From positions 1,668,501 to 1,732,500 of the forward strand of contig NZ_CP012154.1 of NCBI RefSeq assembly GCF_001187785.1: DNA of 64,000 nucleotides. The letters are read 5' to 3'. This document shows positions 1-64,000 of this stretch, one piece after another. The translations under genes were made by a program, and so were the position numbers. The stretch's first letter is position 1, and each line of letters begins with the position of its first letter. The DNA is from Wenzhouxiangella marina (GTDB taxonomy: Bacteria; Pseudomonadota; Gammaproteobacteria; Xanthomonadales; Wenzhouxiangellaceae). Under the pieces are notes generated by a model, which saw only the letters and a list, made by a program, of their open reading frames with translations, searched no databases and was not told where the DNA came from.

Positions 1-410
1 GTGAGTTTCAGGCCGCCTGGCGGCACCAGGTCGATGCGAGGGTCGTGCGGGCGAGGCAGGTGCTCGTGCACGGACGACATCACGGCGTCGGCCTGGTGCG
101 GACCGCTGACGCCCAGCACCTTGGGGTGGATCTTCAGGATCTCTTCGGGCTTGGCGCCCATGCAGCCGGTCACCAGCACCTTGCCGTTCGCGCTCAGGGC
201 TTCACCGATCGTCTCCAGCGACTCGGCCTTGGCCGAATCGATGAAGCCGCAGGTGTTGACGACCACCAGATCGGCATCTTCGTAACTGGGAACCAATCGA
301 TAGCCCTCGGACTTCAGCCGCGAGACGATCTGTTCCGAATCCACCAGGGCTTTGGGGCAGCCCAGGGACACCAGGCCAACGGTCGGGTTCTGATTGGGGC
401 GATTGCTCAT
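1..410 (-). CDS. rimO: Ribosomal protein uS12 methylthiotransferase RimO (N-terminal part, cut by window edge)
   Basis: This radical-SAM enzyme adds a methylthio group to an aspartate of ribosomal protein uS12 in the cytoplasm. Only about the first 136 residues lie in the window; the radical-SAM and TRAM domains would lie beyond base 1. The visible part is the N-terminal methylthiotransferase domain. It has the three cysteines that bind the auxiliary iron-sulfur cluster: [12 protein letters not shown] (C18), VNTCGFI (C54) and VTGCMG (C83). The SLGCPK form and the [10 protein letters not shown] stretch fit RimO better than MiaB. The start is the ATG at 410. It lies downstream of the BtuF-like gene on the same strand, with an 85-base gap. 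Confidence 0.93.
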
Positions 411-495
411 GCGCGCATTCTACCTCGCAAGACCCCTGCTCCACGGGCTTTGACTCGTCCTGAAGCTGGAAATCCTTCTCGGACGCGTGCCGATT

Positions 496-1263
496 TCATT
501 CGCGGCAACGGCGGACCACTTCGGCCAGCCTGTCGAAGCCCTCGATCAGGCGAGGTCCGGGACGGCCCAGCCAGGCTTCGCTGATCGGGAGCACCCGCCC
601 GTTTCGGACCGCCGGGAGTTCCGACCAGCCCTCCCGCCGGGTGACGATGTGCGGCCGATACTTGTCTTCGGCTACGCCGCACCAGCTCATCACGATGGCT
701 TCGGGCTGCGCCGAGCAGGCCTGCTCGGTGCTGATTTCCAGACTCTCGCGATCAACGTCGGCAAAGGGATTGACTCCACCGACCCGTTCGAGCATCTCGT
801 TCGTCCAGGATCTGCGGCCGGGAACGATCACCGGCTTGGGCCACCATTCGATCAGGATCGGGACGGGCGCATGCGCTGGAGGGGGAAGGTCCAGGCGCTG
901 CTCGAAGGCCTCGATCAGATGCCGAGCCGCAGTGGCCGCATCCAGCGCCAGGCCGATGCGGCGGATGTCCTCGATCACATCGGTCAGGCCCTGCGGCTGG
1001 GTGAGGAGGAGAGGGAGCCCGGCCGATTGCAATCGTTCCAGGCAGCGCTCGTGACCGGGCACGGTCAGCGAGGTGATGACCAGGTCGGGCTTCAGCGCCT
1101 GCACGCGTTCGACGTCGATGTCCAGGTCCGGACCGATCCGGGGCAGCGTCGAGACGATCTCGGGAGGGAAATCCGAATGATCGTCGACGCCCACCAGCCA
1201 GTCGGCCCGTCCCAGGGCGCAGACGATCTCGGTGTTCGAACAGGTGTGGGAGACGATGCGCAT
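496..1263 (-). CDS. BtuF-like cobalamin/metal-chelate-binding protein without signal peptide
   Basis: This 255-residue protein resembles the helical-backbone receptors of the BtuF/FepB type (PF01497), which bind vitamin B12 or iron chelates. Typical features are the N-terminal SHTCSNTEIVCALGRADWLVG stretch (first residues shown in part), the KPDLVITS segment, and a C-terminal NGRVLPISEAWLGRPGPR region. It starts directly at the receptor fold: no signal peptide or lipobox is visible before it, whereas classical BtuF is periplasmic. The ATG at 1263 lies 3 bases after the stop of the transporter gene, so the two are very likely co-transcribed. No BtuC or BtuD gene is nearby. It may be a cytoplasmic cobamide-related protein or may work with the neighbouring carrier; the ligand is unknown. 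Confidence 0.8.
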   Translation of the reverse strand: MRIVSHTCSNTEIVCALGRADWLVGVDDHSDFPPEIVSTLPRIGPDLDIDVERVQALKPDLVITSLTVPGHERCLERLQSAGLPLLLTQPQGLTDVIEDIRRIGLALDAATAARHLIEAFEQRLDLPPPAHAPVPILIEWWPKPVIVPGRRSWTNEMLERVGGVNPFADVDRESLEISTEQACSAQPEAIVMSWCGVAEDKYRPHIVTRREGWSELPAVRNGRVLPISEAWLGRPGPRLIEGFDRLAEVVRRCRE

Positions 1264-1266
1264 GGG

Positions 1267-2586
1267 CTACCTCAGACTGGCCGCGCGGCGTCCGCGGTCC
1301 TCGTTGACTCGAATTCCGATGAGGATGGCCAGGGCAAACAGCAGCAGGCAGAAGACGATCGCCGTGCCGAGCCCGAAGGCAGCCTGCAGCAGGCCGAGGC
1401 CGAGGATGCCGAAGATCGCGGCCAGCTTCGAGGCCGTGCCCCAGAAGCCGAAGAACTCGGCCGAGCGGCCGTTGGGTGTCAGCAGGCCGACCAGTGCGCG
1501 GCCAGCCGATTGGGAGGAGCCCAGGCTCAGGCCCGCCAGCACGCCCGCGCCGAGAAAGACCTGTTCGGCCGACCAATGCACGCCGAACAGGGACCGGCTC
1601 AGTTCGGCAATGGCGGGCGTCTGCCAGATCGCGAGAATCGCCAGCAGCCAGAGCCAGAGGGTGATCAGGTAGGTGCGACGTGCGCCGATCATGGACTGCA
1701 GGACACCGAAACCCAGCGCGCCGATGGCGGCGGTGATCTGTACCAGTACGAACATCAGCACGCGGGTGGACTCGGACCAGCCGATGACCTGGGCGCCGAA
1801 GATGAAGGCGAAGCTGACCACGATGTAGACGCCAGCCATAAGGAAGAAGATCGAGCCCATCAGCCAGGCCAGATCGTGGAAACGTCCCAGCTGTCGAAAC
1901 GTGCCCTGCATCCGCTTCACGGCCAGGCGAAGATAGCTGGCACCGTCGGGCAAGGGGCGTCGGCGACCACGCTCGCGCAGCCAGAGAAAGGTCGGAAGGG
2001 CGGTCAGTAGGAAGAAGCCGGCGGCGAAGGGGCCGACCCAGCGAATGCGATCGTAGTTGTCCAGGCTGACTTCGCCGAGAAAAGCCAGGGCAAAGGCCGT
2101 GGCGACCAGGCCGCCGGCATAGCCAAGGGCCCAGCCCAGGCCCGAAATCCAGCCCAGATCCTCGGGTGGCCCCAGGCCGGTCAGAAAGGCGGCGATGAAG
2201 GACTCCCCGATCGCGTAGGCAAAGTTCGAAACGATGATCAAGGCCATGGCCCAGAGGATCCAGCCGGGTTCGATCAGCCAGAGCAGGGCGGTGCTGATGA
2301 CCGTGGCCAGGTAGCTCAGGAAGAGAAAGCGCTTGCGCCAGCGACGATGGTCCATGACGGCGCCGCAGATCGGGGCCGCGACCACGACCAGCAGGTAGCT
2401 GATCGCCAGCGCCAGGCTCCAGAGCAGATTGCCGAGGCGGAAGTCCGGCGCATCACCGACGATCACCCGCGTGAACAGATCACCGAAGACCACGGTGATG
2501 ATCAGCAGGGTGTAGGCCTGATTGGCGAAGTCGAACATCGCCCAGCCGGCGATCTCCTTCATCGGCGCACGTTTTCTGCTGACCAT
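1267..2586 (-). CDS. UMF1 (Atg22-like) MFS transporter
   Basis: This 439-residue inner-membrane protein has about 12 hydrophobic segments and the hallmark N-terminus of the UMF1 family, EIAGWAMFDFANQAYTLLI. That family is a branch of the major facilitator superfamily related to fungal vacuolar amino-acid effluxers; bacterial substrates are mostly unknown. The ATG at 2586 was chosen, with a second in-frame ATG eight codons later. A 3-base gap separates it from the BtuF-like gene downstream, which suggests a functional pair, possibly in corrinoid or chelate handling (inference). Confidence 0.85.
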   Translation of the reverse strand: MVSRKRAPMKEIAGWAMFDFANQAYTLLIITVVFGDLFTRVIVGDAPDFRLGNLLWSLALAISYLLVVVAAPICGAVMDHRRWRKRFLFLSYLATVISTALLWLIEPGWILWAMALIIVSNFAYAIGESFIAAFLTGLGPPEDLGWISGLGWALGYAGGLVATAFALAFLGEVSLDNYDRIRWVGPFAAGFFLLTALPTFLWLRERGRRRPLPDGASYLRLAVKRMQGTFRQLGRFHDLAWLMGSIFFLMAGVYIVVSFAFIFGAQVIGWSESTRVLMFVLVQITAAIGALGFGVLQSMIGARRTYLITLWLWLLAILAIWQTPAIAELSRSLFGVHWSAEQVFLGAGVLAGLSLGSSQSAGRALVGLLTPNGRSAEFFGFWGTASKLAAIFGILGLGLLQAAFGLGTAIVFCLLLFALAILIGIRVNEDRGRRAASLR

Positions 2587-2673
2587 CGTCGATCGCGGGC
2601 GTGAACGGGTGCGCTCATGGTAGCGCGCGCGGCGGGTACACTACATCCTCGCTTCGCCTTTTTTCATCGCTGA

Positions 2674-2826
2674 CTTGGACCATTTCCGAACCCTTGGTTT
2701 GACTGCGCAGACTGCGGTGAAGCCATCGGCGGAGCGAGAATGGAAGCAGACCCTGCCACGCCGAGGTGTCTGCGCTGTGCCAGGGCCCTGGAGTTCCTCA
2801 TCCAGGGTCGGACCCGGACCCCCTGA
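2674..2826 (+). pseudogene. DksA/TraR-type C4 zinc-finger fragment without a usable start codon
   Basis: In one frame this stretch encodes a C4 zinc finger with the exact DksA/TraR spacing C-X2-C-X17-C-X2-C: CADCGEAIGGARMEADP, then a second CLRC pair. The Ile, Arg and Pro positions of the family signature are all kept. The frame is open only from just after a TGA at 2671-2673 and has no ATG, GTG or TTG before the first cysteine pair. The first ATG (2740) falls between the two pairs, so initiation there would lose half the finger. It ends with a TGA 21 bases before the SDR gene. It may be a remnant, a gene broken by a small indel, or a short finger protein with a non-canonical start. Confidence 0.55.
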
Positions 2827-2847
2827 CAAGCCCAGGAGCAAGAACAC

Positions 2848-3669
2848 ATGCCAGAACAGGATTCTCGTCGACCCAGCGTACTGATTACCGGTGGAGGCGC
2901 CGGTCTCGGCGAGGCAATGGCGCGGCGTTTTGCGGCGGCAGGCTACGCCGTCATGGTGGCCGATCTCGATGAGGATCGCGCCCGCGGCGTGGCCGAATCG
3001 CTGGGAGCGTCAGCCCGTTGGTTCGTGATGGATATCACCGATGAGTCGGCCTGGACTCGGGCCATCGAGGCCGTGCGGGAGGAGTTCGGTGGTCTCGATG
3101 TCCTGGTCAACAACGCCGGTGTGGCCGTCGGCGGCAGCCTGGAAGAAACCTCGATGGAGGATTGGCGCTGGGTCATCGAGATCGATCTGCTCGGTGTGGT
3201 GGCGGGCTGCAAGGCCTTTGCGCCGATGATGCGTGAACAGGGACGCGGGCACATCATCAACGTCGCTTCCTTCGCCGGTTTTGCCGCGGCACCCGGGATC
3301 AACGCCTACGGCACGGCCAAGGCCGGGGTCGTGGCCCTGTCGGAAATGCTCCGCGCCGAGTTGGCGCCGGCCGGGGTCGAGGTGTCGGTGCTGTGCCCGG
3401 CCTTCGTCAAGACGCGCCTCACCGAGACCATGCGTGCACCGGATGACAGCTACCAGCGCCGCGTCGAGCGATGGATGCAGAACTCGGGTGTGACCGCAGA
3501 GGACGTGGCCCAGACCGTTTTTGCCGCCGTCCGACGCCCTCGTTTCATGCTGCTCACCCATGGCAATACGCGCTGGGCCTGGCGGTTGAAGCGCTGGTTC
3601 CCCGAGCGTTACTACCGGATGCTGATCAAACAGGTGAAGAAGGCCGAGCGACGTGCCCGCCGCGGATAG
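2848..3669 (+). CDS. Short-chain dehydrogenase/reductase (SDR)
   Basis: This 273-residue protein is a classical SDR oxidoreductase using NAD(P). It has the Rossmann motif ITGGGAGLGEAMARR near the N-terminus, the NNAG motif near residue 88, and the catalytic Ser in NVASFAGF followed by Tyr and Lys in YGTAKAG. An acidic residue after the second strand (VADLDEDR) suggests NAD preference. The C-terminal 40 residues are very basic (WRLKRWFPERYYRMLIKQVKKAERRARR), which could favour membrane association. A ribosome site AGGAG lies about 13 bases before the ATG. The substrate cannot be deduced. It follows the zinc-finger fragment by 21 bases. Confidence 0.88.
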   Translation: MPEQDSRRPSVLITGGGAGLGEAMARRFAAAGYAVMVADLDEDRARGVAESLGASARWFVMDITDESAWTRAIEAVREEFGGLDVLVNNAGVAVGGSLEETSMEDWRWVIEIDLLGVVAGCKAFAPMMREQGRGHIINVASFAGFAAAPGINAYGTAKAGVVALSEMLRAELAPAGVEVSVLCPAFVKTRLTETMRAPDDSYQRRVERWMQNSGVTAEDVAQTVFAAVRRPRFMLLTHGNTRWAWRLKRWFPERYYRMLIKQVKKAERRARRG

Positions 3670-3676
3670 ACGGCGC

Positions 3677-3705
3677 TTGAAAGGCCGACCCAATCCCGGG
3701 ATACT
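3677..3705 (+). promoter_or_regulatory. Candidate sigma70 promoter for the FHA-EAL/cytochrome pair
   Basis: A TTGAAA (3677-3682) and a GATACT (3700-3705) are separated by 17 bases and lie about 40 bases before the FHA-EAL start codon. The -35 matches the consensus at five positions and the -10 at four. Confidence 0.4.
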
Positions 3706-3743
3706 GGCTCGAGGGCCGTTGTGGAAAGGTTGACGGGCACGCC

Positions 3744-4844
3744 ATGAGCGAGCGTTTCTATCTCGAGAGTTCCAGGGGGCAGTCCCACCTTCCGCGGCGA
3801 CTGAACCTCGATGCGTTTCCGGCCACGGTCGGGCGGCACCCCGACTGCAATGCGCAGCTCAACGTCGATCGAATCTCGCGTCTGCATGCCCGCTTCGAGC
3901 TGCAGGATGGCGCCCTCTGGGTCGAAGACCTCGGCAGCACCAATGGCACCTTCGTCAATCACCAGCGCATTGCCGAGCGCACTGCGCTCAAGGTGGGCGA
4001 TGTCGTGCACCTGGCCGACCACGAGTTCCGCCTGATGCGCGAGGAGGGCATGGGAGGGCCGCGCGGTTCGGCCGCTTCGACCGAGACCGTCGTCGGAATG
4101 AGCGCCTTGCCCAGCGAGTTTCCCCTGCAGATGGCCGCCTTCTTCGATCTGCTCGAGCATGGCAAGGTCGAGGCCTTCTACCAGGACATCTGTCATGCCG
4201 ATGGCACGATCTATGGCCATGAGTTGCTCGGTCGCAGTCTGCACGAGGAATTGACCGAGGGTCCTGGGCAGTTGTTTGCCCTGGCCGCTGCATTGAACGC
4301 GGAGGTCAAGCTGAGTCGCCTGCTGCGCAGGCGCTCCTTCGAGGCCGCCGCCAGAGCGGGCCTGAAACGTCCCCTGTTCTTCAATAACCATCCAGCCGAA
4401 TGCGAGGATTTCGATGCGCTGCTCGCCGAGTTGGCAAGGTTGCACAACGATTTCCCGAGCCTGCGCCTGGTCTTCGAAGTGCACGAGGCCGCGGTCACCG
4501 ATCGCGACACGATGAGTGACGTGCGTCGGGAACTCGATCGGATGGGCATCGAACTGGCCTACGATGATTTCGGGGCGGGTCAGGCTCGTCTACTCGAGCT
4601 GGTGGAAGTCCCACCGGACTACCTCAAGTTCGATATTTCTCTCGTTCGGGGTCTGGAAGATCGGGAATCGGCCAAGTATCGCCTGCTCAAGACCCTCAAC
4701 GAACTGATCGTCGACATGGGCATCAAAACGCTCGCTGAGGGCATCGAGACCGAGGAAACCGCCGCACTCTGCAGGGAGATCGGCATCGATTTCCTGCAGG
4801 GCTTCCTCTATTCACGGCCTCGCGCCATCCTTCGATCGGCATGA
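3744..4844 (+). CDS. FHA domain-EAL domain fusion (phosphothreonine reader with c-di-GMP phosphodiesterase-type domain)
   Basis: This 366-residue cytoplasmic protein joins an N-terminal FHA domain (about residues 15-95) to a C-terminal EAL domain (about 125-366). The FHA part has the phosphothreonine-binding signature: GRHPDC, SRLHARF and STNGTFVN. In the EAL part the name-giving motif reads HELLGR, keeping the metal-binding Glu. The Asn (FFNNHP), the second Glu (FEVHE), the DDFGAG pair, the Lys of YLKFD and the AEGIE and LQGFLYSRP segments are also kept, so activity is plausible. The HHP-like NNHP is unusual. No transmembrane segment is visible. Its last bases overlap the cytochrome gene (ATGA), so translation is coupled. 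FHA joined directly to EAL suggests that kinase signalling controls c-di-GMP. Confidence 0.9.
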   Translation: MSERFYLESSRGQSHLPRRLNLDAFPATVGRHPDCNAQLNVDRISRLHARFELQDGALWVEDLGSTNGTFVNHQRIAERTALKVGDVVHLADHEFRLMREEGMGGPRGSAASTETVVGMSALPSEFPLQMAAFFDLLEHGKVEAFYQDICHADGTIYGHELLGRSLHEELTEGPGQLFALAAALNAEVKLSRLLRRRSFEAAARAGLKRPLFFNNHPAECEDFDALLAELARLHNDFPSLRLVFEVHEAAVTDRDTMSDVRRELDRMGIELAYDDFGAGQARLLELVEVPPDYLKFDISLVRGLEDRESAKYRLLKTLNELIVDMGIKTLAEGIETEETAALCREIGIDFLQGFLYSRPRAILRSA

Positions 4845-6361
4845 GCCGGAAGGATCGGAAGCCGGTGCGGGCTCGGCCGGCACGGCGACATCTGCGCTGG
4901 TTCGCCACGGTCCTCTTTTCCGTATTGCTGGTGGGTGGTGCCTGGTCCTGGTGGCAGGCGGGTCAGTTCGAGCATCGCTTCGATGCGGACTATGTCGGTT
5001 CGGCGGTCTGTGGGAACTGTCACACGATCATGCACGGCCAGTGGCAGGCGTCGCCGCACGCCAATATGGTGCGTCGCCCGGATGCCGGCTCGGTGGTCGG
5101 TGATTTCACCGAAGGGGAATTCAGGCTGCCCGAGGACAGCCCGGACCCGCTGGCCGGCGAAGTGGTCGCGAGGATGTTCCAGCAGGACGGGCGCTACTAC
5201 ATGGCGCTTCGCCACCCCGAGCGCGCCGAATTCGTCGGTTTCCCGATCCGCCAGGTGGTCGGCTACCAGTATCGCCAGGAATACCTGTTCCAGGAAGATG
5301 GCGGCGTGCTGAGGCGATTGCCGCTGCAGTGGTCGACGGAGCGACAGGAGTATTTCCCTTACTGGAATCTGCAGGAGGGGAGCGCTCAGACCCTGGACGA
5401 TTTGTGGGCCCAGATGCAGAGCGTCAATTCCGCCTGGAACCTCTATTGCGCACGCTGTCACGTGGTGAATCTCGAAATCCACGAGCGCAATGCGGCGCAC
5501 ACCGAGGCCAGGGTCAGCTGGCAGGAGACCGGCATCGGCTGTGAATCCTGCCACGGGCCGGGCAGCCTGCACGTGGCCTATATGGAGTCCTCGCCGATCA
5601 ACCGATTGGCCATGTTTGCCCGCAACCACTTCGAGGGCAAGCCCGTCGCCTACGTGGCCAACGCCGACAAGCTTCCGAAGGAACAGGCCATGTCGGTCTG
5701 CGCACGCTGCCACGGCGCCGACATCTTCGGCGCCCACCAGGACATCTACCGGCTCTACGAGCCCGGATACAGTCGAAGCGGTCGGATCAACGACCTGTCC
5801 GGGTATTTTCGCCAGGCGCCCCTCACGCCCGGTCGGACCTCACCCACGATCGAGGTCTGGCAGAACGGACGCCCGCGCGGCATCGGCATGCTGTTCCGCT
5901 CCTTGATCGAATCGGCCTGCTACCAGGAGGCCGAAGTTCGATGCTATGACTGCCACAATCCGCACCAGAACAAGGCCGAGGCGGTGCCGGGCATTCTGAC
6001 GGCCTCCGAGACTTCGAACGCCTACTGCGGTCAGTGCCATGGAGACATCGCCCGGGATCCAGGCGCTCACAGCCGGCACAGCGCCGGAGGACCCGGCAGT
6101 TTCTGCTATGACTGTCACATGCCGCGCCACATCACCAAGCTCAACACCGGCATCTGGCAGCGTGCCCGAACGCATGAGATGAGTTCCCTGCCGAATCCGG
6201 AAGACAGCGTTCGCTTCGGCCTCGATCAGGCGCCGAATGCCTGCAGCGATTGTCACGAAGACCTGACGCCTCAGGAACTGCTCGAGATCAGGACGCGTTG
6301 GTGGGGCGCGCCGGAGGCCGGGCCGGCGCCGGATGAGGGCGAGGTGCTGGCTCGTTACTGA
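4841..6361 (+). CDS. Membrane-anchored octaheme cytochrome c
   Basis: This 506-residue protein has a basic N-terminus and one membrane segment (about residues 19-40, RWFATVLFSVLLVGGAW), followed by a periplasmic region with eight CXXCH haem-binding motifs. In order these are CGNCH, CARCH, CESCH, CARCH, CYDCH, CGQCH, CYDCH and CSDCH. The first, near residue 57, sits in a VGSAVCGNCHTIMHGQW context typical of cytochrome c554-like multihaem proteins. It probably transfers electrons or reduces an unknown small molecule. Its ATG overlaps the stop of the FHA-EAL gene by 4 bases. No quinol oxidase subunit or haem lyase is adjacent. The pairing with a c-di-GMP enzyme is unusual. Confidence 0.88.
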   Translation: MSRKDRKPVRARPARRHLRWFATVLFSVLLVGGAWSWWQAGQFEHRFDADYVGSAVCGNCHTIMHGQWQASPHANMVRRPDAGSVVGDFTEGEFRLPEDSPDPLAGEVVARMFQQDGRYYMALRHPERAEFVGFPIRQVVGYQYRQEYLFQEDGGVLRRLPLQWSTERQEYFPYWNLQEGSAQTLDDLWAQMQSVNSAWNLYCARCHVVNLEIHERNAAHTEARVSWQETGIGCESCHGPGSLHVAYMESSPINRLAMFARNHFEGKPVAYVANADKLPKEQAMSVCARCHGADIFGAHQDIYRLYEPGYSRSGRINDLSGYFRQAPLTPGRTSPTIEVWQNGRPRGIGMLFRSLIESACYQEAEVRCYDCHNPHQNKAEAVPGILTASETSNAYCGQCHGDIARDPGAHSRHSAGGPGSFCYDCHMPRHITKLNTGIWQRARTHEMSSLPNPEDSVRFGLDQAPNACSDCHEDLTPQELLEIRTRWWGAPEAGPAPDEGEVLARY

Positions 6362-6382
6362 GGAACCGGGGTCGGTCCGGGG

Positions 6383-7378
6383 CTACCACCACATCGAGAG
6401 GGACAAGGCCCCGTAGTCCTGCCCCTGCGGTTGACCGATGAACTCCCTGCTACGCCAGACGTGCGTGTACGTGACCCGGAACGGCCCCTGGCTGAACACG
6501 AAGCCCCCGAAGACCTCGCCGACGAAACGCCGTATGTCCACTCCATCCCGTCCACCGATGGTGTTTCCTTCGAGAAAGAGATCGCGTCCGACCAGACGGC
6601 CTTCGGTGCCCAGGAACAGGTACCAGGTGCGTCCGTTGGGCTGGAAGAACGCGGATCCCGAAACGGCCGGGGTGATCCTGGGAGGACCGTAATCGGTCGT
6701 CAGGTTCGAGCCGATTCGGATGAAGCCGCCGCCGGTCAGGTGCGTGTAGGCGTTGCCGACGGTCACGCCACCGAAGGCATTGACGTCGAAGCGGTGGCCG
6801 TTGAGCGTGTCGAGCTGGTTGATCCGCCGGATGCGGTCATAGCCGAGGAGGAGCGTGGGCTCGTTCTCCAGCTGCTCGTTCCATCCGACCGGCCGACGGG
6901 TGTCGATCAGCCGATGAATCGTCTTCTGCAATTGCTTGCCGCCAGCGGCCGGGCCGGCGATCCCCAGGCCGACGCGGACCCGGTCCGCACCGCCTTCGTG
7001 AAGCGTGCCGGTGGCGAACATCAAATGGAGCCAGCCGGCATAGAGGCGGTCGTTGGGCGGAAACTCCGGGTTCTCGATGTCGGCTGGAGTGAAGATGTTG
7101 TGGCCGATGGAAAAGCTGTAGGGCAGGGTCTCGGCTTCCTCGAAACCCGGAAAGCGGCGGGCCACGGATTCCAGCCAGCTCGGCGGGGTTCGCGTCTGTC
7201 CCACGAGGCTGAGTCGCAGGCCGGAGGTGTAGTAGCGATCGCGGCCGGCAAACAGATCGTTTTCGTACTCGAACACCCAGAGTGCCGATCGTTCAGTCTC
7301 GTCACTCGCGTCGTCGGCTTGAACGAATGGCGTCAGGGCTGCGAGCAGCAGCCCAGCGGCCAGCGGCAGGAATTTCAT
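6383..7378 (-). CDS. lpxR: LpxR-like lipid A 3'-O-deacylase (outer-membrane beta-barrel)
   Basis: This protein of about 331 residues belongs to the LpxR family (formerly DUF2219), outer-membrane enzymes that remove acyl chains from lipid A. After a signal peptide (MKFLPLAAGLLLAALTPFVQA) comes the family hallmark FEYENDLFAGRDRYYTSGLR, carrying the Asn-Asp pair and Thr of the active-site region. The rest alternates hydrophobic and polar residues and ends in an aromatic residue (LSMWW), as barrels do. The ATG at 7378 has AGGAG 7 bases upstream; a GTG at 7393 that overlaps the peptidase stop is the alternative. It is coupled to the M13 peptidase gene. The assignment rests on the N-terminal motif. 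Confidence 0.82.
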   Translation of the reverse strand: MKFLPLAAGLLLAALTPFVQADDASDETERSALWVFEYENDLFAGRDRYYTSGLRLSLVGQTRTPPSWLESVARRFPGFEEAETLPYSFSIGHNIFTPADIENPEFPPNDRLYAGWLHLMFATGTLHEGGADRVRVGLGIAGPAAGGKQLQKTIHRLIDTRRPVGWNEQLENEPTLLLGYDRIRRINQLDTLNGHRFDVNAFGGVTVGNAYTHLTGGGFIRIGSNLTTDYGPPRITPAVSGSAFFQPNGRTWYLFLGTEGRLVGRDLFLEGNTIGGRDGVDIRRFVGEVFGGFVFSQGPFRVTYTHVWRSREFIGQPQGQDYGALSLSMWW

Positions 7379-7389
7379 TCGTCGGCTCC

Positions 7390-9438
7390 TCACCAGATGG
7401 AGACGCGCGCTTCCGGAGGGAGATAGAGCGCGTGCTCTTCAGTGACGCCAAAGGCGTCATACCAGGCATCGATGTTGCGCACCACGCCATTGACTCGATA
7501 CTGTGCCGGACTGTGCGGCCCCCGGATGAGACGGGCCCGAAGGGATTCTTCCGTCTCGATCGTTCGCCAGACCTGGCTCCAAGCCATGAAGAATCGCTGA
7601 TCACCGGTGAATCCGTCAAGCACCGGCGCCTGGCCGTCATGGTGATCTTCGAGATAGAGACGATAGGCATGGTGGGCGATGGACAGGCCACCCAGATCGC
7701 CGATGTTCTCGCCCAGGGACAGGCGCCCGTTGACGTTCATGCCCGGCAAGGGCTCGAAGGCGTCGTACTGGTCGGCGAGGCGTTGGCTGCGCTCATCGAA
7801 CTGGGCTCTGGACTGCTCGGACCACCAGTTGCGTAGTACGCCGGCGGCGTCCGAGCGGGAGCCCTGGTCGTCGAAGCCATGGCCCATTTCGTGGCCGATC
7901 ACGCCGCCGATGGCGCCGAAGTTGACGGCCGCGTCTGCCGCCGGGTCGAAGAAGGGCGCCTGCAGGATGGCGGCCGGAAAGACGATCTCGTTCCGCGTCG
8001 AGGAGTAGTAGGCATTGACCGTCTGCGGCGACATGAACCACTCCCAGTCCCTTACCGGTTCGTCCAGGCGGGCCAGGGAATCCTGCCAGCTCCAGTCCGC
8101 GAGACGATCCAGATTGCCGATCAGATCGTTGCCCTGCATCATGATCCCTGAGTAGTCGCGCCAGCGGTCGGGATAGCCGATCTTGGGACGGAAGGCGGCC
8201 AGCTTGGCCAGCGCCTCGCTTCGCGTTTCCTCGTCCATCCAGGGAAGCGCCTCGAGTCGCTCGCGGAAAGCGCGGCGAAGGTACTCGACCAGGGTTTCCA
8301 TCTGGGCCTTGTAGCTGGCGGGGAAATGGCGCTGGACATAGACCTGACCGACCAGTTCGCCAAGTCGGCTGCTGACGAGCGCGATGCCTCGCCGGTCGCG
8401 CGCGCGATCCTCTTCGACCCCGCCGAGGCGACGGTCGTGGAAATCGAAATGCGCCTGGCGCCAGGCCTCTCCGAGGTAGGGCCCGTGATTGTCCAGCCAA
8501 TGGAAGGCATGCCAGGCACGCCAGTCGTCGACCGACACCGAGCGGAACCACTCGGCGCTGGCCTGGACCGCGCTGTCGTTGCGCATCACCAGTTCGTCGA
8601 TGGCGTCGACGGAACGGGCCGAAAGCCAGTCAGACCAGGGAAAGCCCGGTGCGATGTCCTCTAACGCGGCGCGCTCGATCAAGCGATAGTTGGCCTCACG
8701 GTCTCGCTGCTGGACTCGACTCCAGTGGACTTCGGCCAGCGCCGTTTCCAGGGCCATGATCGCTTCGGCGCGACGCTGGGACTCATCGAGGCCGGCACGC
8801 TCAAGAGTGGCCTGGATGTAGTGGACATAGGCCGCGCGATGCTCGGGGAAGGGCGCATCCTCGCGCAGGTAATAGTCGCGGTTGGGCAGGCCGAGGCCGC
8901 TTTGCCCGATGTGGACCAGGTAGCGTTCCGGGTTGCCGGAATCCTGGCCGATGAACAGCGAAAAGATCGACGCGGTCCCGTTGCGGCTCATCCAGGTCGC
9001 GATGTCTTCATGGGTCTCGAGCGCCAGCAGTTGATCGAGTTCGGCACGGATCGGCGTCAGACCGAGGCTCTCGATGCGATCCAGGTCCATGTAGCTCCGG
9101 TACAGGGACGCGATCCGGACCTGGTCCTCCTCTTCAGAGGCCTCTGCATCCCGAATGATCGCCTCGACCCGTTCTTCGGCCAGCAGGGCCAACTCGGTGA
9201 AGGCGCCGAAGCGAGCGAAGCCCGGCGGCATCTCCGCTTTTGAAATCCAGCCTTCGTTGACGTAGGTGAAGAAGTCATCCCCGGCCTCGATCTGTCCAGC
9301 GAGCCCTTCGGTTTCGATGCCCCAGGCGCCGAGGGTCGCGGCCCTGGTCGTGGTCGCAGGGGGCGACGGACGGTCGGCGTGGACGCTGGAGATCGCAAAA
9401 AGCGTGATCAAGACGACAATGCAGGCTCTGAATTGCAC
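7390..9438 (-). CDS. M13 family zinc metallopeptidase (neprilysin/PepO-like), exported
   Basis: This 682-residue exported endopeptidase cleaves peptides in the periplasm or outside. It begins with a signal peptide (MQFRACIVVLITLFAISSVHA). The peptidase M13 N- and C-terminal domains follow. The NAYYSSTRNEIVFPAAIL substrate-binding segment, the zinc motif HEMGH (about residues 513-517, in VIGHEMGHGFDDQG) and the ENIGDLGGL motif (about 576) with the third zinc ligand Glu are all present. The C-terminus, PPEARVSIW, ends like neprilysins. The start is a GTG at 9438 with AAGGA upstream. The downstream lpxR-like gene overlaps its end, suggesting a small envelope operon. Confidence 0.92.
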   Translation of the reverse strand: MQFRACIVVLITLFAISSVHADRPSPPATTTRAATLGAWGIETEGLAGQIEAGDDFFTYVNEGWISKAEMPPGFARFGAFTELALLAEERVEAIIRDAEASEEEDQVRIASLYRSYMDLDRIESLGLTPIRAELDQLLALETHEDIATWMSRNGTASIFSLFIGQDSGNPERYLVHIGQSGLGLPNRDYYLREDAPFPEHRAAYVHYIQATLERAGLDESQRRAEAIMALETALAEVHWSRVQQRDREANYRLIERAALEDIAPGFPWSDWLSARSVDAIDELVMRNDSAVQASAEWFRSVSVDDWRAWHAFHWLDNHGPYLGEAWRQAHFDFHDRRLGGVEEDRARDRRGIALVSSRLGELVGQVYVQRHFPASYKAQMETLVEYLRRAFRERLEALPWMDEETRSEALAKLAAFRPKIGYPDRWRDYSGIMMQGNDLIGNLDRLADWSWQDSLARLDEPVRDWEWFMSPQTVNAYYSSTRNEIVFPAAILQAPFFDPAADAAVNFGAIGGVIGHEMGHGFDDQGSRSDAAGVLRNWWSEQSRAQFDERSQRLADQYDAFEPLPGMNVNGRLSLGENIGDLGGLSIAHHAYRLYLEDHHDGQAPVLDGFTGDQRFFMAWSQVWRTIETEESLRARLIRGPHSPAQYRVNGVVRNIDAWYDAFGVTEEHALYLPPEARVSIW

Positions 9439-9706
9439 GGTTGGTTATCCTTGCTTGTGTGAATGGACCTTGGTTCACCGGATGTTGTGCTACATTCGAC
9501 GCATCCAGCGGTGGCGAGCAGGACTGTGACACCCGGGCGTTTCGGCGATTGACGGATCGCGGGCAGGGGCGTGAACGAACGAATCTCACCGGGCGGGGAG
9601 AGTAAACCAGTCGGGTGAAGAAGATGAGTCGGCGAGGACAGACGATGTCGAGGCCCAACCCACAGCAGGGAGAGACCGAGCGCGCCACGGCGCAGCGGCA
9701 GCAGGC

Positions 9707-10999
9707 ATGAGAAAGTCGGGGGAACCGCAGAACGAATCGGGCTCGATGTGGCAGACGGAGCTCATCATCCATCCCTCCGATCTGCAGATCGGGCATTTCA
9801 TCATTCGTCTGGACATTCCCTGGATCGAAACGCCCTTTCCCCTGCAGGGGGTCCTGGTCAACGACGCGAAGACCCGGCGCTGGTTCATGGATCACTGTCA
9901 GTGGGTGGTGATCGACTACTCGCGCAGTCCCAATAAGGTCCGCCCGAAACCCAGCCGCCTGAGCCACGAAGCAGCGCGAACGGCCCGTCAGTCCGATCCT
10001 CGACACCCGGTGAACAGCCTGCGGGGCTCGCGACTGGACGCGGAAACCGTGGGGGCCGCGCTCAAGGCCTACAGCCTGCTCGACGGGCAGGCGCGGCGCA
10101 TGATCAAGACCTTTTCCGAACGCGGGGTGATCGAGGTCAAGACGGCCGAGAAGGTGGTCGGGGAGCTGTCCGACTATCTCGAACGAAATCTCGCAGCCAT
10201 GGTCTGGCTGACCCGAATCAAGGATCGGGACGACTACACGGCACAGCACTCGATCAATTGCGCCATTCTCGCTCTGGGGCTGGCACACGCCCTGGAATGG
10301 CCTCAGGAGCAGGTCGAACGGGCTGGTCTGGCAGCACTGCTGCATGATCTTGGCAACGTGACCCTCGATCTCGATCTGCTCAACAAACCCGGGCGCCTGA
10401 CCGGCGAGGAATACCAGGTCATCAAGACCCACACGACCGCTGGCTACGAACTGCTGAACAAGGAGCACGATGTCCACCCCGACATCGCACTGGCCGCGCT
10501 CGAACACCATGAGCGCCCCGACGGGCTGGGTTACCCGAACGGCCGCAAGAGCGGCGAGATCAATCCGGTCTCGCAGCTGGTTTCGGTGGTCGATGTCTAC
10601 GATGCCGTGACCTCCGATCGAGGCTATCGACCGGCGCGTTCGCACCACGATGCGCTGGGGATCCTGTGGCGCGGGCGGGGACGCAAGTTCGATAAGGCCA
10701 TGGTCGAGACCTTCATCCATTTCATGGGCTGGGTGGCCCCGGGCACGCTGGTGCGTCTCTCGAACGGTGAGCTGGCGGTCGTCGAGGAAACCAATATCGG
10801 CCACGGCTTCTATCCACTCGTCCGTCTGCTGATTCCCGGTTCCGCCGGTTATCGTGCGGGCAAGCGGCTGGACCTGGCCGAGCTCAGGGATGAGCAGGGT
10901 CGGCCGAAGCTGCGCATCGCCGAAGTGCTTCCCGATGGCGCCCAGGGCGTCAAGGTCAAGTCGCTGCTGGTATCGGCACTGGATGAGGATTCGGGCTGA
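9707..10999 (+). CDS. HD-GYP domain protein (DUF3391-HD-GYP, c-di-GMP phosphodiesterase type)
   Basis: This 430-residue protein has an N-terminal DUF3391 region (LQIGHFIIRLDIPWIETPF) and a central HD-GYP domain (about residues 180-350), the type that hydrolyses c-di-GMP. The HD pair lies in LLHDLGN near residue 213, followed by LNKPGRL, HTTAGYELL, HHERPDGLGYPNG (the GYP region) and DVYDAVTSDRGYR. One change stands out: the usual HDxGK reads HDLGN, replacing the conserved Lys. A C-terminal segment of about 80 residues (LVRLSNGELAVV) looks like a small beta domain. The ATG at 9707 was chosen; another at 9748 (MWQTEL) is possible because no strong ribosome site precedes the first. The gene is divergent from the peptidase. 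Confidence 0.88.
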   Translation: MRKSGEPQNESGSMWQTELIIHPSDLQIGHFIIRLDIPWIETPFPLQGVLVNDAKTRRWFMDHCQWVVIDYSRSPNKVRPKPSRLSHEAARTARQSDPRHPVNSLRGSRLDAETVGAALKAYSLLDGQARRMIKTFSERGVIEVKTAEKVVGELSDYLERNLAAMVWLTRIKDRDDYTAQHSINCAILALGLAHALEWPQEQVERAGLAALLHDLGNVTLDLDLLNKPGRLTGEEYQVIKTHTTAGYELLNKEHDVHPDIALAALEHHERPDGLGYPNGRKSGEINPVSQLVSVVDVYDAVTSDRGYRPARSHHDALGILWRGRGRKFDKAMVETFIHFMGWVAPGTLVRLSNGELAVVEETNIGHGFYPLVRLLIPGSAGYRAGKRLDLAELRDEQGRPKLRIAEVLPDGAQGVKVKSLLVSALDEDSG

Positions 11000-11045
11000 A
11001 GCCCGGGGGGAGGGCGTCCGGGCTGCAGTGGGCCCATGAATGCTT

Positions 11046-11051
11046 TAGAAT
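11046..11051 (+). promoter_or_regulatory. Candidate -10 box for the response-regulator gene
   Basis: TAGAAT lies 27 bases before the GTG start of the response regulator, followed by a GAGGG ribosome site at 11067-11071. The -35 region is not recognisable. Confidence 0.35.
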
Positions 11052-11078
11052 CGGACGCATCGAATAGAGGGAAATTCT

Positions 11079-11663
11079 GTGAGTCAGTTGGGTCGGTTTC
11101 GACGATTGCTGGGATTGGGAAAGCCCGATGAACGCCGGCAGACTCGTCGCGTGGACGCCAGGCGCGGTCTGAAGGTCCTGATCATCGATGACTCGAGGAC
11201 AGTCGTTGCGGCGCTCAGCCACATGCTGCGGCAGGCGGGCTACCAGCCGTTCGGGGCCAGCGATGCCGAAAAAGGCCTGCAGCTGGCGGTGCAGGAGCGT
11301 CCTGATCTGATCTTCCTCGACATCGTGCTGCCGGGCCTGAATGGCTTCGCTGCCCTTCGTCGTCTGCGCAAGAACGAGCACACGGCGAACATCCCCGTCA
11401 TCATGATCAGCGGCAATCCGCAGGCTGCCGAGAAGTTCTATCTCGAGCGCATCGGTGCCGACGACTTCATGAAAAAGCCCTTCGGTCGTGCGGAGGTCTT
11501 TACCCGAATCGAAAAGCTGGTGCGTGGCGGGGATCTGCCACCACGCGCCAACGAAGAGGGCAGCCCTCATCCTCATGCGCAGGAAGCGCTGGATGATGAG
11601 CACAAGATCAGCGACGACATGCCCGAAAGCGCGGTGCCTCGTTCGGAGGACGAAGTCCGATGA
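11079..11663 (+). CDS. Single-domain response regulator (PilG/CheY-like receiver)
   Basis: This 194-residue cytoplasmic protein holds one receiver domain (about residues 32-150). The acidic pair IIDDSR is near residue 37, the phosphorylatable Asp in IFLDIVLPG near residue 81, a Ser in MISGNP, and the conserved Lys in FMKKPFG. No output domain follows; the last 40 residues are charged and probably disordered, and the first 30 are basic. It most resembles the PilG/PilH receivers, but no pil or che gene is nearby. Translation starts at a GTG with GAGGG upstream. It overlaps the next small gene by 4 bases (ATGA) and follows the HD-GYP gene. Confidence 0.88.
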   Translation: MSQLGRFRRLLGLGKPDERRQTRRVDARRGLKVLIIDDSRTVVAALSHMLRQAGYQPFGASDAEKGLQLAVQERPDLIFLDIVLPGLNGFAALRRLRKNEHTANIPVIMISGNPQAAEKFYLERIGADDFMKKPFGRAEVFTRIEKLVRGGDLPPRANEEGSPHPHAQEALDDEHKISDDMPESAVPRSEDEVR

Positions 11664-11887
11664 GCAAGGATTCGATCGAGGCGTTGGAGCGCCGACGTGA
11701 TGAGCTTCGCCAGCGCCTGCAGGCCATTCGCAAGGACCTCGCCAGAGGTCTGGATGACGACTTCGAGGAGCAGGCCCAGCAGCTGGAAAATCAGGACACC
11801 CTGATGGAGATCGCTCGATTGGCCGACGAAGCACTGCAGGAAGTCGAAGCGGCGCTGAGTCGCGCGCGCCGCAATACGGATCAGTGA
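11660..11887 (+). CDS. Small DksA/TraR-like coiled-coil protein lacking the zinc finger
   Basis: This 75-residue protein is highly charged and predicted helical throughout. Its middle (LDDDFEEQAQQLENQDTLME) closely follows the coiled-coil part of DksA/TraR family proteins, where DxDFxEQAxExExDEVLE is typical, and its end (LQEVEAALSRA) matches the helix just before their zinc finger. The finger itself is absent: the protein stops where its first cysteine would be expected, and it contains no Cys. In the family the coiled coil enters the RNA polymerase secondary channel. Here it could be a partner of the preceding response regulator, with which it overlaps by 4 bases. The similarity is read by eye. 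Confidence 0.75.
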   Translation: MSKDSIEALERRRDELRQRLQAIRKDLARGLDDDFEEQAQQLENQDTLMEIARLADEALQEVEAALSRARRNTDQ

Positions 11888-11927
11888 TCTGCCAACAGCC
11901 GATGGCCCGCCGCCCGGGCGCTGAGCC

Positions 11928-13313
11928 ATGATCCTCGCCACCCTGCTGCTTTACCTTGTCGTTCTGATCGCCGTGGGCGTCTGGGCTCAGCGCCGGGTCA
12001 GTTCCAGCGAAGACTTCCATCTGGCCGGCCGGCGTATGGGGCCGATCGTGGCCGCCCTGAGTGCCTCGGCCAGCTCCTCCTCCGCCTGGACCCTGCTCGG
12101 AATGAGCGGTGCCGCGTATGCCTGGGGCTTGCAGGCCATCTGGTTGGTGCCTGCGGTGGTGTCCGGGTTCTTCATCAACTGGTACTTCATCGCGCCGAAG
12201 CTGCAACCGGCCAGCCATGCCAGCCAGGCCCTGACCCTGGTCGAGTTCCTGGCGCAGGGCGCAGACGGAAAGGCCGAGCAGCGCCTGCGGATCCTCGGAG
12301 CGGCGCTGATCCTGTTCTGCTTCACCTTCTACGTGGCCTCTCAGTTCCAGGCCGCCGGCACCGCCATTGCTACGGCGCTGCCTGTGCCATCGGCGCTGGC
12401 GATGCTGATCGGCGCAGGAATCGTCATTGCCTACGTCTTCCTCGGTGGCTTCTGGGCCGCCAGCGTGACCGATGCCCTGCAGGGGCTGATGATGCTGTTC
12501 GTCGCCCTGGTGCTACCCATCGTGGCGCTGGTGGCGGTTGGCGGTCCGGAGGCGTTGTGGAGCGGCATGCACAGCCTCGATGATCCCGCGCTGATGCGAT
12601 GGGTCGATCAACCCACCCCATGGATGGCGGTGCTGTTCGTGGCCGGCCTGTTCGGGATCGGGCTCGGGTATCCCGGCCAGCCGCACGTGGTCAATCGCTT
12701 CATGGCCCTGCGCTCGGCCGGAGAGATCCGACTGGCGCGGGCGGTGGCCCTGGCCTGGGCGACCCTGATCTATGTCGGGATGGTGCTACTGGGCTGGTCG
12801 GGTCGCGTATTGCTGCCGGAACTGGCCGATGGTGAATCGGTGCTGCTGGAACTCTCGGTTCAGCTATTGCCGGCGGTGCTCGGGGGGATCGTGACCGGTG
12901 GCGTGCTGGCCGCCATCATGTCGACCTCGGACAGCCAGCTGCTGGTCGCCGGCGGAGCGGTCAGCCATGACCTGCGTCGCGGCCGCTTCTCGCTTTCGCT
13001 GGATCGGACCGTCATCGTCCTGCTCGGCCTGGCGGCGCTGCTGCTCGCGCTGTTCTTTCCGGCCACGATCTTCGAGCGCGTGCTGTTTGCCTGGCAGGTG
13101 CTGGGCAATGCCTTCGGGCCCTTGTTGATCGTGTTGTTGTTCCTCGGTCCGGTCGCCGGACCCTATCGTCTGGCTGCCATGCTTTCCGGAGCGGGTCTGA
13201 CGGTCGTGCTCAGCCTGTTTCCGAACGCGCCAGGCGATTCGGCCGAACGCCTCATTCCTTTCGTTGTTGCGTTGCTGATCGCCTGCCTGGGCGCCAGAAG
13301 CCGCTTACGCTGA
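11928..13313 (+). CDS. Sodium:solute symporter (SSS/PutP family)
   Basis: This 461-residue inner-membrane protein has about 12-13 hydrophobic segments and the SSS pattern. It includes FHLAGRRMGPIVAALSASASSSSAWTLLG split across the first helices (sodium site region), YVFLGGFWAASVTDALQG, and GIGLGYPGQPHVVNRFMALR as in PutP sodium/proline symporters. ASSSSAWTLLG and IMSTSDSQLLVAGGA match PutP well, so proline is a possible substrate, but this is inferred. Its 3' end overlaps convergently by 9 bases with cydC. Confidence 0.87.
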   Translation: MILATLLLYLVVLIAVGVWAQRRVSSSEDFHLAGRRMGPIVAALSASASSSSAWTLLGMSGAAYAWGLQAIWLVPAVVSGFFINWYFIAPKLQPASHASQALTLVEFLAQGADGKAEQRLRILGAALILFCFTFYVASQFQAAGTAIATALPVPSALAMLIGAGIVIAYVFLGGFWAASVTDALQGLMMLFVALVLPIVALVAVGGPEALWSGMHSLDDPALMRWVDQPTPWMAVLFVAGLFGIGLGYPGQPHVVNRFMALRSAGEIRLARAVALAWATLIYVGMVLLGWSGRVLLPELADGESVLLELSVQLLPAVLGGIVTGGVLAAIMSTSDSQLLVAGGAVSHDLRRGRFSLSLDRTVIVLLGLAALLLALFFPATIFERVLFAWQVLGNAFGPLLIVLLFLGPVAGPYRLAAMLSGAGLTVVLSLFPNAPGDSAERLIPFVVALLIACLGARSRLR

Positions 13314-14978
13314 TACGGCGAGTTCCGCCAGATCCACGACCCGATCGACGGGCGGTAGGCACTCGCTCTGGTGACTGATGATCAGGCAGGTTCGTCCGCG
13401 CAACCAGGCTCCGAGCCCCAGGCGCAAGCGCTCCATGCTGTCTCGGTCAAGGCTCGCCAGGGGCTCGTCCAGAATGACGATTTCCGGCTCGGTCAGCAGC
13501 AGGCGTGCCACGGCGATTCGCCGAGCCTCCCCCCCGGAGAGATTCGACGCGCCTTCGTCCAGCCAGGTGTCCAGACCCCGGGGCAGCGCGTCGAGGAAAT
13601 CGCCCAGACCCGCGCTGCAGAGCGCCTGGTGCAGGGCTGCATCGCTGGCGTCGGGTCTGGCCAGGCGAAGGTTGCCGGCCAGGCTGTCCGAGAACAGCAC
13701 CGGCGTCTGGGGTAGATAAGCCATCTTGCGATGGCGGAGGCTCTCGTCGAAGGCATGGACATCCAGGCCGCCGATGCGCACGCTCCCGCGCTGCGGGCGG
13801 ACCTGGCCCAGGATCAGGCGGGCCAGCGTGGTCTTTCCCAGGCCACTCGGGCCGACCAGAGCCAGCCGTTCGCCGGCCTGAAGCTCGAGATCCAGATCGC
13901 TGAAGACCGGGGGCTGGTGCGGCGCCCAGGCGAAGCGGATGGAGCGCAGCTCGATGGAAGATCGGGCAGGCCAGGCCAGCGAGCCGGGTTCGGAATCCTT
14001 CGCAGGCTCGGGCGCAAGGGCCTGCACGCGGTCGGCAGCGACCAGTGACTGCCCCAGGCGTCGGAAGGCGCCGGGTAGCTGCAGCCAGGCCTCCGCCAGG
14101 CCGAACAGGCCCAGAACGATGGCGCCGAGCATGGGTCCGGCCAGTTCGCCCGAACCGAGCGTGGACAGGCCGAAGCACAGTGCCAGCCAGACGGCGCTCA
14201 GACCGGCCAGTTGACCGAGGCCCTGAGCAATGGCATCGACGCGGGCCAGTTTCACACCGCGGCCGATGAGCGCGCGGCTGCGGGCGTCGATCCGTTCGAC
14301 GAAATCGTCCATCAGGCCAAGTGCCCGGAGTTCCAGGCGAGCCTCCAGTCCCTGCGTCACCAGGCCGCGAAGTGCAGGATAGTCCAGGCCCTGACGACGG
14401 CTCAGGCGACGAGCACCTCGATAGGCGACGATCAGCGCAAGGCCCAGCAGGACGACGGCGGGCAGCAGCGCGAGGCCGAGAAGCTCGGGTGCCGTCATCC
14501 AGAGGACGGTGGCGACCAGCAGGCTGATCGACAGGACGCCCAGGGCGGGCTGGGCGACGCCCAGGTAGAGGTGATCCAGGGTGTCCACGTCCGCGGTCAG
14601 TCGGCTGAGCGCATCGCCGCGTCGAAGCCCCTCGAGTTCGAGCTCCGGACGTTCGAGAAGCCTTCCGAAGACCTTCATGCGAAGCGCGGTCAACAGATCC
14701 AGAGTGGTAGCATGGGTGATCAGACGTTCGCCATAGCGGGCAACGGTGCGCGTCAGGGCGGCGAGGCGAATGGCCGCTCCGGGCGTGAAGATATTGATCA
14801 TGCCGATCAGGCCCAGGCCCGCCAGGCCACTGGCGAGAATGAAGTACCCGGATAGGGCGAGCAGGGCCAGGCCCGAGAACAGGGCGAGGACCAACAGGGC
14901 TTGACCCAGGATCAATGCGACCAGGCGGCGGCGCAGTTCGCCGCGATCGAACCATCGTTCCAACCACCCCGCGATCAT
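13305..14978 (-). CDS. cydC: ABC transporter CydC (glutathione/cysteine exporter subunit)
   Basis: This 557-residue half-transporter pairs with CydD to export glutathione and cysteine to the periplasm and is needed for cytochrome bd assembly. It has about six membrane segments in the first 300 residues, then an ATPase domain with Walker A GPSGLGKTTLARL, signature LSGGEARRIAVARLLL and Walker B EIVILDEPLASLD. A long LIGMINIFTPGAAIRLAALTR-type segment (in part) near residue 60 is typical of CydC. It starts at the ATG at 14978, overlapping the cydD stop by 4 bases. Confidence 0.9.
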   Translation of the reverse strand: MIAGWLERWFDRGELRRRLVALILGQALLVLALFSGLALLALSGYFILASGLAGLGLIGMINIFTPGAAIRLAALTRTVARYGERLITHATTLDLLTALRMKVFGRLLERPELELEGLRRGDALSRLTADVDTLDHLYLGVAQPALGVLSISLLVATVLWMTAPELLGLALLPAVVLLGLALIVAYRGARRLSRRQGLDYPALRGLVTQGLEARLELRALGLMDDFVERIDARSRALIGRGVKLARVDAIAQGLGQLAGLSAVWLALCFGLSTLGSGELAGPMLGAIVLGLFGLAEAWLQLPGAFRRLGQSLVAADRVQALAPEPAKDSEPGSLAWPARSSIELRSIRFAWAPHQPPVFSDLDLELQAGERLALVGPSGLGKTTLARLILGQVRPQRGSVRIGGLDVHAFDESLRHRKMAYLPQTPVLFSDSLAGNLRLARPDASDAALHQALCSAGLGDFLDALPRGLDTWLDEGASNLSGGEARRIAVARLLLTEPEIVILDEPLASLDRDSMERLRLGLGAWLRGRTCLIISHQSECLPPVDRVVDLAELAVSA

Positions 14979-16696
14979 GAGGCGTTCCCCTGTTCATCGA
15001 AGGGCAGGTCGATGACGCGGCTGGCCCAGCGCTCGGCGGCGGGGCGGTGACTGACCGCAATCACCGTGAGGCCCTGGCTGCGAGTGGCGAGATCGATCGC
15101 CTTCCACAGCGCTGTTTCGCTGCCAGGATCGAGGTGTTCGCTCGGCTCGTCGAGGAGCAACAGCGGCCTGGCTTCGAGCAGGATTCTGGCCAGCACCAGG
15201 CGCCTGGCCTGGCCGCCCGAGAGCCGGCATCCCCGTTCGCCCAGCGTGGTCTCGAAGCCCTGGTCCAGCGCGTCGGGCAGGTCGGCCAGGCCAGCGAGAG
15301 CCAGACACTCGTGCAGGCGGGAATCCGGAATCCCCACGCGGCCCAGCGTGAGGTTCCAGCGCAGGCTTTCGTCGAACAGGACGCTGTTCTGGTTCATCCA
15401 TGCACGCCACCGTGACCGCGCCTGGTCGTCCAGGTCCGCGATGTCACGGCCACGGTAGCGGACCTGGCCTTCCCTTGGCGACAGGAATCCAGCCATCAGC
15501 ATCAGCAGGGTGCTCTTGCCGACACCGCTCGGCCCGCGGATCAGAACCCGTTCCCCGGCACGGACCTTCAGGGAAAGTCCACTGAGCAGCGGCGGACGTC
15601 CCGGGTAGGCGAAGGACACATGGTCGAGTTCGAGTTCGTCATCATTCGGCGCTCTCGAGGGTTCAGCGGTCCTCGATGAAGTCGAGGGGCGTGCCGGACG
15701 AGGCCTGTCCAGCATGGCGCGCAACTCGGCTGCTGCGGCCAGCGCATCGGCACGATCGTGCCAGTGCTGGGCCAGCTGGCGAAGTGGAAGAAAGAAATCG
15801 GGTGCGAGCAACAGTATCGCCAGGCCGCCTCCGAGGGTGAGTTGCGCCGAGGGGCCGAGTTCGACGTAACCGAGCAGACTCAGCCCGATGTAGATCGCCA
15901 GGCTGGCAATGGCGACGGCCGCGAAGAACTCCAGCACGGCCGATGACAGGAAAGCCAGTCGCAGGACACGTAGCGTGCGTGCCCGATACTCCTGAGCGTG
16001 TTCGGCAAGCCATTCGATGACGCGCGGGCCGGCGCCCAGACGCCGGATGGTGGCCAGCCCCTTGAGCCGATCGTAGAACAGGCCCGACAGCCGCGCCGTG
16101 CTTTCCGCCTGGGCTTCACTCAGACTCTGGGCGCCGCGGCCGATCAGGGCCATGAACAGGGGGATGATCGGTGCGGTGATGGCGAGCAGCAGGGCGGCCA
16201 GCCAGTCGATCGACGCCACCACGAGAGCGATGCTCAAGGGGATCAGCAGCGCCGAGGCGCGCTGCGGCAGGAAGCGTGAGTAGTAGGCGTCGAGATGATC
16301 GACACGGTCGACGATGCGGTGGGCCAGTGCGCCAGCGGCCTCGCCGGCGGAATCGACGGGACCGGCATCGGCCTGTTGCTCGAACAGGGCCCGTCGGAGC
16401 CGTTGCCGAGTCCGACCGGAGGCAGTGTCGGCCAGGGCGGCTCGAGCGCCGGTGATCGAAGCCCGCCCGATCAGCATCGCCAGCAGGATGCCCAGGGCCG
16501 GCCATTGCGAATCGAAGCCCTCGCCGCTCACCAGAACGCCTTCGAAGATGCCGGCGATCAGGAGTGCCTGAGCGATCAGCAGACCGGCTTCGAGCAGCGC
16601 CGCGAGCCAGGCCAGCGGCCGAAGCCAGCCGGGGGCTTGAGCGGCCAGCCAGCTCGAAAGCTCGCTGGCCGGTGCCGGCTCAGTGCCCGTAGCCAC
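14975..16696 (-). CDS. cydD: ABC transporter CydD (glutathione/cysteine exporter subunit)
   Basis: This 573-residue half-transporter has an N-terminal membrane domain and a C-terminal ATPase domain with Walker A GPSGVGKSTLLML, signature LSGGQARRLVLARILL and Walker B LLLLDEPSEHLDP. The segment YYSRFLPQRASALLIPLSI is characteristic of CydD. It forms the heterodimer with CydC. The start is a GTG at 16696 lying inside the end of cydB (17-base overlap), so translation is coupled within the operon. Order cydA-cydB-cydD-cydC is common in proteobacteria. Confidence 0.9.
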   Translation of the reverse strand: MATGTEPAPASELSSWLAAQAPGWLRPLAWLAALLEAGLLIAQALLIAGIFEGVLVSGEGFDSQWPALGILLAMLIGRASITGARAALADTASGRTRQRLRRALFEQQADAGPVDSAGEAAGALAHRIVDRVDHLDAYYSRFLPQRASALLIPLSIALVVASIDWLAALLLAITAPIIPLFMALIGRGAQSLSEAQAESTARLSGLFYDRLKGLATIRRLGAGPRVIEWLAEHAQEYRARTLRVLRLAFLSSAVLEFFAAVAIASLAIYIGLSLLGYVELGPSAQLTLGGGLAILLLAPDFFLPLRQLAQHWHDRADALAAAAELRAMLDRPRPARPSTSSRTAEPSRAPNDDELELDHVSFAYPGRPPLLSGLSLKVRAGERVLIRGPSGVGKSTLLMLMAGFLSPREGQVRYRGRDIADLDDQARSRWRAWMNQNSVLFDESLRWNLTLGRVGIPDSRLHECLALAGLADLPDALDQGFETTLGERGCRLSGGQARRLVLARILLEARPLLLLDEPSEHLDPGSETALWKAIDLATRSQGLTVIAVSHRPAAERWASRVIDLPFDEQGNAS

Positions 16697-17681
16697 CGCT
16701 GCCGACCTTGCCCCTGAAGACCCAGTAGGTCCAGGCCGTGTAGCCCAGGATGATCGGGATCAGGAACAGGACGCCGACCAGCAGGAACAGCTGACTTCCG
16801 GGATCCGAGGCGGCGTCCCAGAAGGTGTGGTCGGGGGGCACGGCATAGGGCCATTGGGTGATCAGTAGACCGATGTAGAACAACGCGAACAGGGCCATCG
16901 ACCCGATGAAGGGCAGGGCTTCAGCGCGTTTCCGCAGCCAGTGGAAGACTGCCAGGGCCATGATCAGGGTCAGGGCCGGGAACAGCCACAGCCAGCTCAG
17001 GTTGTCGAACCAGCGGCTCATGACCCGTTCGTGAGCCAGTGGCGTCCACAGGCTGACCAGCACGAAGAAGCCGAGCACGATGCCCAGCAACCAGGGCGCC
17101 AGACGAAAAGCCCACTGCTGGGTGCGCCCTTCGGTCTTCAGGATGGTCCAGGTCACGCCGAGCAGGGCGTAGCCGGCGACCACGCCGAGGCCAGTCATCA
17201 GCGTGAACGGTGTCAGCCAGTCGAAGGCGCCGCCGACGTAGCGAAAGCCATCCGTCTCGAACCCCTGGATGTAGGCGCCGACGACGGCGCCCTGGGCAAA
17301 GGAGGCGACGGTCGAGCCACCGAAGAAGGCCCGGTCCCACCAATGGCGCTGGCTGCCGGCCTTGAAACGGAACTCGAAGGCCACACCGCGGAAGATCAGG
17401 CCGGCCAGCAGCAGGAAGACCCCCAGGTACAGGGCCGGCAGGAAGACCGCGTAGATCATCGGGAATGCGGCGAGCAGACCGGCACCACCCAGGACCAGCC
17501 AGGTCTCATTGCCATCCCAGACCGGAGCCACCGAGTTCATCATCGCATCGCGCGATTCATCGTCCGGCGCAAAGGGAAAGAGGATGCCCACGCCCAGATC
17601 GAAACCATCCATGAGCACGTACATGAACACGCCAAGGCCGATGATGCCGACCCAGATGAGCGTCAGATCGATCAATTCCAT
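16680..17681 (-). CDS. cydB: Cytochrome bd-type quinol oxidase subunit II (CioB/CydB)
   Basis: This 333-residue membrane subunit supports the catalytic subunit I in quinol oxidation by oxygen. The N-terminus VGIIGLGVFMYVLMDGFDLGVG, with the acidic MDGFDLG motif, and WDGNETWLVLGGAGL are strict family signatures. TAWTYWVFRGKV near the C-terminus is also typical. The length is that of the shorter, cyanide-insensitive (CioB-like) branch rather than Escherichia coli CydB (379). It begins 2 bases after the cydA stop. No CydX-like small gene fits between cydB and cydD. Confidence 0.93.
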   Translation of the reverse strand: MELIDLTLIWVGIIGLGVFMYVLMDGFDLGVGILFPFAPDDESRDAMMNSVAPVWDGNETWLVLGGAGLLAAFPMIYAVFLPALYLGVFLLLAGLIFRGVAFEFRFKAGSQRHWWDRAFFGGSTVASFAQGAVVGAYIQGFETDGFRYVGGAFDWLTPFTLMTGLGVVAGYALLGVTWTILKTEGRTQQWAFRLAPWLLGIVLGFFVLVSLWTPLAHERVMSRWFDNLSWLWLFPALTLIMALAVFHWLRKRAEALPFIGSMALFALFYIGLLITQWPYAVPPDHTFWDAASDPGSQLFLLVGVLFLIPIILGYTAWTYWVFRGKVGSGGYGH

Positions 17682-17683
17682 GG

Positions 17684-19093
17684 TCAGGACTCCCGTTGGC
17701 TGTTGAGTTCCACGGCGCCAGCGGGCACCGCGGACCAGGGACGCTTCGGCCGCGCCGCCCGGTCGTCATCGGCTGCTTCGATGGGATCGGGCCCGGCCAG
17801 AATGACGCGCCGCAGGTAGATCAGGCCGGCGCTGAAGACCACGGCGTACACGGCGATGTAGCCGAGCAGCGTGGCCAGCGCCATCCAGCCGCTCAGTGAG
17901 GGGGTGACGGCGTCTTCGATGCGCAGAAGGCCGTAGATGATCCAGGGCTGTCGGCCGATTTCGGTGACGAACCAGCCGGCCAGAACGGCGATGAAGGGCA
18001 GCGGGGGCATGAGGCTGATCAGTTTGAGCAGGCGCGTCGACTCGAACAGGCGGCCGCGCCAGAGCTGCCAGGCCCCGGCAAGGGAGACGAAGATGAACAG
18101 CATGCCCAGACCGACCATGATCCGGAAGGACCAGAACACCGGTCCGACCGGCGGCCGATCTTCCGCCGGCACCGAGGTCAGGCCCTGGACCTCGCCATCG
18201 AGGCTATGGGTCAGGATCAGGCTTCCAAGGCGCGGAATGGCGATCTCGAAATGATTGGTCTCGGCCTCGGAATCGGGGATGGCGAACAGGATCAGTGGTG
18301 CGCCCTGCCGCGTCTCCCAGTGCCCTTCCATCGCCGCCACCTTGATCGGTTGATGCTCGAGGGTGTTGAGGCCGTGCAGGTCGCCGACCAGCAATTGCAG
18401 GGGCGTGGCCACGGCCAGCATCACGATGCACATGCGAAGCGCCTTGCGGCTGGAGCGCGGGTTGCGCCCGCGCACGAGATACCAGGCGCTGACCCCCGCG
18501 ACGACGAAGCCCCCGGTGATGAAGGAAGCCAGCGCCATATGGCTGAAGCGATAGGGCAGGGAGGCGTTGAAGATGGCTTCGCGCCAGGAGGTCATCTGGA
18601 CCAGGCCATCGACCATTTCGATGCCCGCCGGCGTGTGCATCCAGCTGTTGGCCGACAGGATCCAGAAGGAGGAGATGAAGGTGCCGATGGCCACCATGCA
18701 GGCGGCGAACAGGTGCAGGCCTGGTGGTACCTTGTCGCGACCGAACAGCAGGATGCCCAGGAAGGTCGCTTCGAGGAAGAAGGCGGTGACGACTTCGTAG
18801 CTCAGCACCGGACCGAGGAAGTTGGCCGAGGAATAGGCAAACACGCTCCAGTTGGTGCCGAACTGGAAGGCCATGACGATGCCGGAGACCACGCCCATGC
18901 CGAAGACGATGGCGAAGATCCGGATCCAGAACTGGGAGAGCTTCTGATAGACCGGGTCACCGGTGCGGAAGGCGATGGCTTCGAGAACGGCGATGTAGGA
19001 GGCCAGACCGATGGTGAATACTGGGAAGATGGCGTGGAAGGAGACCACGAAGGCGAACTGGATTCGCGAGAGCAGCAGGGGATCGAGTTCCAT
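17684..19093 (-). CDS. cydA: Cytochrome bd-type quinol oxidase subunit I, CIO (short Q-loop) type
   Basis: This 469-residue catalytic subunit oxidises quinol and reduces oxygen to water in the inner membrane. Family signatures include RIQFAFVVSFHAIFP (haem ligand His), GVVSGIVMAFQFGTNW, FLEATFLGILLFG, the VGDLHGLNTLEHQP loop and WFVTEIGRQPWIIYG. The length and these segments match the cyanide-insensitive CioA branch with a short Q-loop rather than the 522-residue Escherichia coli CydA. It heads a cydABDC operon with a palindromic operator directly upstream, implying regulated expression, probably by oxygen, redox or nitric oxide. Confidence 0.94.
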   Translation of the reverse strand: MELDPLLLSRIQFAFVVSFHAIFPVFTIGLASYIAVLEAIAFRTGDPVYQKLSQFWIRIFAIVFGMGVVSGIVMAFQFGTNWSVFAYSSANFLGPVLSYEVVTAFFLEATFLGILLFGRDKVPPGLHLFAACMVAIGTFISSFWILSANSWMHTPAGIEMVDGLVQMTSWREAIFNASLPYRFSHMALASFITGGFVVAGVSAWYLVRGRNPRSSRKALRMCIVMLAVATPLQLLVGDLHGLNTLEHQPIKVAAMEGHWETRQGAPLILFAIPDSEAETNHFEIAIPRLGSLILTHSLDGEVQGLTSVPAEDRPPVGPVFWSFRIMVGLGMLFIFVSLAGAWQLWRGRLFESTRLLKLISLMPPLPFIAVLAGWFVTEIGRQPWIIYGLLRIEDAVTPSLSGWMALATLLGYIAVYAVVFSAGLIYLRRVILAGPDPIEAADDDRAARPKRPWSAVPAGAVELNSQRES

Positions 19094-19116
19094 CAGGAGA
19101 CTCCGGTGCGAACTGT

Positions 19117-19142
19117 GTTACATCATAACATTCTGATGTAAC
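19117..19142. promoter_or_regulatory. Palindromic operator over the cydA promoter
   Basis: A perfect inverted repeat, GTTACATCA and TGATGTAAC separated by 8 bases, lies 24 bases before cydA. On the minus strand a TATGAT -10-like hexamer (19127-19122) lies inside the repeat, so a bound protein would block RNA polymerase. The repeat does not match the FNR site (TTGAT-N4-ATCAA). The regulator is unknown; Rrf2 or TetR families are possible by symmetry and length only. Confidence 0.6.
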
Positions 19143-19159
19143 GTCCATGCACGATTTCT

Positions 19160-19570
19160 TCATTCCACGAGGCTGATCAGAACCCGTCTTCGATGCGCTG
19201 CGGCGCGATGCTCCCAGAGGTAGATGCCCTGCCAGGTGCCGAGGGCCAGGCGGCCAGCCTCGACCGGAACGCTCAGCTCGGTCTGGGTCAGGATGCTGCG
19301 GATGTGGGCGGACATGTCGTCGGGACCTTCGGCGCGGTGCAGGAAGCGGGGGTCGCCGTCGAGGACGGCCTCGCGCATCCAGGTTTCCAGGTCCCGGTGG
19401 ACGTCCGGATCCGCGTTCTCGGTGATCAGCAGGGACGCCGAGGTGTGCTGGATGAACAGATGGCACAGGCCCTGGTTGGCGCCGAGCTCGGCCAGGCTGT
19501 CGTTAATGCGATGGTCGAGTCGGAGCAGGCCCCGACCCTGGGTGCGCAGTTCGATCAGCGAGCGCTTCAT
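19160..19570 (-). CDS. yjbQ: YjbQ family protein (UPF0047, thiamine-phosphate-synthase-like side activity)
   Basis: This 136-residue cytoplasmic protein belongs to the UPF0047/YjbQ family, small trimeric proteins with weak thiamine-phosphate synthase activity and unclear primary role. Family motifs are [17 protein letters not shown] with [16 protein letters not shown], the [15 protein letters not shown] segment with the conserved His and Asp, and [15 protein letters not shown] near the C-terminus. The ATG at 19570 overlaps the prfA stop by 4 bases, so it is translated from the hemA-prfA transcript. Confidence 0.9.
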
Positions 19571-20649
19571 CGGGCCAGCTCGGCCAGCAGCTCGGCCTGA
19601 TGGGCCTCGATCAGCGGGCCGATGACGGGCTCGAGATCGCCTTCCAGCACGCGGTCGAGTTCGTAGATCGTCAGCCCGATCCGGTGGTCCGTGATCCGGC
19701 CCTGGGGGTAGTTGTAGGTGCGGATGCGCTCCGAGCGATCGCCCGATCCCACCTGCAACTTGCGGTCGGCGGCCCGTTCGCTGCGCTGCTTTTCCTGTTC
19801 GGCTTCGAGCAGGCGTGCGCTGAGCAGGCTCATGGCGCGGGCCTTGTTCTTGTGCTGGCTGCGTTCGTCCTGGCACTCGACCACGATGCCGGAGGGCAGG
19901 TGGGTGATGCGGATGGCCGAGTCGGTGGTGTTGACGTGCTGACCACCGGCGCCCGAGGCCCGGAAGGTGTCGATCCGCAGCTCATTCGGGTTGATTTCGA
20001 TCTGGTCCACGCCTTCGACTTCGGGCAGGATCGCGACGGTGCAGGCGGAGGTGTGGATGCGACCCTGGGACTCGGTGGCCGGAACGCGCTGCACGCGGTG
20101 CACGCCGGATTCGAACTTCAGGCGCGAATAGGCGCCCTGACCGATGATGCGGGCGATGACTTCGCGAAAGCCTCCGGCCTCGCTGGCCTGGGAGGACAGG
20201 ATCTCGACGGACCAGCGCCTGGACTCCGCGTAGCGTGTGTACATGCGGAGCAGGTCGCCGGCGAACAGGGCCGCTTCCTGGCCACCGGTACCGGCCCGGA
20301 TTTCGAGAAAGATGTTGCGATCGTCGTTGGGGTCTCGCGGCAGCAGGCGACGCTCCAGTTCCCCTTCCAGTGCTGTTTCTCGTGCTTCGCTGCTCTTCAG
20401 CTCCTCGGCGGCGAGTTCGGCCAGTTCGGGATCGTCTTCCCGCGCCATGACGCGAGCCTCCTCGACGGCTTGGCGAATCGATTCGAGCTCGTTGAGGATG
20501 GCGATGATCGGTTCCAGCTCGCCGTATTCCTTCGATAGCTCCTGGAAGCGCTGGCGCTGGGCGATGATCTCGGGATCGGCGAGCAGGCGCTCGACCTCCT
20601 CGAAGCGTTCACGCGCCTCGCTCAGGCGCTGGAGAATGCCGGGATTCAA
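19567..20649 (-). CDS. prfA: Peptide chain release factor 1
   Basis: This 360-residue factor ends translation at UAA and UAG. It has the GGQ loop in [18 protein letters not shown], the region that triggers peptide release, and an RF1-type anticodon loop in [15 protein letters not shown] (PAT, typical of RF1). The start is a TTG at 20649, forming a TTGA overlap with the hemA stop. No ATG exists at a suitable position, and the N-terminus [22 protein letters not shown] fits RF1. hemA-prfA is a conserved gammaproteobacterial pair. Confidence 0.95.
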
Positions 20650-21902
20650 GCGGGATCGTCCTCGAAGAAGAAGCGCGCGGCGGCGAGCAGGTCCTTGTCG
20701 GCCTGTTCCGCCGCCTGGCGCAGTCGGATGCTGGGCCCGTGCAGCAGGCGATTGACCAGGCGGTGTCCGAAACGTTGCAACACGTCCTCCGGATTCTGGC
20801 CGGCCGCGATCTGGGCGCGCGCTTCGTCGAGCAGTCGATCGCGCTCGCCCTGTGCCTGGCGCCTGAGCTGTTTGAGGGTGGTGCTCGATTCGTGCAGATG
20901 GAGCCAGCGCTCGAAGGCGATGACTTCCGAGTCGATCAGGTCCATCGCGTGACGCAAGGCATCCTGGCGCCGCTGCTGGTTCTTCTCGATGATCTCGTGC
21001 AGGTCGTCGATCGTGTACAGGAACAGGTCGTCCAGGTCCGAGCTGTCCGGGGCAATGTTGCGCGGCACCGCGAGATCCAGGGCGAACAGTGGGCGGTGCC
21101 GGCGCTCGCCGATGGCCCGGTCGAGCATGTCCCGGGTCACGACGGCCTCGGGGCTGGCCGTGCAGGCAATCAGCAGATCATGCTGGGGCAGCAGCGAGGG
21201 CAGGGCGTCCAGGCCATGGCTGGCGGCCGAAAAGCGTTCGGCCAGGGCGCGCGCGCGTTCGATCGACCGGTTGACGATGGTGAGCTGCCCCATGCCGGAG
21301 TCGTTGAAGTGCGTGGCACAGTCCTCGATCATCTCGCCGGCCCCGACCAGCAGCGCCGAGCGGCCTTCGAGGGGACCGAAGATCTGACGAGCCAGTCGCA
21401 GGGCAGCAAAGGGCAGGGTGACCGGATCGCGGCCGATGCCGGTTTCCGAGCGAACGCGCTTGGCGCCGGCAAAGGCATGCTGGAACATGCGGTCCAGTCG
21501 CGTGTCCAGCGTGGATGCGTCGTTGGCCTGCTGCCAGCTCTGCTTGACCTGGCCGGCCACCTGCGGCTCTCCGATGATCATCGAATCGGCGCCGCTGACG
21601 ACCTTGATGAGATGGAAAAGGCTGGCCGAGCCTTCCAGTTGGTAGAGGTGCTCCTGGTATTGACCGATGCCGAGACCATGCCATTGGTGCAGCCAATCGG
21701 CGGCCTCCCGCATGGTAGTCTGGGAGCCCGACAGATAGAGTTCGGTGCGATTGCAGGTGCTCAGGATCGCGCAGCCCTCGACCGAGGGAACGGCGGCCAG
21801 ACTCTGCAAGGCGTCGGGCAGACGTTCGGCCGCAAACGCCAGCCGCTCGCGAATGGCGATCGGGGCGGTCTGGTGGCTGATTCCCAAGACGAAAAGCGAC
21901 AT
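20646..21902 (-). CDS. hemA: Glutamyl-tRNA reductase
   Basis: This 418-residue enzyme reduces glutamyl-tRNA to glutamate-1-semialdehyde, the first step of tetrapyrrole synthesis. It begins [19 protein letters not shown] and carries the catalytic Cys in [11 protein letters not shown] near residue 50. [19 protein letters not shown] and the NADPH-binding [10 protein letters not shown] follow. The ATG at 21902 was chosen because it gives the standard N-terminus. This ATG overlaps by 2 bases the start codon of the divergent TPR gene. A TATTTT box lies 7 bases before the ATG, so the mRNA could be leaderless. Overlap with prfA is 4 bases. Confidence 0.95.
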
Positions 21903-23682
21903 GCAGATCAAAATAGCAGACAAACTCCCCATTTTCGTATGGAAGCTCCGGCGGCGCAAGCAAAGCGCCTTGATCGTGCTGGCAGCCTTGCTGCTTGCGG
22001 CCTGTGCGGGTGTCGAAACCACCGAATCCGAGCCGGCTGCGGCGCCTGCATCCACCGATCAGGCCAGCGAGCCGGTCCGCCGATCCGCTGACGACATCGA
22101 CCCCGATCTGCTCTTCCACGCCCTGGCGGCCGAACGTCTGGCGGCCGAAGGCAACGACTTCGAAGCCTTCGAGCATGCCTATCAGGCAGCGCTGCTGTCC
22201 GAGAATCCCGAGACTGCCCGTCAGGCCGTGAGTCTGGCCATGCGGGTCGGTGACTGGGCAGGTGTGGTCGCCGCTGCCGAGCGTTGGCAGGCCCTGGCGC
22301 CGGAGCTCGAGGCAGCCGAGCAACTGATCGTCCTGGGCCTGATCAACCAGGGCCAGGTAGACGCGGCTTCCGGGCGCCTGGCCCGAAAGATCGGGCAGGC
22401 CGATGACCGCTCCGAGGCCTGGCGCGAGGCGACCCTGATGGTGGCTGCCGCGGAACAGGACGCCAATGCCCTGGCGGCCTTCGATGCGCTCGCCGAGCAG
22501 GCGCCAGTGGACGATTCCGGGCAAGTCATGGAGAGCCGCAGCCTGTTGCTCTGGCAGCTGGGGAATGCAGCCGAGGCCTACGCCCTGGCGTCCGAGGCGG
22601 CCGACTCGGCCCCGACGCGGCGCCGGCAGGTCTGGGCCGCCCAGTTGGCTGCGGCCAACGAGGATTATCCGGCGGCGCTGGACTGGTATCGCCAGGCCCG
22701 CGCTACGGCGCCGGAAGATCGGGAACTGGCCATGGCCGAAGCCGAGGTGCTGCGGCAGATGGATCGAATGGACGAGGCCATCGCCGCGCTGCGCTCGGTG
22801 CCGGCGGATACCCGGACCCTGTACTCCTTGGGGCTCTACCTCTACCAGGCCGAGCGCCTGGAGGAGGCAGGCGCGGCCTGGCGGGAGCTGGCGGCGGTCG
22901 AGTCCCCGGCCGAGCCGATGCAGCATGCCTTCTTTACCGGCTTTCTGGCCGAGCTGCTGGAATTCGATGACGACGCCGAGCAATGGTACGCCCGGGTGGT
23001 CGAGGGTCCGGATGCCAATCGGGCCCTGCTGCGACGTGCGACCCTGGCGGGTCGCTCGGGCGATCTGATGAGCGCGCGCAATCTGCTGCGTGCCGTGCGC
23101 CTGGCCGGGGATGCCGAGTTGGCCGAAGAATCCTGGCTGCTCGAAGCCGAACTCCTGCGCGACGCCGGTCGCCCGGATGAGTGCGTCGACGTGCTGAGCG
23201 AGGTGCTGCGAGAACAACCCAGCGGCGTCTGGCTGCTGTATTCGCGAGCCCTCTGCGCGGTCGATGCCGACAATCTGGATCTGGCCGAACAGGACCTGCG
23301 CCGGATCATCCAGATGGATGGCGAGAATGCCGCGGCCCTCAATGCGCTCGGATACACCCTGACCGACCGCACGCGCCGCCACTCGGAAGCCCTCAGTCTG
23401 ATCGATCGAGCCTACGAACTCGATCCGGACGATCCGGCCATCCTCGATTCCATGGGCTGGGTCCGCTTTCGCCTGGGCAGGCCGGCCGAAGCTCTCGTCT
23501 ATCTCGAGCGGGCGCATGAAATCGACCAGAACCCGGAGATCGGTGCGCACCTGGCCGAGGTGCTCTGGACCCTGGACCGCCGGGATGAGGCGCGCAGCAT
23601 GCTCGACGAGCTGATCGAGGCGCATCCGGAGCATGCGGTGGTCGTCGATACCTGGCAGCGCCTGATCGGATCGGAGCCGTGA
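21901..23682 (+). CDS. TPR-repeat lipoprotein
   Basis: This 593-residue protein begins with a basic stretch (WKLRRRK), a hydrophobic segment and a lipobox, LLLAAC, so it is probably lipidated at the Cys near residue 35. The rest is alanine- and leucine-rich helices with tetratricopeptide repeats, for example LNALGYTLTDRTRRHSEAL and ILDSMGWVRFRLGRPAEAL near residues 480-535. Such proteins scaffold envelope complexes. The same position beside hemA and lolB is occupied by a TPR gene in many gammaproteobacteria. The ATG at 21901 overlaps the divergent hemA start codon; no ribosome site precedes it. The end overlaps lolB (GTGA). Confidence 0.85.
   Translation: MQIKIADKLPIFVWKLRRRKQSALIVLAALLLAACAGVETTESEPAAAPASTDQASEPVRRSADDIDPDLLFHALAAERLAAEGNDFEAFEHAYQAALLSENPETARQAVSLAMRVGDWAGVVAAAERWQALAPELEAAEQLIVLGLINQGQVDAASGRLARKIGQADDRSEAWREATLMVAAAEQDANALAAFDALAEQAPVDDSGQVMESRSLLLWQLGNAAEAYALASEAADSAPTRRRQVWAAQLAAANEDYPAALDWYRQARATAPEDRELAMAEAEVLRQMDRMDEAIAALRSVPADTRTLYSLGLYLYQAERLEEAGAAWRELAAVESPAEPMQHAFFTGFLAELLEFDDDAEQWYARVVEGPDANRALLRRATLAGRSGDLMSARNLLRAVRLAGDAELAEESWLLEAELLRDAGRPDECVDVLSEVLREQPSGVWLLYSRALCAVDADNLDLAEQDLRRIIQMDGENAAALNALGYTLTDRTRRHSEALSLIDRAYELDPDDPAILDSMGWVRFRLGRPAEALVYLERAHEIDQNPEIGAHLAEVLWTLDRRDEARSMLDELIEAHPEHAVVVDTWQRLIGSEP
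21910..21915 (-). promoter_or_regulatory. Possible -10 box giving a leaderless hemA mRNA
   Basis: On the minus strand TATTTT ends 7 bases before the hemA ATG, so transcription would start at or next to the A of the start codon. No ribosome-binding sequence is present between them. The -35 is not clear. Confidence 0.3.
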
Positions 23683-24302
23683 GTACCGGAATGGGCCGTG
23701 CGCCGTCGCGGCTCGCTCTGGTCCTGCTGACGATGGCACTGCTGGCGGCCTGTGCAAGCCGTGAGCAGCGTCCGGATGGCGCCTGGATGGTCGAGCGCGA
23801 GGCCTTGTTCGACCGTCACCCGGTCTGGTCGGTCAGCGGCCGAGTGGCGCTGTCCGACGGAGAACGGGGCGGTTCGCTTGCATTTCGCTGGGAGGCCGAA
23901 GCGGATCGCCATCGCATCGTGCTGCGGACCCTGGCCGGTGGCCGCCAGTGGCGTCTGGAATTCGATCCGGACGGTGCCGTGCTGGAAGGCAGTGAGGTGG
24001 GTCTGATCGAGGGTGAAGGCCCCGACCCACTCGTCGAGGCAGCGGTCGGCTGGCCGATTCCCGTGCGTGATCTGAGCTGGTGGATCCGCGGTCTCGTGCC
24101 CCCCGAAGGTACGACCCTTACCCGGTACGCCGAAGATGGCACGCTGGCCGAAGCCGTTGCACCCCCCTGGCGGCTCAGCTTTCAGCGCTATGCGCCGGGC
24201 CCCGAATCGGTGCTTCCCAGCCGCCTGCAGGCCGACAGCGCGCCCTATCGGGTGCGAATCGTGCTCAGGGATTGGCAATTCGGGGGTTCAACCGGGTCGT
24301 AA
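23679..24302 (+). CDS. lolB: Outer-membrane lipoprotein insertion receptor LolB
   Basis: This 207-residue lipoprotein receives lipoproteins from LolA and inserts them into the outer membrane. It has a lipobox (LLAACAS), then the LolB beta fold with WSVSGRVALSDGERGGSLAFRW (in part), a motif shared by LolB proteins. The VGWPIPVRDLSWWIRG segment near residue 125 is a strong LolB signature. The start is a GTG at 23679 overlapping the TPR stop; an ATG four codons later is possible. In many relatives ispE follows lolB; here a tRNA follows directly. Confidence 0.9.
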   Translation: MSTGMGRAPSRLALVLLTMALLAACASREQRPDGAWMVEREALFDRHPVWSVSGRVALSDGERGGSLAFRWEAEADRHRIVLRTLAGGRQWRLEFDPDGAVLEGSEVGLIEGEGPDPLVEAAVGWPIPVRDLSWWIRGLVPPEGTTLTRYAEDGTLAEAVAPPWRLSFQRYAPGPESVLPSRLQADSAPYRVRIVLRDWQFGGSTGS

Positions 24303-24314
24303 AATCGCTATAAT
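24287..24314 (+). promoter_or_regulatory. Promoter of tRNA-Gln (and probably prs)
   Basis: A perfect TATAAT (24309-24314) is preceded at 16 bases by TTCAAC (24287-24292), overlapping the 3' end of lolB. The sequence after the -10 is GC-rich (GCGCC), as in stable-RNA promoters under stringent control. Confidence 0.7.
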
Positions 24315-24370
24315 GCGCCTCGAATCGTGGAGGGTCTCGCGCGGGGAGCGCGAACCCGAGGCAGTTCTGC

Positions 24371-24447
24371 TGGGACGTCGCCAAGTTGGTTAAGGCACGG
24401 GGTTTTGATCCCCGCATTCGCAGGTTCGAGTCCTGCCGTCCCAGCCA
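24371..24447 (+). tRNA. tRNA-Gln (anticodon TTG)
   Basis: The cloverleaf has a 7-bp acceptor stem TGGGACG/CGTCCCA, an anticodon stem CGGGG/CCCCG with loop TTTTGAT (anticodon TTG), and a T-arm GCAGGTTCGAGTCCTGC. Discriminator G and an encoded CCA end it. Glutamine tRNA next to prs is a common gammaproteobacterial arrangement. Confidence 0.96.
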
Positions 24448-24511
24448 TTTCCCTGCCGATCGGAATTGAGGCCACCGGCGCCCTTCGTCCGCGCCGAACC
24501 CGGGAGTTGAC

Positions 24512-25465
24512 GTGACCCAGTCGTCCCTGATGGTGTTTTCCGGAACCGCCAACCCGGTTCTGGCCCAGTCGATCGCCGAATGTCTGGGCGTGCCCATGGG
24601 CCGCGCCAACGTCGGCCGTTTCAGTGATGGTGAAGTTGCCGTCGAGATCATGGAAAACGTTCGCGGTCGCGACGTCTACCTGATCCAGCCGACCTGTCAG
24701 CCCTCCGCCGAGAACTTCATGGAACTGGTTGTCATGGTCGATGCGCTCAAGCGTGCCTCGGCCTCGCGCGTGACTGCGGTCATCCCCTATTTCGGCTACG
24801 CCCGCCAGGATCGGCGGCCGCGCTCCTCGCGCGTGCCGATCACGGCCAAGGTGGCGGCGCGCATGATCAGCGTGGTTGGCACCGATCGTGTCGTGACCGT
24901 CGATCTGCACGCCGATCAGATCCAGGGCTTCTTCGACGTGCCCGTGGACAACGTCTACGCCTCGCCCCTGACCCTGGCCGACATCTGGAAGCACTACACC
25001 TCCGACGAGATCATCGTCGTCTCGCCCGACGTGGGCGGGGTGGTGCGGGCCCGCGCCATCGCCAAGCGTCTCGATACGGATCTGGCCATCATCGACAAAC
25101 GTCGTCCGCGCGCGAACGAAGCCACGGTGATGAACCTGATCGGTGACGTCGAAGACAAGATCTGCGTGCTGGTGGATGACATGATCGACACGGCCGGCAC
25201 GCTCTGTGCCGCCGCCGGCGCCCTGAAGGACAAGGGCGCGCGCCGCGTCGTGGCCTACTGCGTCCACCCGGTGCTTTCGGGCAAGGCGATCGACAACATC
25301 GAGGGCTCACGCCTCGACGAGATCGTCGTCACCGATACCATCCCCCTGAGCGAGCGGGCAGCCGCCTGTGACCGCATCCGCCAGCTCTCCGTCGCCCAGA
25401 TGCTCGCCGAGACCATCCGCCGCATGTCGGAAGGTGAGTCGGTCAGTTCCCTCTACGTCGATTGA
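24512..25465 (+). CDS. prs: Ribose-phosphate pyrophosphokinase
   Basis: This 317-residue enzyme makes PRPP from ribose 5-phosphate and ATP for nucleotide, His and Trp synthesis. It has the FSDGE motif in [12 protein letters not shown], the catalytic flexible loop [18 protein letters not shown], the [11 protein letters not shown] segment and the PRPP-binding loop [13 protein letters not shown]. The start is a GTG at 24512 with GGGAG 5 bases upstream. It is probably transcribed with the upstream tRNA. The genes rplY and pth, which often follow prs, are absent here. Confidence 0.97.
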
Positions 25466-25505
25466 TTCGGCTGCCCGGCGAGGCGGCCATTCCACTGCTT
25501 GCCCT

Positions 25506-25528
25506 CCGCCATCGTGTCCTGATGGCGG
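25506..25528. terminator. Hairpin between convergent prs and YfcC-like gene
   Basis: CCGCCATC and GATGGCGG form an 8-bp stem with a 7-base loop in the 69-base gap between two convergent stop codons. There is no strong T-run on either side, so termination efficiency is uncertain. Confidence 0.4.
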
Positions 25529-25534
25529 CGTCTG

Positions 25535-26920
25535 TCATTGATAGCCGATCTGTACAGCGACGACCATGCAGATGGCCGCAGCCGCCAGCAGCTTCAGGAT
25601 CAGCGGGAAGATGAAGCGCAACCAGCGATCGTAGGGGATGCCGGCCAGGCCGAGGATGCCCATCAGCACCGGATTGGTCGGCACGATCATGTTCATGAAG
25701 CCATCGCCGAACTGGAAGGCCAGCACGGAGATCTGCCGGCTGATGCCGACCAGGTCGCCGATCGGGGCCATCAGCGGCATGGTCAGGTAGGCCTGGCCAC
25801 TGCCGGACGACACCAGGATGTTCATCAGGCTCTGGATACCGAGCATGCCCACCGCCGAAGCTTCGCTGGGCAGGTTGATCAGGGGGCTGGCCAGGCCGTT
25901 GACGATCGTGTGGATGACCATGCCATCCTCCAGGATCAAGCCGATCGAACGCGCGAAACCGATCAGGATGGCCGTGCCGGCCAGTTCGGCCGCGCCCTTG
26001 CTGAAGGAGATCGCCAGCGTGTCCGGCGACATCCGGCTGATCAGGGCGACCACGATGGACAGTCCGATGAAGACGGCTCCGAGTTCGGTCAGGTACCAGC
26101 CATGGGCCATGATGCCGTAGACCAGCAGGGCCAGCGCGCCGAGTGAGGCGAGCAGTACCCACATGCGCTTTGCAGTCATCGGCGGCATCTCCTCTTCCTC
26201 TGGCGCCTGCGCCGATTCGATGCCATGGACCAGGCTGGCTGCGTGATCAGCGCGAACGCGCCGAGCGTAGGCCCAGACGTGGTGGATGCCGATGGCCAGG
26301 AAGAAGGGGAGGATCAACAAGCGGAACCATAAACCGGACATGGGTTCCAGTTCGGCGACTTCCTGCGCGATGATCAGCGTGAAAGGGTTCATCAAGGTAG
26401 CGCCATAACCCACGCCATAACCCACCACCATGATGCCGATGGCGGCGACCGTGTCCAGCTTCATCGCCCGGCAAAGGGCGATCAGGATGCCGGCCAGGGG
26501 GATGTATTCCTCGGCAATGCCAAGGGTGGCCGAGGCAAAGGCAAAGCAGCCGATGCCGAAAAAGATCAGCAGGGTGTAGTTCTCGCCGAAGGTCTTCAGT
26601 ACGCTGCCGAGAAAGGCCTCGATCGCGCCAGTCTCGCGGATCACCGCCAGGGCGCCACCGATCAGGAGCACGAAGAAGATGATGCCCTGGGCATCGGCCA
26701 TGGCGCGGGGCACGGAGGTGAACAGAGCCAGCGGCGTCAGGGTCGGGGCCTCCTCGACCACGGCGAAGGTGCCCGGGACCACGACCTCGCGGCCATGGTC
26801 ATTGGTCACGGTCTCGAACTGGCCGGAGGGCAGGACCCAGGTGAGAATCAGGGCCAGACCCATCATCGCGAACATCAGGACCAGGGTGTGCGGGACCTGG
26901 AAGGACTTGGCTTCGGACAC
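25535..26920 (-). CDS. YfcC-like carrier (C4-dicarboxylate/arginine-ornithine antiporter family, PF03606)
   Basis: This 461-residue inner-membrane protein has about 12 hydrophobic segments. It begins with VPHTLVLMFAMMGLALILTWVLPSG, the shared start of the YfcC/ArcD-related family with its WVLPSGQFE motif. GYGVGYGATLMNPFTLIIAQ and a later QAYLTMPLMAPIGDLVG segment are also typical. YfcC relatives move amino acids or organic acids; the substrate here is unknown. The GTG at 26920 was chosen because GGGAG lies 9 bases before it and it begins right at the conserved region; another GTG at 26947 would add nine residues. Confidence 0.83.
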   Translation of the reverse strand: MSEAKSFQVPHTLVLMFAMMGLALILTWVLPSGQFETVTNDHGREVVVPGTFAVVEEAPTLTPLALFTSVPRAMADAQGIIFFVLLIGGALAVIRETGAIEAFLGSVLKTFGENYTLLIFFGIGCFAFASATLGIAEEYIPLAGILIALCRAMKLDTVAAIGIMVVGYGVGYGATLMNPFTLIIAQEVAELEPMSGLWFRLLILPFFLAIGIHHVWAYARRVRADHAASLVHGIESAQAPEEEEMPPMTAKRMWVLLASLGALALLVYGIMAHGWYLTELGAVFIGLSIVVALISRMSPDTLAISFSKGAAELAGTAILIGFARSIGLILEDGMVIHTIVNGLASPLINLPSEASAVGMLGIQSLMNILVSSGSGQAYLTMPLMAPIGDLVGISRQISVLAFQFGDGFMNMIVPTNPVLMGILGLAGIPYDRWLRFIFPLILKLLAAAAICMVVAVQIGYQ

Positions 26921-26990
26921 GATGCGGGGCTCCCTTGCGTGAATCACGGCGAGGCGGCCACGGAGGGCCGCCTCGCCGATCAGTATAGCT

Positions 26991-28976
26991 TCAGTTCGAG
27001 GCGACCTCGGCCGAAGGCTCGCCGATGTGGCGGTTGAAGAAGCTGAGCATGCGCTCGTACAACTCGACTCGGTTGTCGACGTTGTAGAAGCCGTGACCTT
27101 CTTCCTCCTTGATCAGCCACTCGTAGGACTTGCCGATCTCGTCCAGCGCATCGCGAAGGCGCTCGGCGTGGCCGACGACGACGCGAACGTCGCTGCCGCC
27201 GTGGACGATGAACAGCTCGGCCTCGATGCGATCGACGTTGTGGACGGGAGAGTAGGGTTCCAGGGCGTCCGGATCGGGCCCGACCCATGCATCGAACCAG
27301 CGCTCGCGCGCCTGACGCGAGCCGCGGCCCTGCTGGCGTGACCAGTCGTTGCCGTCACCCTCGCGGAACCAGACCAGATCGTAGACGCCCACGTACCCCA
27401 CGCCGCAGGCGTAGAGCTCGGGCTCCTTCACCACGCCCATCAGGGTCGCATAGCCGCCATAGCTGCCGCCGTAGATACAGATCCGATCCGGGTCGGCGAT
27501 GCCCTGTTCGATCGCCCAGCGGGTGGCGTCGGTGACGTCGTCCTGCATCTTGCCGCCCCATTCGCGGCGGCCGGCGTTCTGGAAGTCATCGCCACGGTTG
27601 CCGGAGCCACGGTAGTTGACCTGCAGGGTGGCATAGCCGTGCTGGGCAAAGTACTGGGCTTCCGGCTGATAGCCCCAGCGGTCGTAGATCCCGAACGGCC
27701 CGCCGTGCACGTTGACGATCAAGGGCAGATTCTCCCGCTGGTCGGCGGGGCGGGTCAACAGAGCATTCAGGCTCAGGCCATCACGCGCTTCGATGGTGAC
27801 GGGCTCCATCGGGACCAGTGCATCCTTGGGCAGCTCCGGCAGGCGTGCGGCGAGGAAACGCGCCTGCAGGGACTCGGTGTCGAAGAGGAAGAACTCGCCG
27901 GGGTTGCGATCGCCCCAGACCCAGGCGACGGCCAGGCGGCCATCCTGCGTGAAGGAGGTCAGGGCGACGTTCTGTTCCGGGAAGGACAGCACCAGCCGCT
28001 GCAGCAGGATGGCGTCACGGTGGGTCTCGGCCAGGTCGCCGAAGAAGGTGTAGCTGCGAGGGCCGAAATCGGCCGTGACGCCAAGCACTTCACCGTCGTG
28101 TCCGGTGATGGTGCCGCTGACATTGACTCTGGCGTCACGGTGCAGCAGTTCGATCTCGTTGCTGCCGAAGTCATAGCGGAACACGCCAAGACGATCGTTG
28201 GCGGCCATGTCGTGGTTGGACAGGAAATAGGCTTGTTCGTTGTCTGCCGAGAAGCCAATGAGGTTGATGCTGACCGGCTGACGCACTGACTCGAGGCGAA
28301 GACGACGCCAGTCGTTCTCCGCGTGCTTGATGAACAGGTTGAGCTGCCGGTCATCGAAAGTGTCGCCCTGGATGACTTCGGCGGCCAGTCGGATTTCCCC
28401 GCTGTTGTCCGGAATGATGGCCACGATATCGTTGCTCATCGGTTGATCCGGCAGGTAGCGCATTTCGCCGTTGTAGATGTCGAGCAGGTTGGCCTTCGGG
28501 CTTCCGCCATCACCCCAGTGTCGACGAGCGATCAACACGTGTTCGCGATCATCGGGCAGAGTGTGCAGGATCTGGTAGCTCGAGCTCACCATCTCGAAGA
28601 TCTGCTGGCGGCGGCGGCCATCGACGTCGGCGGCGTACAGGTGCGCCGGCCGGCCGAGATTGTCGAGGTTGCCGGTGACTTCGCCGACCGACATCAGTAC
28701 GCGTTCGTTATTGCCCCACCAGAAGTTGAAGACGTGCTGGTTGTCTCCGAATTCGAAGGAGGCGGTGATCTGGCTGCTGTCGAGATTCAAGACGGCCAGT
28801 CTGACTTCGCTGCCTTCCTCGTAGGTAAAGGCCACGTGCTCGCCGTCAGGCGCGATCTTCATGTTGGTGACCTTGGCGCTATCGAAGAAGGCGCGGGTCG
28901 GGATGGTGTCTGCGATGAGCGAGCCCGAGAGCACGATCATCAGTCCGAGCGCAATGAGTTTGGAGCGGAGGCTCAT
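26991..28976 (-). CDS. Exported S9 family serine peptidase (prolyl oligopeptidase/acylaminoacyl-peptidase type)
   Basis: This 661-residue protein starts with a signal peptide (MSLRSKLIALGLMIVLSGSLIA), then a beta-propeller-like region (about 30-400) and a C-terminal alpha/beta-hydrolase domain. The catalytic Ser lies in YGGSYGGYATLMG near residue 502, the Asp in HGGSDVRV near 591 and the His in EEEGHGF near 625. VNVHGGPFGIYDRWGY forms the oxyanion region. It probably degrades short peptides in the periplasm. The ATG at 28976 gives a clean signal peptide. Confidence 0.92.
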   Translation of the reverse strand: MSLRSKLIALGLMIVLSGSLIADTIPTRAFFDSAKVTNMKIAPDGEHVAFTYEEGSEVRLAVLNLDSSQITASFEFGDNQHVFNFWWGNNERVLMSVGEVTGNLDNLGRPAHLYAADVDGRRRQQIFEMVSSSYQILHTLPDDREHVLIARRHWGDGGSPKANLLDIYNGEMRYLPDQPMSNDIVAIIPDNSGEIRLAAEVIQGDTFDDRQLNLFIKHAENDWRRLRLESVRQPVSINLIGFSADNEQAYFLSNHDMAANDRLGVFRYDFGSNEIELLHRDARVNVSGTITGHDGEVLGVTADFGPRSYTFFGDLAETHRDAILLQRLVLSFPEQNVALTSFTQDGRLAVAWVWGDRNPGEFFLFDTESLQARFLAARLPELPKDALVPMEPVTIEARDGLSLNALLTRPADQRENLPLIVNVHGGPFGIYDRWGYQPEAQYFAQHGYATLQVNYRGSGNRGDDFQNAGRREWGGKMQDDVTDATRWAIEQGIADPDRICIYGGSYGGYATLMGVVKEPELYACGVGYVGVYDLVWFREGDGNDWSRQQGRGSRQARERWFDAWVGPDPDALEPYSPVHNVDRIEAELFIVHGGSDVRVVVGHAERLRDALDEIGKSYEWLIKEEEGHGFYNVDNRVELYERMLSFFNRHIGEPSAEVASN

Positions 28977-29075
28977 GGTTCGGGTCCTGAATTGTGAACG
29001 AGCCCACATTGTCTCAGATTGGCGCCCGAATGTGTGGAGCATGCGGGCCCGATGGCGGACCCGCCGTTTCCGTCA

Positions 29076-30275
29076 TCAGGCGGCCCGTTCCCTTCGACTG
29101 GCGATGCGGTCCAGTGCTGCTTCGAGGTCGGCCCAGAGATCCTCGGGTTCCTCCAGCCCGGTGGACAGACGCAACAATCCCGGAGAAATGCCGCCCTGGC
29201 GGCGGGCATCCTCATCCATGACGCGGTGCGTCAGACCGGCCGGATGCTGGATCAGGGAATCCACCGAGCCAAGGCTGACGGCGGGGGTGATCAGCTTCAG
29301 TGTGCCGAGCAGGCCGGTGGCCGACTCGTGTCCGCCATGCACTTCGAAGGCCAGTACGCTGCCTGGGCCGTCCATCTGACGGCCGATCAGGCCCATCGGA
29401 TCCTGACCGCTCAGGCCGGGATAGTGGACCTGCGCCACTGCCGGATGGCGAGCCAGGCGTTCGGCCAGCTTCAGGGCCGTGGCCTGGGCCCGTTCGACCC
29501 GCAGGCGCAGGGTCGGCATGGACCGATGGAGCAGGAAGGCCGCCCAGGGATGGAGCAGGGCGCCGGTGGCGATGCGGACCTGCCGCAGGCCCCTGGCCCG
29601 GGCTTCGTTGCAGGCGATCACGCCCGCCATCACGTCGCCATGTCCGCCGAGGAATTTGGTCGCGCTATGCATCACCATCGCGGCACCCAGCTCGAGGGGG
29701 CGCTGCAGGACCGGGGTGGCGAAGGTCGAGTCGACCAGCACGGGAATCTCGCCGGCCTGCCGGACCACGGCCTCGATGTCGATGAGGGCGAGGGTGGGAT
29801 TGGCCGGGGTCTCGATGATCACCAGGCCGGTGTCGGCGCGAAGCTGGTCGGCGATGCGATCCGGCGTGGTCCAACTGACCTGCTGGCCGAGCAGGCCGGA
29901 GGCGAGCAGGTGATCGCTGGTGCCGTAGACCGGGCGGACCGCGACGACGTGGCGGCGATCGGTCGGCAGGCTGAGCAGGGCGGCGGTGAGTGCGGCCATG
30001 CCGGAGCCGAAGGCCACAGCGGCTTCCGCGTTCTCGGCGCGGGCCAGGGCCTGCTCCCAACGCGCGACCGTGGGGTTGTGCAGGCGTGCATAGACCGGCT
30101 CTGCCGCCTGCGCCTGCCCTTCGCACAGGGCATCCAGGCTCGCCGTGGCGGTGTCCGGATCGCCGACCGGGTAGGTCGAGCTCAGATCGATGGGTGGTGC
30201 GTGCGCGCCGATCGAGCGGAAATCGTCACGCCCGGCGTGGACGGCGTCGGTGTGGCTGAAGCGGTATGTGCTCAT
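29076..30275 (-). CDS. PLP-dependent transsulfuration-family enzyme (cystathionine/methionine gamma-lyase type)
   Basis: This 399-residue cytoplasmic enzyme belongs to the Cys/Met-metabolism PLP family. The PLP-binding Lys is in HSATKFLGGHGDVMAG near residue 205, with YARLHNPTVARWE, AFGSGMAA and SLGSVDSLIQHPAGLTH. The position that carries the special Cys in methionine gamma-lyase (YGC motif) reads VYGTSDHL, so a plain methionine gamma-lyase is less likely. It is divergent from an Lrp-type regulator, an arrangement like mdeA/mdeR of Pseudomonas putida. Cystathionine gamma-lyase or cysteine desulfhydration are alternatives. Confidence 0.85.
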   Translation of the reverse strand: MSTYRFSHTDAVHAGRDDFRSIGAHAPPIDLSSTYPVGDPDTATASLDALCEGQAQAAEPVYARLHNPTVARWEQALARAENAEAAVAFGSGMAALTAALLSLPTDRRHVVAVRPVYGTSDHLLASGLLGQQVSWTTPDRIADQLRADTGLVIIETPANPTLALIDIEAVVRQAGEIPVLVDSTFATPVLQRPLELGAAMVMHSATKFLGGHGDVMAGVIACNEARARGLRQVRIATGALLHPWAAFLLHRSMPTLRLRVERAQATALKLAERLARHPAVAQVHYPGLSGQDPMGLIGRQMDGPGSVLAFEVHGGHESATGLLGTLKLITPAVSLGSVDSLIQHPAGLTHRVMDEDARRQGGISPGLLRLSTGLEEPEDLWADLEAALDRIASRRERAA

Positions 30276-30356
30276 CTTGCGACTCTTGCTTCGTTGGAAG
30301 GCGCTAAGATAGAACGAAATTAGGCTCGTGAAGCTCAAGCGGAAGTAAATTCGGTT

Positions 30357-30848
30357 ATGCAGGGAAAAGCGCCCCTCGACAGTACGGATATTCGGATTCT
30401 TCGCTGTTTGCGGAAGAATGCTCGGATCTCGAACAAGGATCTTGCCCGCCAGGTCGGTCTGGCACCCTCATCCTGCCTCGAGCGGGTGCGACGCCTGCGC
30501 CTGGCGAGGGTGCTGACGGGCTACCACGCCGATGTCGATCCGAACGTCCTCGGGATCGGTCTCCAGGCGATGGTGGCCGTGCGCCTGAGCCGGCACGTGC
30601 GCAGTGATGTCGACGCCTTCGAGGCGCATCTGGCGAGACTGCCCGAGGTCGTTACCCTGTTCCACGTTGCCGGGGCCAACGACTATCTGGTCCACGTGGC
30701 GGTGCGAGACTCTTCGCATCTGCGCGATCTGGCCCTCACGGCCTTCACGGAGCGCCCCGAAGTCGATCACATCGAAACCCAATTGATCTTCCACCACCAG
30801 CGCAACCACGAGCTGCCGGTCTATCTGGACCTGGACGACGACGAGTGA
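30357..30848 (+). CDS. Lrp/AsnC family transcriptional regulator
   Basis: This 163-residue DNA-binding protein has an N-terminal winged helix-turn-helix (LDSTDIRILRCLRKNARISNK in part, then DLARQVGLAPSSCLERVRRL) and a C-terminal RAM/ligand-binding domain (VVTLFHVAGANDYLVHVAV). Lrp-type proteins sense amino acids. It is divergent from the PLP enzyme with an 81-base AT-richer gap, so it probably controls that gene and itself. No clear ribosome site precedes the ATG. The gene ends before a strong terminator. Confidence 0.92.
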   Translation: MQGKAPLDSTDIRILRCLRKNARISNKDLARQVGLAPSSCLERVRRLRLARVLTGYHADVDPNVLGIGLQAMVAVRLSRHVRSDVDAFEAHLARLPEVVTLFHVAGANDYLVHVAVRDSSHLRDLALTAFTERPEVDHIETQLIFHHQRNHELPVYLDLDDDE

Positions 30849-30875
30849 TGACGCAGGGGTGGGACTAGTAAGAAA

Positions 30876-30907
30876 CGAAAAAGCCCGCCGATCGGCGGGC
30901 TTTTTCG
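30876..30907. terminator. Bidirectional rho-independent terminator between the Lrp gene and acnA
   Basis: GCCCGCCGA and TCGGCGGGC form a long GC-rich stem, flanked by AAAAA before and TTTTT after. It therefore works for the Lrp gene on the plus strand and for acnA on the minus strand, both of which end within 30 bases. Confidence 0.93.
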
Positions 30908-30927
30908 TGGTTTCCGGTGCCTTCGGT

Positions 30928-33696
<2,769 letters not shown>

Positions 33697-33798
33697 CGTT
33701 TGCTCCTCCGTGCAGATCGGTAGACGACGGCGCGCAGGGCTGCGCGACCGCCCGAATCAACCGCCGAAGCTTACCATGCCGTCGGTAAGGAACCGTGT

Positions 33799-35637
33799 TC
33801 AGAACTCCCTGCGTGCACCGATGAACAGCGCGTTTTCAGTCCGATCACGATCGAAGACCAGGCCGCTGTAATGCAGGAAGAACTGGTTGCCGCTCTGCAG
33901 CACCCAGCTCAGGCCGACATCGATCCGGCCCGTATCTCGATCCGGGTCGTTGACCTCGACCGTCGGGCCCAGAATGTCCGTTCCGGTCAGGCTGGGCTGC
34001 ACGCTGTAGCCGTCCAGTCCGGCTTCGTATTGCCAGTGCACATTGATGAAGGGCAGGACGATGCTTCGCTCGAGGCTGAAGGCGCGCTGGGCGCGAAGAC
34101 CGGCGGACCACTGCTCCGAGGTGAAGCTCTGATCCGGGTAGCTGAAATCGAACACGCTGCCCGATTCGCTGAAGCCATCGACCTCGATGTCGGCGTAGAG
34201 AAAGCGGGCGAAGGGCGTGATGGTCCAGCCGGAGTCGAGTAGCCAGCGGTAATTGATCGCCACGCTGGCCGACCATTCCCTCGTGTCGGTGGAGCCGCTG
34301 GCCTGTTCGCGAGTCAGGGATCCGATGCCCGACAGGTCGACGACTCGGGTCTGGTCGAAACCGCCGCGGACGGTGCCCAGGGTGCCATCGATGTAGAGCT
34401 TGTCGGCCAGATCGAGGCTGCCGAACAGCTGCACGGACCATTGGTCGGCATCGACCTGGCTGCCGTCGCTGTCGAGGTCCGAGCGGCTACGACCGTAGCC
34501 GAGGGCAAGGCCGGCGATGGCGCCGCGGTCGAAACGATAGTCGATCCCTGCCGTCACGCCCCAGCTGTCGAAGTCCAGGGCCGGCTCCTTCTCCCGATCA
34601 TTGCGCTTGCCGAGCGCGATGTCACCGTTGATGAAGGCGCCCCAGCGCTCGCCGAGGAGTCGCGAACCGCCGCCGTCCGAGTCGTTGTTGCGCAGGCTCA
34701 TGGGCAGAAAGCGGGTGTCGAAGTGCTGGCCGTTCACCGACAGGCTCAGGCCACTGGCACTGAAACCTCGGCTTCCGGAACGTCGTGCGGACAGGCGCTG
34801 GCTGAGGTTGCGGTTCTGGATCCTGCCGCCCAGTTCGGCCAGGCGGGCGATGCCGGTCAGGGCGTTGCCGTCGAAGGCGCGCGCCGCCTGCTGCTGACGT
34901 TCGCCGCTCGTGGCCCGCTCGCGGATCGTCTCGCAGACCTCGAACAGGCGGGTGCCTTCCTGGGCGCGCCGGCAGGCGCGGTTCAGGGCCGTGCCCGCGT
35001 CGATCAGGCGGCGCAGCTGGCGGCCAGTGAAGTCCTCCGGCACGACCACGTTGCCGCGGAAATTGACCTGGGCGAGGGCCCGCCGACGGCTGGCCTGGCC
35101 GAGGCTCTGGTCGACGACGAAGGTGATCTGCTCGCCGATCAGTCGCCAGCGGCTGGACAGGGCCTGATCGCCGTCCATGCGGTACTGGATGGTGAGGCTG
35201 CGACTGGCACCGGGCTCCAGCGGCAGAGTGAGCTGGGTCGCGCTGGGCGAGACCGAGATGCCGGGCCCGAAGCCGGGCAGGCCCACTTCCGAGTCATGGA
35301 AGTACTCGAAGCTCGCCGAGCCGCTGCCGCAGGTGTCGGTGATGGTCAGCTGGAGGAGAATCTGGCCCTCGCGCTGGCCGTCCAGGTCGAGGTTCAGCAG
35401 CTCGGGACTGGCTGTCTCGCTGAAGCTGAAGGCCAGGTCCGGCTGGCCCTCGCAGTCGAGTTCGGCGGCCGGTCCGATGCCGGAGCTGATCTGGACTCGC
35501 CCGTCGAGGCTGACCCAGCCGTGATGAACCCGCGTGCCCGATGGTCCTTCGAGATTCCCCGCCGCCAGGGAAGGGCTGTCGAGGAAGAGCAGGCCAAGGA
35601 AGAGAAGCCAGTTCATCCAATGAAGACGGGTTCGCAT
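33799..35637 (-). CDS. Autotransporter beta-domain outer-membrane protein
   Basis: This 612-residue protein has a signal peptide (NWLLFLGLLFLDSPSLAAG), an N-terminal beta-rich part (about 25-180), a helical linker with QVNFRGNVVVPEDFTG, and a C-terminal autotransporter-type beta-barrel (about 330-612). The barrel shows GVTAGIDYRFDRGAIAGLALGYGRS and ends in FIGARREF, with a terminal Phe as barrels need for assembly. It has no long passenger of its own. The ATG at 35637 overlaps the stop of the FG-GAP gene (TGATG), so the two are translated together. The large exported upstream protein may be its partner; this is inference. Confidence 0.83.
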   Translation of the reverse strand: MRTRLHWMNWLLFLGLLFLDSPSLAAGNLEGPSGTRVHHGWVSLDGRVQISSGIGPAAELDCEGQPDLAFSFSETASPELLNLDLDGQREGQILLQLTITDTCGSGSASFEYFHDSEVGLPGFGPGISVSPSATQLTLPLEPGASRSLTIQYRMDGDQALSSRWRLIGEQITFVVDQSLGQASRRRALAQVNFRGNVVVPEDFTGRQLRRLIDAGTALNRACRRAQEGTRLFEVCETIRERATSGERQQQAARAFDGNALTGIARLAELGGRIQNRNLSQRLSARRSGSRGFSASGLSLSVNGQHFDTRFLPMSLRNNDSDGGGSRLLGERWGAFINGDIALGKRNDREKEPALDFDSWGVTAGIDYRFDRGAIAGLALGYGRSRSDLDSDGSQVDADQWSVQLFGSLDLADKLYIDGTLGTVRGGFDQTRVVDLSGIGSLTREQASGSTDTREWSASVAINYRWLLDSGWTITPFARFLYADIEVDGFSESGSVFDFSYPDQSFTSEQWSAGLRAQRAFSLERSIVLPFINVHWQYEAGLDGYSVQPSLTGTDILGPTVEVNDPDRDTGRIDVGLSWVLQSGNQFFLHYSGLVFDRDRTENALFIGARREF

Positions 35638-38510
35638 CAGTCGCTCTCCGGCTCGTGCAGGGTGGACACGCTCGGCGCGTTGCTGGCCGAGGCCTCGATC
35701 ATCAGCCCGGCCTCGCTGCCCGGATCGAGACCGAGGATCAGGCCGCGCAGCTCGTCCGGATCGATTCCATCGAGCCGACAGCGGCGGTTTTCGCTGCCGC
35801 CGACGCACTCCCAGCCGAGCGCCGGGCGCTCGTCACAGCGCACGGCATTGCCGTCGCTGATGCGGCAATCCTGGGCGAGGGTGACGACGGAAAGAAGCTC
35901 CGAGTCGCCGGTCGAGCTCAGGCGAAGATCGATTTCGGCCGCGGGATGCTCGCCGATGTTGCGCACATCGATGCGGAGAAAACGCTGCGGACCCACCCGG
36001 AGTTCCAGTTCCTCGGTGGCGATCTCCAGTTCCGTGAGATCGGCCGTGATGATCAGCTCGAAGCTACTGCGCGAAATCCCGCCGTCGCTGCCGCGCGCTT
36101 CCACGACCACACGCGTGGTTCCAGGCTGGCTCAGCGCCGTATCGATTTCAATCAACCAGCGGTCGCCCAGATCGACGAGGTTGATGGCCTCGTCGGGCAG
36201 GATGTCCTGATCCAGTGAGTAGACCCGCAGGTCGGTGATGTCCACGCCTGGATCGATCGGTTCGGCCTGCACCTCGAACTGGATTCGTCGTCCTGGCGGG
36301 ACGGCTTGATCGGGAAGTGGCTCTCCGCCGTTGATGAGCGGGCCTTCGCCGGCTTCGACGTTCAGGACAGCGGTCGCCGTGGAGCTCAGTCCGGCACTGT
36401 TGCTCAGGCGCAGGCCCAGGCGGAATTCGCCCGCTGCAGCGTCATCTGGAACCGCGACACGAAGGACTCGGGACGTGGTCGTGCCCAGCACCTGTATGGC
36501 CGTGTCAGGAAGGCTCTGGGGATCTGCGGATCGTGCCTCCAGCTGTAGCGAGGCGGGCGGGTCGAAGGGATCGGTCACGGTGAGGCTCCATTCAACGACA
36601 TCGCCGGGTCGGCCGCTTCGGGCCGGGATGGCCTGGCCGAAGTTGATCTGCGGTGCCGGCCGGGGCTGAATCCGGACGGGGAAGGTCTCGGTGCTGCTCA
36701 GACCCTGCGAGTTGCTGACCTGCAGTGTCACGGCGACGTCGCCGCTCTGGCCATTCACTGTCAGGATCTGCAGCAGGCGCTGCTCGTCCAGGCCGCTGAG
36801 CAGGAGCGCGTCATTCGGCAGGATGGCCGGGTTCCCCGACTGCACGTTGACGGTGAGCGCCGCTGCGGGCTCGAAGGGGTCGCTGATCGTGAAGGGCAGG
36901 TCGATGCGCTGGCCGGCCACAGCGCTCTGGGGCGCGATGCCGGCGCCGTTGTTGATCAGTGGTCCCGCACCCGCCGGCACCTGGACGTCGAGCAGAAAGG
37001 ACGCGCTCGTGGTCTGGTTCAGCGGGTTCGTCACTTCCAGGGTGATCGTGGCCTGACCGCTGCTGCCGGGCAGGGTCGGAATGCTCATGCTGCGGTTCGG
37101 GCCCGTCCCGGTCAGCACGATCGAGGTGGGCGAGACCAGGGTCGGGTCCGACGAGCTCACGTTGATGCTCAGCAGGTCGGGATCGAACAGCAGGTCGTCC
37201 AATGTGAAGGGCAGGGTCACGGTCCCGCCGGCGCTGACCTGCTGGTCGGGCAGGCCCAGTCCGCCATTGATCTCCGGGATCGAGTTGTTCAGGACATTGA
37301 CTTGAAACGTTGCCTCGCTGAACAGGCCCTGCAGATTGAATACGCGTACCGTGATCGGTGTGCTGCCGTCCGGGTTGCCGGTCAGCGTCTCGATGCTGAG
37401 GGTCCGCAGGGCATCGGTGCCGCCGAGCGTCAGGGAATTGGGGTTGATCAGAGTGGATCCCGTATCGACGTCGACTTCCAGGGTCAGGTCGGCGGGCGGG
37501 TCGACGGGGTCGGACACTTCGAACTCGAGTTGCAGCGGCGCGCCGGCGAGGACGAACTGATCGGCGATGCCCGCGCCGAGGTTGATCAGCGGGCCCGTAC
37601 CGGTCAGGCCATCCAGACGGTAGCGCAGACGAGCCAGACCGGTCGCCGGATCGCGTTGCTCGATCAGCTGGCTGCTTTCCGAGAGCCTTAGCATACGTCC
37701 GCCTCGGGCATCGTACTGTCGGTGGCTGGCCGGAACCGGGGCGCTCATTCGGCCTGAAGCCTGCAGGGGGCCGTTACGGGCTTCGCGAGTGTCCTGCGAT
37801 GACCGGTAGCTGGCCTGCGGACCGACGCTCGGCGAGCGGATCATCAGGGTTTCCTTGCCGCCGGGCAGCGTGGCGAGGGCCAGGGTCGAGCCCTCGATGG
37901 TGATCAGCTGCTGGCCCATCTCGTGCTGGCCCTCGGCGGGCATCAGGCGATGGTTGCCCTCCAGCCCGAGGGCGTCGAGGTGCGGCGCGGTTCGATCGCG
38001 CGATCCCGACAGGCGGTAGATCGAGCCTCTCGCGTCGAAACCACTGAAGACCTCGGCACCCGGTGCGCCGACCAGCAGATCCAGACGGTGGTCTTCGGAG
38101 TCGGCTTCGTGCTGGCCATGGACGTGGGGCTTGATGACGCCGAGCGAGGTGCCGAAGCGATCGCCCGGCCACTCGCCGTCGAGCGCATGGGATTCGATCC
38201 CGGAGCGTGTGGCCAGCGAGATGACCCGGGGCCATTGCTCGGTCGGGCCGTAGAGGACAAGGACGCGGCCGCGCTGCTGGCCGGCATCGGGCAGGCCGAT
38301 GATCAGGTCTGCATGTCCATCCTGATCCAGGTCGGCTTCCAGGGCCGTCCAGCTGGAGTCGCCGAGCTCGGTCGCGTCGACGAGCAGCTCGATGTCGGGC
38401 GAGTTCGGCTCGGCCGCGGCGGCCAGCAGGAAACCGAGGCCGAACAGGGCGGCAGCCACCTTGCTCGGCAGGTTGGGGTTCAAGGTCGGAAAGCCAGCGC
38501 TGGAATTCAT
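35637..38510 (-). CDS. Large exported protein: FG-GAP-like N-terminus and five tandem ~104-residue repeats
   Basis: This 957-residue protein has a hydrophobic export signal near the N-terminus (AAALFGLGFLLAAAA). Residues of about 55-170 look like integrin-type FG-GAP beta-propeller blades with a calcium-binding loop (ADLDQDGHADLIIGLP) and a LDLLVGAPGAEVF blade. From about residue 303 five related units repeat every 104 residues or so, each beginning with a P-x-IN-x-G pattern and probably Ig-like. A separate C-terminal domain (about 830-957) follows. No anchor is visible at the C-terminus. It is translationally coupled to the autotransporter-barrel gene. It is probably secreted or surface-located; function unknown. 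Confidence 0.72.
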   Translation of the reverse strand: MNSSAGFPTLNPNLPSKVAAALFGLGFLLAAAAEPNSPDIELLVDATELGDSSWTALEADLDQDGHADLIIGLPDAGQQRGRVLVLYGPTEQWPRVISLATRSGIESHALDGEWPGDRFGTSLGVIKPHVHGQHEADSEDHRLDLLVGAPGAEVFSGFDARGSIYRLSGSRDRTAPHLDALGLEGNHRLMPAEGQHEMGQQLITIEGSTLALATLPGGKETLMIRSPSVGPQASYRSSQDTREARNGPLQASGRMSAPVPASHRQYDARGGRMLRLSESSQLIEQRDPATGLARLRYRLDGLTGTGPLINLGAGIADQFVLAGAPLQLEFEVSDPVDPPADLTLEVDVDTGSTLINPNSLTLGGTDALRTLSIETLTGNPDGSTPITVRVFNLQGLFSEATFQVNVLNNSIPEINGGLGLPDQQVSAGGTVTLPFTLDDLLFDPDLLSINVSSSDPTLVSPTSIVLTGTGPNRSMSIPTLPGSSGQATITLEVTNPLNQTTSASFLLDVQVPAGAGPLINNGAGIAPQSAVAGQRIDLPFTISDPFEPAAALTVNVQSGNPAILPNDALLLSGLDEQRLLQILTVNGQSGDVAVTLQVSNSQGLSSTETFPVRIQPRPAPQINFGQAIPARSGRPGDVVEWSLTVTDPFDPPASLQLEARSADPQSLPDTAIQVLGTTTSRVLRVAVPDDAAAGEFRLGLRLSNSAGLSSTATAVLNVEAGEGPLINGGEPLPDQAVPPGRRIQFEVQAEPIDPGVDITDLRVYSLDQDILPDEAINLVDLGDRWLIEIDTALSQPGTTRVVVEARGSDGGISRSSFELIITADLTELEIATEELELRVGPQRFLRIDVRNIGEHPAAEIDLRLSSTGDSELLSVVTLAQDCRISDGNAVRCDERPALGWECVGGSENRRCRLDGIDPDELRGLILGLDPGSEAGLMIEASASNAPSVSTLHEPESD
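36190..37600 (-). repeat. Five tandem Ig-like coding repeats of about 312 bases
   Basis: Each unit begins with a conserved GPLINxGxGI-type stretch: GPLINLGAGI, PEINGGLGL, GPLINNGAGI, APQINFGQAI and GPLINGGEPL. The starts lie near residues 303, 410, 515, 616 and 721 of the host protein. A second landmark, SDPxDPPAxLTLEV-like, recurs about 30 residues into most units. DNA identity between units looks low, so they are old protein repeats rather than recent duplications. Confidence 0.65.
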
Positions 38511-38553
38511 GGGGTCGATCTCCTTAGCTGCGCGTGCAGGCGGTCACGCGTCT

Positions 38554-40179
38554 TCAATCGCCGGAGTCGGCGAAGTCCCTGGGCACGAAGAAGAAGCTGC
38601 CCGCTCCGTGCCCCGCCGGCCGGATCGGTCGCAGCTCCGGGCGCTGGGCAAAGGGCAGTTGCTGACTGATCTGTTCGGCCCGTTGACTCACGGCGCTGAA
38701 CAGATCCTGCTCGCGCATCAGCTGCTCGTTGGACTCGAGCACATCGATCAGGGCGCGGGCAAAGACCGAATGCTCGCCACTGCCGACATCGAGCACCGGG
38801 TGCAGGCCGCCGGAGGACAGGACGTAGCGAGCGGGCCGGGCCAGACCGAGTTCGACCAGGGCGTCGCTGAGCGGCGCATCCAGCCCGGTCAGAAGGGAGG
38901 CAGGGTCCGTCGACATCGCGCCGCCGTAGCAGGAGTCGGCAACCACCAGGATGCTGCGCGCGTCGATCAGGGCCAGGTGATCGTTGATCGCCGAATTGGG
39001 CACCCAGTAGGTCGTTCGGTCGGTTTCGGCATTCACGGGAAGCCAGTAGCCGCGGCGCCGTTCGGCATCGTCGGCCCGCAGCAGCTGGCCGTGGCCGGCA
39101 AAGTAGATCAGGACATTGTCCTCGGGCGAGCTTCGCTCGCGCAGGTCATTGATCGCGCTGAGTATTTCTCGTGTCGAGGCATCCAGAAGCAGCGTCGTGT
39201 CGAAGCCATAGCGCTGGTTGAGGATTTCGGCCAGTCGGCGGGCGTCGTTGTGGGGTGACTGCAACTGGTCCCAGTGCTCGTAGCGTTCCAGGCCCACGAT
39301 CAGGGCGTAGTAGCGACCGAAGGAAAAGCGTCCGCGACTGAGTTCCGGCGGTACGGGCTCGATCGCTTCGGGGCTCGGCAGCTCGGCCTGGCTGCCGCGG
39401 ATCTGTGCGAGCTGGCGGCTGCGATCGTCGACGCGTTCCGAGGCTTCGACCAGCAGCCGCTCCAGCGTGGCGATGGTTTCACTGGCACCGGCCGCCTGCT
39501 CGGCCTGTGCGGTCAGCTCCTCGCGCAGGCGTTCGACCTGGCCTCGGAGCACGTCCTGTTCCTGCCGGGCCTGGGTGAGTTCCCCTTCCAGAGCCCGGGC
39601 CTGCTCGTCCAGACGCTGGCGGGCGACGGCGGCGAACATCAGATCGTTTTCCTCCAGGCCCGAGGCGCGCCGATACCAGTTCAAGGCCGCGACGGGGTCC
39701 TGCTCGACGCCAAGGCCCTGCTCGTGGAAGTAGGCCAGGCTCATCATCGCCCGCGAATGGCCCTGGTCGGCGGCAAGGCGATACCAGCGAGCGGCTTCGG
39801 CGTAGTCCGGCTCGGTGCCCAGGCCCTTTTCGTGGATCTCGCCGACCATGTACTGGGCTTCCGCATCGCCTTCGTCGGCCCGACCCTGCCAGACGCGCAG
39901 TGCGGAGCGGTAGTCGGCACGGCTGTAGGCCGTGTACTCACCGCCGCGGATGCGGCAGTCCACGGCGGTGGTGCGGATCGGGATGCGCGGGGACAGATAG
40001 GTCATCCGGCCCATCTGCCGGACTTCGCCGGGCAGAAGGCAGTCGACGACGAACAGATCGTCGATGGCTTCGAAGCCCTCCATCTCGCGGGATTCGGGTG
40101 ATTGCGCCATCACGGCGGCGGTCAGACCCAGTGACAGTAGGACTGCCGCGTGCCGAGCTGGATTTGCTGGTGTTCCCAT
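38554..40179 (-). CDS. Exported caspase-like (C14) protein with Sel1 repeats
   Basis: This 541-residue protein has a signal peptide (HAAVLLSLGLTAAVMAQS), two Sel1-like repeats (about 90-165: AQYMVGEIHEKGLGTEPDYAEA then a second unit ending in ALNWYRRA), a coiled coil (about 195-290) and a C14 caspase domain (about 315-541). The catalytic His is in YFAGHGQ near residue 360 and the Cys in VVADSCYGG near residue 415, so the dyad is intact. The substrate is unknown. The ATG at 40179 has GGAGGG 6 bases upstream. It lies between a membrane kinase and two surface-protein genes on one strand. Confidence 0.87.
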   Translation of the reverse strand: MGTPANPARHAAVLLSLGLTAAVMAQSPESREMEGFEAIDDLFVVDCLLPGEVRQMGRMTYLSPRIPIRTTAVDCRIRGGEYTAYSRADYRSALRVWQGRADEGDAEAQYMVGEIHEKGLGTEPDYAEAARWYRLAADQGHSRAMMSLAYFHEQGLGVEQDPVAALNWYRRASGLEENDLMFAAVARQRLDEQARALEGELTQARQEQDVLRGQVERLREELTAQAEQAAGASETIATLERLLVEASERVDDRSRQLAQIRGSQAELPSPEAIEPVPPELSRGRFSFGRYYALIVGLERYEHWDQLQSPHNDARRLAEILNQRYGFDTTLLLDASTREILSAINDLRERSSPEDNVLIYFAGHGQLLRADDAERRRGYWLPVNAETDRTTYWVPNSAINDHLALIDARSILVVADSCYGGAMSTDPASLLTGLDAPLSDALVELGLARPARYVLSSGGLHPVLDVGSGEHSVFARALIDVLESNEQLMREQDLFSAVSQRAEQISQQLPFAQRPELRPIRPAGHGAGSFFFVPRDFADSGD

Positions 40180-40226
40180 GCGGACCCTCCGATCGCTCCC
40201 CGTTCGACGGGTGCGAAGCCTCTGAA

Positions 40227-40259
40227 ACACTCCCTGCGACCCGATTGTTGACGAGTCAG
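40227..40259 (-). promoter_or_regulatory. Weak candidate promoter for the caspase-like gene
   Basis: On the minus strand a TTGCAT and an AACAAT hexamer are separated by 17 bases in the 109-base gap between the kinase stop and the caspase-like start. Each hexamer matches the consensus at four positions. Position is approximate to a few bases. Confidence 0.25.
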
Positions 40260-40288
40260 GGATCGAATGCAAATCTGCGACGAGGGTC

Positions 40289-41713
40289 TCAGTCCGATAG
40301 CGCGTCCTGGAGGCGATCACGCAGCTCGGCGGGCAGGGTCTCGTACTCCAGCAGGCTGCGCAGGGTCGTTCGCCGGCCCTCCGGGCTCAGACGACCCTCG
40401 CTGACGGCGCGATCGAGTTGAGCGAGGGCCTGCTCGACGGCCTGTTCGATCCCGCTCGTGGCCTCCCGATTTCCGGGGTGGGCTTCGAGGGCCATGTCGT
40501 AGAGCTGCAGGGCGGTATTCAGATCCCCCTGGGCGAGGAACAGCGCCGCATCGTCCAGGTTGCGGCGAATGCTGGCCTGCAGGTCGGCGGGCAGCGCCTC
40601 GAAGGGAATTTCCGGTCCGGGCTCGGGCTGGAAAAAGGCCAGATAGACGCCGACGGAAACCAGGGTCAGGGCCGTGATGATCCATGCCGTCACCCGCGTG
40701 GGTGAGGGGAAGAATCGCTTGAAAAAGGCGCGTGCGTCCTTCGGTCTGTCCGCCGCCTTCAGCGCCATGGCCGAGCGCAGGGTCCGCCACTCTCGTCCTT
40801 TCAGGCCGCCGGGTCGGCTGGGCTGGAGTTTCTGTTTGAGGGCCTCCAGGCCCGAATGCCAGTCGTAGGGGTGCTTTCCGCTGGCCATCTGCGCGACCAC
40901 GCAGCCGAGCGCATAGACATCGTCGGCCGGGCTGGGTGGCTTGCGCTGCAGCACTTCCGGGCTCGCGTAGGCCGGTGTACAGCCGGCGACGGCTTCTTCG
41001 ACGAAGTCGCGCCGCTCGCTCTGCCAGGCTCGGGCGATGCCGAAGTCGAGAATCTTGACCCGTCCATCTTCGAGCAGAAAGACATTCTCGGGCTTGAGGT
41101 CCGAGTGCACGATCCCGCGTTCGTGCGCGTAGGCCAGGCCCTGGCAGAGTTCACGGGTGATGCGGCGAAGCTCGGGGATCGGAATCGGCCCTTCTTCGAG
41201 GCGCCGTTCCAGGCCCTGGCCCCGCATGAACTCCATGGTCATGAAGATCACGCCGTCGGCGCGGTCGAAATCGAACACGGTGACGATGTTGGGATGCGCG
41301 AGCTGTTGCGCACGCCGGGCTTCGCGCTGCAGCGCCATGAAGGTGATGTCGGCATCCACGATGCCGGGCTTCAGGACCTTCAGGGCGATGGTCGTGTCGC
41401 GATCGTGGGCCTCTTCCTTGAGCAGGTCGGTGGCCTTGTAGACCGTGCCCATACCCCCGCGACCCAGCACGCCGAGGATGCGGAAACGATCGCGCAGTAC
41501 GCTGCCGACCTTCAGCTGGTCCTCCTCGCCGGGCACGTCGGTGCCAGCGGCAGGATCCGGCCGGGTCGGTGCGTTCTCCGGTGCCATCGCCTCGGTGGCC
41601 GCCGGATCGCGACCGAGCGGCTCGGTGGCCATGAACTCGGTGGCCCGATCCGGTGAGGATTCGGGTTTCAGGACTTCGGTGGCCGCAGGTTGGTCGGGTT
41701 TGTCTTTGCTCAT
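40289..41713 (-). CDS. Membrane Ser/Thr protein kinase with Thr-rich N-terminus and periplasmic C-terminus
   Basis: This 474-residue protein has a disordered N-terminus (about 1-75) with repeated ATE motifs (ATEVL, ATEFM, ATEPL, ATEAM), then a complete Hanks-type kinase domain: GRGGMGTVYK loop, IALKVLK lysine, HSDLKPEN catalytic loop, LDFGIAR and YASPEVL. One membrane segment (AWIITALTLVSVGVYLAFF) is followed by about 105 residues with a TPR-like unit outside. The spaced Thr residues in the tail are possible autophosphorylation sites. The ATG at 41713 was chosen. It follows hflD by 23 bases and precedes the caspase-like gene. Confidence 0.92.
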   Translation of the reverse strand: MSKDKPDQPAATEVLKPESSPDRATEFMATEPLGRDPAATEAMAPENAPTRPDPAAGTDVPGEEDQLKVGSVLRDRFRILGVLGRGGMGTVYKATDLLKEEAHDRDTTIALKVLKPGIVDADITFMALQREARRAQQLAHPNIVTVFDFDRADGVIFMTMEFMRGQGLERRLEEGPIPIPELRRITRELCQGLAYAHERGIVHSDLKPENVFLLEDGRVKILDFGIARAWQSERRDFVEEAVAGCTPAYASPEVLQRKPPSPADDVYALGCVVAQMASGKHPYDWHSGLEALKQKLQPSRPGGLKGREWRTLRSAMALKAADRPKDARAFFKRFFPSPTRVTAWIITALTLVSVGVYLAFFQPEPGPEIPFEALPADLQASIRRNLDDAALFLAQGDLNTALQLYDMALEAHPGNREATSGIEQAVEQALAQLDRAVSEGRLSPEGRRTTLRSLLEYETLPAELRDRLQDALSD

Positions 41714-41736
41714 GCGGCCGGTCCCTTCGCTGCCCC

Positions 41737-42351
41737 TCAGCTGGCCAGCAGCTCGCGACCCTGTTCGAGCATTCGCCGGCGCTGGAAGAGCAGGCGCCAT
41801 TGGCGACCACCGACCTGGTGCCAGAGGATCGCCGAGCGGATGCCGGCCAGGAGCAGGGCGCGGATCAGCGCGATCTTTTCGCCCTGTTTGAGGTATTCAG
41901 GCTTGCCGCTGATGGTCAGTCGAAAGTCCATGCTCGAGATGTGGTGCGAATAGGCGTCGCCGAGCTGGCTGATCACGCTGGGATCGAAGTCATCCCCGCG
42001 CTTGGACCAGGCCGGTTCGATCAGATCGATTTCGCGGCTCAGTGCCTCCAGGCGCTGCTTGTCCTGGCGCAGCTTGCCTGCCAGTTTGACCAGGCCGAGG
42101 GTGTAGTTCAGGCTCTGCATCGACTCGCGCTGATTGCGGGCGCCGAACAGTTCGACCAGAACCCTGAGGCCCATGCGGACGCCACCGCGACCACCGTAGA
42201 CCGCTTCGGTCGACTCCGGCGAGAACTGGAAGATGCTCGACAGGCTGGCGCTGGCGGCCTGCTGGCTGCAGGTGCCCGAGGTGGCCAGCTGTCGTACCAG
42301 TTCACTGGCCTGGAGCATGCCGGCAAAGGCGAGGGTGGAATCCTTGTTCAT
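41737..42351 (-). CDS. hflD: High-frequency-lysogenization protein HflD homologue
   Basis: This 204-residue helical protein matches HflD, which associates with the inner membrane and in Escherichia coli binds phage lambda CII. Characteristic segments are TLAFAGMLQASELVRQLATSG, AVYGGRGGVRMGLRVLVELF and IRALLLAGIRSAILWHQVGG. It lies just after mnmA, as in Escherichia coli; purB, usually next, is missing here and a kinase gene follows. The ATG at 42351 gives the standard N-terminus. Confidence 0.9.
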   Translation of the reverse strand: MNKDSTLAFAGMLQASELVRQLATSGTCSQQAASASLSSIFQFSPESTEAVYGGRGGVRMGLRVLVELFGARNQRESMQSLNYTLGLVKLAGKLRQDKQRLEALSREIDLIEPAWSKRGDDFDPSVISQLGDAYSHHISSMDFRLTISGKPEYLKQGEKIALIRALLLAGIRSAILWHQVGGRQWRLLFQRRRMLEQGRELLAS

Positions 42352-42373
42352 CCGTGGTCTTCGTGCTCGAGCG

Positions 42374-43486
42374 CTAGGTTTCGATCCAGTCCGGGCGCCA
42401 TGCGTCACTGCTTTCGATCACGCCGCCGCCCAGGCATTCATCACCGTCGTAGAGTACCACCGACTGTCCGGGGGTGACCGCGCGCTGCGGCGCATCGAAG
42501 CGCAGGCTCAGCCTGTCCTCGCTCGTCGTGACGACGGTGGCCGCCTGATCGGCCTGACGGTAGCGCACCTTGGCGCCGACGCGCTGGCCCGGCGCCGGCG
42601 GCGTGCCGCGGATCCAGTTCATCGACTGCGCCTCCAGCTGCCTGGACATGAGCATCGGATGCTGGCTGTCCTGAACCGCGATCAGGCGGTTGTTGACCAG
42701 GTCCTTGTGGGCGACGTACCAGGGCGATTCCGGGTAGTCCTTCAGGCCACCGATGTCCAGGCCGCGGCGCTGGCCGAGGGTGTAGTGCATCAGGCCACGA
42801 TGGCGGCCGATGGGCTTGCCCTCGTCGCTGAGGATCTCGCCGGCTTCGGCGCGCAGGAAGCGGTCGATGAAGGCATCGAAATTGCGCTCGCCGATGAAGC
42901 AGATACCGGTCGAGTCCTTCTTGGTCGCCACCGGCAGCCGGGCCTCGCTGGCCAGGCGTCGAACTTCGGACTTCTCGAGCTCGCCGAGGGGAAAACGGGC
43001 CAGCTTCAGCTGCTCCTGGGTCAGGGCGTGCAGGAAATAGCTCTGATCCTTTCCGGGGTCCAGGCCCTTGAGCAGGGACACGCTGCCATCGGCATTGTCG
43101 CGTCGCCGCGCGTAGTGGCCCGTGGCGATGGAGGTCGCGCCGAGGTCGGCCGCGTGCTCGACGAAAGCCTTGAACTTGATCTCGCGGTTGCAGAGGATGT
43201 CCGGGTTCGGGGTTCGACCGGCACGGAGCTCGGCCAGGAAATGTTCGAACACCCCCTCCCAGTACTCGGTGGAGAAATTGCGCCCGTGGAAGGGGATGCC
43301 GAGCAGTTCGGCGACCTGCCGGGCGTCGGCGGCGTCCTCTTCTGCGGTGCAGCCGGTCTCGGCATCGTCCTCTTCCCAGTTCTTCATGAACATGCCGGCC
43401 AGTTCATGGCCCTGCTGCTTCAACAACCAGGCCGTGACCGACGAATCCACGCCCCCGGACAGGGCCACCATGATCAATTCACTCAT
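42374..43486 (-). CDS. mnmA: tRNA-specific 2-thiouridylase MnmA
   Basis: This 370-residue enzyme thiolates uridine 34 of Lys, Glu and Gln tRNAs. The PP-loop ALSGGVDSSVTAWLL is at the N-terminus. The two catalytic cysteines are in ILCNREIKF and STGICFIGER. GQRRGLDIGG and YVAHKD-type segments are typical. The start is the ATG at 43486, which lies 8 bases inside the end of the LysR gene, so the two are probably co-transcribed. Confidence 0.96.
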   Translation of the reverse strand: MSELIMVALSGGVDSSVTAWLLKQQGHELAGMFMKNWEEDDAETGCTAEEDAADARQVAELLGIPFHGRNFSTEYWEGVFEHFLAELRAGRTPNPDILCNREIKFKAFVEHAADLGATSIATGHYARRRDNADGSVSLLKGLDPGKDQSYFLHALTQEQLKLARFPLGELEKSEVRRLASEARLPVATKKDSTGICFIGERNFDAFIDRFLRAEAGEILSDEGKPIGRHRGLMHYTLGQRRGLDIGGLKDYPESPWYVAHKDLVNNRLIAVQDSQHPMLMSRQLEAQSMNWIRGTPPAPGQRVGAKVRYRQADQAATVVTTSEDRLSLRFDAPQRAVTPGQSVVLYDGDECLGGGVIESSDAWRPDWIET

Positions 43487-44429
43487 GCAAGGCCATCTGG
43501 GGGCGGTCGGTGGATTTTTCATCCCGATTCAGGCCGAACAGCTCCGGGCTCATCAGATCGATAAAGCGCTCGGCCTGGGGCGACAGGTAGGCACCGCGGC
43601 GGATGACCACGCCGTAGGAGCGGCGAGGAAAGTAGTCGCTCATGTCGCGCACGACCAGCCGGTCGCGATCGGCGTCGGTGATGCAGATGCTGGTCACGAT
43701 CGACAGGCCCATGCCCAGGGCCACGTACTTCTTGATGACTTCCCAGCCGCCGACTTCCAGCGTCACCCGGAAGGGCAGGCCGTGCTTCTGGAAGACCATG
43801 TCGACCATCTGGTAGGTGGTCAGGCGCTGCGGCGGCAGGATCAGGCCATGCGGTGAAATGTCGGCCAGGCTCAGCTGGCGTTTGCGCGCCAGCGGGTGAT
43901 CCGGGTGCATGATCAGCACGGGGTTGAAATGGTAGATGGGCTGGTAGTCGATGTCCTTGGGGACGTCGAGCATGGAACCGACGGCGAAATCGACCTCGTC
44001 GGAACGGATCATGCCCAGGCCATCGGCGCCGGTGACGTTGTGCAGGTGGACGAAGATGCCCGGGTGCTTGTGCCGGAAGCGCATCAGCAGGGCCGGCAGC
44101 AGGTGCATGATCGTCGATTCGCCCGCCGCGATGCGGATTTCGCCGGTGTCGAGCGATCCGTAGCGGCGAGCGAAGTCGTCGGGCAGGGCGTCGAGGCGGT
44201 CGACCAGGGGCCGCGCCATGTCGAGCAGGGCCTTGCCCGCCGGCGTCAGGCGCATGCTCGGCCCGTGGCGCTCGAACAGCGGCCGGCCGAGCTCGTCTTC
44301 CAGGGCGCGGATCTGCTGGCTGATCGACGGCTGACTGAGGAACAGTCGATCGGCGGCGGCCGACACGCTCCCCGTGCGTGCCGTTTGAATGAATGCTCGC
44401 AAGTGCTTGAGCAGGTTGCCCTTGTACAT
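43479..44429 (-). CDS. LysR-type transcriptional regulator divergent from aceBA
   Basis: This 316-residue regulator has an N-terminal helix-turn-helix (LRAFIQTARTGSVSAAADRL and SQPSISQQIRALE) and a CysB-like effector domain (WEVIKKYVALGMGLSIVT). Its gene is divergent from malate synthase and isocitrate lyase, and two perfect inverted repeats lie between them, so control of the glyoxylate shunt is likely (inference). The ATG at 44429 gives the normal LysR length; upstream in-frame starts would lie in the regulatory region. The 3' end overlaps mnmA by 8 bases. Confidence 0.9.
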   Translation of the reverse strand: MYKGNLLKHLRAFIQTARTGSVSAAADRLFLSQPSISQQIRALEDELGRPLFERHGPSMRLTPAGKALLDMARPLVDRLDALPDDFARRYGSLDTGEIRIAAGESTIMHLLPALLMRFRHKHPGIFVHLHNVTGADGLGMIRSDEVDFAVGSMLDVPKDIDYQPIYHFNPVLIMHPDHPLARKRQLSLADISPHGLILPPQRLTTYQMVDMVFQKHGLPFRVTLEVGGWEVIKKYVALGMGLSIVTSICITDADRDRLVVRDMSDYFPRRSYGVVIRRGAYLSPQAERFIDLMSPELFGLNRDEKSTDRPQMALHE

Positions 44430-44449
44430 GGCCAGTCTTGCTGTATTGG

Positions 44450-44462
44450 AATATCCGATATT
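44450..44462. promoter_or_regulatory. Inverted repeat (LysR half-site candidate)
   Basis: AATAT-CCG-ATATT is a perfect 5-bp inverted repeat 21 bases before the LysR start, next to the larger palindrome. LysR-type regulators often bind two such sites. Confidence 0.45.
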
Positions 44463-44481
44463 AAACATCAAAAGGTTTAAT
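44460..44481. promoter_or_regulatory. Palindromic operator between the LysR gene and aceB
   Basis: ATTAAAC and GTTTAAT form a perfect 7-bp inverted repeat with an 8-base spacer. It is strikingly AT-rich within a GC-rich region and lies 63 bases before aceB. Its position and symmetry suit the adjacent LysR regulator. Confidence 0.6.
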
Positions 44482-44544
44482 TTGCCAAATACTGACAGGG
44501 GTCGGTAGGCTTCGCCCCAACATACGCAGCCGCACGGAACCGAC

Positions 44545-46173
44545 ATGCAGCAACCGTCCCAGCAACACCCCGGTGACAGCCTCGCGACCACGCCTTGCCG
44601 TCCGGAGTTCAAGGCGCCGATTCCCGAACAGGCCCGTGCCCTGTTCCCGACCGCGCTACTCAATCTGCTCGGCGAACTTGGCCAGCGCTATGGCGACCGG
44701 CGCGCGCAGTTGCTTGCCGAGCGTCAGGCCCGTCAGCTGGAATGGAATGCGGGCGCCTCGCCGGGTTTCGATCCGGATACTCGCTCCATTCGCGAGGGCA
44801 GCTGGAAAGTGGCTCGAATTCCCGAGGATCTGCGCGACCGGCGGGTGGAAATCACCGGTCCCGTCGATCGCAAGATGATCATCAACGCGCTCAATTCAGG
44901 CGCCCGGGTGTTCATGGCCGATTTCGAGGATTCCTCGACGCCCACCTGGTCCAACATGATCGATGGCCAGGTCAACCTGTACGATGCAGTCCGGCGGACC
45001 ATCGAGTTCACCGCCGACAACGGCAAGCATTACGCTCTGGGGCCGAATCCGGCCACCCTGATCGTCCGCCCGCGCGGCTGGCATCTCGACGAAAAGCACG
45101 TGGAAGTCGATGGTCGGCCGATACCGGGTGGCATCTTCGACGCCGCCGTCTACGTGTTCAACAACGCCAACAGTCTGATGGCGCAGGGCAGTGGACCCTA
45201 CCTCTATCTGCCCAAGCTCGAGCACTGGCGCGAAGCCGAGCTCTGGGAGTCGGTGCTGACCGACATCGAGAAGGCCCTGCAGCTCCAGCCCGGGACCATC
45301 AAGGTCACGGTGCTGATCGAGACCCTGCCCGCGGTCTTCCAGATGGATGAGATCCTGTACGCGCTGCGCAGCCGGATCGTCGGGCTGAACTGCGGACGCT
45401 GGGATTATATCTTCAGCTATATCAAGTGCTTCCAGGCGCATCCTGACAAGGTGCTTCCGGATCGCGCGCAGGTCACCATGACGGTCCCGTTCCTGCGCGC
45501 CTACTCGCAGCTGCTGATCCGCACCTGCCACCATCGTGGCGCCTTCGCCATGGGTGGCATGGCCGCCCAGATTCCGATCCGGGACGACGCCGAGGCCAAT
45601 GCCCAGGCGCTGGATCGGGTCCGGGCCGACAAGGAGCGCGAAGCCGGCGACGGCCACGACGGCACATGGGTTGCCCATCCGGGCCTGATCGGCCTGGCCA
45701 TGGAGATCTTCGATCGTCACATCGAGGGTCGGAACCAGCTCGATCGACTGCGCGAGGACGTCGAGGTCGGGGCCGCTGAACTGACGGCACCCTGTCAGGG
45801 CACGATCACCGAGGCCGGCCTGCGCGGCAACCTGGAAGTCGCCATTCGCTACATGGCGGCCTGGTTGAGTGGCCAGGGCTGCGTACCGATCCACAACCTG
45901 ATGGAAGACGCGGCCACGGCCGAGATCGCTCGCGCCCAGGTCTGGCAATGGATCCGTCACCCGGCCGGCAAGCTGGAGGATGGCCGCGACATCGATGAAG
46001 CCCTGGTCGCCGGCTTCCAGGCCGAGACGCTGGCCAGCATCCGCGAAGAGCTCGGGGACGCGGTCTTCCAGGCCGGTGCCTACGAGCAAGCAAACCAACT
46101 GCTCGCCGAAGTGACGGCCGACGATCACTTCGTCGAATTCCTGACCCTGCCGGCCTATCGAATGATCGATTGA
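44545..46173 (+). CDS. aceB: Malate synthase A
   Basis: This 542-residue enzyme condenses glyoxylate with acetyl-CoA to malate. It has the A-form features [40 protein letters not shown] and [14 protein letters not shown]. The length fits malate synthase A (about 530-545), not the 720-residue G form. aceA follows by 55 bases on the same strand, completing the glyoxylate shunt. Confidence 0.97.
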
Positions 46174-46228
46174 CCGGGCCACCCACCCGACACACGTTTG
46201 TAAAGAACCCAAACCTGGAGCAAGAGCA

Positions 46229-47509
46229 ATGAACGCCAACCGCATCATCGAACTGCAGAAACAATGGCTCGAGGATCCGCGCTGGAAGGGCGTGGAGCGC
46301 CCCTATGACGCTGCCGAGGTGATGCGCCTGCGCGGCAGTGTCACGATCGAACACACCCTGGCCCGGATGGGCGCCGAGAAGCTGTGGAAGATGATTCACG
46401 AGGAAGACTACGTGAACGCACTGGGGGCCCTGACCGGCAACCAGGCCATGCAGCAGGTGCGGGCCGGCCTCAAGGCGATCTACCTGTCCGGTTGGCAGGT
46501 CGCGGCCGACGCCAACCTGGCCGGCCAGATGTACCCGGACCAGTCGCTCTACCCGGCCGATTCCGTGCCCGCCGTGGTGCGCCGGATCAACAACACCTTC
46601 ATCCGTGCCGATCAGATCCAGAGCTCGGAAGGCGAGGGCGATATCGACTGGTTCGCGCCGATCGTGGCCGATGCCGAGGCCGGTTTCGGTGGCGTGCTCA
46701 ACGCCCACGAGCTGATGAAGGACATGATCGCGGCCGGTGCGGCCGGCGTGCACTTCGAGGACCAGCTGGCTTCGGCCAAGAAATGCGGGCACATGGGCGG
46801 CAAGGTGCTGGTCCCGACCCAGGAAGCCGTGCAGAAGCTGGTCGCCGCCCGACTGGCCGCCGACATCTGCAACGTGCCGACCCTGATCGTCGCGCGCACC
46901 GACGCCATGGGTGCCAATCTGCTGACCTCGGACATCGATGAGCGCGACCAGCCCTTCGTGACCGGTGAGCGCACCTCGGAAGGCTTCTACCGCATCAAGG
47001 CCGGTCTGGACTCGGCGATCGCCCGCGGCCTGGCCTATGCACCGTATGCCGATCTGGTCTGGTGCGAGACTTCCACGCCGAGCCTGGAGCAGGCCAAGGC
47101 CTTCAGCGAAGCCATCCGTGCGGAGTATCCCGACAAGCTGCTGGCCTACAACTGCTCGCCGAGCTTCAACTGGAAGAAGAACCTGTCGGATCAGGACATC
47201 GCCCGCTTCCAGCGCGAGCTGGGTGCGATGGGCTACAAGTTCCAGTTCATCACCCTGGCGGGCTTCCACGCCCTCAACCATTCCATGTTCCAGCTCGCGC
47301 GCGGCTACAAGGCCCGTCAGATGTCGGCCTACGTGGAGCTGCAGGAGGCCGAGTTCGCGGCCGAGTCGCAGGGCTATACCGCCACGCGTCATCAGCGCGA
47401 GGTCGGGACCGGCTACTTCGATCAGCTGACCCAGGCGATCAGCTCCGGTCAGAGCTCCCTGAGCGCCCTGAGTGGTTCGACCGAAGAGGAACAGTTCGAC
47501 GCGGCCTGA
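46229..47509 (+). CDS. aceA: Isocitrate lyase
   Basis: This 426-residue enzyme splits isocitrate into succinate and glyoxylate. The catalytic signature [11 protein letters not shown], with the active-site Cys, lies near residue 192. [19 protein letters not shown] and [15 protein letters not shown] are also typical. The ATG at 46229 has GGAGCAAGAG upstream. With aceB it allows growth on acetate or fatty acids. The regulator is probably the divergent LysR protein. Confidence 0.97.
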
Positions 47510-47540
47510 GGCCGCAGGCTCATCCTTGAAATGCAGGGAC

Positions 47541-47589
47541 GGGTGCCGCAGTATCATGGTCATTCCATCACGGCCTGACTGCGGCACCC
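47541..47589 (+). promoter_or_regulatory. Long inverted repeat immediately before clpS
   Basis: GGGTGCCGCAGT and ACTGCGGCACCC form a perfect 12-bp stem with a 25-base loop. The right arm ends 1 base before the clpS ATG and occupies the place of a ribosome-binding site, which is not otherwise visible. It could regulate clpS translation or end aceA transcription; no T-run follows. Confidence 0.5.
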
Positions 47590-47590
47590 G

Positions 47591-47926
47591 ATGAGCGAAC
47601 ACGAACACCCCACCGACGGCGCGACCGGCGACGGACTGGCCCTGCAGGAGGCCAGGCCCAAGGTCCGCAAACCCCCGCTTTACAAGGTCGTCGTGCTCAA
47701 TGACGACTACACGCCCATGGACTTCGTGGTCCAGGTGCTCCAGCGCTTCTTCGGGCTGTCCCACGACAAGGCCACCACGATCATGCTGCACGTGCACACG
47801 CGGGGACGAGGCGTGGCAGGCGTCTACACCTACGAGATTGCCGAAACCAAGGTCGTCATGGTCAATGACTACGCTCGAGAGCACGAACACCCCCTGCAGT
47901 GCACGCTCGAAGAGGCCGGGGACTGA
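47591..47926 (+). CDS. clpS: ClpA adaptor protein ClpS
   Basis: This 111-residue adaptor delivers N-end-rule substrates to ClpAP. It shows [20 protein letters not shown], with the Asn-Asp and Met that line the N-degron pocket, and [20 protein letters not shown] disordered N-terminal tail of about 30 residues is normal. It lies upstream of clpA. A long inverted repeat sits directly before its start codon. Confidence 0.96.
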
Positions 47927-48081
47927 AATCGCCTCGGGCAGAACGTGACGTTCCGCACGCATTGGTGGCCTTAGGATGATGCGCTGCCGTTGCGGCTTCA
48001 TTCACGAACGCCCGAGGGGAATCATCCTGCGGCATACTGGTCTCAAGAGCAGGCGCCGCAAAGCGAGTTGAAGGACCGATC

Positions 48082-50373
48082 ATGTTCAGCAAAGATCTCG
48101 AACTGTCCATCTCACAGGCCTACCACACGGCCCGCAGCAAACGACACGAGTTCCTGACCGTCGAGCACCTGCTGCTGGCGCTGCTGGACAATCCGTCGGC
48201 CCGCGATGTGCTGGACGCGTGCAGCATCGACATCAAACGGCTGGGACACGACCTCAGTCAGGTCCTCGACGAGACCATTCCGGTGCTCTCTGCCGGCGAT
48301 CAGCGCGACACGCAGCCGACCGTCGGCTTCCAGCGCGTACTTCAGCGCGCGCTCTATCACGTGCAGTCCGCCGAGCGGAAGGAAGTGCTGGGCGCCAACG
48401 TTCTGGTCGCCATGTTCGGAGAAAAGGACTCGCACGCCGTCTATCTGATGGGTCAGCAGGACCTGTCGCGCCTGGACGTCGTCAATTTCATTTCCCACGG
48501 CATCAGCAAGAAGGGCGATGCCGTCGAGCCCTCGGCGGCCGAAGCGAAGAGCGAAGCAGAGGCCGGAGGCGAGGACAGTTCGGCCCTGTCGGCCTACGCC
48601 ATCAATCTGAACGAACGAGCCCGCGAGGACCGCATCGATCCCCTCATCGGCCGCGACATGGAAGTCGAGCGAACGATCCAGATTCTCTGCCGTCGGCGCA
48701 AGAACAATCCGCTCTACGTCGGCGAGTCGGGCGTGGGCAAGACGGCGCTGGCCGAGGGCCTGGCGCGCCGGATCGTCGAGGGCGACGTACCGGACATCCT
48801 CAAGGACGCGGAAATCTGGTCACTGGACCTGGGTGCGCTGCTGGCGGGCACCAAGTACCGGGGTGACTTCGAGAAGCGCCTCAAGGCGGTGCTGGCCGAA
48901 CTCAAGGCCCGGGAGAAGTCGATTCTCTTCGTCGATGAGATCCACACCATCATCGGCGCCGGCGCCGCCTCCGGCGGGGTCATGGACGCCTCCAATCTGA
49001 TCAAGCCGGTGCTCGCCAACGGTGAGCTGCGCTGCATCGGGTCGACCACCTTCGAGGAATACCGAGGCGTGTTCGAAAAGGATCGCGCTCTGGCCCGGCG
49101 CTTCCAGAAGATCGATATCGTCGAGCCCTCCGTGGGCGAGACGATCGAGATCCTGAACGGGCTCAAGCATCGCTTCGAGGAGCACCATGGCGTGCGCTAC
49201 CTGCCCGAAGGCCTGGAGGCCGCCGCCACCCTGTCCGCGCGTCATATCAATGACCGGCACCTGCCGGACAAGGCGATCGATGTGATCGACGAAGCGGGCG
49301 CCCGCGAGCGCCTGAAGCCGGAAAGCGAGCGTGTCGAGGCGATCGGCGTCCATGAGATCGAGGAAGTCGTGGCCCGGATGGCGCGGATTCCGCCGCGTCA
49401 GGTGTCGCGCTCGGATCGGGATGCGCTCAAGACCCTGGAGCGCGACCTGAAGATGGTCGTGTTCGGACAGGATGACGCCATCACGACCCTGGCCTCGGCG
49501 ATCAAGATGTCTCGCTCCGGCCTCGCCGATGCCGATCGGCCGATCGGAAGCTTCCTGTTCGCCGGGCCCACCGGCGTCGGCAAGACCGAGATCACCCGCC
49601 AGCTGGCCCTGACCCTGGGCATCGAGCTGATCCGCTTCGACATGTCGGAATACATGGAGGCGCACACGGTCTCGCGCCTGGTCGGTGCGCCGCCGGGCTA
49701 CGTCGGTTTCGACCGCGGTGGCCTGCTGACCGAAGCCGTCACCCAGACCCCGCACGCCGTGCTGCTGCTGGATGAAATCGAAAAGGCCCACCCCGACGTC
49801 TACAACCTGTTGCTGCAGATCATGGACCACGGCAAGTTGACCGATGCGAACGGGCGTTCGGCGGACTTCCGCAACGTGATTCTGGTCATGACCACCAATG
49901 CCGGGGCGGCCCTGATGCATCGCCGCGGGATCGGCTTCACCCGGGCCGATCATTCGACCGACGGCATGGAGGCGATTCGTCGCCAGTTCACCCCGGAGTT
50001 CCGCAATCGCCTGGACGCGATCATCCAGTTCCGGCCATTGCCCTTCGAGGTAATTCTGAAAGTCGTCGACAAGTTCCTGATGGACCTGGAAAACCAGCTG
50101 GCGGACAAGGGCGTGACCCTGGACGTCGACAGCGCGGCCCGGAACTGGCTGGCCGAGCATGGCTTCGATGAACAGATGGGCGCCCGTCCGATGAAGCGCG
50201 TGATCCAGGACGCGATCAAACGGCCCCTGGCCGACCAGTTGCTGTTCGGGGAGCTGGCCGAGCGGGGTGGCAGGGTGAGCGTGTCGCTGAATCCGGCCGG
50301 GGACGGCCTGGATCTCGAGGTCGATGCAACGGTGGGCACGGATCTGGCACCCACCGAGCCCGAGGCGGGCTGA
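48082..50373 (+). CDS. clpA: ATP-dependent Clp protease ATP-binding subunit ClpA
   Basis: This 763-residue AAA+ unfoldase feeds ClpP. It has an N-domain (about 1-145, [22 protein letters not shown]), a first ATPase with Walker [14 protein letters not shown] and Walker [15 protein letters not shown], and a second with [13 protein letters not shown] and [19 protein letters not shown]. The absence of a long middle domain separates it from ClpB. The ATG has AAGGA upstream. Its stop codon abuts the convergent infA stop with no base between. Confidence 0.97.
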
Positions 50374-50592
50374 TTATTTCATCCGGTAGGTGATGCGGCC
50401 CTTGCTCAGATCGTAGGGCGTCATCTCGACCTTGACGCGATCGCCGGTCAGGATGCGGATGTAGTTCTTGCGCATGCGGCCGGAGATATGGGCCGTGATG
50501 ATGTGTCCGTTGTCGAGCTCGACACGGAACATGGTGTTGGGCAGGGTATCGAGGACCTTGCCCTCCATTTCGATATGATCGTCTTTCGGCAT
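50374..50592 (-). CDS. infA: Translation initiation factor IF-1
   Basis: This 72-residue OB-fold protein helps start translation. The sequence [20 protein letters not shown], then [18 protein letters not shown], is nearly invariant in the family. Only the second residues (PKDD instead of AKED) differ. It is convergent with clpA, as in Escherichia coli, with directly adjoining stop codons. Confidence 0.97.
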
Positions 50593-50664
50593 GACCTTCC
50601 AGGGTTCGGGGAAAACCGCGCTATTGTGCCAGCTTTGGCGTGAGACGCAAGTGCCTGAATCGCC

Positions 50665-53310
50665 TCAATCGGGAATCCGATCCGGCGTTCGGAGCTGCTC
50701 CGGCCGGAAGCCCTGCCCGATTCGGTAGTACAGCTCCCCGCCCGTCGTGCCGCTTTGCTCCAGGTGTCGATGCTCGAGCGGGCCGAGCCTGATCAGGGCC
50801 TGTTCCAGCCAGGGCTCGTCGATCAGCTTCGGGCTTCGATTGAACAACAGGACCGGGCGGTCGGGATCGGTCGTCTCGTCGAACCAGTATTCCCACATCG
50901 AACCGCTCATGCCGATCAGGTTCTGGCCGGTCAGATGCTCGAAGCCGCGGTCTCGGTACTGCCAGGCCAGTGCGGCCGCGCCACTCCACTTCGTCGTCGA
51001 GGCAATGATCGGCTGCTGGCCGGTCTGCGCCTCGATCTCCCGTTCGATCGCCTGGATTTCGGACGCGGCTTCCTGCCAGCTCAGGTAACCGGTGCCGAAA
51101 TCCGTCATCCGCAAGCCCGGCAGACCCAGGGTCAGGGCGTGCAACAGCAGGCCATAGGCCAGTACCAGCACCAGAATGCTCGGCACCCAGGCCGCGGCGA
51201 GACGGTGCTGCCAGGACGGGCGCTGCGCGGCTTCGGGCTCGGTGCCCGGCGGGCTGAGCAGGGCGGCGATCATCGGCAGCAGGGCGATCCAGGCGGGCAG
51301 GGTCCAATGGAACTTGACCACGGTGAACAGACCGTAGACCAGAAAGAAGCCAAGGGGGACCGCGGTCATGATCACCATGAAGCGCCGCTTGCGCGGATCG
51401 GGTGCGAGGCGCCTGCCCACCGGGCCCAGTGCGATGAATCCGGCGATCGCGACCACCGGTGACAGCAGCAGGAGGGCGTAGACGATCACCAGATGGCTGG
51501 CGAACTCCGGGTTCTCGAACAATCGGCGGGTGCTCTGGAACCAGAGCGAGGCCCATTGGTTCTCTGCGTTCCAGACCAGCACGGGGCTGACGATCAGGGT
51601 GGTCAGCAGCACGGCCAGATAGGGTTCCGGGCGCCTGAACCAGTGCCAGCAACGTCGGTCTCCGAGCATGAAGATCAGCCCGGCCAGGGCGAGCAGGGCG
51701 ATGCTGTACTTCGACAGCAGGCCGATGCCCATGGCCAGGCCGAGCCCGATGAAGGCCGCGGGCGAGTCGTCGATCAGGGCGCGCTTGAAGCAATACAGGG
51801 CGCCGACCCAGGCCAGCAGCATGGAGGCGTCCGGCGTCATCAGCAAGCCGGAGAGCGAAAAGAAGGGCAGGACCGTCACCGCCAGCACGCCCATCAGGCC
51901 GGCGGTCCTGCCGCCCATGGTGGCGCCGTACAGGTAGACCAGCCAGGCGGTGACCAGGGTCAGAGGGATCAGCATCAGGCGCACGCCGAAGATCGTGTCG
52001 CCGGCGATCCGGGTGCCGGCCGCGATCAGCCAGGCGACCAGGGGCGGGTGGTCCAGGTAGCTCAGGTCCGGGCGCTGGCTGTAGACCCAGTAGTACATCT
52101 CGTCCGGAATCAGCGCGACGTGGCCCATGTACAGGAGTCGCAGGATGACCACGTAGAGCAGCAGCCCCAGGATCGCCAGATGCCACCGCACGCGCGGGAC
52201 GATGCCCGAGGCGGTCGAAGCGAAGACGTAGAAGGCCGAGCCCAGATAGTTGACGCCCGCGGTCACCACGATGGCCGGCACGATCGCGGCCATCGGTGAC
52301 AGGCCGAGCACGTCGACCAGCAGGACCAGCACGCCGCCGCGGATCATCAGCGCCATGACGGCGACGATGAAGAAGCGCAGATAGCGCAATGGCAGGGACA
52401 GTTCGGCCTGGGCGTCTCCGCGGAAGGTCCAGCGGTAGTTGAGCGCGAAATTGGTCAGGGTGGCGACGACGAAACTGGCCATATGGGCCGTGCCGAGCCG
52501 GGCCTGCTGCCCGATCAGGGCCTGGAAGATCAACAGGTCGACCAGCATCCCGCTCAGGCCCACCAGGATGAACTTGCCGGCACTGCTGCCCGACACGCGC
52601 CCCCCGGCCAGATAGGTCAAGCGCTTGAGGTAGGTCAGCTGCTGCTTCAGGCCAAGCTTGGAGCGGCCCTTCTGGCGGTCCTCGAAGCGGATCGGGACTT
52701 CTTCCGTGCGCAGTGAATCGCCGCCCTGGACCAGTAGTTCGAGAAGGATCTTGTAGCCGGCCGCGTGACCCGGCAGGGCGAGCAGGCGCTCACGGCGCGT
52801 GGCGAAGAAGCCCGCCATCGGATCACGCACCTCGGTGAAGGGCCAGGCCAGAGCCGTGGCCAGGCCCGAGGCCAGATGACGGTGGATCGGCCAGCCTTCG
52901 GTGGCGCCACCGGGCGCGTGCCGCGATCCGACCGTGAGATCGCAACGGTTCTCCAGCAGGGGGCGGAGCAGGGCGCCGATGCGCTCCGGCGGATGCGAGC
53001 CATCGGCATCCATCACCACGACCCACTCGCCCCGAGCCTCCCGGGCGCCATCGAGGACCGATCCGGACAGGTCGCGGGGGCCCTGGCGCTCGATCACCCG
53101 CACCGGATGCCGGTCGCTCCACTTCCTCGCCAAGGCCGCGGTGCCATCCTCGGAGGCATCGTCGACCACCAGGGTCTCGAAGGAAATGTCCTCGGGCATG
53201 CTGGCCAGGATTCGCTCGATCAATTCCGAGATGCTGTCGGCCTCGTTGAGCGTGGGCACCACGATCGATGCGCGTGGGGCGGCCGGGTTGGACGGCGAAG
53301 CGGAGGACAT
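50665..53310 (-). CDS. GT2-GtrA-ArnT-like three-domain glycosyltransferase fusion
   Basis: This 881-residue membrane protein joins three parts. Residues 1-235 are a GT2 polyprenyl-phosphate sugar transferase (IVVPTLNEADSISELIERI, VMDADGSHPPERIG, RDPMAGFFA) like DPM1. Residues of about 245-365 are a GtrA-type four-helix flippase domain (KFILVGLSGMLVDLLIFQA). The rest is an ArnT/PMT-type glycosyltransferase with an early ALIPDEMYYWVYSQ acidic motif, many membrane helices and a periplasmic C-terminal domain. In other systems these steps (charging a lipid carrier, flipping it, transferring the sugar) are three proteins. The product modified, perhaps lipid A or other envelope glycan, is not known. 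Confidence 0.86.
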   Translation of the reverse strand: MSSASPSNPAAPRASIVVPTLNEADSISELIERILASMPEDISFETLVVDDASEDGTAALARKWSDRHPVRVIERQGPRDLSGSVLDGAREARGEWVVVMDADGSHPPERIGALLRPLLENRCDLTVGSRHAPGGATEGWPIHRHLASGLATALAWPFTEVRDPMAGFFATRRERLLALPGHAAGYKILLELLVQGGDSLRTEEVPIRFEDRQKGRSKLGLKQQLTYLKRLTYLAGGRVSGSSAGKFILVGLSGMLVDLLIFQALIGQQARLGTAHMASFVVATLTNFALNYRWTFRGDAQAELSLPLRYLRFFIVAVMALMIRGGVLVLLVDVLGLSPMAAIVPAIVVTAGVNYLGSAFYVFASTASGIVPRVRWHLAILGLLLYVVILRLLYMGHVALIPDEMYYWVYSQRPDLSYLDHPPLVAWLIAAGTRIAGDTIFGVRLMLIPLTLVTAWLVYLYGATMGGRTAGLMGVLAVTVLPFFSLSGLLMTPDASMLLAWVGALYCFKRALIDDSPAAFIGLGLAMGIGLLSKYSIALLALAGLIFMLGDRRCWHWFRRPEPYLAVLLTTLIVSPVLVWNAENQWASLWFQSTRRLFENPEFASHLVIVYALLLLSPVVAIAGFIALGPVGRRLAPDPRKRRFMVIMTAVPLGFFLVYGLFTVVKFHWTLPAWIALLPMIAALLSPPGTEPEAAQRPSWQHRLAAAWVPSILVLVLAYGLLLHALTLGLPGLRMTDFGTGYLSWQEAASEIQAIEREIEAQTGQQPIIASTTKWSGAAALAWQYRDRGFEHLTGQNLIGMSGSMWEYWFDETTDPDRPVLLFNRSPKLIDEPWLEQALIRLGPLEHRHLEQSGTTGGELYYRIGQGFRPEQLRTPDRIPD

Positions 53311-53456
53311 GGCTGAGGCTGGGTCGCGAGCATCGGGTCTGGGTTCAAGGCGCTATTGTCCCCGATTCGCTGCCTGCTCGCGGGTCCCCGTGATCGAGCC
53401 CGTGGGGCGCTTGGAGGGCTCTTTCGAACTCGAGTTGAATTCAGTTCACGAAATGC

Positions 53457-53484
53457 TTGACAAGCGCTTCGATCCGACTAAAAT
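53457..53484 (+). promoter_or_regulatory. Strong promoter of the tRNA Gly-Cys-Leu cluster
   Basis: A perfect TTGACA (53457-53462) and TAAAAT (53479-53484) are spaced by 16 bases and lie 14 bases before the tRNA-Gly gene. The GC-rich start region (GTGCGGCC) is typical of stringently controlled stable-RNA promoters. Confidence 0.85.
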
Positions 53485-53498
53485 GTGCGGCCTTGATT

Positions 53499-53574
<76 letters not shown>

Positions 53575-53585
53575 GATTCTTTCAG

Positions 53586-53613
53586 GGCCCCGGATTCCGG
53601 GGCCTTGTCGTTT
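53586..53613 (+). terminator. Hairpin after tRNA-Gly
   Basis: GGCCCCGG and CCGGGGCC form an 8-bp stem with a 3-base loop, followed by TTGTCGTTT. It may be a partial terminator or an RNA-processing structure between tRNA-Gly and tRNA-Cys. A second small hairpin, CCGGGGG-CTG-CCCCCGG, follows at 53614-53630. Confidence 0.5.
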
Positions 53614-53662
53614 CCGGGGGCTGCCCCCGGGGCCCATCTTGGGCTAGAATGTCAGCGTCATC

Positions 53663-53736
53663 GGCTAGGTGGCAGAGTGGTTATGCAGCGGCCTGCAAAG
53701 CCGTGTACCTCGGTTCGACTCCGGGCCTAGCCTCCA
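53663..53736 (+). tRNA. cysT: tRNA-Cys (anticodon GCA)
   Basis: Acceptor stem GGCTAGG/CCTAGCC, anticodon stem ending in GGC/GCC around loop CTGCAAA, T-arm with GGTTCGACTCC, discriminator T and encoded CCA. A TAGAAT box at 53645-53650 could be an extra -10, but no -35 is visible. Confidence 0.96.
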
Positions 53737-53748
53737 GTATCCTGAACG

Positions 53749-53776
53749 GGCCGGCAGATCGCAGGATCTGCCGGCC
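53749..53776 (+). terminator. Perfect 12-bp hairpin between tRNA-Cys and tRNA-Leu
   Basis: GGCCGGCAGATC and GATCTGCCGGCC form a perfect stem with loop GCAG. Only a weak T-rich tail (TGCTTCGTT) follows. tRNA-Leu has no own promoter that I can see, so this may be an attenuator or processing site rather than a full stop. Confidence 0.5.
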
Positions 53777-53803
53777 TGCTTCGTTCCAGTGCCTGTCCTT
53801 CCC

Positions 53804-53890
53804 GCCCGGATGGCGAAATTGGTAGACGCAAGGGACTTAAAATCCCTCGGGGGCAACCCCGTCCCGGTTCGAGCCCGGGTCCGGGCACCA
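53804..53890 (+). tRNA. leuZ: tRNA-Leu (anticodon TAA)
   Basis: Acceptor stem GCCCGGA/TCCGGGC, anticodon stem AGGGA/TCCCT with loop CTTAAAA, a long variable arm (CGGGGGCAACCCCG) as in class II tRNAs, T-arm GTTCGAGCC, discriminator A and encoded CCA. Confidence 0.97.
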
Positions 53891-53904
53891 TTCTTTCGCT
53901 GGCT

Positions 53905-55914
53905 TCAGATCACGAATTGCGCGCGATGGCGCTTGTGCTGCGCGTGGAGTTTCCTGAGAAAGTCGCGGGTTTCGTCGTTCTCGCTCATGTCATAGGCCAT
54001 CGCCGTGATGGTCGGAATCAGATTCGATCGTTGGTCATCGATGTCCAGTAGCAGGTCCCGGAAGCGGTCGGCCAGGCGCCAACGCACGATGTCGGCACCG
54101 GCCTGATCGGTCATCGGAAGAATCATCAATGGGGTGGCCTGCTCGGGGTCGAGTGCGCCGATCAGATCCAGGTCTCTGAGTTGCTCGATCAGCTGTCGAT
54201 AAAGGGCGGGGAGCAGGGTTTCGAGGTCGCCGGCTTCGACGCGGCGAAGCCGGCCGTCCTCGAATCGGATGGCTTCGACGCTGAACAGGATGACTGAGAA
54301 GGGCGTGCGGTAGCGCTTCGTGCTCTTGATCTCCCGGGTCAGGAAGAAGGCCGTATTGGCGGGGCTGAGAATGCGCTGTGGCAGTTCAGCCCGGCGCCTG
54401 CTCGGAGGCGTTTCTGCCCGCGGCTCGTCCTGACGGTCCGCCACGGCGGTGGCGCTCGGTTCCGATAGGGGATCAGGCCCGGCATCGGGGGGCGGATCGA
54501 CGTGCTGCGTCGATGGCAAGCTCGTCCCTCCTGACGCTGGGTCGGTCGTTTGACTGTTGAGTTGGGCGCGGAGCCGTTTGCTGAGCTCTTCACCCAGGCC
54601 ATGGCGGTCGAGTGCTTCGATCAGCTCGCGTTGGACGCGATCGAGTTGCCGGCCGGTGGCGTTGTCCGACCCTGTTGCCGCCGAGGACGGCGAGAGTGAA
54701 AGCTGTTCGCTGACCCTCTCGATGTAATCGGTAAAGGCCTGAGAGAGCTGGCTCTGGTCATCGACACCGGCCCGCCGGAGTTCGGAGGCGATCACGATCA
54801 GACGCGCGGCTTCCTCGGGGTCCTCGCGAATCTGACCGACGATTTCATCCAGATCCATGCCCAGCTGGTCTGCCCCGTGTTCCATCGCGCGAAGCAGATG
54901 GTCGGCCCGGAACTCGCCGGACAATTCGTGGATCAGCCGGCCGTACTCCTTCAGACTCATGCCTTCGGCCATCAATCCCAGCTTGAGCTGGGGCATGAGA
55001 CGCTTGAGTTCCCGTGCATCGGGAATCATGCGACTGATGATCTGAGCCATTCTGCGGGGGGAGAAGTGGTCCCCCCGATACTCCTCTCGCATCAGACGGA
55101 CCAGGGTCGAGTAGGTCAGCTGGTCGACTTCGTCGAGCATCCCCGGCTCGGCCTCCATCAGCACGTCGAGATCGCGTGCCTCGGCCTGTTCGTTGCGCAA
55201 GCGCCGACGCAGCCCGTCGACTGCGCTGAGGAGGGCGTCGGGCGATTCGACGCCGAAGTCCAGGTGACCCTTTTCGATCTGCTCGATCAGTGTCCGCAGT
55301 CCGTGCACGATCCTTTCCCGCTCCTTTGCCTGGCCGCTGGATTCCGCAGGTGCCGAGCGGTCACCGTCCGCTTCGATCAGGCGGGCGATTTCCAGCATGC
55401 GCGCGAGGGGACTGTCGTCCTTGTTCGACGACGCTGCTACCGGCTGGATTTCGCCGGAGGAAACGACCTGTTCATCGGCCGTGACCTTTCGAAAGGTCAC
55501 GTAATTGAGACGAATGCTGGTGACTCCGGTCTGCTCCAGGGCAGCTTGCAGGGCAGGCGTGTCCGAAAAGCGATCGGGATCGCGCAGGAGCCCGAGCAAG
55601 GCGCTCAGTGCGGCGGCGTCGAGCTTGTCGTCGAAACTGATCGACTGCAGGCCGAGCTGGTTCAGCAAGGTGATCAGGCGTCTCGGGTTGAAGCGATCGC
55701 CGACCGGTTGACTCTCGACGAACAGGCTGCCGCGGTCGAGGAGCAGGGTCAGTGGCGAGGCGAGCGCCCATGACTGCTTCAGGGTCTGCAGCAGGGAGTC
55801 GACGCTTCGCCCGCTCATCGGATGCTCGAGACCGTAGCCGTTGACGGTCGTGAAGGCGGCGTTGAACTGCCTTGCGATCAGTTCCGCGTCCCGCTGTGTC
55901 AGGCTATCGGCCAC
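53905..55914 (-). CDS. Unknown cytoplasmic protein with degenerate GGDEF-like C-terminus
   Basis: This 669-residue protein has no signal or membrane segment and I do not recognise a family for its first 500 residues, which are mostly helical and begin GYGLEHPMSGRSVDSLLQTL. The last 165 residues follow the GGDEF (diguanylate cyclase) pattern: FFLTREIKSTKRYRTPFSVILFSV, then LIGALDPEQATPLMILPMTDQAG and a VRWRLADRFRDLL helix. Where GGDEF or its variants should stand, LDPEQ is found, so cyclase activity is not expected. A proline-rich linker (about 455-500) separates the parts. Translation starts at a GTG 3 bases after the kinase stop, so it is coupled to the kinase and may be its target. Confidence 0.7.
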   Translation of the reverse strand: MADSLTQRDAELIARQFNAAFTTVNGYGLEHPMSGRSVDSLLQTLKQSWALASPLTLLLDRGSLFVESQPVGDRFNPRRLITLLNQLGLQSISFDDKLDAAALSALLGLLRDPDRFSDTPALQAALEQTGVTSIRLNYVTFRKVTADEQVVSSGEIQPVAASSNKDDSPLARMLEIARLIEADGDRSAPAESSGQAKERERIVHGLRTLIEQIEKGHLDFGVESPDALLSAVDGLRRRLRNEQAEARDLDVLMEAEPGMLDEVDQLTYSTLVRLMREEYRGDHFSPRRMAQIISRMIPDARELKRLMPQLKLGLMAEGMSLKEYGRLIHELSGEFRADHLLRAMEHGADQLGMDLDEIVGQIREDPEEAARLIVIASELRRAGVDDQSQLSQAFTDYIERVSEQLSLSPSSAATGSDNATGRQLDRVQRELIEALDRHGLGEELSKRLRAQLNSQTTDPASGGTSLPSTQHVDPPPDAGPDPLSEPSATAVADRQDEPRAETPPSRRRAELPQRILSPANTAFFLTREIKSTKRYRTPFSVILFSVEAIRFEDGRLRRVEAGDLETLLPALYRQLIEQLRDLDLIGALDPEQATPLMILPMTDQAGADIVRWRLADRFRDLLLDIDDQRSNLIPTITAMAYDMSENDETRDFLRKLHAQHKRHRAQFVI

Positions 55915-55917
55915 GGC

Positions 55918-56832
55918 TCAGCTCCACGCTTCCATGAGGGCGTCGGAAAAGTGCTTGGCGGTCTGGAACCGGCGCTCCGGTCGGCTCGCCATGGCGCGCA
56001 GCACGATGCGCTCGATCGCCGGCGTGATGCGGGGATGGCACTCGCTGGGGCGTTGCAGCAGAAACGTGTCGGGTTGCTGGATCTTGCGGACGAGAATCTT
56101 GCGAGCGTCTTCCTTCCGGACCGGCAGCTTGCCGGCCAGGAGCTGAAGAAGGATCACGCCGACGGCGTACAGGTCCGTGCGATGGTCCGTGTCCTTGGCT
56201 GAGGCCTGTTCCGGGGAGACGTAGATCGGCGTGCCGACGACCCGACCCTGCGCCGCGTATTCGGCCTGCTTGGCCTTGGCGATACCGAAATCGGCGATCA
56301 GGAGTCGGCCTCGACGGTTCTCGATCAGCAGATTGGCGGGTTTGAGGTCCTGGTGGATGACGCCGGCCTCGTGGGCCGCCTCCAGACCGGCAAGCATTTC
56401 CAGCGTCAGGCGCTGCACGTGGTTCATCGGCATCAGGCGGCGCGCCGGCACCGGGTGCCGTGCGAGCTTGCTCAGGATCTGGCGCAGGTCCTGTCCGTCG
56501 ACCAGCTGCATCACCTGGAAGAAGTACTCGTCGTCTTCGCCGGTGTCGAAGATGGTGATCAGGTTGGGATGATCGAGAATGGCCACCGTCTCGGCTTCGT
56601 CCCGGAACTGCTGCTGGGCCAGCTGGGTTTCGGCCAGCGCCTTGGGCAGCAGCTTGATCGCCACCTGCCGTTTCAGGGTGCGCTGGTAGCCGATGAACAC
56701 TGCGCCCATGGCGCCGCGGCCGAGTTCGCGCATGATCACGTAGTTGCCGAACTCGCGGCCGATCGCGCTGCTGTAGTCGAATTTCTTGATGTCCGACATG
56801 CCCGGCTGGTCCAAGACGCCCACTGAATCCAT
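55918..56832 (-). CDS. Cytoplasmic Ser/Thr protein kinase
   Basis: This 304-residue Hanks-type kinase has the glycine loop GRGAMGAVFIGY, Lys in VAIKLLP, catalytic loop HQDLKPANLL, DFGIAK and the YVSPEQAS and LYAVGVILLQLLAGK segments. The usual HRD is HQD, a non-RD form, while the catalytic Asp is kept. It is almost only a kinase domain, with no membrane segment or sensory part. The ATG at 56832 was used; a second ATG at 56799 (MSDIKKF) could be the true start because a TATAGT box ends one base before the first ATG. It is coupled to the GGDEF-like gene. Confidence 0.92.
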   Translation of the reverse strand: MDSVGVLDQPGMSDIKKFDYSSAIGREFGNYVIMRELGRGAMGAVFIGYQRTLKRQVAIKLLPKALAETQLAQQQFRDEAETVAILDHPNLITIFDTGEDDEYFFQVMQLVDGQDLRQILSKLARHPVPARRLMPMNHVQRLTLEMLAGLEAAHEAGVIHQDLKPANLLIENRRGRLLIADFGIAKAKQAEYAAQGRVVGTPIYVSPEQASAKDTDHRTDLYAVGVILLQLLAGKLPVRKEDARKILVRKIQQPDTFLLQRPSECHPRITPAIERIVLRAMASRPERRFQTAKHFSDALMEAWS

Positions 56833-56874
56833 GACTATATCAATTGCTGTGCCCCGCCGTGCCCATCGGTCAGC

Positions 56875-56903
56875 CTGACGGCTCGGAGCAAAGTCCGTAC
56901 ACT
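56875..56903 (+). promoter_or_regulatory. Candidate promoter of arcA
   Basis: CTGACG (56875-56880) and TACACT (56898-56903) have a 17-base spacer and lie about 30 bases before the start codon. Each matches the consensus at four or five positions. Confidence 0.4.
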
Positions 56904-56934
56904 TGGCGCCGGTTTGCCTTTTTTAGGACATTCG

Positions 56935-58182
56935 ATGCCCATTCGCATTGCACTCAATTCGGAGATCGGCCCCCTGGATACGGTGGTCGTGCACACGCCG
57001 GGACAGGAAATGGAGAACATGACCCCGGAAACGGCCGCCGAGGTGCTCTACGACGACATCCTGAGCCTGCCGCTGGCCCTGCGCGAGCATCAGCAGCTCA
57101 CCGGCGTGCTGAGCAAGGTGGCCCAGGTCGTCGAGTTCAGGACCCTGCTGGCCGAGGTTCTGGAGCAGGACCATGTCCGACGCTCCCTCGTCGTCGAGCT
57201 GGTCAGCCTCTACGACTGCCACGAGCTGCGCGACGATCTCCTCGATCTGCCGTCCGAGGTGCTGGCCCGGCAGCTGATCGAAGGCACGCCGAAGCTGAGT
57301 ATCAGCCTGGAAAAGTTTCTCAGCCCGACGCCCTACGCCATTCCACCCTTACCGAACACCTTCTTCACGCGCGATGCAACGATGTGCCTGAACGACCGGG
57401 TGATCATCGGATCGATGGCCTACAAGGCGCGCGTGGCCGAAGCCTTGCTGCTCAAGGCCATGTTCAAGCACCACCCCGACATCGGTTCGCGGGGCTTCTA
57501 CTTCGATGGCACGGAGAATCGTGATTCGGAGGTGACCATCGAAGGCGGGGACCTGCTCGTCATTCGCGAGGACCTGGTCGTCATCGGCTACTCCGAGCGG
57601 ACCTCGCTGGCCGGCATCGATCAGTTGATGCGCTCCATTGCCAGCCAGGGGCCGGTCCGTAACTTCATCGTCGTCGAGATTCCCAAGACACGGGCCACAA
57701 TCCACCTGGACATGATCTTCACCATGGTCGATCGCGACAAGTGCGTGGTCTTCCCGCCGCTGATCACCGGCCCCCATCGCTGCCGTGCCTTCCATTGCCG
57801 CTTCGACCGTGGCGATCAGGCCAGCATCCGCGAGTACGCATGCGTACTGGAGGCCCTGAGCGCGCTCGGGGTGGATCTGGAGCCCGTGCCCTGCGGTGGT
57901 TCGGAGCAGTTCAACCAGGAGCGCGAGCAGTGGGCCAGCGGCGCCAACTTCTTCGCCTTCGGGCCCGGCCAGATCGTCGGGTATGCGCACAACCAGCACA
58001 CCGTCGAGGCCCTGTCGAAGGCCGGATTCAATGTCGCCGAGTCACGAGAGGTCATCTCGGGTCAGCGCGTGATCGACGCCGGGGAACGGGTGGTGGTGAC
58101 CATCGATGGGGCGGAACTGTCGCGCGGCGGCGGTGGCTGCCGTTGCATGACCATGCCGCTGGCCCGCCGGGAGCTGGACTGA
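56935..58182 (+). CDS. arcA: Arginine deiminase
   Basis: This 415-residue enzyme hydrolyses arginine to citrulline and ammonia. Active-site motifs are LPNTFFTRDATM, EGGDLL, TIHLDMIFTMVD with the catalytic His, and the nucleophilic Cys in GGGGCRCMTMP near the C-terminus. The ATG at 56935 has AGGA 6 bases upstream and gives the normal start; one seven codons earlier is possible. The usual partners arcB, arcC and arcD are absent, so it may serve citrulline or nitrogen supply or acid tolerance rather than the full energy pathway. Confidence 0.95.
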   Translation: MPIRIALNSEIGPLDTVVVHTPGQEMENMTPETAAEVLYDDILSLPLALREHQQLTGVLSKVAQVVEFRTLLAEVLEQDHVRRSLVVELVSLYDCHELRDDLLDLPSEVLARQLIEGTPKLSISLEKFLSPTPYAIPPLPNTFFTRDATMCLNDRVIIGSMAYKARVAEALLLKAMFKHHPDIGSRGFYFDGTENRDSEVTIEGGDLLVIREDLVVIGYSERTSLAGIDQLMRSIASQGPVRNFIVVEIPKTRATIHLDMIFTMVDRDKCVVFPPLITGPHRCRAFHCRFDRGDQASIREYACVLEALSALGVDLEPVPCGGSEQFNQEREQWASGANFFAFGPGQIVGYAHNQHTVEALSKAGFNVAESREVISGQRVIDAGERVVVTIDGAELSRGGGGCRCMTMPLARRELD

Positions 58183-58214
58183 CCGGCGTCGAGCAGGAAC
58201 CAGTGACCAGGCAG

Positions 58215-58240
58215 CGACCCCCAACAAGGCTTCGGGGTCG
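58215..58240. terminator. Inverted repeat between arcA and prfB
   Basis: CGACCCC and GGGGTCG form a 7-bp stem with a 12-base loop, followed by TT and the prfB -10 box. It may end arcA transcription or be a regulator site for prfB. Confidence 0.35.
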
Positions 58241-58241
58241 T

Positions 58242-58247
58242 TACAAT
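58242..58247 (+). promoter_or_regulatory. Candidate -10 box of prfB-lysS
   Basis: TACAAT matches the consensus at five of six positions and lies 29 bases before the prfB ATG. No good -35 is visible because the inverted repeat occupies that region. Confidence 0.45.
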
Positions 58248-58276
58248 ACTCGGTTTGACTCAGGCCCGAGCCGATC

Positions 58277-59375
58277 ATGGAACAGACCGCACTGAAGACC
58301 CTGCACGATGACCTGGAGCGCCGCGTTGCTGCGCTTAGGGGGTATCTTTGACTACGATGGCAAGGTAGAACGCCTCGAAGAAGTCACCCGGGAACTCGAA
58401 GATCCCACGGTCTGGGATGATCCAGAAAACGCGCAGGCCCTGGGCAAGGAACGCTCCGAGCTCGACCGTTCGGTCAGCCTCCAGCGCACGGTGATCGACG
58501 GCGTTCGTGACGCCGGCGAGCTCCTTGAAATGGCCCTGGCCGAAGACGACGAAGACACCCTGGACAGCGTCGGTGAGGACCTGAAACGCCTGGAGCGCCT
58601 GGTCGGGGAGCTGGAATTCCAGCGCATGTTCTCCGGCGAAATGGACACGCGTCCCTGCTACATCGACATCCAGGCCGGCTCCGGCGGCACCGAAGCCCAG
58701 GACTGGGCCGAAATTCTCCTGCGCATGTACCTGCGCTGGGCCGAATCCCGGGGCTGGAAGGCCGAGCTGGTCGAAGTCTCGGCCGGGGACGTGGCGGGCA
58801 TCAAGTCGGCGACCATCCATGTCGAGGGGGATCATGCCTTCGGCTGGTGCCGGACCGAGACCGGAGTCCACCGTCTGGTTCGCAAGTCGCCCTTCGACTC
58901 GGGCAACCGCCGCCACACCTCCTTCGCCAGCGTGTTCGTCTCGCCCGAGGTCGATGACAACATCGACATCGAGATCGACCCCTCCGATCTGCGCGTCGAC
59001 GTCTATCGGGCCTCGGGCGCCGGCGGTCAGCACGTCAACCGGACCGAATCGGCCGTCCGCATCACCCACCTTCCCAGTGGAATCGTGGTGCAGTGCCAGA
59101 CCGACCGCTCGCAGCACAAGAACAAGGACCGGGCCATGGGCCAGCTGCGCGCCAAACTCTACGAAATGGAGCTGCAGAAGCAGCGCGAGAAGGCACAGGC
59201 CGCCGAGGACGAGAAGGCCGACATCGGCTGGGGCAGTCAGATTCGGAACTACGTGCTCGATCAATCCCGAATCAAGGACTTGCGCACGGGCCTCGAACGC
59301 ACCGACACGCAGAAGGTGCTCGATGGCGACCTCGACGAGTTCGTTGCCGCCTCACTGAAAGCCGGACTGGAATAA
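58277..59375 (+). CDS. prfB: Peptide chain release factor 2 (programmed +1 frameshift)
   Basis: RF2 ends translation at UGA and UAA. The ATG at 58277 opens a 24-codon leader ([16 protein letters not shown] onward) ending in an in-frame TGA at 58349-58351. After a +1 shift at CTT the reading continues from 58350 for 341 codons, giving 365 residues in all. The main part has the GGQ loop [18 protein letters not shown] and the RF2 anticodon region [15 protein letters not shown] with the SPF tripeptide that reads UGA. The intact shift site gives autoregulation by RF2 level. lysS follows by 4 bases, as in Escherichia coli. Confidence 0.96.
58337..58352 (+). promoter_or_regulatory. prfB programmed +1 frameshift site
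   Basis: The site reads AGGGGG TAT CTT TGA C: an internal Shine-Dalgarno-like AGGGGG (58337-58342) three bases before the slippery CTT, then the TGA stop and a C. It matches the Escherichia coli site base for base over these positions. Confidence 0.96.
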
Positions 59376-59379
59376 GCCA

Positions 59380-60924
59380 ATGACCGATGTCAACAAGACC
59401 GATGGCGAGCTCGCCGTCGACGACAACCGCCTGATCGCCGAGCGGCGCGAGAAACTGCACCAGCTGCGCGAGCAGGGCCAGGCCTATCCCAATGACTGGC
59501 GGACCGACCAGACGGCCCGCAGTCTGCACCGGCGTTTCGAGGATGCCGAGCGCTGGGACCAGGCCGCGCTGGAAGGTCTGGGCGAGACCTTCCGACTGGC
59601 CGGGCGCATCATGAGCCGTCGGATCATGGGCAAGGCGGCCTTCGTGCACATCCAGGATGGGTCGGGTGAGCGCATCCAGATCTATCTGCGTCGCGATGAT
59701 CTGCCCGAGGGCGTCTATCAGAGTTTCAAGTCCTGGGACATCGGCGATCTGATCGGCGTGGCCGGGCAGGCGATGCGCACGCGGACCGGTGAGCTCAGCG
59801 TCCACGCCAGCGAGCTGCGCCTTCTGGTCAAGTCGCTGCGCCCGCTGCCGGAAAAGTGGCACGGCCTGACCGATCAGGAGACCCGCTACCGCCAGCGCTA
59901 CGTGGACCTGATCGTCAATCCCGAAGTGCGTCAGACCTTCGTGCGTCGCTTCGAAGTCATCCGTGCGATTCGCCAGTTCATGGACGCCCAGGGTTTTCTC
60001 GAGGTCGAAACGCCGATGATGCACCACATTCCCGGTGGCGCCACGGCGCGGCCCTTCGTGACCCATCACAACGCTCTGGATCTCGACCTCTACCTGCGCG
60101 TCGCGCCGGAGCTGCACCTGAAGCGGCTCGTGGTCGGTGGCCTCGAGCAGGTCTACGAGATCAACCGGAATTTCCGCAACGAGGGCGTCTCGACCCGGCA
60201 CAACCCCGAGTTCACCATGCTCGAGTTCTACTGGGCGCACGCCGACTACCATGACCTGATCCGACTGACCGAGCAGATGCTGCAATCCGTGGTGGCGATC
60301 CTTCCCGGCATCGAGGGTGGCAAGGTCGAATACCAGGGTCAGGTGCTCGATTTCTCGGGCCACTTCCGCCAGCTCAGCGTGACCGAAGCGGTGCTGAAAC
60401 ACTTCCCGGAGCTCGAAGCCAAGGACGTTCGCGATGTGGAGCGTCTGCGCGAGGTCTGCCGCGCCAAGGACATCCACGTCGAATCGTCCTGGGGCTGGGG
60501 GCGCCTGTTGATGGAGCTGTTCGAGGCGCGCGTCGAGGACACCCTGATCCAGCCCACCTTCGTGACCGGCTACCCGGTCGAGGTGTCGCCCCTGTCGCGT
60601 CGCAATGACGAGGATCCGGAACTGGCCGACCGCTTCGAGCTGTTCATCGCCGGGCGCGAGATCGCCAACGGCTTCTCGGAGCTGAACGATCCCGAAGACC
60701 AGGCCGAGCGTTTCCGCGCCCAGGTCGAGGCCCGGGACGCCGGAGACGCCGAGGCCATGCACTTCGATCACGACTACATCCGCGCGCTCGAATACGGCAT
60801 GCCGCCGGCGGCGGGCGAGGGCGTGGGCATCGATCGCCTGGTGATGCTGCTGACCGATTCGCCATCGATCCGCGACGTGCTGCTGTTCCCCTACCTGCGA
60901 CCGGAAAGCGCGCCGGGCTCCTGA
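59380..60924 (+). CDS. lysS: Lysyl-tRNA synthetase, class II
   Basis: This 514-residue enzyme charges tRNA-Lys. An N-terminal OB-fold anticodon domain ([21 protein letters not shown]) is followed by the class II core: motif 2 in [20 protein letters not shown] and motif 3 in [34 protein letters not shown] is typical of LysRS. It is the second gene of the prfB operon. Confidence 0.97.
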
Positions 60925-61011
60925 GCCCGGGCGCGGCCGCGACTCCAGCCCGATTCCACTCCGATCACCGTGCCCGGGCGCACCGTCGCCCGGCGCTGAC
61001 ATCCAGCTCGC

Positions 61012-61017
61012 TACACT
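61012..61017 (+). promoter_or_regulatory. Possible -10 box for a leaderless flavoprotein mRNA
   Basis: TACACT ends 6 bases before the ATG of the flavoprotein gene, so the mRNA would begin at or beside the start codon. No ribosome site is present. The -35 is unclear. Confidence 0.35.
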
Positions 61018-61023
61018 TTGCTC

Positions 61024-61998
61024 ATGTCTATATTCGATGTTCTGGTCATCGGGGCCGGCTGGTCCGGCCTGACCGCAGCCCAGGCTCTTTCCGCCAAGGG
61101 CTTGAAGCTCGCCGTGCTCGAGAAGGGCCGGGGGCCGGGCGGACGCTGTGCCACCCGGCGTCAGGGCGGTTTCTCCTTCGATCACGGGACCCAGTACTTC
61201 ACGGCGCGCTCCAGCGGCTTTGCACGACAAGTCGATGCCTGGGTCCACGATGGCCTGGTCGAGACCTGGACGCCACGGATCCGGACCTTCGGTCAGCGTC
61301 CCGCCGATGCGGGCTCGAGCCCCGATCGGCGCCTGGTCGCCGCCCCGGGCATGAATTCGGTGCTGTCCAGCCTGGCCTCCGGACTTGACTGCCGCTTTGG
61401 CCAGCGTGTCATCTCAATGCGCTACGAAGGCGATTGGACCGTGGTCCTGGACAGCGGCGAGCAACTCCAGGCGCGCGCCGTGGTATTGACCGCACCCCCG
61501 GCCCAGGCCGCCGATCTTCTCGGTGCCGAGCATCCACTCTCGCAACGCTTGCGGCAGGTGCCGATGGAGCCGACCTGGGCCCTGATGGTCGGCTTCGACG
61601 CGCTCCCGGACCCGGGCTTCGACGCGGCCTTCGACAACGACGGCCCGTTGGCCTGGCTGGTCGCGAATTCCAGCAAACCGGGTCGCTCCGCCTGCGCCTG
61701 GGTCGCCCATGCCGATCTGGCCTGGAGCCGTGCACACCTCGAGGATGATCGCGACCTGGTGGCTGAACAACTGCTCGAGGCCCTCGCTCTCAGACTGGAT
61801 CTCGGCCGCCTGCGTCCCGAGTTCTGCACCGCCCATCGCTGGCGCTATGCGCAGAGTTCCGCGCCCCTGGATGTCGGTTGTCTCTGGCAGCCGGATCAGA
61901 GGCTGGCCCTGGCGGGGGACTGGTGTGCCGGGAACCGTGTCGAAGGGGCCTGGTCGAGCGGGCGCCAGGCGGCCGAGCAGCTGTCAGCCGTTCTCTGA
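61024..61998 (+). CDS. Renalase-like FAD-dependent oxidoreductase
   Basis: This 324-residue flavoprotein starts with the FAD-binding Rossmann motif VLVIGAGWSGLTAAQAL, followed by EKGRGPGGRCATRR and FDHGTQYFTAR, the sequence typical of renalase and related bacterial amine/NADH oxidases. The C-terminal LALAGDWCAGNRVEGAWSSG is the second FAD-contact motif. The substrate is unknown; bacterial renalases oxidise misformed beta-NAD(P)H isomers. The ATG at 61024 was chosen. Its end overlaps the convergent lpxH by 15 bases. Confidence 0.88.
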   Translation: MSIFDVLVIGAGWSGLTAAQALSAKGLKLAVLEKGRGPGGRCATRRQGGFSFDHGTQYFTARSSGFARQVDAWVHDGLVETWTPRIRTFGQRPADAGSSPDRRLVAAPGMNSVLSSLASGLDCRFGQRVISMRYEGDWTVVLDSGEQLQARAVVLTAPPAQAADLLGAEHPLSQRLRQVPMEPTWALMVGFDALPDPGFDAAFDNDGPLAWLVANSSKPGRSACAWVAHADLAWSRAHLEDDRDLVAEQLLEALALRLDLGRLRPEFCTAHRWRYAQSSAPLDVGCLWQPDQRLALAGDWCAGNRVEGAWSSGRQAAEQLSAVL

Positions 61999-62793
61999 GG
62001 CTTTCGACCAGGGCAGGGGGCGTTGATCGACGCTTGTGAGCTCGACGTCGCCTGCTTCACCAGGAAGCAGCTCGAGCAGGCTGACGCCGGCCGCATCCAG
62101 ACGAACCGCGCTGCCCTTGTCGGCTCGCCAGTCGCCCAGCACCACCCGGTGGCCGGGCTCGCCGTCGAAGTCCAGGTCATGAATCGCCGGTCGGTGCGTA
62201 TGGCCGTGAATCAGCAGTCGGACCCCGTGTTCGAGCATGCAGTCTTCGACGGCCTGCGCATTGACGTCCATGATCGCGGCCGGCTTGTTGCGGTTGCGGC
62301 GCTGGCTCAGGGCTCGAGCCAGTCGAGCCAGCAACCGCCGGAACCAGATCGGGCGGGCGAGCATGCGGGCCTGCCATTCGGGGTTCCTGACGCGCTTGCG
62401 AAAGCGCTGGTACTCCTCGTCATCGGTGCACAGACCGTCGCCGTGCAGCAACAGCACCACGCCACCGGCGAGCTCGAGGAGAACGGGCGCTTCCAGCAGT
62501 GTCATGCCGGCGTGCTCGCAGTACGCAGGTCCCAGCAGAAAGTCCCGATTGCCGGCCAGGAAATGCACGGCCACGCCATGATCGCCCAATTCGCGCAGTG
62601 CGGTGGCCACGGCAGCCGCGGGCGGCAGCATGGCATCGTCGCCGATCCAGGCTTCGAAGAGATCACCGAGGATGTAGAGGGCGCGGGCCTCGCGGCCCGG
62701 CCCGGAGAGAAAGTCCAGCAGCAGCTTGGTGGTGCCGGACCGATCGCCGTCCAGATGCAGGTCGGCGATCAGATAGACGGGACGATCACTCAG
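61984..62793 (-). CDS. lpxH: UDP-2,3-diacylglucosamine diphosphatase LpxH (apparent CTG start)
   Basis: This enzyme makes lipid X in lipid A synthesis at the inner membrane. All metal motifs are present: [42 protein letters not shown] and HGHTHRP. The DLH motif lies before the first ATG (62631), so that ATG cannot be the true start. Upstream the frame is open to a stop at about 62820 but has no ATG, GTG or TTG. The only near-start codon in the right place is CTG at 62793, giving [14 protein letters not shown] and 269 residues and overlapping the cyclophilin stop by 8 bases. An unnoticed sequence error is the alternative. Confidence 0.88.
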
Positions 62794-63394
62794 GGATTTC
62801 GACCCGCTCGATGATCACGTCCTCGACCGGGACGTTCTGGTGCATGCCTCTGGAGCCGGTGGCGACCTGGCGGATCGCATCGACCACGTCCATGCCGTCG
62901 ACCACGCGGCCGAAGACCGCATAGCCCCAGGTCTGACCCGAGTGCTTGGAGCGGTGGTTCAGGAAGGCGTTGTCGGTCACGTTGATGAAGAACTGCGAGG
63001 TGGCCGAATGCGGGTCGTTGGTCCGTGCCATGGCCAGGGTGCCGCGGTCGTTCGACAGGCCGTTGTCGGCCTCGTTGTCGATCGGCTCACGGGTGGCCTT
63101 CTGGTTGAAGTCCGTATCGAAACCGCCGCCCTGGATCATGAAGTTGGAAATGACGCGGTGGAACAGGGTGCCGTCGTAGTGGCCGTCGCGGGCATACTGG
63201 AGGAAGTTCTCGACGGACTTCGGCGCGGCATCTTCGAACAGCTCGATGGTGATGGCGCCATGGTTGGTGTGCAGGATCACTTGCGGATACTCCTTCGGTT
63301 CGGTCTCGGTTTCGGCCTCGGCTGCCATTTCCTCGGTCTGGCTCCAGGCCAGAACGGGCAGCAGCAGAGCAACGATCAGTGACAGGATTCGCAT
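62786..63394 (-). CDS. Exported peptidyl-prolyl isomerase (cyclophilin type)
   Basis: This 202-residue protein has a signal peptide ([18 protein letters not shown]), a short acidic spacer ([13 protein letters not shown]) and a cyclophilin domain with [36 protein letters not shown] and [17 protein letters not shown]. It catalyses proline isomerisation, probably in the periplasm like PpiA. The lpxH frame opens inside its 3' end. The ppi-lpxH order is known from many gammaproteobacteria (there usually the cytoplasmic PpiB). Confidence 0.94.
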
Positions 63395-63471
63395 GACTGG
63401 AATTCACTCCGGTGCGGGTCTGAAACGGCTGCCAATGATACTGGATTCGTTTCTTCGTCGTGCGCACGCAT

Positions 63472-63477
63472 TAAACT
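63472..63477 (+). promoter_or_regulatory. Possible -10 box for a leaderless mtnA mRNA
   Basis: TAAACT ends 6 bases before the mtnA ATG with no ribosome site between. It matches the consensus at four or five positions; the -35 is unclear. Confidence 0.3.
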
Positions 63478-63483
63478 AGACCG

Positions 63484-64000
63484 ATGAGCAGCATTCTCCC
63501 TATCGACAGCCCCTTCGAGGCCCCCGAGAACGGCTTCCAGGCCATTCGTTTCGACGGGCGCGTGTTTCACCTGCTGGATCAGCGGGAACTGCCGGCCCGC
63601 GAGCGCTGGCTGCAGCTCGATGATCTGGACTCGGTGATCGCCGCGATCCGCGATCTGGCCGTTCGCGGCGCCCCCGCCATCGGCATCACGGCAGCCTACG
63701 GCGCGGTGATCCGCGCCCGGGAAGTCGGGCTGGAGCGAGGCCCCTGGCTCGAAGGCATGGCCCGCCTGGAAGCTGCTCGTCCAACGGCGGTCAACCTCAG
63801 CTGGGCGGTGGCGCGGATGCGTCGGGCGGCGGGTGAGGCGGAGCGAGTCGATCTGGCGCGACTCGAAGCCGAGGCACGCGCCATCCACGCCGAAGACATC
63901 GCCGCCAACCAGGCCATGGCGCGGGCCGGCGGCTCGGAAATCGGTGCCTGCCGTGGCATCCTGACCCACTGCAATACCGGGTCCCTGGCCACCGGGGGCG
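63484..64000 (+). CDS. mtnA: S-methyl-5-thioribose-1-phosphate isomerase (N-terminal part, cut by window edge)
   Basis: This enzyme isomerises methylthioribose 1-phosphate in methionine salvage. The visible 172 residues include the family motifs VIAAIRDLAVRGAPAIG, TAAYGAVIRA, RPTAVNLSWAVARM and the ILTHCNTGSLATGG region with the catalytic Cys. The rest lies beyond base 64000. It is divergent from the cyclophilin gene. Confidence 0.95.
   Translation, partial: MSSILPIDSPFEAPENGFQAIRFDGRVFHLLDQRELPARERWLQLDDLDSVIAAIRDLAVRGAPAIGITAAYGAVIRAREVGLERGPWLEGMARLEAARPTAVNLSWAVARMRRAAGEAERVDLARLEAEARAIHAEDIAANQAMARAGGSEIGACRGILTHCNTGSLATGG

Follow-up and report, generated by a model that had tools for sequence, protein, structure and literature searches.

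An FHA-EAL protein of Wenzhouxiangella marina, probably a kinase-controlled c-di-GMP phosphodiesterase, beside an apparently relocated octahaem cytochrome gene

The genome of Wenzhouxiangella marina, a single contig of 3,675,202 bases, encodes a protein in which an FHA domain is joined to an EAL domain, followed directly by an octahaem c-type cytochrome gene; both lie in the stretch of 64,000 nucleotides that we analyzed as a whole and refer to as the window. The explanation that we prefer, with a confidence slightly better than even, has two parts, namely that the FHA-EAL protein would be a phosphodiesterase controlled by kinases through Thr115, and that the octahaem cytochrome gene would have been relocated to its side independently. 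The FHA-EAL protein, which judging from its sequence belongs to a conserved family, is probably a soluble c-di-GMP phosphodiesterase, its activity being predicted, under Ser/Thr (Hanks-type) kinase control, and the two genes are probably independent things lying side by side, with no sign that their products work together. The features that bear on this are:

2848..3669 (+), short-chain dehydrogenase (SDR), kept as the 5' neighbor of the FHA-EAL gene in the closest clade (Pfam, synteny)
3744..4844 (+), FHA-EAL protein, 366 aa, ATG start, with FHA at residues 28-90, a linker at about 101-125 and EAL at 134-359 (Pfam, alignment of 33 relatives, AlphaFold2 model)
4044..4118 (+), residues 101-125 of the FHA-EAL protein (its linker), predicted to be disordered, carrying T-V-V-G with Thr115 (codon 4086-4088) (pLDDT, column entropy)
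4841..4844 (+), ATGA stop/start overlap (sequence)
4841..6361 (+), octahaem c-type cytochrome, 506 aa, with an N-terminal membrane anchor and 8 CXXCH motifs (motif invariance in 19 members, Pfam)
6383..7393 (-), LpxR-family outer membrane protein, convergent, the direct 3' neighbor of the FHA-EAL gene in relatives (Pfam, synteny)
9707..10999 (+), HD-GYP-type protein (DUF3391 and HD_5), a candidate c-di-GMP phosphodiesterase in the same conserved block (Pfam, synteny)
about 40826-41479 and 55957-56742 (-), two Hanks-type kinase domains, distant from the FHA-EAL gene

Within the 366-aa ORF at 3744-4844, residues 28-90 match PF00498 (E 1.2e-19; 71 bits against a cut-off of 20.7) and residues 134-359 match PF00563 (E 3.8e-37; 128.4 bits against a cut-off of 31.3), so the first-pass annotation was right to see FHA and EAL in one ORF. 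The AlphaFold2 model, with a mean pLDDT of 85, displays two confident domains. The FHA domain exhibits the phosphothreonine ligand pattern (GR, SxxH, SxNG), and its residues G30, R31, S45, H48, S65, N67, G68 and N72 are invariant in all 31 intact members of the alignment, over which conservation was counted throughout. The same holds for Q147, E160, R164, N214, E245, E248, D274, D275, K295, E332 and Q352 of the EAL domain; E160, N214, E245, D274, D275, K295, E332 and Q352 are all there in the window's protein, in agreement with the initial reading of its catalytic residues as kept. When searched with Foldseek, the EAL part of the model matches both active enzymes (PA3825 and RocR) and receptors (LapD). 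With RocR, PA3825, MorA and other solved EAL domains the protein has the EAL fold and the catalytic residues in common, but those proteins carry other sensor domains and loop 6 of RocR is unlike its own. Loop 6 of the FHA-EAL protein reads DDFGAGQARL, with QAR in place of the SS pair that four other EAL matches in the genome carry as in GYSS (canonical type DDFGTGYSS), which makes phosphodiesterase activity uncertain.

Orthologues of this protein (51-74% identity) are found in 23 of the 43 genomes of the family when the present one is counted, that is, in 22 others. At the thresholds used, and with the present genome taken in each time, a match occurs in 28 of the 398 sampled genomes of the order, 5 of 369 of the class and 2 of 398 of the phylum, low counts from which the FHA-EAL family appears to be uncommon outside Wenzhouxiangellaceae. 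Each of two distant class members has two FHA-EAL genes in tandem (L187/L191 of G513; L188/L192 of G516).

Between the well-folded domains, residues 102-124 have a pLDDT <50 in the AlphaFold2 model, and within this predicted disordered segment one position is conserved to an unusual degree. The Thr115 column consists of Thr in 28, Ser in 2 and Ile in 1 (a distant row) of the 31 members, with an entropy of 0.55 bits compared with 2.4-3.6 bits at the preceding residues 99-114. Thr115 is followed by V/I at +2 and, in 25/31, by Gly (G118) at +3, and E/D occupies -2 in 16/31. The linker thus shows one trait of a self-ligand FHA switch, a Thr conserved within a flexible stretch of its own chain; the residues around Thr115 depart from the hydrophobic +3 and Glu -2 pattern of DgcB, GarA and OdhI. 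Since L122, P123, F126 and P127 are also conserved, the linker motif extends further than a phosphosite alone, and it could serve for docking to some other surface. Two relatives (G051 and G073) keep FHA and EAL and lack the T-x-x-G motif. FHA-EAL paralogues with a dead EAL, in which E160, N214, D274, D275 and K295 are lost, keep FHA and a T-I-I-G motif. Such degenerate-EAL paralogues comprise one at position 2142835 of the present genome (L130), L131 and L132, and near those of relatives lie a response-regulator-GGDEF gene and a DUF6701/laminin-G protein.

A conserved Thr115 beside a phosphothreonine reader is suggestive of switching by a protein kinase, not of redox control. A Hanks-type kinase would phosphorylate Thr115, which lies in the flexible linker, FHA would then bind pThr115 of the same chain or of a partner chain, and this capture of the linker would change the geometry of the EAL dimer and hence phosphodiesterase activity. 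In this scheme, we infer the phosphorylation of Thr115, its binding by FHA, the phosphodiesterase activity and the direction in which it changes. More tentatively, and as something possible rather than probable, we propose that the linker of the FHA-EAL family supplies the phosphothreonine to which its FHA domain binds, that Hanks-type kinases switch c-di-GMP breakdown directly through it and that the dead-EAL paralogues are phospho-dependent partners or decoys.

Part of this scheme has precedents. In DgcB of Bdellovibrio bacteriovorus, FHA recognizes a phosphothreonine of the protein's N-terminal tail and thereby activates the fused GGDEF domain (PMC6733907). DgcB resembles our protein in having FHA fused to a c-di-GMP enzyme and, as a possible self-ligand, a conserved Thr that is not part of the folded domains, but it makes c-di-GMP, its Thr is in the N-terminal tail and its +3 residue is hydrophobic, in contrast to the EAL domain, linker Thr and Gly at +3 seen here. 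GarA and OdhI of Actinobacteria, which are PDB sequence matches to the FHA part of FHA-EAL, also have an FHA domain with a self-phosphothreonine switch, but they are devoid of a c-di-GMP domain, and their phosphosite, located in an N-terminal tail, has a hydrophobic residue rather than Gly at +3. No paper on an FHA-EAL fusion was found in the open-access literature, outside which most subscription journals fall.

Hanks-type kinases abound. The genome encodes 31 such kinase domains, in a genus that is rich in them; one strain of the genus is reported to be a predator of Gram-positive bacteria (PMC7691419). None of the kinase genes adjoins the FHA-EAL gene. Over 30 genomes of the genus, the median number of kinases is 18.5 where FHA-EAL is present and 5 where it is not (Mann-Whitney p=8e-6, uncorrected for phylogeny and completeness), and the difference among the 15 genomes of at least 90% completeness has p=0.003. 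Phylogeny, genome size and completeness all confound this correlation, which, because the groups are phylogenetically clustered and incomplete genomes undercount both, goes no further than being consistent with the switch. A TIVG pattern was detected in 1 of the 18 kinase activation loops extracted (the loop reads TIVGT; compare TVVG in the linker), a short match that may be due to chance. Mimicry of a kinase activation loop by the linker, seen in that one loop, therefore remains a lead only.

Two other readings keep the FHA-EAL protein at their center. The FHA domain might instead bind a phosphorylated partner, such as the activation loop of a kinase, and so bring a constitutive EAL domain to its target, with the linker motif as a secondary docking site; FHA ligand residues invariant in 31/31 members, the 31 kinases of the genome and, perhaps by chance, the short resemblance of TIVGT to the linker are all in line with this. 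Yet docking in trans alone leaves unexplained why Thr115 is retained in a variable linker and in the dead-EAL paralogues, and we consider it rather unlikely. Less credit still is given to the idea that the protein binds c-di-GMP without cleaving it and serves as a receptor or a regulator of the trigger type. Of the named EAL profiles in NCBIfam, its best match is RimA (NF052265), a trigger phosphodiesterase of Pseudomonas; QAR in loop 6 replaces the SS of most other EAL matches of the genome; and pseudo-EAL paralogues exist. However, the RimA match scores 88.7 bits, far under the cut-off of 430 and outside that family, the RimA model contains no FHA, and RimA itself has phosphodiesterase activity (PMC7343187). 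Moreover, the eight substrate, metal and catalytic residues examined are invariant in 31/31 members, which is unlikely without selection for catalysis.

A connection between the cytochrome and the FHA-EAL enzyme was raised by the first-pass annotation, which took the overlap between the FHA-EAL stop and the cytochrome start as a hint of redox-linked c-di-GMP control. The overlap is genuine (ATGA at 4841-4844), and the start call at 4841 is sound because homologues of the cytochrome begin at an equivalent M/V. In itself, such a four-base overlap is unremarkable, ATGA-type overlaps being present in 3 of the 17 codirectional neighbor pairs of long ORFs in the window (an approximate figure, from a mechanical ORF list). 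The annotation had also suggested searching for the architecture and its neighbors elsewhere, with a split outcome: the architecture is conserved (23 of the 43 family genomes), but the cytochrome partner is present at 0 of 25 loci of relatives. In fact, no ORF with at least two CXXCH motifs was found near FHA-EAL in those 25 loci, in wider regions or in class-level loci, no FHA-EAL or EAL relative lies beside the 18 cytochrome relatives, and the octahaem protein itself is encoded in just 4 of the 43 family genomes. In the closest clade, the gene order is btuF-like, MFS, SDR, FHA-EAL, lpxR (convergent), M13 peptidase, HD-GYP and response regulator, and the window has this same order plus the cytochrome, inserted between FHA-EAL and lpxR. 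That insertion is absent from every relative sharing the gene order, where FHA-EAL and lpxR meet 3' to 3'; in many of them, the FHA-EAL reading frame enters the 3' end of lpxR, leaving no gap at all.

Given that the pair is not conserved, an outcome that the annotation itself had listed as refuting its idea, redox coupling is unsupported, and a functional pairing of the two genes was rejected on the basis of synteny. A single functional unit made up of the cytochrome and the FHA-EAL enzyme is, in our estimation, very improbable, even with the ATGA overlap and one clade of orthologues in its favor. In this second Wenzhouxiangella clade (L117-L121, L134, L136), cytochrome c maturation (ccm) genes come next after lpxR, with a ferritin-like gene on the opposite side; it is the sole haem-related context of FHA-EAL that we saw, and it has no cytochrome structural gene. 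Against such a unit stand the synteny just described and a cytochrome family spread across several phyla with no conserved neighbor. Furthermore, c-type haems are attached outside the cytoplasm and, lacking a membrane segment, FHA-EAL is unlikely to be in direct contact with the cytochrome. At its present place, the cytochrome may nevertheless share a transcript with FHA-EAL.

The cytochrome shows a Lys/Arg-rich N-terminal stretch, one hydrophobic segment and eight CXXCH motifs, that is, the multiple CXXCH plus anchor or signal of a multihaem c-type cytochrome, which upholds its original description as an eight-haem membrane protein. It matches Cytochrome_C554, Paired_CXXCH_1 and Cytochrome_C7 in Pfam. 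Haem motifs and partial sequence similarity are shared with cytochrome c554 and paired-CXXCH proteins, among them longer multihaem relatives from the same taxonomic order (open frames of 600-800 aa), but the window's protein falls in a compact octahaem family of its own, about 460-540 aa long. This separate, patchily distributed family has 19 members (46-73% identity), among them Marinicella, Aliiglaciecola, Chloroflexi, Calditrichota and Planctomycetota; all eight CXXCH are invariant in them, and no neighbor is common to the members compared. Besides these motifs, the family (loci L081-L098) has six invariant and one nearly invariant histidines, and one of its haems may lack a second His ligand. 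An invariant GYQYRQ...RRLPxQxS...YWNxQE block lies between haems 1 and 2.

As for its origin, the cytochrome orthologues of three close relatives adjoin an MFS gene that is missing from the window's genome. The window's cytochrome is 73, 72 and 70% identical to these three, which are 84-88% identical among themselves, and the corresponding values for FHA-EAL are 74, 72 and 71%, and 83-90%; divergence of the cytochrome also tracks that of SDR and M13 (pairwise identities, four genomes). Cytochrome identities that match those of FHA-EAL point to long-standing vertical inheritance, with a change in where the gene lies. A recent foreign origin was rejected, since GC (64%) and GC3 (80%), like the orthologue identities, match those of the neighbors. 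The cytochrome gene thus appears to be as old in the group as its neighbors and new only in its present place, an old gene seemingly relocated into the gap between FHA-EAL and lpxR in the lineage of Wenzhouxiangella marina. In four relatives (L081-L083, L085), CATACT or TATACT lies about 7-10 bases 5' of the cytochrome start codon, as in leaderless transcripts, where the window has CATCCT. A promoter/terminator scan returned nothing clearly above chance.

The overlap with the cytochrome matters little in itself; it is an example of how gene relocation can create an overlap of four bases. If our reading of the FHA-EAL protein is true, it would tie Ser/Thr kinases directly to c-di-GMP breakdown and would represent the degradation-side complement of DgcB.
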